Shown here piece after piece: positions 1-36,036 of a DNA stretch of 36,036 bases (the first letter of the stretch is position 1; each line of letters starts with the position of its first letter). The notes under the pieces were generated by a model. That model searched no databases. It had not been told where the DNA came from and saw nothing but the letters and a program-made list of their open reading frames with translations. A program made the translations under genes and the position numbers. The stretch is from an uncultured Synergistales bacterium (GTDB lineage Bacteria; Synergistota; Synergistia; Synergistales; Aminobacteriaceae): positions 1 through 36,036 of the forward strand of contig CAJODC010000004.1 in NCBI GenBank assembly GCA_905233215.1. The letters are read 5' to 3'.

Positions 1-1096
1 TGGCTGAACAGGTAATTTTAGCCAGTGCAGTACACCCTTTTACATTAAGGCTGGCGAGACTATTGTCATTGCACATAAGATTGGACAGTGCAGTCAGTCC
101 ACTCACATTGAGTTCTGTCAGATTATTACTATAGCAGTTCAATACGGACAGAGACGGGCAGCTTTTTAGGTTACTAAGAGTCTTCAGGCTGTTCAAGTAG
201 CAGAAAAGCTCTTCAAGTGAAGTACAGCCTTTGAGGTTCAGTGTTGTCAGCTCGTTGCCGTTGCACTGCAGAGCTTTCAGAGAAGTGCAATTCTGTACGT
301 TAAGGCTTGTCAAGTTATTGCTGACACATAACAGTATCTTCAGAGATTTTTTGCCCTTAACGTTGAGGGAAGTTAGTCTGTTGTGAGAACAATCAAAACT
401 TGTCAGAGCGTTCAAGCCTGTTGTATCGAATGTAGTAAGCCTGTTCTCATAACATTCAAGCGAAGTCAGTTTTTTGCAGTTCTTGACGTTTAAACTCTTC
501 AGCTTATTGTACTTGCAGTCCAAATAGTATAACTTTGAAAAGCCTTGAACATCAAGCGTGTTCAGGTGATTATCATGGCAGTCCAAGTAACTCAATTTCT
601 TGCAGCCACTAAGATTAAGGCTTGTGAGTTTATTGCCATTGCAGTGCAGCTCAGATAGAGCGGTGCAACTGCTGAGGTCAAGAGTTGTCAGCTTATTATT
701 TTGACATTGCAGGTTAACTAGAGATTTGCAACCTTTGGTATTTAGGCTTGTCAGCTTGTTACCTGCGCAGGACAAAAAAACTAAAGCTATATTCTTACTT
801 GCATCAAAGCTGGTCAGCTTGTTGTTCCCGCAGGACAAATTAGTCAGAGCAGTGAAATACTCGATACCCTTTAGGTTAGCTATACCACGACCAATGATGT
901 TAAGTTGTCTGACGGTTTTAGCCTCAGCATCGGTCAACTTCCCGTCCTTGTTCGTGTCAAAATTATTCGACACATACTCACGGAACACAGCGTCAGGGAA
1001 ATTCGTCTTGTTGATTGCGACTGTCTTCGCCCACGCACTCGATGACGCAATGAAACACATCATTACGCACAACATTACGGCTGATAATTTCTTCAT
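1..1096 (-). CDS. Secreted leucine-rich-repeat protein with EF-hand-like loop (partial, C-terminus outside window)
   Basis: The reading frame opens at an ATG at 1096 behind a GAGAGG ribosome binding site and stays open for 365 codons to the window edge, so the C-terminus is missing. Residues 1-23 form a signal peptide (basic start, hydrophobic core, ending Ala-Trp-Ala before Lys24), so the product is exported. Residues 47-58 match an EF-hand calcium loop (D-T-N-K-D-G-K-L-T-D-A-E). From about residue 65 to the edge there are some 13-14 leucine-rich repeats of 21 residues, each with a pattern like C..L..L.C..N.LT.LN, resembling BspA/internalin-like repeats. One repeat near residue 310 is 22 residues long. 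Such proteins usually bind host or bacterial surface ligands; the target cannot be read here. No lipobox is seen. It is monocistronic from its own promoter and divergent from nhaC. Confidence 0.85.
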   Translation of the reverse strand, partial: MKKLSAVMLCVMMCFIASSSAWAKTVAINKTNFPDAVFREYVSNNFDTNKDGKLTDAEAKTVRQLNIIGRGIANLKGIEYFTALTNLSCGNNKLTSFDASKNIALVFLSCAGNKLTSLNTKGCKSLVNLQCQNNKLTTLDLSSCTALSELHCNGNKLTSLNLSGCKKLSYLDCHDNHLNTLDVQGFSKLYYLDCKYNKLKSLNVKNCKKLTSLECYENRLTTFDTTGLNALTSFDCSHNRLTSLNVKGKKSLKILLCVSNNLTSLNVQNCTSLKALQCNGNELTTLNLKGCTSLEELFCYLNSLKTLSNLKSCPSLSVLNCYSNNLTELNVSGLTALSNLMCNDNSLASLNVKGCTALAKITCSA

Positions 1097-1133
1097 AATT
1101 ATGCGCCTCTCTTTGTTTTTTATGGTTTTTATG

Positions 1134-1142
1134 ATTATAGCA
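1134..1142 (-). promoter_or_regulatory. Extended -10 promoter for the LRR gene
   Basis: The minus strand reads TGCTATAAT here, a perfect extended -10 element (TGn + TATAAT) about 38 bases upstream of the LRR start codon. No good -35 box lies 16-18 bases further upstream, which is typical of extended -10 promoters. Confidence 0.6.
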
Positions 1143-1201
1143 TTAAGTGCTGATAATTTTCACAAAGACAGGAGAAATTTCAGCGTGATGAAAATTTCTT
1201 C

Positions 1202-1229
1202 TTGCAATTTCCGTGAAATGTTCTAAAAT
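1202..1229 (+). promoter_or_regulatory. Candidate sigma70 promoter for nhaC
   Basis: TTGCAA (1202-1207), a 16-base spacer and TAAAAT (1224-1229) form a reasonable sigma70-type promoter on the plus strand. It would give an untranslated leader of about 120 bases before nhaC. The leader contains a short direct repeat (GTCGGAAA at about 1302 and 1312) but no structure I can assign to a known riboswitch class. Confidence 0.4.
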
Positions 1230-1356
1230 TTGCGCCGTTTTCCGCATTAAACCGGTAAGACCAATAGGCAAATAAGCATTCCTCTCGTACTGGCGGACAC
1301 TGTCGGAAATAGTCGGAAAAAGTATCGTTCAATTATCTCTTTGGGAGGAATGTTAT

Positions 1357-2943
1357 TTGTGTCGTCGTCCAAGTCTTTTACTTTCGATTATTGTTCTCCT
1401 TGTTAGCGCGTTAATCGTTACGTTCGGTGTCGTTGATGTCGAACTCGAATCGGGCTCTCATTTCGGTCTCGGTCTTCCTGCTCAAGTTCCTTTACTGTTC
1501 GCGGCAATCTTCGCGGCTCTTGTCGGAGCGTTGTATCTCAAGCGTTCATGGTCTGAACTCGAAAAGGGCATGGCCGGAGCTATTCAGGTCTCAATTCAGG
1601 CAATCGTCATACTCGTTCTTGTCGGCTGTCTTGTCGGCTCATGGATACAGAGCGGAGTAGTAGCTACGATGATTTATTACGGCCTCGAAGTGATGACACC
1701 TCGATATTTCTACCTCGCATCGCTGATAATCAGTGTCGTTGTCGCTCTCGCTACCGGCTGCTGCTGGACGACAAGTTCAACAGTCGGTGTCGCCCTGATC
1801 GGAATCAGCGCAGGTCTCGGACTTCCTTTGCCGATAACGGCAGGCTTCGTCATCTCAGGAGCGTACTTCGGCGATAAGATTTCGCCCCTGTCTGACACGA
1901 CTAATCTTGCGCCCGCTGTGGCAGGAAGCGAATTATTCGACCACGTGAGAGCCATGATGTGGTCAACAGTTCCCACGCTCTTAATCACGGCATTGATAGC
2001 GTTCATGATGGGCGACAGCGCACAGGGTTCAGACGGAGGAAGAATAGCGTTGATACAGAGCATGATGCGAGCCGAGTTCAATATATCTCTGTGGGCGTTC
2101 ATTCCGCCGATGATAATTCTTGTCATGGCCATGCTGAAAATCTCAGCGATACCCGGAATCGTTGCCGGTGTAATGGCTAGCATAGTGTTATCACTGGTCA
2201 GAGGCTATGGAGCGCATGAGACGCTTGAAGTACTTTTCTCCGGCTACGTTCCTGAACACTTGGGGGCGTTCGCTGAGGCTGCAACTCCTGAAGCAATGTC
2301 AGCGGTAACAGGAGCATTCACGAGCGCATTCACTGCCGGAAGTCCTGCGATGGGAGTAACTGCTGATGTATTCGCCAAAGTCGGAGGGCTTTTGACACAG
2401 CTCTTCACACGCGGAGGAATGACATCAATGTTGGAGACAATATGCCTGATAGTTGTGGCTCTGTCGCTCGGCGGAATAATGGAAGTCTGCGGATTCCTTG
2501 ACGTTATACTTGACGCACTGATGAGACATGTTAAGAGTGTTACGGGGCTTATCGCTTCGGTGTTAGCGTCAGCGTTCATGGCGAATGTGTTTCTCTCGGA
2601 ACAGTACCTGTCAATCATAGTACCCGGAAGAATGTTCAAGCGTGCCTTTGACGAAAGAACTTGGCCGAACGGTAAGAAGCTCGCTCCCGTTATGCTGTCC
2701 CGTTCGCTTGAGGACTCTGGAACGATGACGAGCGTTTTAGTTCCTTGGAACACTTGCGGAGTTTACGTGAGTTCGGTTTTGGGAGTTGCTACACTGGATT
2801 ACCTGCCCTATTGCTTCATGAACTGGCTGAATCCTATTGTCGCTCTTGCGATGACGGCTCTCGGTCTCGGAATAGCGTGGAAGAACGAAGAAGTACCCGA
2901 AGAAGGAGTATTTATCCCCGAAGCAGCAGCAATTTCTGAATAA
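1357..2943 (+). CDS. nhaC: Na+/H+ antiporter, NhaC family
   Basis: Integral inner-membrane antiporter of about 528 residues, the usual NhaC length, expected to exchange sodium (or another cation/organic substrate) for protons. The sequence shows about a dozen hydrophobic segments. It carries the NhaC hallmarks: a GCCWTTSSTVGVAL stretch near residue 135, GAYFGDKISPLSDTTN near 170 with its charged and polar transport residues, and SRSLEDSGTMTSVLVPWNTCG near residue 450. The start is TTG at 1357: GGGAGGA at 1343-1349 sits 7 bases upstream, whereas the nearby ATG at 1350 and GTG at 1359 are in another frame that stops quickly. The last few dozen residues are acidic and cytoplasmic. Family members also include malate-lactate and tyrosine antiporters, so the exact substrate is uncertain. 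It is monocistronic and ends at the hairpin at 2952-2978. Confidence 0.93.
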   Translation: MCRRPSLLLSIIVLLVSALIVTFGVVDVELESGSHFGLGLPAQVPLLFAAIFAALVGALYLKRSWSELEKGMAGAIQVSIQAIVILVLVGCLVGSWIQSGVVATMIYYGLEVMTPRYFYLASLIISVVVALATGCCWTTSSTVGVALIGISAGLGLPLPITAGFVISGAYFGDKISPLSDTTNLAPAVAGSELFDHVRAMMWSTVPTLLITALIAFMMGDSAQGSDGGRIALIQSMMRAEFNISLWAFIPPMIILVMAMLKISAIPGIVAGVMASIVLSLVRGYGAHETLEVLFSGYVPEHLGAFAEAATPEAMSAVTGAFTSAFTAGSPAMGVTADVFAKVGGLLTQLFTRGGMTSMLETICLIVVALSLGGIMEVCGFLDVILDALMRHVKSVTGLIASVLASAFMANVFLSEQYLSIIVPGRMFKRAFDERTWPNGKKLAPVMLSRSLEDSGTMTSVLVPWNTCGVYVSSVLGVATLDYLPYCFMNWLNPIVALAMTALGLGIAWKNEEVPEEGVFIPEAAAISE

Positions 2944-2951
2944 TACAAAAG

Positions 2952-2978
2952 CCCCTCCGTTGAAGCATGGCGGAGGGG
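2952..2978. terminator. Bidirectional Rho-independent terminator between nhaC and the GNAT gene
   Basis: CCCCTCCG at 2952-2959 pairs perfectly with CGGAGGGG at 2971-2978 around an 11-base loop. On the minus strand the stem is followed by GCTTTTG, on the plus strand by the weaker TTAATT. It sits between two convergent stop codons (2943 and 2988), so it probably serves both genes. Confidence 0.75.
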
Positions 2979-2987
2979 TTAATTGTC

Positions 2988-3803
2988 TCAAAAAATATCT
3001 GCCGTTGTCGAATATACTTCCATTGCTCCCAAGTCATCAAAACCGAATGACTCATAGAACGGAACTCCTGACGGCGTTGCCTGTAGTACGATCTTTCTGC
3101 CTTTCGACAGTCCGCAAATCTCGCTCATCATCGAAGAAGCTATACCCTTCCTTCTGAGTTCGGGAACGGCTGCGAAGTAATACACTCCAATCATGTCAGC
3201 CTCATTCGTAACAAGAAAAGCTCCAGCGTCAATCCCGTCAAGTTCAGCGATGTACATCAACATTCTTTCATCATCACAGAAGGCTCTAGCTAGAGCGATA
3301 TATGCCTTGTACGCAGCCGACTCCGTGCTGCCTCCGTATTCAAACGCTGACCACTCACACTTCGCCCACTCATCGGAAAGAGAATGATTCGTTACGGCTT
3401 TGAACTTTACGGAAGGGTTGACTCTTTTTGTTACCGCTCGTGAAGGCTCAAGGCTCATTGCCTCAAGGTGTCCTGCATGAACGAGTCCGGCCTCCTCAAG
3501 AACGTCAAATCCTCCGTCATAAACAGGCCACATGAATGTCTCACAGCGTTCGGCAAAAAATTTCATCGCCTTCTTGACCGTCTCAACGTCAGAAACTTTT
3601 TCAGGATAATTCACAGCCTGAAACAATCCGTTATGACTGCTCGAAGCGTCAGAAATCTTTTCGGGATAATATACCCAGTTCTCGAACTCATTGCCGGTCG
3701 AAACACAGTAACCTTTATCGCTGAGTGTCAAACTCTCGCTGATGCTGAAAGATCGCAGGCAGCCGCAAAAAAATCCAAAGTTCCTCCAAACATCTTGTAT
3801 CAT
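2988..3803 (-). CDS. GNAT-family N-acetyltransferase
   Basis: Predicted acetyl-CoA-dependent N-acetyltransferase of 271 residues. The C-terminal half holds the GNAT core: a strand reading MIGVYYFAAVPELRRKGIA, whose R-R-K-G-I-A is the pyrophosphate-binding motif A (R/Q-x-x-G-x-A), then an amphipathic helix and the VPFYESFGF stretch typical of the last GNAT strands. The N-terminal ~130 residues lack a recognised motif and may be a second, degenerate GNAT fold; the acceptor substrate is unknown. The start chosen is the ATG at 3803, which overlaps the preceding stop as TGATG and has GGAGGAAG upstream. An upstream in-frame codon at 3827 would overlap the previous gene further and lacks a placed ribosome binding site. 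It is the last gene of the slt-tilS-hook-GNAT unit. Confidence 0.8.
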   Translation of the reverse strand: MIQDVWRNFGFFCGCLRSFSISESLTLSDKGYCVSTGNEFENWVYYPEKISDASSSHNGLFQAVNYPEKVSDVETVKKAMKFFAERCETFMWPVYDGGFDVLEEAGLVHAGHLEAMSLEPSRAVTKRVNPSVKFKAVTNHSLSDEWAKCEWSAFEYGGSTESAAYKAYIALARAFCDDERMLMYIAELDGIDAGAFLVTNEADMIGVYYFAAVPELRRKGIASSMMSEICGLSKGRKIVLQATPSGVPFYESFGFDDLGAMEVYSTTADIF

Positions 3804-6259
3804 CAAAAAACTTCCTCCATTCCGCAAGTCAACATCAAGTCCCTGATTGCCGGGATAATCTCGCCGTTAATCTTCTCACGGTAAACATCATCGTCATTGC
3901 TCATCTCGGCAAGTTCAGTTTTCAATTTCACAACCATCTCGTTAATCTCGTCATTAGTCCTGCTGAGTCCGTCAGACTGAAGCTCAAGAATTTTCGCTCT
4001 CGTATTCTCCCTCTCAGCCGTCAGCGTCAAGTCAGCCTGTGTCAACTCTCTCAATCTGTTCTGAAGGTCTCTCCTCTCGTCAGCAGTCAGACATGCCGAA
4101 GCGTAATCTTCCTCGTTCCTGAAACCTAAAGCGAGAAGTCTCTTGTTGAAGTTAATCTCGTGGCGTTGAAGCTCCTCACGTCCTGTAGCTGTCTCGGTCT
4201 CAAGAGTGTGAATTGCCGTCTGTACCCTGTCAAGCTCACGGGATTTAGCGTTTTTGTCCTCCCGTCTTTCGTTGAGCTGTGAACGGAGAGACTCGACTCT
4301 GGCGTTCATTCGTGAGATTTCGTCATCGGGATTTCTTGACGCGAAGAGTATTATTCTCTGCTGTTTCACCGAATCTCTTTCTGCTTCTACAGATTTCACA
4401 CGGCTTGAAAGCTCATCTCGTTTCAGCCTCAATGACTCCTTGTTCTTTTTGAGGCTGGTCATTGCGGCGTTTGCGGCTGATAAACTCCGTTCAAGTTCAT
4501 CACGTTTGAGCGAGTTTGTTTTCCAGTCATTCATTCTTTTTTCGAGAGCTTCAACGATTATTGACGGGTCTTTGTCGGGGAGCGTCTTGTAACCGTAAGG
4601 CATAATCTGCTTGATTAACTCACGTTTGAGACTGGCGAGAATTTCAGCCTGAGTTTTCGTTTCCGTGTCTAACCGTTCTTCTTCTGAGCGTGCGTTCTGC
4701 ATGACAAACACTGCGTCTTGATGAATGCGTGTGATTTCGCTTCGTGTTTCACGTATCTTGTCGAGTTCGTCTTTTGCCGACTTCATGTCCCGTTCTGCCG
4801 TCTCAGCAGCATCAGCAGCGTTGCGGGCGAGCTGTAATGTGTCTCGTGTCCTTTGGTGTTCACGGTCGATCTCTTCAAGAGGCGGAATGCCTGCTCCTAT
4901 CTTCAGTCCTAAAAGTGATACGGCTGTTGAAATTTCAGCGTTGATTTCGTTGATTTTTCGTTTCAGTTCTGACTCGTCCCGGTTGACAGTCGTAATTTCC
5001 TCGCTTAGTACACCGGCTCTTGACTGTCTCGATGTTAAAGCGTCACGAAGTTCGTTGAGTGCGCTTTGAGTTTCCTGTAACTGCCTGTGAACTTCATCGG
5101 GGTCAGGTATCAATGAGCCTGAAGTGTAAGGGTGTGTCATTGATCCGCAAAGGGGACAGGGCGCGCCGTCCTGCAAAAGTTCACGGACAGCTTCAATGTC
5201 TTCGATACGTCTGAGGAGAGCGGCTCTCTTTTCGAGTCGTTCTACTTCGTTCTGAAGCTCATGAATTTTCCCTGACTGTTCAACCTCTCTGATATTTAGT
5301 GTCCTTGTCTCCTGCTGAATGCGTAATCGAATGTCCTGAAGTCCCTTGAGCTTTTCTTCAAGGTCTCTGACTTCCTGAAACTTTCCTCGAAGTTCATCAA
5401 GTTCAGAAAGTTTTTTGAGGCTTTTATCACAGACATCACGCCATTCAGTTATCGTCTTTCCCTTCAGAGTATTCTCGAAAAAAGCTCTGGCTCTTGTGTA
5501 TTTCCTCTCGATGACTGAATAACGGTGGTTCACGTCTGATAACAGGGCTGACCTATCGTTGGCTGTGCTTTGAGCTTGGAGCTTGGCCTGAATTGCCTTT
5601 GACCATGAAGACTTCAGAGAGTTATATTTCTCGTCAGCGTCATGATACATCGAATAACATTTCCGAATCCCCTCAAGCCCAGTCAATAACCTCTCGTCTA
5701 AAGAATGCTGCTGTAAAAATTTCCTGACTTCCCTCAATGAAAGTTCGAGGCGTTCAAGATCAGTCTGTTCAGTCTCAGTTTTTGACGAACACTCACGGTA
5801 TTGTCGTTCTGTCTCCTCGTAATCATTTTTGGCCTGAACTGCTGCGTCCTGCCTGTCGATGATCTGGAAATCGAGAGCCTTAACACGCTGAATCAGTGTA
5901 GAGAGTTTTGACTGTTCGGCGAGCTTGTCGCGGTATTCAGATTCGGCCAGCGTGAACGCCCCTTCAGCATTCTGAAGGTCATTGCGTGCCCTCGTCAATT
6001 CATCACGGAGCGAGTCTTGTTGAAGATGCTTTTTGACTAAAAGTTCCCTCAAGTCCTTGATGATTTCGTATTCCTCGCCAAGTTCGAGAGTCTTACCGCC
6101 TTTTTCGAGTCTCTGCTTTGACGGAACGAAAAGAGCGTTTTTCCTCTCTAGGTCAGCCCTTTTAGCGTCAAGGTCCTTCAGAAGTTCATGACAATGTATC
6201 TCTTGGGACTTGTGCTGAAGTACCCGCCTCAATTCCTCAAAACGTTCAAGAATGGTCAT
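3803..6259 (-). CDS. SbcC-like coiled-coil zinc-hook protein lacking both ATPase lobes
   Basis: An 818-residue, almost wholly helical and charged protein. At about residues 368-371 it has Cys-Pro-Leu-Cys-Gly followed by Ser-Met-Thr-His-Pro, the SbcC/Rad50 zinc-hook signature, flanked by two long coiled-coil arms of similar length. The stretch near residues 43-66 (LFVPSKQRLEKGGKTLEL) and the later region around EEDYASACLTADERRD resemble the arms of bacterial SbcC. A full SbcC is about 1000 residues and starts with a Walker A lobe and ends with signature/Walker B motifs. None of these is present: no GxxGxGKS, no LSGGE. The protein ends just where the C-terminal lobe should begin. Starts at ATG 6259 or TTG 6262 fit the AAGGAG site at about 6271-6277. 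It overlaps tilS by 14 bases and the GNAT gene by one, implying translational coupling. No sbcD lies in the window. An SbcC-derived architectural protein is my inference. Confidence 0.75.
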   Translation of the reverse strand: MTILERFEELRRVLQHKSQEIHCHELLKDLDAKRADLERKNALFVPSKQRLEKGGKTLELGEEYEIIKDLRELLVKKHLQQDSLRDELTRARNDLQNAEGAFTLAESEYRDKLAEQSKLSTLIQRVKALDFQIIDRQDAAVQAKNDYEETERQYRECSSKTETEQTDLERLELSLREVRKFLQQHSLDERLLTGLEGIRKCYSMYHDADEKYNSLKSSWSKAIQAKLQAQSTANDRSALLSDVNHRYSVIERKYTRARAFFENTLKGKTITEWRDVCDKSLKKLSELDELRGKFQEVRDLEEKLKGLQDIRLRIQQETRTLNIREVEQSGKIHELQNEVERLEKRAALLRRIEDIEAVRELLQDGAPCPLCGSMTHPYTSGSLIPDPDEVHRQLQETQSALNELRDALTSRQSRAGVLSEEITTVNRDESELKRKINEINAEISTAVSLLGLKIGAGIPPLEEIDREHQRTRDTLQLARNAADAAETAERDMKSAKDELDKIRETRSEITRIHQDAVFVMQNARSEEERLDTETKTQAEILASLKRELIKQIMPYGYKTLPDKDPSIIVEALEKRMNDWKTNSLKRDELERSLSAANAAMTSLKKNKESLRLKRDELSSRVKSVEAERDSVKQQRIILFASRNPDDEISRMNARVESLRSQLNERREDKNAKSRELDRVQTAIHTLETETATGREELQRHEINFNKRLLALGFRNEEDYASACLTADERRDLQNRLRELTQADLTLTAERENTRAKILELQSDGLSRTNDEINEMVVKLKTELAEMSNDDDVYREKINGEIIPAIRDLMLTCGMEEVF

Positions 6260-7253
6260 CAAAGAATACAACTCCTTTTCCGCCTTTTACAGTACAGTTT
6301 TTCTGCCACTGGAAAATGAAGGGGCTTTTTTTGCTGATAATGAGCCTGCAAAGTTCGCGGCATCTATTTCTTGAGAGAGTACGAAGTTTCAGCCTTCTGC
6401 CCATTTCACGAAAGACCAGTACAAGTTCTCCAATGTCGTAGGAAGACAATTCTTTTCGGTCAAGAGTTCTCTGGTCAACAAGAACGGTATCAGTGAGAAA
6501 AACTCCTATATTATCTTCGCTCTCACGCAAAGGTCTCATGTCTTCGCCGAACTGAGCAATATGTTCAACAGCGGAAGAATTGATGTTTTCTTCGATTAAG
6601 GGCAGAAGTTTCAGCCTGATGAAATTTCTCGTGTAACTGTCATCATTGTTGGAACTGTCATCACGCCATTTAAGCCCTCTGACTCTGAGGACATCACGCA
6701 AAAGTTCCCGTCTAAGTCCCAAGAGAGGCCGGTAAAAAGTAACGCCGTCATGTTCGCTCTTCTCAGTCATTCCGACACTGCCTCGAATGCCTGTACCCCT
6801 GATGAGGTTGAAGAGGATAGTTTCGGCTAAATCGTCCCGATTGTGTCCGAGCATCACGGCATTTGCCCCGATTGATTTCGCTGTATCGGCTAGGGCTTTG
6901 AGTCTGAGCCTTCGTGCTGTAGTTTCTGTTGACTCTCCTTTGAGTTTTGACGAAGGCACATCGACTTTTACTGACACGAAAGAGACACCGATTTTTCGGG
7001 CGAATTTTTCTGTGAACTTTTCGTCTTTGTCAGCCTCTTCGCCTCTTATGCTGTGATTGACGTGAACAGCCGTGATTTTTCCGTCAAAAAAAGAACGGAA
7101 GAGCCAAAGCAGAGCGATTGAGTCGCCTCCTCCTGAGACAGCTACAGCTACATCATCAAAATCATGCCAGCCCTGAAATTCTCCTATGGCGCGGAAATAT
7201 TTTTCCAGAATATGGTCTGACAAGTCGTAAGGTATATTATTGTTTGGCATCAT
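6246..7253 (-). CDS. tilS: tRNA(Ile)-lysidine synthase
   Basis: Cytoplasmic ATP-dependent enzyme that converts the wobble cytidine of tRNA-Ile(CAU) to lysidine so that it reads AUA. Residues 40-45 are SGGGDS, the PP-loop that binds ATP. They are followed by HVNHSIRGEEAD and GHNRDDLAETILFNLIRGTG, the two next most conserved TilS blocks, and by the RDDSSNND...TRNFIR region that closes the catalytic domain. The remaining ~130 residues are a shortened tRNA-binding C-terminus; 335 residues is at the low end for the family. Two adjacent ATGs (7253 and 7250) are possible: AGGAGG lies 4 bases before the first and 7 before the second, so the second may be preferred. It overlaps the slt stop by 17 bases and the zinc-hook gene by 14. 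Confidence 0.93.
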   Translation of the reverse strand: MMPNNNIPYDLSDHILEKYFRAIGEFQGWHDFDDVAVAVSGGGDSIALLWLFRSFFDGKITAVHVNHSIRGEEADKDEKFTEKFARKIGVSFVSVKVDVPSSKLKGESTETTARRLRLKALADTAKSIGANAVMLGHNRDDLAETILFNLIRGTGIRGSVGMTEKSEHDGVTFYRPLLGLRRELLRDVLRVRGLKWRDDSSNNDDSYTRNFIRLKLLPLIEENINSSAVEHIAQFGEDMRPLRESEDNIGVFLTDTVLVDQRTLDRKELSSYDIGELVLVFREMGRRLKLRTLSRNRCRELCRLIISKKSPFIFQWQKNCTVKGGKGVVFFDDHS

Positions 7254-9201
7254 ACAGCCTCCTGTAGACTTCGAGATTTGCGCTCACTCTCTGAACGTAG
7301 CCGTTAGTCTCTGAGAACTTCACGGCCTCAATCCACCGGGCAAGATCGACATTAGCCCCTCCGTTGTTGAGCCATTTACGGGCGTTTCCTGAGCCTGCGT
7401 TGTAGGCGGCCATGACGTATTCATTGCGGGCGAAATTCTTACTGAGCCAGCCGAGATGCGATGTGCCGAGCCTGATGTTGTCGTTGGCGTTGTAGAGATT
7501 GTAATTCGGGAGTCCTGCACGGCGTGATTCTTCCTTTGCTGTTGCGGGCATGAGCTGCATTAAACCGGCTGCACCTACCCAGCTTCGGGCGTTGACTTTG
7601 AACGCGCTTTCCTGTCTCATTATTGCCCAGACGAAATTACTCTCAACTCCGTACTGTTTTGCAGCAGCGTCAACAGAAGCCTTGAACGGTCGAGGGTATA
7701 GAGCCTCAAGATCTTGACGGTACATCGTTGTGCTTGATGTCAAAAGTGTCTCAAGCCTCCGAGCCTCGCTGTAACTCTCCTCAAGTCCCAGCCACCTCGA
7801 AAGATGCAACGCCCTGTAAAGTTCCTTCGTACTTGCTTTAGGCCGTGAGAGCCTCAAGTAAGCGTGATACATGAAACCCCATTGTTCAAGCTCAGTCGCC
7901 TTCATCGTCAAATTCGGGTTAGTGCCGTTCACGATGTTGAGCTTCTGACCTGACATGAGAGCGTAAATCGTCAGAGGGTATTTCCTTTTGAGCAGTGCCA
8001 GAGTGTTGGCTGAAGCCTGCTTCTGACCGGCCAGAAATTGAGCGTGAGACAGCCAGTAAAGTATTCTCGACCGTTTGTACTGATTGGTACCGGGAGCGTC
8101 GCACTGCTTGAAGAGTTTTACGGCCTCCGAGTAATTCCTAGCGTCAAGATTCCTCATAGCCCTTTCCCAAAGCGTATTGAATGCGAAAGTTGTACCCGGA
8201 AACGAGCGTATTATCTGCGACTCTAAAATATCTCTTCGCTTAGTGTCAGATTTTCCCGTGAGATTCACGAGGGCTTGAAGGGCACGTGCTTGAACGTTGC
8301 CGCGTCTTTCTCTTGCGATTCTTTCGAGGACTTGAACACATGAGTTGTGCATTCCTTTATCTTTTGCGAGGTTAGCGATTCTTGTTACTGAACTTGCTGC
8401 GAAAGAGTTTCCGCTGACGGCGAGACTTCCCCAAAGGTTGAGAGCTTCATTGTTGTTCTTGAGGCGTGAATTTGCCCATGCCCGATAATATTGAGCCTTC
8501 CTGCCCTGTGCGCCTGTGAGAATTTCTCGTGCTGCTTTGTTGTTGCCGATTGTGTGATAGTGAACGCCGAGTGCTGTGCGTATATTGCTGCCGGGATTTT
8601 TCACTCGTGCTAAAACTGATGCTGCCTCCTTGCTTCCTGCTTGAAGTTCGAGAAGCTGAAGGGCGTGAGAAATTGCGTCTCTGTCCGAAGGGTGAGCGAT
8701 GAGTTTATCGAGGGTGTAAATTTTCTGCTCATCATTCCCGGCATGTGCCAGCATTCGCTTCAGAGCCGTCAAAGTTCCCGATGAATTTCCCTGTGCGTCA
8801 TTGACCCTGTACTGAGCGAAGGCAGCGTAATATTTCAGGTCTGAAGGAGCGGACTTGTAGAGATGTTCAGAGAGTGTCAATGCTTTCTGATACTGACGGA
8901 GATTCTCATAACCGAGCAGAAGTGTCATTTCAGCGTAAGGTCTGACAGAGGCTGGGAAGTTCTTTGACTGAGTCTCAAGAATGCTGACGGCCTCGCTCCA
9001 TTTTTCCTGAAACCTGTAAGCGTTGGCCATGAGTGAGTAATCACGTGGGGATTTCTTCTTGATTGATTGAAACTGAAGCTCCATTTCCGGCCAAGCTCTT
9101 TGCGTGAAAAGTTCCTGAAGATTTGAAGCGGCCATAGAATTTTGTCCGAACAAAAATATTATCAGCGTTGTGAATATTAGAGTGTGAAAAAATTTCCGCA
9201 T
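7237..9201 (-). CDS. slt: Soluble lytic murein transglycosylase with N-terminal helical repeats
   Basis: Periplasmic enzyme that cleaves the MurNAc-GlcNAc bond of peptidoglycan, leaving 1,6-anhydro ends. Residues 1-24 are a signal peptide ending ...SMA-A. Residues ~30-490 are alpha-helical repeats of the TPR/superhelical kind, like the doughnut domain of Slt70. The C-terminal ~150 residues are the lysozyme-like SLT domain: RQESAF contains the catalytic Glu531, followed by GAAGLMQLMPATA, NIRLGTSHL and MAAYNAGSGN. Its 654 residues match Slt70-type enzymes. The ATG at 9201 has AAGGAG 7 bases upstream. First gene of the slt-tilS-hook-GNAT unit; no functional link to tilS is evident beyond co-transcription. 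Confidence 0.92.
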   Translation of the reverse strand: MRKFFHTLIFTTLIIFLFGQNSMAASNLQELFTQRAWPEMELQFQSIKKKSPRDYSLMANAYRFQEKWSEAVSILETQSKNFPASVRPYAEMTLLLGYENLRQYQKALTLSEHLYKSAPSDLKYYAAFAQYRVNDAQGNSSGTLTALKRMLAHAGNDEQKIYTLDKLIAHPSDRDAISHALQLLELQAGSKEAASVLARVKNPGSNIRTALGVHYHTIGNNKAAREILTGAQGRKAQYYRAWANSRLKNNNEALNLWGSLAVSGNSFAASSVTRIANLAKDKGMHNSCVQVLERIARERRGNVQARALQALVNLTGKSDTKRRDILESQIIRSFPGTTFAFNTLWERAMRNLDARNYSEAVKLFKQCDAPGTNQYKRSRILYWLSHAQFLAGQKQASANTLALLKRKYPLTIYALMSGQKLNIVNGTNPNLTMKATELEQWGFMYHAYLRLSRPKASTKELYRALHLSRWLGLEESYSEARRLETLLTSSTTMYRQDLEALYPRPFKASVDAAAKQYGVESNFVWAIMRQESAFKVNARSWVGAAGLMQLMPATAKEESRRAGLPNYNLYNANDNIRLGTSHLGWLSKNFARNEYVMAAYNAGSGNARKWLNNGGANVDLARWIEAVKFSETNGYVQRVSANLEVYRRLYDAKQ

Positions 9202-9234
9202 TGTTTTGCTCCTTATAATTATTTTCCAAAATGA

Positions 9235-9243
9235 ATCATAACA
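9235..9243 (-). promoter_or_regulatory. Candidate extended -10 promoter for the slt operon
   Basis: The minus strand reads TGTTATGAT, an extended -10 element (TGn + TATGAT), about 34 bases upstream of the slt ATG, with no recognisable -35 box. A run of A/T precedes it. Confidence 0.45.
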
Positions 9244-9276
9244 AATTTTTTTATGATATTCTCATTTGCTTTCTTT

Positions 9277-9328
9277 GCCTCCCCTACGTTAAGGGAGGTG
9301 CTGAACGAACGTAAAGCGGAGGGGTTCG
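9277..9328. repeat. Palindromic intergenic repeat, REP/MITE-like
   Basis: CCTCCC (9278-9283) pairs with GGGAGG (9293-9298) around a nine-base loop, and CCCCT (9281-9285) can alternatively pair with AGGGG (9320-9324). Two similar words, ACGTTAAG and ACGTAAAG, flank the middle. The 11-mer GCGGAGGGGTT at 9316-9326 recurs at 2970-2980 in the nhaC terminator. Nested C/G-rich palindromes of this style are common dispersed intergenic repeats in gut bacteria. No coding capacity is seen. Confidence 0.5.
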
Positions 9329-9356
9329 TTTTCTCTGACAGAGGAGTTTTCATAAC

Positions 9357-9383
9357 AAAAAAACCCGCTGTGTTACGGGCTTT
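9357..9383 (-). terminator. Rho-independent terminator of tRNA-Val
   Basis: Read on the minus strand, AAAAGCCCG pairs with CGGGTTTTT (one G-U pair) around an eight-base loop, ending in six T. It lies about 40 bases after the tRNA 3' end and is the only obvious stop for that transcript. Confidence 0.7.
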
Positions 9384-9423
9384 TCTGTCTCCAAATAAAG
9401 GTCATGTGTGAGGCGCGAATGAA

Positions 9424-9496
9424 TGGGCGATACTGGATTTGAACCAGTGACCTCTTCCGTGTGAAGGAAGCGCGCTAACCCCTGTGCCAATCGCCC
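9424..9496 (-). tRNA. tRNA-Val (anticodon CAC)
   Basis: A 73-base cloverleaf. The acceptor stem GGGCGAT/ATCGCCC is perfect. The anticodon stem CTTCC/GGAAG holds the loop TTCACAC with CAC at positions 34-36, reading GUG valine codons. The T stem ACTGG/CCAGT carries loop TTCAAAT. The D stem GCAC/GCGC has one A-C mismatch. The discriminator is A, and the CCA end is not encoded (TTC follows), so CCA must be added enzymatically. It is a single tRNA gene, transcribed away from gpmA. Confidence 0.95.
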
Positions 9497-9511
9497 AGTT
9501 TCAATACAGAA

Positions 9512-9539
9512 ATTTTACAGCATTAAACGGCATTGTCAA
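9512..9539 (-). promoter_or_regulatory. Sigma70 promoter of tRNA-Val
   Basis: On the minus strand a perfect TTGACA (9539-9534) is followed after 16 bases by TAAAAT (9517-9512), placing transcription start just upstream of the tRNA 5' end at 9496. This is the strongest promoter match in the window. Confidence 0.75.
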
Positions 9540-9557
9540 GAAAGACAACAGATGACT

Positions 9558-9585
9558 TTGAAAAATTAGAATTTTCTGCTAACCT
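9558..9585 (+). promoter_or_regulatory. Weak candidate promoter for gpmA
   Basis: TTGAAA (9558-9563), 16 bases, then TAACCT (9580-9585) preceded by TGC, an extended -10 context. The -10 hexamer is poor, so this is only a candidate. The 417-base gap 9202-9618 otherwise holds the slt promoter, the palindromic repeat, the terminator, the tRNA and its promoter. Confidence 0.3.
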
Positions 9586-9618
9586 TACTGAAAATCAAAA
9601 AGGGAGGAAATTTTTATC

Positions 9619-10368
9619 ATGTACGAAATCGTTTTGATACGTCACGGCGAATCAGCTTGGAACAAAGAAAACCGATTCACAGGCTGGACTGACGTGCCGT
9701 TATCCGAAAAAGGAATCGAAGAAGCTCGTTCGGCTGGAAAATTGCTCAAAGCTGAGGGATATGCTTTCGACTGCGCTTTCACTTCGGTACTCAAGAGGGC
9801 AATCAAAACATTATGGCTCGTCCTCGAAGAAATGGACAGAATGTGGATTCCTGTAACGCATTCATGGAAGCTCAACGAAAGACATTACGGCGGTCTTCAG
9901 GGTCTCAACAAAGCCGATACAGCAGCCAAGTACGGCGATGCTCAGGTCAAAATCTGGCGCAGAAGCTACGACATTCAGCCCCCCGCGCTCACGAAGGAAG
10001 ACGAGCGTTACCCCGGCCATGACCCGAGATACGCAGGACTCAATGATGCCGAACTGCCTCTCACCGAGTGCCTTGCCGACACAGTAGCAAGAGTCGTGCC
10101 TTACTGGAACGAGTCAATCGCCCCCGTGATTAAGTCAGGCAAGAAAATCATCATCGCTGCTCACGGAAATTCATTGAGAGCCCTCGTGAAATATCTCGAC
10201 AACGTTTCAGAAAAAGACATTCTCGAACTCAATATCCCCACAGGCGTTCCGCTGGTCTATGAGCTTGACGAGGAACTGAAGCCCGTATCACACAGATACT
10301 TGGGAGACGCTGAAGCAATCGCTAAGGCACAAGCAGCAGTAGCCTCACAGGGCAGCGCGAAAAAATAA
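9619..10368 (+). CDS. gpmA: 2,3-bisphosphoglycerate-dependent phosphoglycerate mutase
   Basis: Cytoplasmic glycolytic/gluconeogenic enzyme interconverting 3- and 2-phosphoglycerate through a phosphohistidine. The sequence opens with LIRHGES, with the phospho-acceptor His at residue 9, then the [16 protein letters not shown] block. [13 protein letters not shown] near residues 86-98 holds the catalytic Glu and the substrate Arg, and [10 protein letters not shown] holds the second active-site His182. The 249 residues match the dPGM family exactly. AGGGAGG lies 11 bases before the ATG. It is followed after a few bases by an aminotransferase in the same transcript; no other glycolytic genes are adjacent. 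Confidence 0.96.
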
Positions 10369-10381
10369 GGAAGTGGAAGCC

Positions 10382-11590
10382 ATGCACTTTTCAGAAAGAA
10401 TACAGTCGCTCAAGATCTCGCCAATACGCAGGCTTATTCCCTACGCTGACGAGGCAAAAGCAAAGGGCAAAAAAGTTTATCACCTCAATATCGGTCAGCC
10501 TGACATAAAGACACCTGATGAATATTTCGAGGCGATAAGGAATTTTCACCCTCACACGGTAGCCTATCAGCCATCGCAGGGAATAAAGGAACTTCGTGAA
10601 GCTATTTCGGGTTATTACAAGAACATGGGCGTACCCTACGAGCCTGATGAAGTTTACGTAACCTGCGGAGGAAGCGAGGCTCTTCAGTTTGTCGTGATGA
10701 TACTGTGCGATCCCGGCGATGAAATTCTTGTGCCTCAGCCCTTCTACGCTAACTACAACACTTTCGCCAAGCTCGCTCTGGCTAAACTCACTCCGATTCC
10801 TACGACAGCAGAGACAGGTTTCCACCTTCCGCCCGAAAACGTCATTGAGAGTCTCATCAACTCAAAGACACGAGCATTCTGGGTCTCTCACCCATGCAAC
10901 CCTACAGGAGTCAGCTACACTCCCGATGAGATTCAAATGCTATGCAGGCTCGCAAAGAAACACGATCTCTTCATCATTGCCGATGAAGTCTACAGGGAAT
11001 TTATCTACGAGGCCGGAACTTTCATGAGCTTCGGTGAAGTTGAGGACGCTAGAGACCGTGTAATCATGGTGGACAGTGTGTCAAAAAGATTCAGCGCGTG
11101 CGGTGCCAGAATCGGCTGTATTGCGATAAAGAACAAGCCTTTTCTCGCTGAAGTCATGAAACTCTGTCAGGGAAGATTGAGCGTGTCGGCAGTCGAACAG
11201 GTAGGAGCAGCAGCTTTGTACAAGACTCCGAAAAGTTACCTTCAGGAAGTCAACAAAGAGTACAAAATACGCCGTGATGTTTTGTACAAGGGCTTGAAGG
11301 AAATTGACGGCGTTGTATGCCATGAACCCAAAGGAGCGTTTTACACGATGGTGAAACTTCCTGTTGACGACTCGGAGAAGTTCATCATCTGGCTGCTTCA
11401 GAATTTCGACATCAACGGCGAAACAACAATGGCCGCTCCGGGAAGCGGATTTTACGCTGAACCCGGCTTAGGAGTTGACGAAGTGAGAATGGCTTACGTT
11501 CTCAAGAAAGAAGACTTGGAGAAGGCTCTCTACATTCTCAAGAACGCAATCGCCGCTTATCCCGGACGAGCCGAAGCAATAAGAGCATAA
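10382..11590 (+). CDS. Pyridoxal-phosphate aminotransferase, class I/II (aspartate aminotransferase-like)
   Basis: Fold-type I PLP enzyme of 402 residues transferring an amino group from an amino acid to a 2-oxo acid. It shows HLNIGQPDI near residue 35, the HPCNPTGV block with the PLP-contacting Asn at about 173, ADEVY with Asp201 and Tyr204, and SVSKRFSACGARIG with the Schiff-base Lys at about 235, followed by the phosphate-binding Arg. The C-terminal domain ends with VRMAYV, carrying the carboxylate-binding Arg. Substrate is not decidable from motifs; aspartate, aromatic or alanine types are all plausible. I chose the ATG at 10382 because AAGGAAG ends 8 bases before it. A GTG at 10373 would overlap that site. 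It directly follows gpmA and ends at a strong terminator. Confidence 0.9.
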   Translation: MHFSERIQSLKISPIRRLIPYADEAKAKGKKVYHLNIGQPDIKTPDEYFEAIRNFHPHTVAYQPSQGIKELREAISGYYKNMGVPYEPDEVYVTCGGSEALQFVVMILCDPGDEILVPQPFYANYNTFAKLALAKLTPIPTTAETGFHLPPENVIESLINSKTRAFWVSHPCNPTGVSYTPDEIQMLCRLAKKHDLFIIADEVYREFIYEAGTFMSFGEVEDARDRVIMVDSVSKRFSACGARIGCIAIKNKPFLAEVMKLCQGRLSVSAVEQVGAAALYKTPKSYLQEVNKEYKIRRDVLYKGLKEIDGVVCHEPKGAFYTMVKLPVDDSEKFIIWLLQNFDINGETTMAAPGSGFYAEPGLGVDEVRMAYVLKKEDLEKALYILKNAIAAYPGRAEAIRA

Positions 11591-11593
11591 AAG

Positions 11594-11621
11594 AATCCCC
11601 GTCTGAAAAATGGCGGGGATT
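11594..11621. terminator. Bidirectional Rho-independent terminator
   Basis: AATCCCCG (11594-11601) pairs with CGGGGATT (11614-11621) around 12 bases, followed on the plus strand by TTTG and on the minus strand by CTTTT. It lies between the convergent stops of the aminotransferase and ricT, and closes the long minus-strand flagellar/housekeeping block. Confidence 0.8.
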
Positions 11622-11625
11622 TTTG

Positions 11626-12732
11626 TTAATCGTTTGATTTCTTGGAGTGCTTTTTCGGTCTTCTGCGTTTTGATTTCGGCGGATTGTCTGACGCGATAGG
11701 CTTTGACTGTTTCGGCTTAGGCTTCGGCTTTTCGCTCCTTGCTTTCACCGCTCGGCTGGCAGCTCTCGTCCTTCTTGCTTTCATTCGATCAGATTTTTCT
11801 CTCAGGGCTGCTACTCTTTCGGCCGCTTTGCGTTTCTTCTCGGCCATTTCTTTATCCTCGCACCATTCCTCACCTTTGAGGATAGTTTCGTTGAAGTCTG
11901 GAAAATCAGAAATCGCTATAGGTATGAGGCTTCCTGACGGGAATTTTACGTTGACGCATTCACGCCCTACATCAATCGTATCAAGTATGTAGAATCCCTT
12001 GTCGGTCTTAATTTTCGTGCCGGGTCCGGGAAGTTTTGACCACATCTCGGAATACAATTCCTTCTCGTAGGACATGCAGCACATTAAACGACCGCAGAGC
12101 CCGGAAATTTTCATCGGGTTCAAAGCTGACCTCTGCTCTTTTACGATTCTTATGCTGATAGGATTGAAGCCCCTCAGCCAGTAGCTGCAGCAGCATTGAC
12201 GGCCGCATAACGCTATGCCTCGAACAATTCTCGCCTCGTCTCGTATTCCGATCTGTCTCATCTCGATTCTTGTTCGGAACTCGTAAGCCAAATCACGCAC
12301 GTACTCGCGGAAATCAACACGCTGATTAGCCGTGAAGTAAAAGAACAATTTTCGCCTGTCAAGCATGAACTCAACGTCAACAAGTTTCATGTCCAGCCTG
12401 TGTTCGGCCAAAATATCACGACCGACTAACAAGGCTTCTTCTTCCTCGTTTCGGCAGGCGTAATAATTTTCTATGTCCTCAGCGTCAGCCTCCCTGACAA
12501 AAGAAACGTCCTGTAACATCGCTTCTGTTGAGTCCTCGAAATCTGATGAGGCTTTGAGATAATTCTCCTGCTGTTGAGGCGTTAAAATTCCTCCGGGCAG
12601 TCCCATCTCGTAACCTCTCGATGTTCTGATTACTGCCCACTTCGGGCGTGAAAGATCAAAATTCATTGCATCGCTTATATCAGCAAGTCCCAAATATCTA
12701 GGCTTGCCAAATATCGTCAAGTATGTACTCAT
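11626..12732 (-). CDS. ricT: PSP1-domain protein RicT (YaaT) family, iron-sulfur cysteine cluster
   Basis: A 368-residue PSP1-domain protein. In Bacillus the homologue RicT (YaaT) joins RicA and RicF in an iron-sulfur complex that stimulates RNase Y-dependent mRNA processing and affects phosphorelay and competence. The core (about 85-285) contains the conserved cysteines in CGRQCCCSYWL (176-182) and GLCGRLMCCMSYE (213-219), which would ligate Fe-S clusters. The C-terminal ~80 residues are a Lys/Arg/Pro-rich tail without predicted fold, likely to contact nucleic acid. The ATG at 12732 lies inside the 3' end of holB (35-base overlap), with GAGAGGAAA upstream. The order holB-ricT is the same as in Bacillus (holB-yaaT). 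No RicA/RicF genes are in the window. Confidence 0.88.
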   Translation of the reverse strand: MSTYLTIFGKPRYLGLADISDAMNFDLSRPKWAVIRTSRGYEMGLPGGILTPQQQENYLKASSDFEDSTEAMLQDVSFVREADAEDIENYYACRNEEEEALLVGRDILAEHRLDMKLVDVEFMLDRRKLFFYFTANQRVDFREYVRDLAYEFRTRIEMRQIGIRDEARIVRGIALCGRQCCCSYWLRGFNPISIRIVKEQRSALNPMKISGLCGRLMCCMSYEKELYSEMWSKLPGPGTKIKTDKGFYILDTIDVGRECVNVKFPSGSLIPIAISDFPDFNETILKGEEWCEDKEMAEKKRKAAERVAALREKSDRMKARRTRAASRAVKARSEKPKPKPKQSKPIASDNPPKSKRRRPKKHSKKSND

Positions 12733-13441
12733 ATTCGCAAGTTTCCTCTCTTAGTGCCAAAATTATTACATCACAGAGCATTGGCACGGATAAATTTTTG
12801 CGCGATGATAATATTTTCAGTCTGTTTATTCGTTGCGAGAGCGTAATATTCCCGGCTTTCAGTTCGTATTCACACCATGAGTCTAAATCCTGAGCGACAG
12901 AATCCGAGTCAGCATTCTTCCTCGCAGCCTTCAGCCATTCGAGCCACTCACGATTACTCATCGGCATACGTTTCGGCGTTATCTTCTCGGCTGAAGTCAG
13001 AACGATGAAACGGGAACGGCTCTTCAGTGTCGGCAAAAATAATCTCCCGTCCTCCATCAGGAATAACAGCACGGCATGTTCGGGAGGTTCTTCAGCAATT
13101 TTGAGGAGGCTGTTGGCGGCTGGAAGCAATAATTTATCGGCACTCCTTATCACTGCGAGACGGCGTTTTGACTCAAAAGGCTTTACCGGAAGAGTATCAA
13201 TCAGCCATCGGCATGAGCCATCATAATTCGGCTTCATCGGGTCGCCTATCGAGGGGGCTTTGTCGGCTGAACCGATAACGATTAAGTCCCGGCTAGAAAC
13301 GTGCATGGCCTGCGAAAGTGTCTCAATGATTTCATCGTGCCACTTCAACGGCGAAGCTACAGCGATACAGTGAGGGACATTGCCATTCTCGGCTTCATCG
13401 AGAAATTCACGCCACGTTACATCAACAAAGAGATCAGACAA
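12698..13441 (-). CDS. holB: DNA polymerase III delta-prime-like subunit (short form)
   Basis: Clamp-loader subunit homologue of 247 residues, short compared with the usual 300-330. The diagnostic stretch is ANSLLKIAEEPPEHAVLLF followed by a threonine-Leu-Lys-Ser-Arg motif (PTLKSRSR), the SRC-like sensor region of delta-prime. The usual N-terminal P-loop is replaced by CIAVASPLKWHDEI, and the four-cysteine zinc module between the first strands is absent. Neither nucleotide binding nor zinc binding is therefore expected. Identity is supported by its position between yaaR and ricT. The start is TTG at 13441, with GGAGGAG 8 bases upstream inside the yaaR coding region. It overlaps yaaR by 25 bases. 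Confidence 0.85.
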   Translation of the reverse strand: MSDLFVDVTWREFLDEAENGNVPHCIAVASPLKWHDEIIETLSQAMHVSSRDLIVIGSADKAPSIGDPMKPNYDGSCRWLIDTLPVKPFESKRRLAVIRSADKLLLPAANSLLKIAEEPPEHAVLLFLMEDGRLFLPTLKSRSRFIVLTSAEKITPKRMPMSNREWLEWLKAARKNADSDSVAQDLDSWCEYELKAGNITLSQRINRLKILSSRKNLSVPMLCDVIILALREETCEYEYILDDIWQA

Positions 13442-13872
13442 CCTTTTATCTCCTCCATGAGGGCGAGTGCTTTCGTCTTGTCGCCTTCGTACTTGAAAGC
13501 CTCTTCAAGTTCCTCCATAGCCTTGCCTGCTCTTTCAATCGTAACGTACATTTTTCGGTCAGTCTTGCGCCATCGCATATCACGCTTTATCCTCAAACCC
13601 TTAGCAGCACGCTTCAAGAGTTCATGCAAAACATTCCTGTATTCCTCTATCAATCTTCCGCCGGGAAAAACTGAAAGTTTATCGGAAAGTTCATAGAGAC
13701 GGTCGAGTAACTCTTCAAGCTCCGTAGCTTCCATAGCAGCGTCAAAAGAAAACGCCGATGACGCTACCGAATTGGCCGGGCTTGCATGGCTTCCGCTGTG
13801 TCCTCCGTATTCGATTCGAGGCTGTGATGAAGGCGGTGTTTCGTTCCCTCGACGCTTAATCTGAATCGCCAT
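13417..13872 (-). CDS. yaaR: YaaR family protein (DUF327)
   Basis: Small soluble protein of 151 residues. Residues 1-40 are low-complexity and polar (Ser, Gly, Pro). The rest is a helical bundle with the DUF327 pattern: LEELLDRLYELSDKL, then LIEEYRNVLHELLKRAAKGL and a Lys/Arg-rich RIKRDMRWRKTDRKMYV stretch. The family function is unknown. It is found next to tmk and holB in many Firmicutes, as here. The ATG at 13872 overlaps the tmk stop by 17 bases. Confidence 0.85.
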   Translation of the reverse strand: MAIQIKRRGNETPPSSQPRIEYGGHSGSHASPANSVASSAFSFDAAMEATELEELLDRLYELSDKLSVFPGGRLIEEYRNVLHELLKRAAKGLRIKRDMRWRKTDRKMYVTIERAGKAMEELEEAFKYEGDKTKALALMEEIKGCLISLLM

Positions 13873-14476
13873 GTATTTTCGCCTCTAAGCGTTCGACAAT
13901 CGCCCAAAAAATTTCGTCCTCGCTCATTTCTCCGCAATCAATGTGTATGAATCTGTCTGACATTAGCCTGTAGCTGTCCGAAACTTTCCTCATCAATGAC
14001 AATCCTTCAGCCTCGAATTTGTCGCTGTGATTGTTCCTGAGTCTGACACGTTCAAAAGCAATCTCAGGAGGAACATCAAGAAAGATTTTCGCGTAAGGTT
14101 CGGGAAAATTGCAGGACTCTATGATTCTTTCGATGACTGAAACTTCAAGCCCATGACCGCCAGACTGGTAAGCAAGAGTCGACTCGTTCCAGCGTTCACA
14201 GACAACATTGAAGCCGTCAGCCAATGAAGGAAGTATCAATCTGCTGACATGTTCGGCTCTGTCGGCAAGAAAAAGCAAAAGTTCAGACATTGACGAGAAA
14301 TTTTTACTGCTCAATATAAACTCTCTCAGCCTCTCACCGTCAGGCCAGCCTCCCGGCTCAAAAGTTCGGACAGTCTTCAGCCCTGTGAAACTTTCAAGCC
14401 ACTGTGAAATTTTTTGGGACTGCGTTGACTTCCCGGAGCCGTCTATGCCTTCAAGAGTGATGAATTTCCCGGCCAT
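13856..14476 (-). CDS. tmk: Thymidylate kinase
   Basis: Phosphorylates dTMP to dTDP with ATP in the dTTP pathway. The 206-residue protein opens with FITLEGIDGSGKST, the P-loop, and has the LLFLADRAEHV block and CERWNESTLAYQSGG, corresponding to the dTMP-binding DR-x-x-x-S-x-AYQ region. Two motif changes stand out: the normal REPGG is FEPGG, and the normal Asp-Arg-Tyr is Glu-Arg-Trp. Overall length and all other blocks are normal, so a working enzyme is likely. It starts 3 bases after the stop of the S55-type gene and overlaps yaaR. It heads the tmk-yaaR-holB-ricT cluster. Confidence 0.92.
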   Translation of the reverse strand: MAGKFITLEGIDGSGKSTQSQKISQWLESFTGLKTVRTFEPGGWPDGERLREFILSSKNFSSMSELLLFLADRAEHVSRLILPSLADGFNVVCERWNESTLAYQSGGHGLEVSVIERIIESCNFPEPYAKIFLDVPPEIAFERVRLRNNHSDKFEAEGLSLMRKVSDSYRLMSDRFIHIDCGEMSEDEIFWAIVERLEAKIHGDSD

Positions 14477-14479
14477 GTC

Positions 14480-16177
14480 CTAGCCTTCTTTCTGGGAAGA
14501 AACAGTAATAATGCTCCTCATGAGACCGTCAACAACATATTCAGTGCTGTAGATTTTGAGAGTGCCTTCTTTGATACGGCGTTCTTTGGTCTCGCTGAGG
14601 TATTCCTTTTCTTCGGGTAGGAGATCGGGCTGTTTCGAGGCTGATTTCTTTTGGGATAACACTTTTTCCAGAGTGCTGGCTGCTTTGTCGGTGTTGAGTT
14701 CGACTATGAGCTGATTGTTCGAGTCAGCCGCTTTGAACTCAGTCAGCATTCTTTCGAGACTTGTTACAGACTTCCAGCCTCCCTCGATTCCTGCCTGACC
14801 GAAAGATTGAATGCCTCCTCCCCTGACAATCAGTTCAACAACTCCGGCACTGTCATCAGGAATTTTCAGCTTGAACTTTTCTGTTACCGGTTCGCTTCTC
14901 CAGCCTCTGAGCTTCACGGAAACTTCGATTTCCTCGCCGGGCTTGGCCTCGCTGACTGTCTCAACTTCTTCAATCATTAAGACTTTCGGTTTCTCTGAAG
15001 CCTCTATAGTTATAATAAAACCTGCCGGGAGTGCTTCGCTGTAGGGCTGTGTAAGGTAAGCGTCTATAATTTCAGTGATATTTTTGAACGAGGCTTTGAT
15101 TATGTCATCGTCTGAAAAAAATATATCCTTCCTTGCCCAGCCTTTGGGAATATTTTTGCCGTCTATCCTCAAATTCACCGACATCGTTCCTTGACCCTTA
15201 CGCCCCCAAAGTTCTTCAGCAAGTCCAGAGCAGACTCCCTCAATCAGGCTCCCGGTCAAAAATTCATCGGCTATCGTCCTGAAACGGCATCGAGTCTTAG
15301 TGTTACGGTCAGTGTCAACGAACACAAATTCCCCCGACACTGACGGCGCGTAATGTCCCGTTCTGCCCATGATGCCTGCTTCCCTGTCCTGAGTTATTAT
15401 CCCGTTCATCGTTGTGAGCGAAGCCAGTTTGAATGGGAATGATGAACTGTCGACAACTTCGTGAATGTACGCTCCCGCCGAAGGGTAGCCGACAGTGCCG
15501 CGCTTCAGGAAGTCATGACCCATTGCGAGAAATGAGCCGTCCTTCGCTGTTGCTGTTACAGCTCCCACTGCTGACAGCTCAATATCTCCCCACACTAGAA
15601 CGACAGCAACAGAGTCTCCCGGCCTGAAGGGTTTTGATTCGGCAACAAGTCCGCCCGAAATTATCCCTGCTCCCTGCGTAACATCAACGCCGAGTTTCTT
15701 CGACAATTCCGCAACCGCTCGTGTTGTACTGCTCACTCCCGAAATGGAAACGCTGGCCAACGGCAAAGAGGCTCTCAAAGATTCGTATTCCTTCAGAGCG
15801 CACATTGAGTCTATCGGTGTTACCATTGCAAGCGTATGATCTGAATCTGTCCAGCCGCTTCGTACTGCTCCGATTAACTTCCCGTTGACGTAGACAGGCG
15901 ATCCGCTCATGCCCTGAGCAAGTTTCGCACCGCTCGTCAATTTTATGAGTATCAAATCATGTATGCTTCGTCCGGGTACTTGCGGCAATATGCTTACGAC
16001 TCTAACTGGAATTTTTGACGGCTCAGTACCCTTCATGACCGTCAGAAGATGACCTCTCATTCCGGGTTTCAGACCGTCAACAGAGAGAGTCGGCTGTTCA
16101 GGAACGAAAACGGAACAGTAAGCGGAAGTCAAAGCAAAATCAAGCAAGGCGAGAACGATAATGAGCTTCCTAAACAT
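14480..16177 (-). CDS. SpoIVB/S55-type peptidase-domain protein, exported
   Basis: A 565-residue protein with an N-terminal signal sequence or anchor (about 1-22) and no lipobox. Residues ~30-130 contain LKPGMRGHLLTV, a DLILIKL strand and AQGMSGSPVYVNGKLIGAV, with Ser93 of the GMSGSP motif the probable nucleophile. Further on, FLAMGHDFLKRGTVG near residue 225 carries a Gly-His motif. In Bacillus SpoIVB the GHG motif precedes GMSGSP; here the order is the reverse, as in a group of S55-domain proteins of non-sporulating bacteria. C-terminal parts look like beta-rich domains (EEIEVSVKLRGW). Target unknown; no sporulation genes are nearby, so a cell-envelope signalling or quality-control protease is only an inference. 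It overlaps prfB by 8 bases. Confidence 0.75.
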   Translation of the reverse strand: MFRKLIIVLALLDFALTSAYCSVFVPEQPTLSVDGLKPGMRGHLLTVMKGTEPSKIPVRVVSILPQVPGRSIHDLILIKLTSGAKLAQGMSGSPVYVNGKLIGAVRSGWTDSDHTLAMVTPIDSMCALKEYESLRASLPLASVSISGVSSTTRAVAELSKKLGVDVTQGAGIISGGLVAESKPFRPGDSVAVVLVWGDIELSAVGAVTATAKDGSFLAMGHDFLKRGTVGYPSAGAYIHEVVDSSSFPFKLASLTTMNGIITQDREAGIMGRTGHYAPSVSGEFVFVDTDRNTKTRCRFRTIADEFLTGSLIEGVCSGLAEELWGRKGQGTMSVNLRIDGKNIPKGWARKDIFFSDDDIIKASFKNITEIIDAYLTQPYSEALPAGFIITIEASEKPKVLMIEEVETVSEAKPGEEIEVSVKLRGWRSEPVTEKFKLKIPDDSAGVVELIVRGGGIQSFGQAGIEGGWKSVTSLERMLTEFKAADSNNQLIVELNTDKAASTLEKVLSQKKSASKQPDLLPEEKEYLSETKERRIKEGTLKIYSTEYVVDGLMRSIITVSSQKEG

Positions 16178-17274
16178 CGCCCCTCGCCCTTTGTCTCAAG
16201 TATTCCATTATAAAGCCGTCAATGTCTCCGTCTAAGACTGCCTGAACGTTTCCCCTCTCAAAATTAGTCCTGTGGTCTTTCACTAGCGTGTAAGGGTGAA
16301 GAACGTAGCTTCTGATTTGGCTTCCCCATGTTGATTCTTTCTTTTCGCCGACGACTGATGATAATTCGTCCTGACGCTGTTCCATAGCCATTTCGTACAG
16401 TCTCGATTTAAGAACGTGCATGGCTGTCTGTCTGTTCATGTGCTGGGAACGTTCGTTTTGACAGGTTACGACAATTCCTGTGGGAATGTGAGTGATTCTG
16501 ACGGCTGAGTCGGTTCTGTTGACGTATTGACCGCCTGCACCGCTTGCCCTGAATGTGTCGACTTTGAGGTCTTCCGGCCTGATGTCAATGTCGACATCAT
16601 CGCTGATTTCCGGCGAGACTAGGACGCTGGCGAAACTTGTGTGTCTTCTGTGAGCTGAGTCGAACGGCGAGATTCTTACGAGTCTGTGAACGCCTCTTTC
16701 AGCCTTGAGGAAGCCGTAAGCGTAATCGCCTTCAACGAGAATTGCCGCGCTCTTTATGCCGTCGCCTTCATCGGTTGTGGCCTCGATGACTTTCGCTCGG
16801 AAGTCTGAACGCTCGCAGTAACGAAGATACATTCTCATCAGCATTCCAGCCCAGTCTTGAGAGTCCAAGCCTCCTGAGCCTGCATGAATCATCAAGATTG
16901 CGTTGGCCGAGTCGTAATTCTCGTTGAGCAAAAGAAGAAGGCTCTCACGTTCGAGTCGTGTCCGTAAGTCTGAAGCTCTCGTGAAAAATTCAGCTTCAAG
17001 TTCGCTGTCATCGCTCTCGTTCAACAGTGCCTCAAGGGTAACGAGATCGTCATATTCTGACTTGAGACTCTTCCAGTCAGACAGTCTCGAATTTATTTGT
17101 GATAACTGCTTGAGTACTTCGTCATGGCCGTCTTTGTTCCAGAAGTCCGGCGATGATGATTGAGCCGTTAATTTCTGCGACTGAGCTTCTAATTCGTTTA
17201 GGTCAAAGGCTGTCCTGCATATTGTGTATCAGTGTATGCAGTTCCTCCAGTTCTGTTTTTATGTTGGGATTCAT
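16170..17274 (-). CDS. prfB: Peptide chain release factor 2, with programmed +1 frameshift
   Basis: Releases finished proteins at UGA and UAA stop codons. The gene is read in two frames. ATG at 17274 (AAAGG upstream) codes for 23 residues up to CTT, then an in-frame TGA at 17205-17203 must be bypassed by a +1 shift, and the second frame runs from GAC at 17204 to the stop at 16170. The product is 367 residues, the normal RF2 length. It carries the SPF anticodon-like tripeptide at about 202-204 and GGQ at about 247-249, as in E. coli RF2. The 5' part has helical domain 1 (DFWNKDGHDEV). A single-frame caller would miss the first 83 residues. A candidate extended -10 promoter at 17306-17314 may give it expression separate from the flagellar genes. 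Confidence 0.96.
17202..17216 (-). promoter_or_regulatory. RF2 autoregulatory frameshift site
   Basis: The minus strand reads AGGACAGCCTTTGAC: an internal Shine-Dalgarno-like AGGA, the slippery CTT, the TGA stop and a following C. This is the classic prfB +1 frameshift signal. When RF2 is scarce the ribosome pauses at UGA and slips forward, restoring RF2 synthesis. Confidence 0.95.
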
Positions 17275-17305
17275 TTTAACTGCCTTTCGTTGTTATTTGA
17301 GGCTA

Positions 17306-17314
17306 ATGATAGCA
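17306..17314 (-). promoter_or_regulatory. Candidate extended -10 promoter for prfB
   Basis: The minus strand reads TGCTATCAT (TGn + TATCAT), 32 bases upstream of the prfB ATG in the 47-base gap after the ccdA-like gene. No -35 match. Confidence 0.4.
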
Positions 17315-17321
17315 CATTGTT

Positions 17322-18029
17322 TCAAAAATTAACTTCGCTGACCAAGTAAAATCCTCCCAAGATTAAAGCGGCACCGCAGATGACGTTCACGACTTTCACC
17401 AAAAAACTGAACACGCTGTCCTCTGGGCTGTGAAGGAACTCCGAGAATATCTGCGAGAAAGTCCCGGCTCCAACGAGAACGGCACAATAACCCAGAGCGT
17501 AACAGAACACGAGCAATATCGCTCCCGTCATGCTGCTTGAGGCTTCAGACATTGCCATTGACAGAACGGGACTGACATAACCGATGTTGCACGGCCCTAC
17601 GGCGAGTCCCGATAATATTCCGAGCAGCAAAGCTCCTTTGATGTTCTGAGGCTCAGTGCCTTTCACACGTGAACCGAAAGAAAAAATTTTCACCTTCAAC
17701 AGTCCCATTATCTGAAGTCCCATGACGATGAAGACGAACGCTGTTATCAGTGTCAAAAATCTCTCGTAACCCCCGAACAACGCTCCGACACTTGACGTAA
17801 TGAATGCGATCAGCATCAAGTTGACGATGATACCGACACAGAAGGCGCATGAAATCGTGAACGCCCGGAAATGCGAAGGGCTGTCAGTGTTCGCCACGTA
17901 ACCGACAACTAGAGGAACGAGACTTATTCCGCAGGGACTCAGAATTACGCTTGCTGCTCCCCAGAGGAACATTCCCCAAAATTTCAACGCCCCCGATGAT
18001 GTCATGAAGCCGAAAATACTGCTTACCAC
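17322..18029 (-). CDS. CcdA/DsbD-type transmembrane thiol-electron transporter
   Basis: Polytopic inner-membrane protein of 235 residues with about six hydrophobic segments. It has the paired CcdA motifs ILSPCGISLVPLVVGY (Cys33) and GLAVGPCNIGYVSPVL (Cys147), whose two cysteines relay reducing equivalents from cytoplasmic thioredoxin to the periplasmic side for cytochrome c maturation or disulfide reduction. No thioredoxin-like partner or cytochrome genes are in the window. The start is GTG at 18029, with AAGGAG nine bases before it overlapping the end of flhB. It follows flhB by six bases, so it seems transcribed with the flagellar export genes. Confidence in the family is good; the client pathway is unknown. 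Confidence 0.85.
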   Translation of the reverse strand: MVSSIFGFMTSSGALKFWGMFLWGAASVILSPCGISLVPLVVGYVANTDSPSHFRAFTISCAFCVGIIVNLMLIAFITSSVGALFGGYERFLTLITAFVFIVMGLQIMGLLKVKIFSFGSRVKGTEPQNIKGALLLGILSGLAVGPCNIGYVSPVLSMAMSEASSSMTGAILLVFCYALGYCAVLVGAGTFSQIFSEFLHSPEDSVFSFLVKVVNVICGAALILGGFYLVSEVNF

Positions 18030-18035
18030 TCAAAA

Positions 18036-19088
18036 TCACTCCTTCTTCAACCTGTAAACAAACGCTAAGACTTCAGCGACTCCCCTGTAGAAGTCTTCTG
18101 GAATTTCCTCGCCGACTTCGACATTCTCATACAACGCCCAAGCTAACGGCTTATTCTCGATGATGGGAATCAAATTCACCTCAGCGATCTCTCTGATTCT
18201 CATCGCTAGATAGTCCGCTCCCTTCGCTATCAGTTGAGGCGCACCCATAACGGCTCTGTCATACTGCAAGGCAACGGCTATGTGTGTAGGGTTCGTTATA
18301 ACAACGTCAGCCTTCGGAACGTCCGCCATCATTCTCTGCTTGGCCATCTCTCGCTGTTTCTGGCGAATCTTCTGCTTAATCTGAGGGTCTCCTTCCATTT
18401 GTTTGTACTCGTCTTTGATTTCCTTCTTGCTCATCTTGATCGAGTTCTCAAATTCCCACTTCTGATAAGCGTAATCAGCAAACGCCATCACCAACAGCAT
18501 CAAAGCCAGTCTCATTGCCAGAGTCCAAAGCATATCCCAAAATTGACGGCTTCCTAATTCTAACGGCATCTGCATTGTTTTTGATGACACTGGAAGGTAA
18601 TTGCGGATAGCGTTGTATATCATCACGGCGAATATTGCTGACTTCAACAAGCCTTTCAAGAGTTCGACACATGAACGCATCGAAATTATTTTCTTCATTC
18701 CCGTGAAAGGGTTAAGCCTGTCGAACTTAGGCACAAAAGGCTGACCTGTGAAAGCGAAACCAACCTGAGCGATAACCGCACTGGTAGCAAAAAGCACAAC
18801 AAGCCCCCCTAAAGGAAGCCAAGCAGCAAAATAATCCTTGATTGCCTCCCATGCTACCCACGAAAACCAGCCGTCCTGCAATACCGCCCTGTCCCCTATG
18901 GCCGTGAACATGAAGCGAATCAGCCCGGTCAACACCCGCCACACTGACGTACCAAGAAGAGCGAGAGCAAGCAGTGCCGTGATTATCGCTATGGCTGCGT
19001 TGATGTCTTTGCTGACACACACACGGCCTTCCTCACGAACTTTCTCGCGTTTATGAGGGGTAGCTTCCTCTGTTCTTTCTTCAGCCAT
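18036..19088 (-). CDS. flhB: Flagellar export substrate-specificity switch protein
   Basis: Inner-membrane component of the flagellar type III export gate; its self-cleavage switches export from rod/hook to filament subunits. The N-terminus is the conserved basic EERTEEATPHKREKVREEG stretch, followed by four hydrophobic segments. A cytoplasmic linker with KMSKKEIKDEYKQMEGDP leads to the autocleavage motif NPTH at about 266-269 and the C-terminal FlhB-C domain. The 350 residues match the family. It overlaps fliR by 8 bases, with GGAGG upstream of its ATG. Confidence 0.97.
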   Translation of the reverse strand: MAEERTEEATPHKREKVREEGRVCVSKDINAAIAIITALLALALLGTSVWRVLTGLIRFMFTAIGDRAVLQDGWFSWVAWEAIKDYFAAWLPLGGLVVLFATSAVIAQVGFAFTGQPFVPKFDRLNPFTGMKKIISMRSCVELLKGLLKSAIFAVMIYNAIRNYLPVSSKTMQMPLELGSRQFWDMLWTLAMRLALMLLVMAFADYAYQKWEFENSIKMSKKEIKDEYKQMEGDPQIKQKIRQKQREMAKQRMMADVPKADVVITNPTHIAVALQYDRAVMGAPQLIAKGADYLAMRIREIAEVNLIPIIENKPLAWALYENVEVGEEIPEDFYRGVAEVLAFVYRLKKE

Positions 19089-19878
19089 TGACGGGCCTCC
19101 ACATTCTTAGGACACTCAACGCAAATTCTATCCAGTGTTCAAAATTGTTGAATATCAAATCCATAATCAAAGGGATTACAGCGGCAAGCACCATGAAACC
19201 GAGCATGACTTTTACGGGAAGACCGACGACAAAAATATTCATCTGAGGGACTGTCCGTGCCAAAAATCCGAGTCCAACGTCAGACAAGACTAACGCACAG
19301 TAAAAAGGCAAGACCATTCTCATTGCGAGAGTGAACATACTTGAGAGCCACGTTCCGAGCTGAAGGTCTCCGGAAGGAAAAAGAGAAATCTGCCCGGGCG
19401 GTACAAGTTTCAGAGTTTCAACAAGAGCCTGAATCATCAATAAATGACCGTTCCAGCGAAAATAAAACCACATTGCCACAAAAAAATTCAACTGTCCCAA
19501 AATTGATGTCTCGCTCTGCGTTGAAGGGTCCATAACCTGAGCCATTGAGAAGCCGATTGTTGTACCTGTCTGTTCACCGGCAACACGAAGAGCGTAAAGA
19601 GGAAGTGCCGAAATGAATCCCAACGCTACACCGATCAGCAATTCCCGAACAAACACAGCTCCGATGAATATCACTTCGTCAAAATAGAGCATCGGTATTT
19701 CTTCTGTTTTGATGATACCGACAGAACACACTGTGAGCATTACGGCGAAAAGGTAACGGAAGGGAGTCGGGGGCATTACTGACGTGAAGACTGGCGAACT
19801 GAAGACGAGACCGACATACCTCAAGTGTAACAGAAGGTAGACGGCCATTAACTGAGACGGTAACTCAAGACCTCTCAT
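19081..19878 (-). CDS. fliR: Flagellar export gate protein FliR
   Basis: Core of the FliPQR export channel at the base of the flagellum. The 265-residue protein is almost entirely hydrophobic, with the family blocks LRYVGLVFSSPVF near the start, a conserved E-LLIGVALGF loop and GQTIGFSMAQVMDPSTQSE-like region (here GTTIGFSMAQVMDPS), and a C-terminal membrane segment. The ATG overlaps the fliQ stop as TGATG, typical of tight coupling. Confidence 0.96.
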   Translation of the reverse strand: MRGLELPSQLMAVYLLLHLRYVGLVFSSPVFTSVMPPTPFRYLFAVMLTVCSVGIIKTEEIPMLYFDEVIFIGAVFVRELLIGVALGFISALPLYALRVAGEQTGTTIGFSMAQVMDPSTQSETSILGQLNFFVAMWFYFRWNGHLLMIQALVETLKLVPPGQISLFPSGDLQLGTWLSSMFTLAMRMVLPFYCALVLSDVGLGFLARTVPQMNIFVVGLPVKVMLGFMVLAAVIPLIMDLIFNNFEHWIEFALSVLRMWRPVNG

Positions 19879-20156
19879 CAGTTGATGAATCGTTCAAGCT
19901 GTCCGAGAATCTCACGTGTCATAACGAGCATTCTCTGACCAATCCACGGGGATAACAGGACGATGCACAGGAAGACCGCCAAAATTTTCGGGATAAATAT
20001 TAACGTCTGTTCCTGAATTGAAGTGGCCGTCTGCAAAATTCCTATGAACAATCCGATTATCATCGCAACAAGCAAAATCGGAAGCGTTACGGAAATCATT
20101 GTCCATATTGCGCCGGTCATAATATCGGGAAGACTCAGAGCTGTAACCGTATTCAT
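19878..20156 (-). CDS. fliQ: Flagellar export gate protein FliQ
   Basis: Small gate subunit of 92 residues with two membrane helices (about 15-40 and 52-78) joined by the short LQTATSIQEQTLIFIPK loop typical of FliQ. The ATG at 20156 was preferred over the GTG at 20162: the family length is about 89-90 and a GAGTG-type site precedes it. It sits between fliP and fliR, as in most flagellar operons. Confidence 0.94.
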   Translation of the reverse strand: MNTVTALSLPDIMTGAIWTMISVTLPILLVAMIIGLFIGILQTATSIQEQTLIFIPKILAVFLCIVLLSPWIGQRMLVMTREILGQLERFIN

Positions 20157-20171
20157 TTTCACTCACTCTTT

Positions 20172-20987
20172 CTAGGGAACATTCGTAAAACTCTTCAACA
20201 CGCTCATCACTACGAGATTCCAGCCGTCAGCCATGACAAACAATAACAGCTTGAACGGCAGAGAGATCATCATCGGAGGCAGCATCATCATACCCATAGC
20301 GAGCAAGACGCTAGACACCACCATATCGACAACAAGAAAAGGAATGTATATCACCACTCCCATCTGAAACGCCGTTTTCATTTCACTGAGCATGAAAGCG
20401 GGGATTAAGATTCTTGTTGGGACTTGAGACTGATTCGCTGGCCTCTCCGCGCCTGCCATTGAGATTATCAGCGACAATTCCTCCTGCCTAGTGTAACGAA
20501 ACATGAAAGTTCTCACAGGTTCGATCGACCTCTCCCAAGCCTGCTGCGCCGTCAAGTTCCCCGACAAGTAAGGCTCCAATCCGTTCTGGTAGACCTGAGA
20601 CCAAGTCGGATACATCGTGAACATTGTCAGGAAAAGCGACAGACCTGCTATGACCTGCTGAGGCGGAGACTGCTGCAATCCTATCGCCCTTTGAACGAAG
20701 CCGAGAACAATTATTATCCTCGTGAAACTCGTTACCATGAGCAGGATTGCCGGAACAAGACTCAACACCGTCATCAATGCGAGGACTTGCAGTGTCAGAG
20801 CGACATCACGAGGCGTATCAGCCTGAGTCAGTCCGAGAGTTATCGACGGAAGAGGAATAGTCCCTGAAAGTTCGGGGGCTCTTGGAGGATTGAGAATGGC
20901 TGCCGATGAGACACCGTGAAGAATCACGACAAGAAGAATCATCACGGGAGCGATGACTCTAACTGTCCGCTTCAATCCACTGGTCAT
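20172..20987 (-). CDS. fliP: Flagellar export gate protein FliP
   Basis: Main channel subunit of the export gate, 271 residues. The N-terminus is a cleavable signal (TM followed by Val-Ser-Ser-Ala-Ala). It is followed by LVPAILLMVTSFTRIIIVLGF, the QSPPQQVIAGLSLFLT helix region, a periplasmic loop, and the C-terminal LVVDMVVSSVLLAMGMMMLPP block. The start at 20987 is chosen because GGAGGTG lies about 5 bases upstream and the signal peptide then begins properly. A longer reading to 21065 would run through the fliO coding region. Confidence 0.96.
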   Translation of the reverse strand: MTSGLKRTVRVIAPVMILLVVILHGVSSAAILNPPRAPELSGTIPLPSITLGLTQADTPRDVALTLQVLALMTVLSLVPAILLMVTSFTRIIIVLGFVQRAIGLQQSPPQQVIAGLSLFLTMFTMYPTWSQVYQNGLEPYLSGNLTAQQAWERSIEPVRTFMFRYTRQEELSLIISMAGAERPANQSQVPTRILIPAFMLSEMKTAFQMGVVIYIPFLVVDMVVSSVLLAMGMMMLPPMMISLPFKLLLFVMADGWNLVVMSVLKSFTNVP

Positions 20988-21183
20988 AACTCCACCTCCC
21001 CATGAAGCACGCTCCTTGTGAACCCAAAGTGAAAGCGACAACATCAGGCCCGCATCGGACGACAAAAAACATATCCCTGCCCGTTAAGCGCAGGGACGTA
21101 ATCACTTCAACATTGCGTGAAACTTTTGCGTTCGGGTTATTTTTCCTGAAATATTTTACGAGGACGAAGCCGCACGCTGACAT
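20959..21183 (-). CDS. fliO: FliO-like flagellar export protein (start uncertain)
   Basis: A small protein between cheY and fliP with the FliO pattern: a membrane helix, a short basic linker (KYFRKNN), then a beta-rich domain with VEVITSLRLTGRDMFFVVRCG. FliO assists FliP assembly. The 74 residues from the ATG at 21183 contain only the end of the helix. The same frame continues open upstream to cheY and adds the missing hydrophobic residues (LTAYAIKAVTALIL). No ATG, GTG or TTG is found between the cheY stop and 21183. The true start is therefore earlier at a non-standard codon, or the short form is real. CAGGAA at about 21237-21232 could serve as ribosome binding site. It overlaps fliP by 29 bases. 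Confidence 0.75.
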   Translation of the reverse strand: MSACGFVLVKYFRKNNPNAKVSRNVEVITSLRLTGRDMFFVVRCGPDVVAFTLGSQGACFMGRWSYDQWIEADS

Positions 21184-21239
21184 GAGTATTAACGCTGTTA
21201 CAGCCTTGATTGCGTAGGCTGTTAGGCTTATTTCCTGAA

Positions 21240-21602
21240 CTATGACAGCACCTTTGTTATTGCCTCGATGACTCTTTCGGGCTGGAAGGGTTTGACGATG
21301 AAGTCATTTGCTCCGGCCTGAATTGCCTCGATAACCATTGGCTGCTGACCCATTGCCGAGACCATTACGACTTTAACGCTGGGGTCTAACGCTTTGATTG
21401 CTTTTACCGCATCTATACCGTTCATCTCAGGCATGGTTATATCCATCGTGATGATGTCAGGTTTGTATTTCTGGAAGGCCGCTACTCCTGCCTTGCCGTT
21501 TTCTGCTTCTGCGACGACCTCGAAATCATTTTTTGTCAGAATGTCCTTCAGCATCATTCTCATGAAAGCTGCGTCATCGACTATCAAAACTTTTTTGCCC
21601 AT
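21240..21602 (-). CDS. cheY: CheY-type response regulator
   Basis: Single-domain receiver of 120 residues that, when phosphorylated by CheA, binds the motor switch. It has acidic Asp9/Asp10 (VDDAAF), the phospho-acceptor Asp54 (TMDITMPEMNG), the switch Ser near VVMVSAMG and Lys in FIVKPF. There is no output domain. The start is ATG 21602, with GAGGGAG 8 bases upstream; a longer reading to 21743 would invade fliY. It has its own extended -10 promoter at 21651-21659 and leads the fliOPQR-flhB genes, a position seen in several non-proteobacterial flagellar operons. Confidence 0.95.
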   Translation of the reverse strand: MGKKVLIVDDAAFMRMMLKDILTKNDFEVVAEAENGKAGVAAFQKYKPDIITMDITMPEMNGIDAVKAIKALDPSVKVVMVSAMGQQPMVIEAIQAGANDFIVKPFQPERVIEAITKVLS

Positions 21603-21650
21603 TCTGAAAACTCCCTCAAAAAAATTTATGTATCCGGAAAATTTATTTGC

Positions 21651-21659
21651 ATTATAGCA
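21651..21659 (-). promoter_or_regulatory. Extended -10 promoter upstream of cheY
   Basis: The minus strand reads TGCTATAAT, identical to the LRR gene element, 49 bases upstream of the cheY ATG in the 73-base gap after fliY. No -35 match. It could raise cheY and export-gate expression independently of the motAB promoter. Confidence 0.55.
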
Positions 21660-21675
21660 CGAATTTAGACTATTT

Positions 21676-22734
21676 TTATGACGCTGCCTTTGACGCTCCG
21701 CCGGGTATGATGTCAGTGATACGTACTCCGAAATTTTCATCAATTACGACAACTTCGCCGTGAGCGATTAACTTGCCGTTCACGAGAATGTCGACAGGTT
21801 CACCGGCCATCTTGTCGAGTTCAACGACAGCACCGGCAGTCAGAGCGAGTATCTCCGAGGCACTCTTGCGAGCCTTGCCAAGTTCAACGGTAACACGAAC
21901 AGGAATGTCCGCGATTAAGTCAATCGGACTCGGTGCGCCTCCGCCGCCTCCGCCGCCCAAAGGCTGAAATGCTGCCGGTCTCACGTCAACCGCAGGGCCA
22001 GCGTTCTGTCTTCCGCCTCCCATAATTCCGCCTCCCATAGGGTTATTGTTGGACGCTTGAGTCTGAGGCTGTTTGCCCTCGATTGCATCACGCATGTAGC
22101 CAGCAATATCAAGCGCATTGTCCAGCGTCAAGCATGTCCAGATGTTAAAAGGTTTCAGACCGTCAATAACGACATTAACGGGGCTGCACCAAATTTTTTT
22201 GTCAGCAGGTTCAAGCGACAAAGCACGCCAATCGTCCTCGCCGAGTGCTGACGTTGTATTTTCGGGCATGAGTCTTTTTCCGGCAAGAAGTCCAGAAAGA
22301 CTCGTGAACGCAGAGCCGACTACCTGACTCAATCCTTCCTGAGCAGCGTTCCAGTATAGATCGCTCGGTTCAGGGACATCTCCTCCGCCTCCGCCCATCA
22401 TAAGGTCAGCAAGAGTCAACGCTCCTTTTTGGTCAACAACAAGGGCGAGAGGTCTGTCATCAAGTCCGCCGAAAGTTGTCGAAAACAAAAACGGAAGTTC
22501 CGAAAATTTCGCTGAAAATTCCTGCTGTGTCATCACTTCGGGACTGCCTGCGTTTGTTGTAACGTTCTTGCCAGCGAGCATATTGATTACACTGTTCTCA
22601 GCGTTTGCGAAAGTGTCTGCTACTTTTGCTAACTGTTCAGCGTCCGACTCGGAAATATCATCAACATCGCCGAAATCGCCTCCGCCTGAAAGAAGCGCGT
22701 TAATTTCATCGGGACTCAGTAAATCATCGGGCAT
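21676..22734 (-). CDS. fliY: Flagellar motor switch protein FliY (FliN-type with CheC-like domain)
   Basis: A 352-residue rotor protein. Residues 1-20 (DDLLSPDEINALLSGG) resemble the CheY-binding start of FliM. Residues ~60-200 form a CheC-like domain. A Gly/Pro/Asn-rich linker follows (about 215-260), then a C-terminal SpoA/FliN domain (DIPVRVTVELGKARKSASEIL to NFGVRITDII). In Bacillus FliY the CheC part dephosphorylates CheY-P. Here the helix that normally carries E-x-x-N reads QEGLSQVVG, with Ser replacing Asn, so phosphatase activity is doubtful. It follows fliM by 15 bases, with GAGAGGAG before the ATG. Confidence 0.92.
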   Translation of the reverse strand: MPDDLLSPDEINALLSGGGDFGDVDDISESDAEQLAKVADTFANAENSVINMLAGKNVTTNAGSPEVMTQQEFSAKFSELPFLFSTTFGGLDDRPLALVVDQKGALTLADLMMGGGGGDVPEPSDLYWNAAQEGLSQVVGSAFTSLSGLLAGKRLMPENTTSALGEDDWRALSLEPADKKIWCSPVNVVIDGLKPFNIWTCLTLDNALDIAGYMRDAIEGKQPQTQASNNNPMGGGIMGGGRQNAGPAVDVRPAAFQPLGGGGGGGAPSPIDLIADIPVRVTVELGKARKSASEILALTAGAVVELDKMAGEPVDILVNGKLIAHGEVVVIDENFGVRITDIIPGGASKAAS

Positions 22735-22749
22735 TGTTATTCTCTCCTC

Positions 22750-23766
22750 TCATGCGTTATCTTCCTGTTTTACGGGAAGTTCGGGTATTTCGTTCGTTAA
22801 TACCTTCGTGAGTTCAACGGCCATGTGTCCGTTCAGCGTTCCGGGTCTGGCCTTGAAGCGTACCTGATTTCCGACTCTCACATCAATGTGTGAGTCTTTC
22901 ATCTCGTCAAGTTTGATGACATCGCCGGGCTGTAAAGCGTAGACATCAGCGAGAGATAATACAGTGTGTCCGAGTTCCATAGCAAGAGGCATAGTTACTT
23001 TCATCATGGAATTGTTCAGCCAAGTTTTGACCTCTTCGTCTCCCTTATGGCTTGTTGAGGCGAACCACTGCTGACTCGAAAGCCTGTCCATTATCGGCTC
23101 AATCAGGAAGTAAGGGAAGCACAAGCTCACCATTCCTTCAACGTCAGAGACTCTCAGCTTCATTATGACAACAAGCACCATGTCGCTCGGTGAACATATC
23201 TGAACGAAAAACGGGTTGCTCTCCATCGACTCGAATCTGAATCGAACGTCAACAACCGTACTCCAACTGTCTTCGAGAAGCTCAAGTATACGCATGATGA
23301 CTCGCTCAATGACGGTCTTCTCAATGTCAGTCAGTTCTCGTATGTTGCCTGAGAAAGTTCCCCGACCTCCAAGCATTCTGTCAATAATTGTGAAGACAAG
23401 AGCGGGGTTAATCTCAATTAACATGCTTCCCTCAAACGGGTGCATCTCAATGAGGCCGATGACAGTCGGCTGAACCATGTAGTTCACGAACTCTTCATAG
23501 GCTAATTGTTCGACCGAAGCAATTTCAGCCGACACGATAGAGCGTATCAGAGTCGACAAAACCGTAGTCATCTGCCTTGCGAACGACTCGTGAATCATCT
23601 GGATAGCTCGTAACTGGTCTTTGCTGAACTTGTCGGGACGCTTGAAATCGTAGACTTTGAGTTTTGCGTATTCGTCAGCCTTAGCGGCGATCTCGTCAAT
23701 ATTAGCACCGCTTGAGATTGACTTCATTAACGCGTCAATAGCGTCTTGTGATAATACGTCAGGCAT
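22750..23766 (-). CDS. fliM: Flagellar motor switch protein FliM
   Basis: C-ring protein that binds CheY-P and sets rotation direction. The 338 residues start with VLSQDAIDALM, the CheY-binding helix. The middle domain contains KVYDFKRPDKFSKDQLRAI, the PFEGSMLIEINPALVF block and IDRMLGGRG. The C-terminal SpoA domain runs from about 255 (VLSLADVYALQPGDVIKLD) to the end. Length and all motifs are normal. AGAGGGGTG precedes the ATG. Confidence 0.97.
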   Translation of the reverse strand: MPDVLSQDAIDALMKSISSGANIDEIAAKADEYAKLKVYDFKRPDKFSKDQLRAIQMIHESFARQMTTVLSTLIRSIVSAEIASVEQLAYEEFVNYMVQPTVIGLIEMHPFEGSMLIEINPALVFTIIDRMLGGRGTFSGNIRELTDIEKTVIERVIMRILELLEDSWSTVVDVRFRFESMESNPFFVQICSPSDMVLVVIMKLRVSDVEGMVSLCFPYFLIEPIMDRLSSQQWFASTSHKGDEEVKTWLNNSMMKVTMPLAMELGHTVLSLADVYALQPGDVIKLDEMKDSHIDVRVGNQVRFKARPGTLNGHMAVELTKVLTNEIPELPVKQEDNA

Positions 23767-23778
23767 CGTTCACCCCTC

Positions 23779-24234
23779 TTACTGTAACACTATGCTCTCG
23801 AACAAGACATTAACGATCGGAGCTTCACCGCCTACATCAGGAAGCATTCTGTTGAGTGAACGCTTAATGTCTCCGGCGAATTGGAGCGTTCCTTCTGCGC
23901 TTGTGAGGTCATCGTAGACTCTGTCTTTGACGAGCATGAATACCTCGTTGCGGATTCTCATGAGCCAGCCGGGTGTCTGAATGAGGGCAGCTGCGCCTTC
24001 TTTTTCGACAAGTTCAAGGGACAATCCGAAGCTGATTACGTGTCGTCCAGCTCCGGCCAAGTTGCTGGTGAACTCGCCGATTGACACTATGGGGCCGGGA
24101 TCTTTGACGACTTTTGCTGTACCGACAGCGTTTGTGTCTTCCGGTGCCATTGTACGGCCGAGAATCAAGCCTCCTCCGAAGCCTGCCCCGAACATTACGA
24201 GTCCTACTACTGCGAAAATTAGTATACGTTTCAT
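23779..24234 (-). CDS. fliL: Flagellar basal-body-associated protein FliL
   Basis: A 151-residue bitopic inner-membrane protein with an N-terminal helix (about 4-26) and a periplasmic domain that surrounds and supports the MotAB stator. The segment ending LTSAEGTLQFAGDIKRSLNRMLP and the final VNVLFESIVLQ are characteristic. It is separated from motB by the frameshifted HicB-like gene. GGGAGGA lies about 10 bases before its ATG. Confidence 0.92.
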   Translation of the reverse strand: MKRILIFAVVGLVMFGAGFGGGLILGRTMAPEDTNAVGTAKVVKDPGPIVSIGEFTSNLAGAGRHVISFGLSLELVEKEGAAALIQTPGWLMRIRNEVFMLVKDRVYDDLTSAEGTLQFAGDIKRSLNRMLPDVGGEAPIVNVLFESIVLQ

Positions 24235-24240
24235 TTAGTG

Positions 24241-24625
24241 TTAATCCTCCCGATTGAGTGTATATGACATATACGGTATTCCTGCTTCCCTGCACATTTC
24301 ATTCACGGTGTCAATGTCAAACTCTTCCGCCTGTTTCACTGTTATGTATCTCCCTTTGCCTTTAGTCAAAATGTCATGATTCCCTTTATGATTTGCCCAA
24401 AATTTTTCATCGTCAAGCGGAATTGACAGCGGTTCAATAATCAATTCTGCCTGAGGAATTTCGAGACCGTCTTCATCATAGGCAAGTGCCATCTCTCCTG
24501 CTGCGTCAATGAGGCATTCCCGACAGTCTTCAATAGTCTTTACCTTGCGTGATTACTCCCGGCCATTCGAGCAGCTTACCAACATAACCGTTCTCGTTTT
24601 TCCTGTAACACGCCGTAAATTGCAT
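24241..24625 (-). pseudogene. HicB-like antitoxin, frameshifted, inside the flagellar operon
   Basis: ATG at 24625 follows AAGGAGGG and codes for a typical HicB start (MQFTACYRKNENGYVGKL, then EWPGVITQGK). The frame then hits TGA at 24532-24530. One frame over, the text continues as T-I-E-D-C-R-E-C-L-I-D-A-A, which is just what HicB needs next; removing one base near 24540-24546 rejoins the frames. The second part stays open to the stop at 24241, giving about 128 residues in total, including an unusual ~60-residue C-terminal extension. An 83-residue reading from 24492 would be the tail only. No hicA toxin is adjacent. It may be a dead gene, a sequencing error, or a shifty gene; homology of the N-terminal part is fairly clear. 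Confidence 0.7.
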
Positions 24626-24640
24626 ATCGTTTGCCCTCCT

Positions 24641-25369
24641 TTAACGTTTCGGGTACTGCGACAAAAACACAATCTCTACACGCCTGTTCAACGCTCTGTG
24701 TTCGCTCGTGTCATTCGGTACTATCGGCTGTGCTGAACTGAAGCCCGTTGCCTGAAGTTTCACAGGGTCGAAGCCTCCCTCGTTCTGCATGTAGCTGGCG
24801 ACAGCAGCAGCCCTCATGGCACTCAGTCCCCAGTTGTCCCGGTAAATTCCCCCTCTGAGCTGTCCCGAGTCGGTATGTCCCTCAACAGCCGCAAATGGCA
24901 CTCTGTCTCTCACAAGCTCCGAAATCTTGTACAGTGCACGCCGTCCTTCCGGCCTAAGTTCCGCGCTTCCCGGCTGGAACATGAATTGATCGCTGATTGA
25001 GACGGCGACTCCTCTCTGATTGATTGAAACCTGTATGTCCCTCGTCAAATTCTCTGACCTCAAAAAAGAGTTCAGAGTGTACGCAACATGTCTCGTGTCA
25101 ATTTCGACTCTCTCACTCGCTCCGGGACTCGTTCCGACTTCACCGCTTCGGTTAGGATCGGTCGACTCTTCTGTCGTTACACCGCCCTTCAAGATGCCCA
25201 GTGAGCCTCGCAATGACAGCAACGCTTTCTGAAACTTCTGAGAGTCAATCGAGGACATTGCGAACAACAGTATGAAGAAACACAGTATAAGCGTAACCAT
25301 GTCTCCATACGTACCCATGTAGAACGGCGCAGAAAGTCCCGGCTCTTCGGGTTTCTTTTGACGTGCCAT
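24641..25369 (-). CDS. motB: Flagellar stator protein MotB
   Basis: Anchors the stator to peptidoglycan and forms the ion channel with MotA. Residues ~17-40 are the single membrane helix with the essential proton/sodium-binding Asp23 in TYGDMVTLILCFF. The plug and linker follow, then an OmpA-like domain (about 115-242) with VEGHTDSGQ and the peptidoglycan-binding NRRVEI. The 242 residues are normal. Its ATG is 3 bases after motA, with GGAGGAGGG upstream. Ion type cannot be settled from sequence alone. Confidence 0.96.
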   Translation of the reverse strand: MARQKKPEEPGLSAPFYMGTYGDMVTLILCFFILLFAMSSIDSQKFQKALLSLRGSLGILKGGVTTEESTDPNRSGEVGTSPGASERVEIDTRHVAYTLNSFLRSENLTRDIQVSINQRGVAVSISDQFMFQPGSAELRPEGRRALYKISELVRDRVPFAAVEGHTDSGQLRGGIYRDNWGLSAMRAAAVASYMQNEGGFDPVKLQATGFSSAQPIVPNDTSEHRALNRRVEIVFLSQYPKR

Positions 25370-25372
25370 AGT

Positions 25373-26146
25373 TTAGCCCTCCTCCTGATTGAACGCCTCA
25401 CGCATCGCAGGGGGCAGATAGACTTTCAGTTTCTCCTCAACTATTCTGGGGTTCTCTCCGGCTTGTATCGCTAATATTCCCTCTACCATAAGCTCCATCG
25501 CTTTCACTTCCTGCGCTGAACGTGCAGCGAGTTTCTTGCTGACCGGCGAACCGAACATGTTAGCCATCATTGAGCCGTACATTGTCGTGATAAGTGCGAC
25601 CGCCATGCCGGGTCCCAATGCGTTTACGTCCGACAGGTTGCCGAGCATCGCTATCAGTCCGATCAGTGTACCTATCATTCCGAATGACGGCGCAAACTCC
25701 GTCAAGTGGTCAAAAACTGCCTTGTTCGCTCCGTGCCTGTCCTCAAAGTTCCCGATCTCTGTGTCAAGTATAGCCCTGACAAGTTCCGGGTCTGTTCCGT
25801 CAACAACCAGCTGTATCGCCTTGCGCATGAAATCGCTGTCAACTTCAGCTACATCAGCCTCAAGCGAAAGAAGTCCCTCACGCCGTGCCTTTTCCGCAAA
25901 ACTCACTATCATCTGTACCATTCCGACAAGATCAGGCTCTTGAAACATAAAAACATTTTTGAGACAGCCGCCCATCGCCTTTAATCTTGCGCCGGGATTT
26001 GAAATGATTGTCGCACCGATTGCGCCTCCGATTGTTATCATCAATGAGGGAACGTCGACATACGCTCCGATGTTGCCGCCCGAAGCCATTGACGCAATAA
26101 CAAGTATCCATGTCGCTAAAAATCCTATCAGACTCGTTAAATCCAA
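25373..26146 (-). CDS. motA: Flagellar stator protein MotA
   Basis: Four-helix membrane stator subunit of 257 residues that couples ion flow to rotor torque. It shows GGNIGAYVDVPSLMITIGGAIGA at the N-terminus, a cytoplasmic loop with charged residues, and the paired C-terminal helices (FGMIGTLIGLIAML and ALITTMYGSMMANMFGSP), where the functional prolines lie. The start is TTG at 26146, with AGAGGTG 8 bases upstream. It is followed by motB and preceded by flbD, a common order. Confidence 0.95.
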   Translation of the reverse strand: MDLTSLIGFLATWILVIASMASGGNIGAYVDVPSLMITIGGAIGATIISNPGARLKAMGGCLKNVFMFQEPDLVGMVQMIVSFAEKARREGLLSLEADVAEVDSDFMRKAIQLVVDGTDPELVRAILDTEIGNFEDRHGANKAVFDHLTEFAPSFGMIGTLIGLIAMLGNLSDVNALGPGMAVALITTMYGSMMANMFGSPVSKKLAARSAQEVKAMELMVEGILAIQAGENPRIVEEKLKVYLPPAMREAFNQEEG

Positions 26147-26171
26147 AGTTTATACACCTCTGCCGCTGCTA

Positions 26172-26390
26172 TTATTCTGATTCGTCCGCTGTGTTTGCTA
26201 CTATACAGGTGTAGCCCGCTGCTTTTCTGAATGCTATTATCTTTCTGTATACGTCCTTCACTTTTTCCTTGACGACGTATCTATGACCGTTCAACAGACG
26301 CAGAACAGTATCCGGCGTTACGTCTATCGTTTCTATCATGTCGGAATTAAGCAGGAATGCTTCACCGTTTAGACGATGTACTTCAATCAT
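26172..26390 (-). CDS. flbD: FlbD family flagellar protein
   Basis: Small cytoplasmic protein of 72 residues, starting MIEVHRLNGEAFLLN and continuing MIETIDVTPDTVLRLLNG and YVVKEKVKDVYRKII, the standard FlbD pattern (not the Caulobacter regulator of the same name). Its role is unclear, but it sits upstream of motAB in many flagellar operons, as here. The ATG at 26390 has only a weak upstream ribosome binding site. A longer frame to 26483 has no family support. Probably the first gene of the long minus-strand block. Confidence 0.85.
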   Translation of the reverse strand: MIEVHRLNGEAFLLNSDMIETIDVTPDTVLRLLNGHRYVVKEKVKDVYRKIIAFRKAAGYTCIVANTADESE

Positions 26391-26444
26391 TATATTACAA
26401 CGCCAGCCTTTCACATTGAAATTCTTTGGAATAATCAAGTTAAT

Positions 26445-26450
26445 ATTATA
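26445..26450 (-). promoter_or_regulatory. Candidate -10 box for the flbD-motAB-flagellar transcript
   Basis: TATAAT on the minus strand, about 55 bases upstream of flbD, in the 129-base divergent gap 26391-26519. It lacks both a TGn extension and a clear -35. No sigma28-type promoter (TAAA...GCCGATAA) was seen. Confidence 0.3.
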
Positions 26451-26519
26451 CGATTTGAAGGCAAAAAGCGATAAAATAATCACAGGAAAATTTTTGCCGG
26501 AGGTGCATCAATAATCACC

Positions 26520-27911
26520 ATGTCCGAAAATATCAATGAAATTTACAATCAAATAAAATTCATCATCAATGGAGGAGCCGTCAAGAATCTCACAGATTTT
26601 CTCGAATCAATCCATGCTGATGCCATAATCGCTGAACCTTCCGACTCGTCATCGCTCAACGTCATCGGCGCGGCTGGAATCGTTCCGGGTTCGTTGACGC
26701 TTGATGATGAAGTCAGCCGTCTGTTCACGAAATCAATCGCAAAAGAAGCGTTTGAGCTTGAGTATTCAACAGAGTCATCTTCATGGCCTCTTGTCGTTAA
26801 AATCAAAGGCACTCAATGGGAAGTTTATATCCTCCTGAAAAAGAGTCAGGACGATACAGAGTCATTCGTGAAATCCCTCAAGCCTTACGCAGGATTGATT
26901 ACGCTCTGGGAGACATCGAGGAAGATTAACGAGACTGAGAAGAAACTTTCTCGCCTCTCGTACATGATACTGGCGACAAAGAACACTCTCGCTTCAATCT
27001 TTGAGCCGATGCCCCTGCAATATTTCGCGTCATTCCTCGCTGACGTTCTACAGGAAAGCCTCTTCCCGAAGTCGATAGCGATTCTCAGAGATGAGGGAAG
27101 CTATTTGACCGTCTTCAACGGAAGAGCCGACAGCATTCCGAAACGTGAAGGTGTCTACGCAGCGCAGATACTTCCGCCGACTCCTGTCGTAACAAAAAGC
27201 GACTCGCCCGTTGAGGTTGTCCTCCCTGTCGCTGAAGGTGATTGCAGATTGTTCTGTTTGATGCAGTGGGAAGAACTGCCTGACGATCAGACGATGAATT
27301 TTCTTGAGCTTCTCGGAAATCTCGCAGTCCGTGCAATCTCAATCAACAATTTACGCGCTCAGTCAAGACAGGCCGAAGCGAACATTTCCGCAGGAGAGTT
27401 CACAGTCCTTTCATTGTCGAACGTTCTGAAAGTTCTCCGAAGTGCTGAGGACAAAGCAAAATTCTTCTCGCTTCTTGTTGACATCTTCATGGAACAGTGC
27501 AGAATGAAGAACTGTATTCTAGCCTCATGGAACAATTCACGGAAAGGCTACGTAATATCACAGCAGAGGCGCGGACACATCAAGACCGAAGCCGATACTA
27601 CTCTTCTTCCGTTCAACGAAGGCCCGGTGAAAAGCGTCAACGTCAAAGAGTCTCACTATGATCTCTCATCGTCAACGCCCGACTCAGTGTTCAGGTCATG
27701 GGGGCTTGCTGGCTGTCCGACAATATGGCGTGATGTGTTCAAAGAGTCATCAGCCCGTTACATTTTCCCGATATGCGATGACAATTCACTTGTCGGGATT
27801 ATCGCTCTCGGCGCAGGGGACGAAGGAAGAACAGTGCTTGACCGTTCACAGCTTGCCTCATTGCAGCTAATCGCTCAGTTCGCCGCTTATGAGTTCAGAC
27901 GATTCGATTAA
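26520..27911 (+). CDS. GAF-like domain protein of unknown function
   Basis: A 463-residue soluble protein with no signal peptide or membrane segment. Three GAF/PAS-like alpha/beta units can be suspected: about 1-130, 150-285 (a helix, then LFPKSIAILRDEGSYLTVF) and 315-463 (MEQCRMKNCILASWN to LVGIIALGAG). A helical linker (WETSRKINETEKKLSRLSYMI) precedes the second. No kinase, GGDEF or DNA-binding output is present. It might sense a ligand and act through a partner, but this is inference. GGAGGTG lies 14 bases before the ATG, an unusually long gap with no other in-frame standard start. It is followed after 3 bases by dxs, so the two are co-transcribed. Confidence 0.6.
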   Translation: MSENINEIYNQIKFIINGGAVKNLTDFLESIHADAIIAEPSDSSSLNVIGAAGIVPGSLTLDDEVSRLFTKSIAKEAFELEYSTESSSWPLVVKIKGTQWEVYILLKKSQDDTESFVKSLKPYAGLITLWETSRKINETEKKLSRLSYMILATKNTLASIFEPMPLQYFASFLADVLQESLFPKSIAILRDEGSYLTVFNGRADSIPKREGVYAAQILPPTPVVTKSDSPVEVVLPVAEGDCRLFCLMQWEELPDDQTMNFLELLGNLAVRAISINNLRAQSRQAEANISAGEFTVLSLSNVLKVLRSAEDKAKFFSLLVDIFMEQCRMKNCILASWNNSRKGYVISQQRRGHIKTEADTTLLPFNEGPVKSVNVKESHYDLSSSTPDSVFRSWGLAGCPTIWRDVFKESSARYIFPICDDNSLVGIIALGAGDEGRTVLDRSQLASLQLIAQFAAYEFRRFD

Positions 27912-27914
27912 GAT

Positions 27915-29765
27915 ATGGACTTATTGAAACCGGGATTCACTCACAAGGATTTACTGAAAATTGATGATGAAAATCTGCCCTTGCTAGCTGATGAGGTGAG
28001 GGCAGTTATTATAGACACTGTGAAGAAAAACGGCGGTCATCTCGGATCGTCTCTCGGTGTCGTTGAACTCACTATCGCAATGTTGAAGGTTTTTGACCCG
28101 TTGAACGACAGAATCATTTTTGATGTCGGCCATCAGTCTTACCCCTACAAGATTTTGACGGACAGGTTCGACAAGTTTCAGACGCTGAGAATGAAGGACG
28201 GTATTTCGGGCTTCCCAAGACGAAGCGAGTCGCCTTACGACCATTTCAACACAGGCCACTCAAGCACATCAATATCAGCGGCTCTAGGTTACGCAAAGGC
28301 ACGAGACCTCCTCCACGAGAAACGGAACGTCATAGCCTTCATCGGCGATGCTTCACTGATTAACGGCTTGGCCTTCGAGGCTCTGAATTACGTTCAGGAG
28401 ACACACACGAACTTCATCATCATTCTCAACGATAACACTCACTCAATCAGCAAAAGAGTCGGAGGATTTTCGACAGTACTTGCGGAACTTTCCGCCAACA
28501 ACTGGTACAGAGCCGTCAAAAATTTCTTCCGCCGTCATTTTCACACCAGCAGCCGTCACCCTTACAACGGCAACACTAACCCTTTGGCAAGAGTCAGAAA
28601 TCTCTTGAAGGCTTTTGTTAGACCGATAAATATTTTCGACAAACTCGGTATAAAGTACTGGGGGCCATTTGACGGCCATGACATCAAAACGGCAATGAGA
28701 ATGATGACGCTTGCGAAAAATTATTACAAGCCGGTCATACTTCATTTCAACACTGTCAAAGGCAAAGGACTCCCCGAAGCTGAAGCCGACCCGACAAAGT
28801 ATCATCAAGTCTCGCCGTCAGGAACAGTGAAGGCTAGGACTTGGAGCGAGGCAGCGTCAGACATTGCCGAAGAACTTGCCATGAAGGACGAGAGGATAGT
28901 GTGTTTCACGGCGGCGATGATGACAGGCGTTAAACTCGAAAGATTCTCGCAGACTTTCCCTGACAGATTCTTTGACGTTGGAATCGCTGAGTCTCACATG
29001 CTCACTATGGCAGCAGGACTCGCCGCTGGAGGTATGCGCCCTTGGGTGTTCATATACTCAACATTCCTACAGAGAGCGATGGATCAGTTGATGCACGATG
29101 TAGCATTGCAGAATCTTCCCGTTGTGATTATGGTTGACAGGGCAGGGCTTGTCGGCTCTGACGGCGATACTCATCAGGGAATGCTCGATATTTCATGGGG
29201 TCGAGCTGTCCCTAACCTTGAGATTTACGCTCCCTGCGATGAGGACTCATTGAGGGACTCAATGCTCAAAGCCTCAAAACGTAACGGGCCGACTCTGATT
29301 CGTTACCCGCGAGGCGCAATCCCTCAAGGAAAGTTGACCGTTGACATTGACGCTGAAGGCATCGCTGAGATTCATGACGGCGTGAAATGGGCGTTGCTCG
29401 GCAATGGAGCAAGTGTCGGAATCATGCTCGAAGCCAGAGACTTGGCCATGAGAGAAGGCGTTGACGTTCCCGGAGTTTATGACGTTAGGAGAGTCAAACC
29501 GATTGACAGCGAATCAGTCAGCAAAATTCTGAATCGTTATGAGACTGTAGCAGTCATCGAGGACAATTACATTAACGGCGGTTTCGGCGAGGCTGTCGGT
29601 TCAGTCATCGCTGAAGGAGGTTACAACACGAGGCTTTTACGTTTCGGAGTGCCTGATGTCTGTGTAAAACACGCAACACAATCCGAACAGCGTGAACTCT
29701 ACGGGCTGACGGCACGCAACATCATCGACAGTTACAGGAATGAAGCACAAAGAACGATTGGATAA
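27915..29765 (+). CDS. dxs: 1-Deoxy-D-xylulose-5-phosphate synthase
   Basis: First enzyme of the MEP isoprenoid pathway, joining pyruvate and glyceraldehyde 3-phosphate with thiamine diphosphate. The 616 residues contain GHQSYPYKILTDR, the NTGHSSTSISAALG block, the ThDP motif starting GDASLINGLAFEALN (usual GDG is GDA) and closing at ILNDN, and GIAESHMLTMAAGLA (usual AEQH is AESH). VDRAGLVGSDGDTHQG follows (usual GPTH is GDTH), then the C-terminal transketolase domain. Length and architecture are normal, so it is a functional but somewhat divergent DXS. It has no strong ribosome binding site and probably relies on coupling to the upstream gene 3 bases away. Confidence 0.93.
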   Translation: MDLLKPGFTHKDLLKIDDENLPLLADEVRAVIIDTVKKNGGHLGSSLGVVELTIAMLKVFDPLNDRIIFDVGHQSYPYKILTDRFDKFQTLRMKDGISGFPRRSESPYDHFNTGHSSTSISAALGYAKARDLLHEKRNVIAFIGDASLINGLAFEALNYVQETHTNFIIILNDNTHSISKRVGGFSTVLAELSANNWYRAVKNFFRRHFHTSSRHPYNGNTNPLARVRNLLKAFVRPINIFDKLGIKYWGPFDGHDIKTAMRMMTLAKNYYKPVILHFNTVKGKGLPEAEADPTKYHQVSPSGTVKARTWSEAASDIAEELAMKDERIVCFTAAMMTGVKLERFSQTFPDRFFDVGIAESHMLTMAAGLAAGGMRPWVFIYSTFLQRAMDQLMHDVALQNLPVVIMVDRAGLVGSDGDTHQGMLDISWGRAVPNLEIYAPCDEDSLRDSMLKASKRNGPTLIRYPRGAIPQGKLTVDIDAEGIAEIHDGVKWALLGNGASVGIMLEARDLAMREGVDVPGVYDVRRVKPIDSESVSKILNRYETVAVIEDNYINGGFGEAVGSVIAEGGYNTRLLRFGVPDVCVKHATQSEQRELYGLTARNIIDSYRNEAQRTIG

Positions 29766-30528
29766 ATTACTGCCTGAGCTTTCACTTGCTGACACAAGGA
29801 ACAAGGCTCAGGCTCTTATCATGGCCGGAAAAGTCAGAGTCAACGGCCAAGTCGTAACAAAATCGGGAGCGATGTTTGAACGTGGAGTCAACATCACAGT
29901 TGATGACGTTCAGAAATGGGCAGGAAGAGGAGCGTTGAAACTTCTCAGAGCATTCGAGGTCTTTCAGTTGAATGTTGAGGGGAAAATCTGCGCTGACTTC
30001 GGAGCGTCAACAGGAGGCTTCACCGATGTGATGATTGCCAGTGGAGCGAGCCGGGTTTACTCTGTCGATGTCGGTTACGGCCAGTTGATATGGAGACTGG
30101 CGAATGATCCTCGTGTTGTCGTTATGGACAGGACTAACGCACGTTACCTGACACGTGAAAATTTCCCTGAACGAATCGATTTCGCTGGCTGTGATGTCTC
30201 GTTCATATCGCTGAAATTGATACTTCCTGTGCTTGATGACGTTGTGAAAGATGACGCTGTAGTTTTGATTAAGCCTCAGTTCGAAGCAGGAAGGGAAAGA
30301 ATCTCAAAAGGCGTTGTGAAAGACAAGGCGATTCACGTTGAAGTCATCGAAAATATTTTGAAGTTCGTGAATGATGAGACAAGTTTCAGCGTTAAGGGAC
30401 TCACTTACTCACCGATAAGAGGGCCGGAGGGAAACATCGAATTTCTCTGTCATGTAGCGCACGTTGAAGGCGGTCAAAATTTTGATGTCAATGAAATTGT
30501 GAATGAGGCGCATGAATACACGAAGTGA
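29740..30528 (+). CDS. tlyA: TlyA family rRNA 2'-O-methyltransferase/hemolysin A
   Basis: Residues ~1-60 form an S4 RNA-binding domain (ERLDKLLPEL, then AGKVRVNGQVVTKSG). From about 80 an FtsJ-type SAM methyltransferase follows: ADFGASTGGFTDVMIASGA is the SAM-binding loop, then VYSVDVGYGQL and CDVSFISLKLILP. In mycobacteria TlyA methylates 16S and 23S rRNA cytidines, giving capreomycin sensitivity; hemolysin activity is a historical label. The 262 residues are typical. It overlaps dxs by 26 bases and has no clear ribosome binding site, implying coupling; dxs-tlyA adjacency is common. Confidence 0.92.
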   Translation: MKHKERLDKLLPELSLADTRNKAQALIMAGKVRVNGQVVTKSGAMFERGVNITVDDVQKWAGRGALKLLRAFEVFQLNVEGKICADFGASTGGFTDVMIASGASRVYSVDVGYGQLIWRLANDPRVVVMDRTNARYLTRENFPERIDFAGCDVSFISLKLILPVLDDVVKDDAVVLIKPQFEAGRERISKGVVKDKAIHVEVIENILKFVNDETSFSVKGLTYSPIRGPEGNIEFLCHVAHVEGGQNFDVNEIVNEAHEYTK

Positions 30529-30534
30529 TAAAAT
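30526..30534 (+). promoter_or_regulatory. Candidate extended -10 promoter for mgtE
   Basis: TGATAAAAT (TGn + TAAAAT) spans the tlyA stop codon, 27 bases upstream of the mgtE ATG, with no matching -35. Weak support. Confidence 0.3.
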
Positions 30535-30561
30535 CTTGCCAACTGAAGGAGGTGCGCAATC

Positions 30562-31917
30562 ATGCCAGAAATCACTGAAACTCTCGAAAAACTGAAGTCC
30601 CTAGCTGAGGCCAAGAACGTCCGTGAACTTCGCGCGCTCACCGAAGACATGAACGATGCCGACATTGCCGACGCTCTCGAACAGCTTGAACCCGAAGAAC
30701 GAGTCGTCCTCTTCCGATCGCTTAACAGGGACATGGCCGCTGAAGTTTTCGCTCACTTGATCCCTGACACGAAAGAAGCTCTAGTCTCACAGCTAACAGC
30801 CCCCGAACTTGGGCGCATTGTCGATGAATTGTTCCTCGATGACGCTGCCGACCTCGTTGAGGAACTGCCAGCCGATGTCGTCAAAAGAATCTTAGAGAAC
30901 GCAAGCCCAGAAACACGGCGAGGCATCAATCAGTTATTACAGTATCAGGAAGACTCAGCCGGAAGCATCATGACAACCGAGTATATTTCGCTTCGGCCTG
31001 ACATGAACGTTGAGGAGTCATTCCGCCACATCAGGGAAGTCGGAACAGACAAGGAGACTTTATACACCTGCTATGTTACTGACCCTAAAGGAATTTTAAT
31101 CGGTGTCGTAACGGTGAGGACTATGTTACTGTCTCAATACTCCGACAAGATCGTTGACATTATGACCGACAGCAATTTAATCACAGTCAACACTAACGAT
31201 GACCGTGAAAAAGTTACGGAACTGTTCCAGAAATACGACTTCATGGCGATTCCTGTTGTCGACTCGCAGAATCATCTCGTGGGTATTGTAACGGTTGACG
31301 ATGCTATGGAAGTCCTAGAGGAAGAAAGCACTGAGGACTTTCACAAAATGGCTGCAATGTTGCCGATGGACGAGCCGTATTTGTCGATGGGAATCGGCGA
31401 ACTTGCCAAGAAGCGAGTCATTTGGCTCATGGTGCTGATGATCTCTGCGACTCTCTCAGGCTCAATCCTCAATCATTACCAGTCAGTTTTCGCGGCACTT
31501 CCTGCGCTGATTGCGTCAATCCCGATGTTGATGGACACGGGCGGCAACGCTGGCTCTCAGTCGTCAACACTCGTAATTCGCGGAATCGCTGTCGGCGAAC
31601 TCAAGCTGAGGGACGCTCTGACCGTTTTGTTCAAGGAAATTCGAGTCAGTCTCATTGTCGGCGGAGGCTTGGCGTTCGTCAACTTCTTCTACAAGTACGC
31701 AATGAGCGGAGATTGGCTTCTGTCTCTGACTGTCGGAATAAGTCTTTTTGCTACGGTCATTTTCGCTCAGACTGTCGGAGGAATGCTGCCTCTTTTGGCC
31801 AAGTCTTTAGGCTTTGACCCTGCCTTGATGGCTGCTCCGATTGTTACGACGATTGTTGACGCTGGAAGCCTCACAATGTATTTCGCTGTCGCCAGCTGTA
31901 TAATGACGATTCAATGA
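30562..31917 (+). CDS. mgtE: Magnesium transporter MgtE
   Basis: Inner-membrane Mg2+ channel of 451 residues gated by intracellular magnesium. Domain order: MgtE-N superhelix (about 20-135, with LVEELPADVVKRIL and QEDSAGSIMT), two CBS domains (about 140-260), a plug helix, and five membrane helices (about 285-451). The pore region has MDTGGNAGSQSSTLVIRG. TTIVDAGSLTMYF near the end carries the conserved Asp of the Mg2+ site. GAAGGAGGTG lies 7 bases before the ATG, the best ribosome binding site in this operon. No Mg2+ riboswitch is seen in the 33-base gap upstream. Confidence 0.96.
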   Translation: MPEITETLEKLKSLAEAKNVRELRALTEDMNDADIADALEQLEPEERVVLFRSLNRDMAAEVFAHLIPDTKEALVSQLTAPELGRIVDELFLDDAADLVEELPADVVKRILENASPETRRGINQLLQYQEDSAGSIMTTEYISLRPDMNVEESFRHIREVGTDKETLYTCYVTDPKGILIGVVTVRTMLLSQYSDKIVDIMTDSNLITVNTNDDREKVTELFQKYDFMAIPVVDSQNHLVGIVTVDDAMEVLEEESTEDFHKMAAMLPMDEPYLSMGIGELAKKRVIWLMVLMISATLSGSILNHYQSVFAALPALIASIPMLMDTGGNAGSQSSTLVIRGIAVGELKLRDALTVLFKEIRVSLIVGGGLAFVNFFYKYAMSGDWLLSLTVGISLFATVIFAQTVGGMLPLLAKSLGFDPALMAAPIVTTIVDAGSLTMYFAVASCIMTIQ

Positions 31918-31927
31918 GAGCCGTTTA

Positions 31928-31936
31928 TGTTATAAT
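31928..31936 (+). promoter_or_regulatory. Extended -10 promoter for rplU-rpmA
   Basis: TGTTATAAT (TGn + TATAAT) about 85 bases before rplU, with no clear -35. Transcription should begin near 31943, giving a leader of roughly 78 bases. Confidence 0.55.
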
Positions 31937-31964
31937 TTTCGGCGTTGTTATTACCGCATGATGA

Positions 31965-31990
31965 AGGCTTTGAACGTGGACACACGGCCT
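31965..31990 (+). promoter_or_regulatory. Hairpin in the rplU leader, possible L21 autoregulatory element
   Basis: AGGC (31965-31968) pairs with GCCT (31987-31990), and inside it CGTG (31975-31978) pairs with CACG (31983-31986), with a six-base bulge TTTGAA. A bulged stem just before the ribosome binding site fits the style of ribosomal-protein leader RNAs. Identity with the known L21 leader class is not established. Confidence 0.35.
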
Positions 31991-32020
31991 ATCGTCAGCG
32001 CAAGGAGGAAAATTCACACA

Positions 32021-32332
32021 ATGTATGCAGTGATCGAAACAGGCGGTAAACAGTACCGCGCAAATGTCGGCGACAAGTTCCGGATTGAGAAGCTGCCGGG
32101 CGAAACAAGCACTGAGATAATTTTCGATAAAGTTCTCGTGGTCGGCGGTGAAGGCGAGACTCGTTTCGGGAATCCCTATGTGTCGGGAGCAAGAGTTACA
32201 GCCGAGATCATCAAGCAGGGACGAGGCGATAAAGTTCTCGTGTTCAAGTACAAGAGCAAAAAGAATATCCGCAAGATGAAAGGTCATCGTCAGTACTTCA
32301 CCGAAGTGGAAATCAAGAACATCGAAGCATAA
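32021..32332 (+). CDS. rplU: 50S ribosomal protein L21
   Basis: A 103-residue large-subunit protein that binds 23S rRNA. It begins MYAVIETGGKQYRANVGDK, the nearly invariant L21 start, and ends with the basic KYKSKKNIRKMKGHRQYFTEV block. The ATG at 32021 was preferred over an upstream in-frame ATG at 31958, because AAGGAGG lies just before it and the L21 family begins here. It is 15 bases before rpmA; the Prp protease gene often found between them is absent. Confidence 0.97.
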   Translation: MYAVIETGGKQYRANVGDKFRIEKLPGETSTEIIFDKVLVVGGEGETRFGNPYVSGARVTAEIIKQGRGDKVLVFKYKSKKNIRKMKGHRQYFTEVEIKNIEA

Positions 32333-32347
32333 GGAGCGAATCAGGCA

Positions 32348-32608
32348 ATGGCACACAAGAAAGGTCAAGGAAGTTCAACCAACGGCCGAGACAGTCAGCC
32401 GAAGTACAGAGGCATAAAAGTTTACGCAGGCCAGTCAGTAACAGCCGGAAGCATTTTAGTCCGTCAGTGCGGAACACAGGTTCACCCCGGCAAGCATGTC
32501 GGACTCGGGAGAGACTTCACGTTATTTGCGTTAGTTCCCGGAAAAGTCAACTATCACAAGAAGCTCGGCAAAAAATTCGTATCGGTCGAGCCTTCGCAGT
32601 CAGTGTAA
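32348..32608 (+). CDS. rpmA: 50S ribosomal protein L27
   Basis: An 86-residue large-subunit protein whose N-terminus reaches the peptidyl-transferase centre. It begins [19 protein letters not shown], with no extra N-terminal leader, so it needs no Prp cleavage, consistent with the missing prp gene. The [17 protein letters not shown] core is typical. The start follows AAGGAGCGA. It ends before a strong terminator that separates it from obgE. Confidence 0.97.
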
Positions 32609-32623
32609 AAACGGACATCAAAC

Positions 32624-32650
32624 GCCCCTGAGAGATGGGGCAATTTTTTT
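32624..32650 (+). terminator. Rho-independent terminator/attenuator between rpmA and obgE
   Basis: GCCCC (32624-32628) pairs with GGGGC (32637-32641) around TGAGAGAT, followed by AA and seven T (32644-32650). It lies 16 bases after rpmA and only 8 bases before the obgE start. obgE expression therefore depends on readthrough, or on a promoter not recognised here. Confidence 0.75.
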
Positions 32651-32658
32651 ATCGACAC

Positions 32659-33957
32659 ATGAAATTCACAGACACAGCAGAAATTTACGTTAAGGCAGGA
32701 CGAGGCGGTAACGGTGCGTTAAGTTTCAGGCGTGAAAAGTTCGTGCCTAAAGGCGGCCCTGACGGCGGTGACGGCGGAAAGGGCGGAGATGTCATAATAG
32801 AGGCGGTCGGCGGAATAGTAACGCTTGCTGACTTTGAGTATGACAGACGCTTTCAGGCAGGCCACGCAGGACACGGAGGAGGTGCGCTTCGTTCCGGCAA
32901 AAACGGCGATGACTTGATCATTCACGTACCCTGCGGAACATTGATACGCGAGTCGGGCGATGAAACTATCCTTGCTGACCTCACAGAACCGGGACAGAAA
33001 TTTATCGCTGCTCACGGCGGTAAAGGCGGACGAGGAAATTCACACTTCGCAAGCTCCTCAAGACGCGCTCCGAAATTCGCTGAGAAAGGCGATCCCGGTG
33101 AGGAAAAATCTTTAAGTCTCGAACTGAAACTGATTGCCGATGTCGGACTCGCAGGTTTCCCGAACGCTGGAAAGTCAAGCATACTGTCAGCCATCAGCGG
33201 AGCAAAGCCGAAAGTCGCTGGCTATCCATTTACGACTCTGTCGCCGAATCTCGGAGTACTCGCTGTCGATGACGCTCAAGTTGTTATCGCCGACCTTCCC
33301 GGCCTAATTGAGGGAGCGCATGAGGGAAAAGGACTCGGCTTGCAGTTCCTGAGACATGTAGAGAGGACTCGAATATTGTTACACGTCATTGACCTCTCAC
33401 AGCCTGACCCGGTCGGAACTTTTCACGCACTCATGAACGAATTTCACGAGTACGGCAGGGGACTCGACAAGAGACCGTGTATAGTCATCGGCAACAAGAT
33501 CGACATTGCCGGGACTGACTCGAACTCTCAGGCGTTGAGGGCAGAAGCTGAAAGTCTCTCACTGCCTTACATGGCCGTCAGCGCAGTGTTCGGTACAAAC
33601 ATTCCCGAACTCATCAAGAACATCGCTGACCTCGTGAGAAAAACGCCGTCAGCACCTTCTCAAGCCGGTCAAAAAGAAATCATCGAGCTTCCCATGAGAA
33701 AGGCATCGTCAAAATCATCACGTGAACCCGTCAAAATAATCCGACAGTCTGACGGTTCATTCAGAGTCGAACACGCTAACTTTGAGAAGTCAGTAGCGAG
33801 AATCAATTTTGAACACGATGACGCTCTCCAGAAATTCGCCGGGCTTCTGAAGGCTCTGAGCGTTGAAGAGGCACTCGAAGCGGCAGGAGCGAGAGAAGGC
33901 GACAAGGTTTACATAGGCGAGGTCGAATTTGACTTTGAGCCTGACACGGTATCTTAA
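32659..33957 (+). CDS. obgE: Obg-family GTPase, ribosome assembly/stress factor
   Basis: A 432-residue GTPase of the late 50S assembly pathway. Residues 1-158 are the glycine-rich Obg fold (VKAGRGGNGALSFRREK, GPDGGDGGKGGDV). The G domain has G1 GFPNAGKSS, switch I with FTTLSPNLG, G3 DLPGL and G4 NKID. A C-terminal OCT domain follows (about 350-432). The conserved start MKFTDTAEIYVKAG sets the ATG at 32659. A reading from 32635 would begin inside the terminator hairpin. No Shine-Dalgarno sequence precedes 32659, and the T-tract of the terminator is 8 bases upstream. Confidence 0.95.
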   Translation: MKFTDTAEIYVKAGRGGNGALSFRREKFVPKGGPDGGDGGKGGDVIIEAVGGIVTLADFEYDRRFQAGHAGHGGGALRSGKNGDDLIIHVPCGTLIRESGDETILADLTEPGQKFIAAHGGKGGRGNSHFASSSRRAPKFAEKGDPGEEKSLSLELKLIADVGLAGFPNAGKSSILSAISGAKPKVAGYPFTTLSPNLGVLAVDDAQVVIADLPGLIEGAHEGKGLGLQFLRHVERTRILLHVIDLSQPDPVGTFHALMNEFHEYGRGLDKRPCIVIGNKIDIAGTDSNSQALRAEAESLSLPYMAVSAVFGTNIPELIKNIADLVRKTPSAPSQAGQKEIIELPMRKASSKSSREPVKIIRQSDGSFRVEHANFEKSVARINFEHDDALQKFAGLLKALSVEEALEAAGAREGDKVYIGEVEFDFEPDTVS

Positions 33958-33960
33958 CTC

Positions 33961-34557
33961 ATGAAGACGGGCATAATGGGCGGTACTTTTGACCCGATAC
34001 ATTACGGTCATCTGCTTGCTGCCGAAGAAGCAAGAATCAATCTCGGCATTGACAGGTTAATTTTTGTGCCGACCGGAGACCCTCCGCACAAGCATAACAA
34101 CAAAGTAACGCCCGCTGAAGACAGGTACGCAATGACGCTCTTGGCCACAGCAGGAGTACTGGAGTATTCAGTATCAAGAATCGAAATCGACAGGACAAAA
34201 GAGACTCATACTGTTGACACTCTTCTTGCTTTCATCGAGTCTGGGATTAAGCCGGAAGATTTGTACTTCATCACGGGACTTGACGCAATGCTTTCGATCA
34301 CTTCATGGTATGAGTACGAGAGGATTCCCGAATTGTGTACTCTTGTTACGGCAAGGAGACCGGGCTACCCTGTCAGCGGAATAGAAAAACTGCCTGAATT
34401 TATCCGCAGTAAGCTAAAATATATAGAGATACCGCAGTTCGCAATCTCAAGCACAGAGATACGCGAACGAGCGAGAGACGGGAAAGGCATAAGATTTTTG
34501 GTGCCTCATCTTGTCGAAATATACATAGAATCCAACAATCTGTATAAAAATTTATGA
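33961..34557 (+). CDS. nadD: Nicotinate-nucleotide adenylyltransferase
   Basis: Converts nicotinate mononucleotide and ATP to deamido-NAD, the penultimate step of NAD synthesis. It has the nucleotidyltransferase signature IMGGTFDPIHYGHL (GxFxPxHxGH), VPTGDPPHK for the substrate, the FITGLDAM loop, and the C-terminal ISSTEIRERARDGKGIRFLVP (ISST-x-x-R). The 198 residues are normal. The ATG follows the obgE stop by 3 bases and lacks a clear ribosome binding site, so coupling to obgE is likely. The order obgE-nadD-lytR is widespread. Confidence 0.95.
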   Translation: MKTGIMGGTFDPIHYGHLLAAEEARINLGIDRLIFVPTGDPPHKHNNKVTPAEDRYAMTLLATAGVLEYSVSRIEIDRTKETHTVDTLLAFIESGIKPEDLYFITGLDAMLSITSWYEYERIPELCTLVTARRPGYPVSGIEKLPEFIRSKLKYIEIPQFAISSTEIRERARDGKGIRFLVPHLVEIYIESNNLYKNL

Positions 34558-34573
34558 GAGGTGATTTTTTTAC

Positions 34574-35910
34574 ATGAAAGTGCTGAAGATACTGGGAATA
34601 ATTTTCATGGTCGCAGCCTCTGCCATCGGCGGAGCAGCTTTGAGACTGATGGAAGTACTCAATGACCCAAACCCTTTGCCCCTTCCGAAGGCTTCAATCG
34701 CAAGAACAGAAAAGCCCATGAAACTTCCGCAGGTTTCATCGGACAGTACACCGCTTAACGCTGAACTTGCAGTCGGAGAGGCTCAAAGCACGGAAGGTTC
34801 AACCCCGAGAAGCACAGTGAACGTTCTCATTGTCGGCCTCGATAACGTTGAAGGAGGCTCAAGGACTGACGCCATTGCGCTGGCTATTTTTGACGCTGAG
34901 AATCAAGCCCTGAGAATCGCTTCGATACCGAGAGACTCAAGAGTCTACATTCCGGGCCGAAGCTGGGACAAAATCAATCACGCTTACGTTTACGGCGGAA
35001 TAAATCTTTTGCGTGAGACTCTCGTTAATCTGACAGGAATGCCCGTTGATTATTTCGTCAAGATAAAGAGAAGAGACTGCATTACAACGACTATTCCGGC
35101 AAGCTGTTCATCAACATCGCAGCAGGCCAGCAGCACATGGACGGCAAGACAGCACTCGGTTACGTGAGATTCCGTCATGATCCTCTTGGCGATATAGGGC
35201 GAGTGAGACGACAGCAGAAATTCATCGACATAATGATGAAGAAGATAAAAAGTCCGTCAATACTTCCGAGAATCCCTGCGATAGTCAACGAACTTTTTGA
35301 CGCTATCGACACTGATTTAGCACCGTTGGAGGCGTTGAAGCTGGTACAGTTCGCAAATTCAATTTCGCCCGACAGAATCAAAATGTTCATGGCACCGGGA
35401 AGGACAGGTTCAAGCAAAAATATAAGCTACTGGATTCTCGACAACAACGCTTTTTCCTTACAGCTTGCCGCCAAACTTCCTCCTGCTGAAGATAATGAGA
35501 CTGACGGCACTGGCACTGTTGAGCTTGATTTCGCTCCTGAGCCTGTGAACTTGGCCGGATTTGACAGCGAGAAGATTGCCGAACTCAGGGATCAGATCAT
35601 GAGCATCAGAATCTTGAACGGCGACGGCGAGAAGGGTATTGGCAAGAGAGCGGCGCAGATTTTCCAGCGAATCGGAATCGAAGTTCCCTATACCGGCAAC
35701 GCTAGACATTACGATTACAGGTCATCAAGCATAATTTATCCGCCTAGCGATGACGAGAGCGTAAGACAGGGAGCTATGGCACTTGCTGAACTTTGCGGGA
35801 TAAAGAATGAGAGACTCGTTCAGCCCGACAAGAGAGCGACATCATTGACGTTGATACTCGGCCATGACAAGGAAGAACTTTTCAGGAGGCTTGAACCGCT
35901 GAACTCATAG
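34574..35910 (+). pseudogene. LytR-CpsA-Psr family ligase gene, disrupted by an internal deletion/frameshift
   Basis: LCP proteins transfer polyprenyl-linked glycopolymers to the cell wall or envelope. The first part (ATG 34574, AGAGGTGAT upstream) has a signal anchor (about 5-25), the TVNVLIVGLDNVEGGSRTDAI block, IPRDSRVYIPG and WDKINHAYVYGG. It ends at VDYFVKIK, then reads nonsense to a stop at 35167. In the next frame the family resumes at LHYNDYSGKLFINIAAGQQHMDG, followed by LGYVRFRHDPLGDIGRVRRQQKF and a C-terminal LytR_C domain, ending at 35910. About 20-25 residues (GF-x-x-LVDxLGGV region) are missing and the frame is shifted at about 35064-35077, where AAGAGA is repeated. The gene is probably inactive unless this is an assembly error. 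Confidence 0.85.
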
Positions 35911-35923
35911 TATAATTTCATCA

Positions 35924-35932
35924 AGAGGTGAT
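35924..35932 (+). promoter_or_regulatory. Orphan ribosome binding site downstream of the broken LCP gene
   Basis: AGAGGTGAT is identical to the site before the LCP gene (about 34558-34566) but no coding start follows; within a few bases the probable IS end begins. In related operons rsfS would begin here. A TATAAT at 35911-35916 precedes it. Confidence 0.4.
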
Positions 35933-35937
35933 ATTCC

Positions 35938-36036
35938 GTAAGCCACCTCACGGCTAAAGCCAGAGGCTTTCAGTGAAGTTTGCTCCGTAGAGCCTTATTC
36001 GCTGGGGCGTGCTTACTCGCCTCTATCCGGTAAGGC
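35938..36036 (-). mobile_element. Probable right end of an IS200/IS605-family element (tnpB/omega-RNA side), partial
   Basis: Read on the minus strand the sequence ends ...AGCCTCTGGCTTTAGCCGTGAGGTGGCTTAC. This is the imperfect subterminal hairpin (arms 35946-35949 and 35963-35966, inner GGC/GCC around CTTTAG) typical of IS605/IS1341 right ends. An open frame coming from the window edge ends at a TGA at 35972-35970 just before the hairpin, matching the layout of tnpB with its omega RNA overlapping the 3' end. Only 99 bases are visible, so the transposase cannot be confirmed. Confidence 0.5.

Follow-up and report, generated by a model that had tools for sequence, protein, structure and literature searches.

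The window, which is the whole 36,036-nucleotide stretch analyzed here from an uncultured Synergistales bacterium, encodes a protein that, judged by its sequence, is an SbcC-derived arm-and-hook protein with no SbcC ATPase; we call it headless. Comparison with relatives shows its gene to descend from the long-arm SbcC of the sbcD-sbcC(-GNAT) locus of the family. SbcC is a DNA-repair protein, the Rad50 of bacteria. This evolutionary history is well supported by comparison, and the function is inferred. The gene, its parts and its neighbors are:

3803..6259, minus strand: headless SbcC-derived gene, 818 codons plus stop (ATG at 6259, TGA at 3805-3803).
5177..6259, minus strand: N-terminal arm, residues 1-361, helical in the AlphaFold2 model and homologous to the N-arm of long-arm SbcC.
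6080..6139, minus strand: conserved base node of the N-arm, residues 41-60 (NALFVPSKQRLEKGGKTLEL), together with the hook the lowest-entropy block.
5129..5158, minus strand: zinc-hook motif CPLCGSMTHP, residues 368-377, kept in 30 of the 31 aligned orthologues.
3824..5101, minus strand: C-terminal arm, residues 387-812, mostly helical by prediction and past residue 765 a poorly conserved tail.
4040..4159, minus strand: conserved base node of the C-arm, residues 701-740, conserved in intact SbcC too.
6246..7253, minus strand: tilS, upstream, its stop (6246) overlapping the headless start by 14 bp; genomic context, outside the SbcC derivation.
2988..3803, minus strand: GNAT acetyltransferase, an inherited sbcC neighbor whose likely start (ATG at 3803-3801) overlaps the headless stop in the sequence TGATG.

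The ORF of 818 aa is intact, with the CPLCG...HP hook, both arms and no ATPase motifs, as the earlier note had read it. The features that mark an SbcC are only partly there. The zinc-hook CxxC is at the arm apex (residues 368-377, which form the apex in the model), and the long arms are homologous to those of SbcC, with 26% identity over 729 aa to the G041 protein (E 4e-34) and ~30% over 736 aa to that of G104. By Pfam and by alignment with SbcC orthologues, there is no N-lobe with Walker A, and the protein stops before the C-lobe that would hold the signature and Walker B. No sbcD/Mre11 partner adjoins the gene, the neighbors being tilS and GNAT. The profile check that had been proposed agrees: Pfam yields no match at E 0.1, AAA_23 being absent, and NCBIfam yields only weak SbcC/Rad50/SMC coiled-coil matches. 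We found no convincing head remnants in the DNA flanking the window gene (best head-query match E 0.68). A genus-wide search of the flanks for frameshifted heads gave one clear match (L050, E 1e-4), which is the gene's own tail and is homologous to the C-side of a pseudo-head relative (G097).

AlphaFold2, run on a single chain with 35 aligned sequences, predicts the arm-hook-arm form that had been anticipated (mean pLDDT 83.5, pTM 0.32; the low pTM may be expectable for a long hairpin). The model has helices to residue 361, a non-helical, low-confidence hook stretch at 362-386, and helices again at 387-812. In structure it most closely matches chains of MukB, condensin, Smc5/6 and Rad50; a sequence-profile search against solved structures gave nothing at E 0.01. 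The protein is net acidic (pI 5.3-5.6), so that DNA binding is not obvious.

One could suppose that this is half of a split SbcC, with ATPase heads supplied in trans from another gene, and the genome does contain 13 AAA_23-like matches. We consider this extremely unlikely: the four matches above the cut-off have lengths fitting SbcC (885), SMC (1121), RecF (337) and RecN (548), length being the basis on which the non-SbcC ones were named; there is no head gene next to the locus; and in relatives the fused heads decay in place, with no relocation.

The headless gene is present in 39 of the 43 same-genus genomes examined, and two of the four without it have a completeness of at most 86%. Carriers include contigs of 305 kb and 597 kb, and named copies come from ruminant-gut and other Synergistaceae, some labelled Fretibacterium. 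All copies clear of contig ends are ~805-835 aa with zero internal stops. Related genomes thus carry the same gene after tilS, where the earlier note had suggested looking: an SLT transglycosylase and tilS precede the headless copies wherever the contig permits a check, and GNAT usually follows. Two members of the genus have tilS in another context with no headless gene (L141 of G018 and L140 of G092). The window's TilS is itself short (335 aa, 6246-7253), matching only the N-terminal TilS profile, and its usual C-terminal domain seems absent.

For nine pairs within the genus dN/dS is 0.07-0.17; by region it is 0.06-0.12 in the arms, 0.03-0.10 around the hook and 0.19-0.27 in the tail. The sole aligned orthologue to have lost CPLCG, in G005 (L044:4947-7400), has an open 817-aa frame on a long branch, with an omega of ~0.16. 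The occurrence in 39 of 43 genomes and the low dN/dS together indicate that the gene is neither damaged nor an artefact, and conservation, dN/dS and the long contigs rule out a damaged gene or an assembly break. The claim that this is a maintained headless hook protein rather than a decaying gene therefore stands. A functionless, decaying SbcC relic would fit the stepwise decay of heads in relatives, the absence of the gene from some genus members and the hook loss in G005, but it is very unlikely, as it is already contradicted by the selection data across the genus; moreover, no copy has a stop, conservation exceeds that of tilS, GNAT and the active SbcC, and the protein was repeatedly retained after head loss.

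We searched 183 genomes of the order by profile; relatives turned up in other genera of the family, and they line up as a graded series. (a) In intact loci sbcD is followed by an sbcC of ~1230-1250 aa (at most 1296, the start being uncertain) with Walker A, LSGGE and DEGFG; these are found in G104, G099, G102, G101, G109 and G108 and in the outgroups G041 and G159, and a GNAT gene follows sbcC in G104 and G106. (b) Two genomes have a full-length protein with broken motifs and no adjoining sbcD: in G103 the Walker B DEGF has become DGGF and the H-loop is altered, and G111 has LSEGE, DDGF and an H-loop changed from SHV to SNA. (c) In G079, G088, G097 and G098 there are pseudo-heads from which every Walker motif is missing, and GNAT lies downstream wherever the contig permits a check; G082 lies near this stage and was left out of the staging, as N runs flank and enter its gene. 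(d) Headless proteins comprise every complete copy in the window's genus together with those of G076 (806 aa, with GNAT after a small gene) and G107 (772 aa). G088 has two pseudo-head copies at contig ends (L120:7512-10292 and L121:4985-7807) with arms 85% identical, which reflects either gene duplication or a MAG that mixes two strains.

This series bears on two earlier claims. Both heads had been thought to be lost cleanly; the intermediates of the relatives show gradual decay first. The place of the gene between tilS and GNAT had been called unusual; in a sister genus GNAT comes after intact sbcC too, which makes it an inherited neighbor, and the upstream tilS was seen, among the loci examined, solely in the window's genus. 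The GNAT beside sbcC in G104 (L122:9980-11236) and G076 (L124:9468-10743) is fused to or preceded by an extra region which, by eye only, resembles a hydrogenase-maturation-protease domain.

Loss of the heads at least twice independently is well supported by a maximum-likelihood tree of the 730-residue arms. The headless proteins of the genus are nested in the pseudo-head clade (100/100), and those of G076 and G107 group with the ATP-dead G103 inside the intact clade (100/100); the starred branches of this tree force two changes, and grouping all headless proteins in one clade is rejected (p-AU 2e-187). Orthologues with full ATPase lobes, which had been named as a possible sign of a local deletion, do exist in other genera of the family; the deletion reading fails, since the loss is fixed and repeated. 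G111 is placed among the intact SbcCs on a less certain branch (85/80), which would make it probably a third inactivation, so that the ATPase was probably inactivated at least three times.

Arm length stayed fixed throughout. In every row that covers both, from the outgroups to the headless proteins, L51 and the hook are 317 residues apart (313 in G005), and from the hook to Q733 there are 364-368 (exceptions G159, 373, and G005, 359). Both headless lineages start 44-57 residues before L51 and end 33-105 past Q733; truncation thus converged on similar points, just headward of the node pair (residues 41-60 and 701-740).

Sequence constraint is inverted along this series, to judge from pairwise identities: the heads are better kept in intact SbcC and the arms in the ATPase-less lineages. 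In intact long-arm pairs the head lobes are 71-91% identical, against 48-79% for the arms. In pseudo-head pairs (leaving out G082 and the comparison of one G088 copy with the other) the arms are 38-72% identical against 20-67% for the lobes, and are higher in every pair. Six species pairs of the genus give identities of 64-80% for the headless protein, against 36-50% for the arms and 64-69% for the heads of the resident SbcC; in nearly all the same loci the headless protein is more conserved than tilS and GNAT as well. These figures weigh on the proposal that the arms and hook were borrowed from SbcC for a DNA-unrelated structural spacer, a cytoskeleton-like rod of fixed length. Arm length kept to the residue, net acidity and the disappearance of all recognizable DNA- and ATP-handling parts speak for such a rod, but a pure spacer would have no need of 64-80% arm identity, the arms of intact SbcC evolve faster than the heads, and the decay series runs via full-length SbcC forms; we regard it as unlikely.

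A separate complete sbcCD had been suggested as a thing to look for elsewhere in the genome, and it is present: sbcD and sbcC encode 399 and 884 aa (resident sbcC at L042:7950-10604 in G000), and the genome's single sbcD sits with this other sbcC. The resident SbcC belongs to the same superfamily and has local similarity to the headless protein near the hook (27% over 188 aa); with its complete ATPase, its sbcD partner and its shorter, fast-evolving arms, it is not the parent of the headless gene. Of the 38 genus members tested, 35 have sbcD and 35 have sbcC. Outside the genus, G079, G088, G097, G098, G111, G107 and G082 have sbcD and sbcC elsewhere in the genome, G076 (only 70% complete) being an exception, and genomes with an intact long-arm pair have no further sbcD above the family cut-off. 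Nearly all carriers thus have a second sbcCD, and it seems that the old SbcC was replaced in its enzymatic role but retained for its hook and arms. Two very different kinds of second SbcC exist (internal branch 1.12, in a head tree otherwise poorly resolved), so that displacement probably happened more than once. It does not explain every case, since G103 (98% complete) has an ATP-dead full-length SbcC (L127:6117-9905) and no sbcD was found in its genome. Resident sbcC genes with an in-frame stop were seen in G021 (C25:54249-56660, TGA) and G111 (C30:1349-3886, TAG); the active SbcC of these two may be lost or mis-assembled.

The co-occurrence of the two systems raises the main rival explanation, which we hold doubtful: the headless protein might regulate the resident SbcCD through mixed hooks, either blocking normal pairing as a dominant negative or titrator or linking SbcCDs at longer range. 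Such a role would accord with the sbcD and sbcC found in nearly all carriers, with the similar CPxC...HP hook of the resident SbcC, and with G018 (96% complete), a single case in which the headless gene, sbcC and sbcD are missing together; an engineered hook-only human Rad50 likewise binds wild-type Rad50 and is dominant negative (PMC4782334). It is harder to square with resident SbcCs that are very different in the two headless lineages, with mismatched arm lengths (an 884-aa resident against long-arm SbcC), with constraint on the whole arms beyond the hook alone, and with purifying selection on the hookless G005 protein.

The reading that we prefer, at a probability of roughly 45%, is that the headless protein is an SbcC descendant displaced by a second sbcCD and now acts as an ATP-independent tether or scaffold in the form of a zinc-hook homodimer. 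The second sbcCD would have taken over the nuclease work, displacement being the presumed cause; as the comparison of relatives shows, the old sbcC lost its sbcD partner, its ATPase motifs decayed and its heads finally disappeared, with arms and zinc hook staying under strong selection. The product is predicted to be a single antiparallel coiled-coil hairpin of ~50 nm (0.15 nm for each of the ~360 residues of a helix). Judging by hook motif and model, zinc at the hook would dimerize two hairpins into a constitutive two-armed rod or V, and the Rad50 hook has been described as a constitutive dimerization module (PMC6969161). Base nodes and arm surfaces may then bind DNA or a protein partner; the acidic pI makes a protein partner as likely as DNA. 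Headless constructs of B. subtilis SMC and of cohesin remain able to compact DNA (PMC4725763), and thus arms plus a dimerization module can act on DNA without heads. Against the hook-dimer model, the hookless G005 gene keeps its open frame at that omega of ~0.16.

The nearest known relatives are the long-arm SbcC/Rad50 proteins of other Synergistaceae (e.g. G104, L122:6198-9950), which share the orthologous arms, the CPLCG...HP hook and the 317-residue base-to-hook distance; a downstream GNAT is common to the headless locus and the long-arm sbcC of G104 and G106. Unlike them, the headless protein is without Walker A, signature, Walker B and an sbcD partner, and its arms are the conserved part. 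ASRP and LmuB give weak profile matches over its arm regions. A zinc hook is found in RloC as well (PMC2610378). By their descriptions, ASRP, LmuB and RloC carry ATPase heads, which are missing from the window protein. Membership in LmuB (Lamassu) is not indicated, the matches being to arm regions only (best E 6e-08) with no heads, and no Lamassu-like neighbors were recognized at the locus. As a defense system the gene was rejected, having only coiled-coil matches, to LmuB and JetC, and a phage origin likewise, phage records giving zero matches and viral contigs only three, all partial and at 21-24% identity. Engineered headless SMC and hook-only Rad50 (PMC4725763, PMC4782334) similarly consist of arms or hook plus a dimerization module with no ATPase heads, but those are laboratory constructs, whereas the window gene occurs in nature, is conserved and is under selection. 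We found no description of a natural headless SbcC/Rad50 in the open-access literature, most subscription papers and preprints being outside the scope of that search. Tentatively, these proteins may form a new class of ATPase-free, Rad50-derived zinc-hook rods, an ATP-independent chromosomal or repair tether that arose at least twice after SbcC displacement.

The role of Rad50/SbcC arms and hook beyond the heads has mostly been approached with mutants. Here is a natural experiment in which the heads were lost, the distance from base to hook stayed the same to the residue and the arms show higher conservation than the active SbcC of the same species. At least two head losses in gut bacteria of the Synergistaceae, with arms and clasp under strong selection, suggest that arms and clasp are useful on their own. 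An ATP-independent arm-and-hook function is directly testable, with natural intermediates at each stage; if it is true, the arms and hook of Rad50 would have a function that selection can act on apart from ATP hydrolysis and the Mre11 nuclease.
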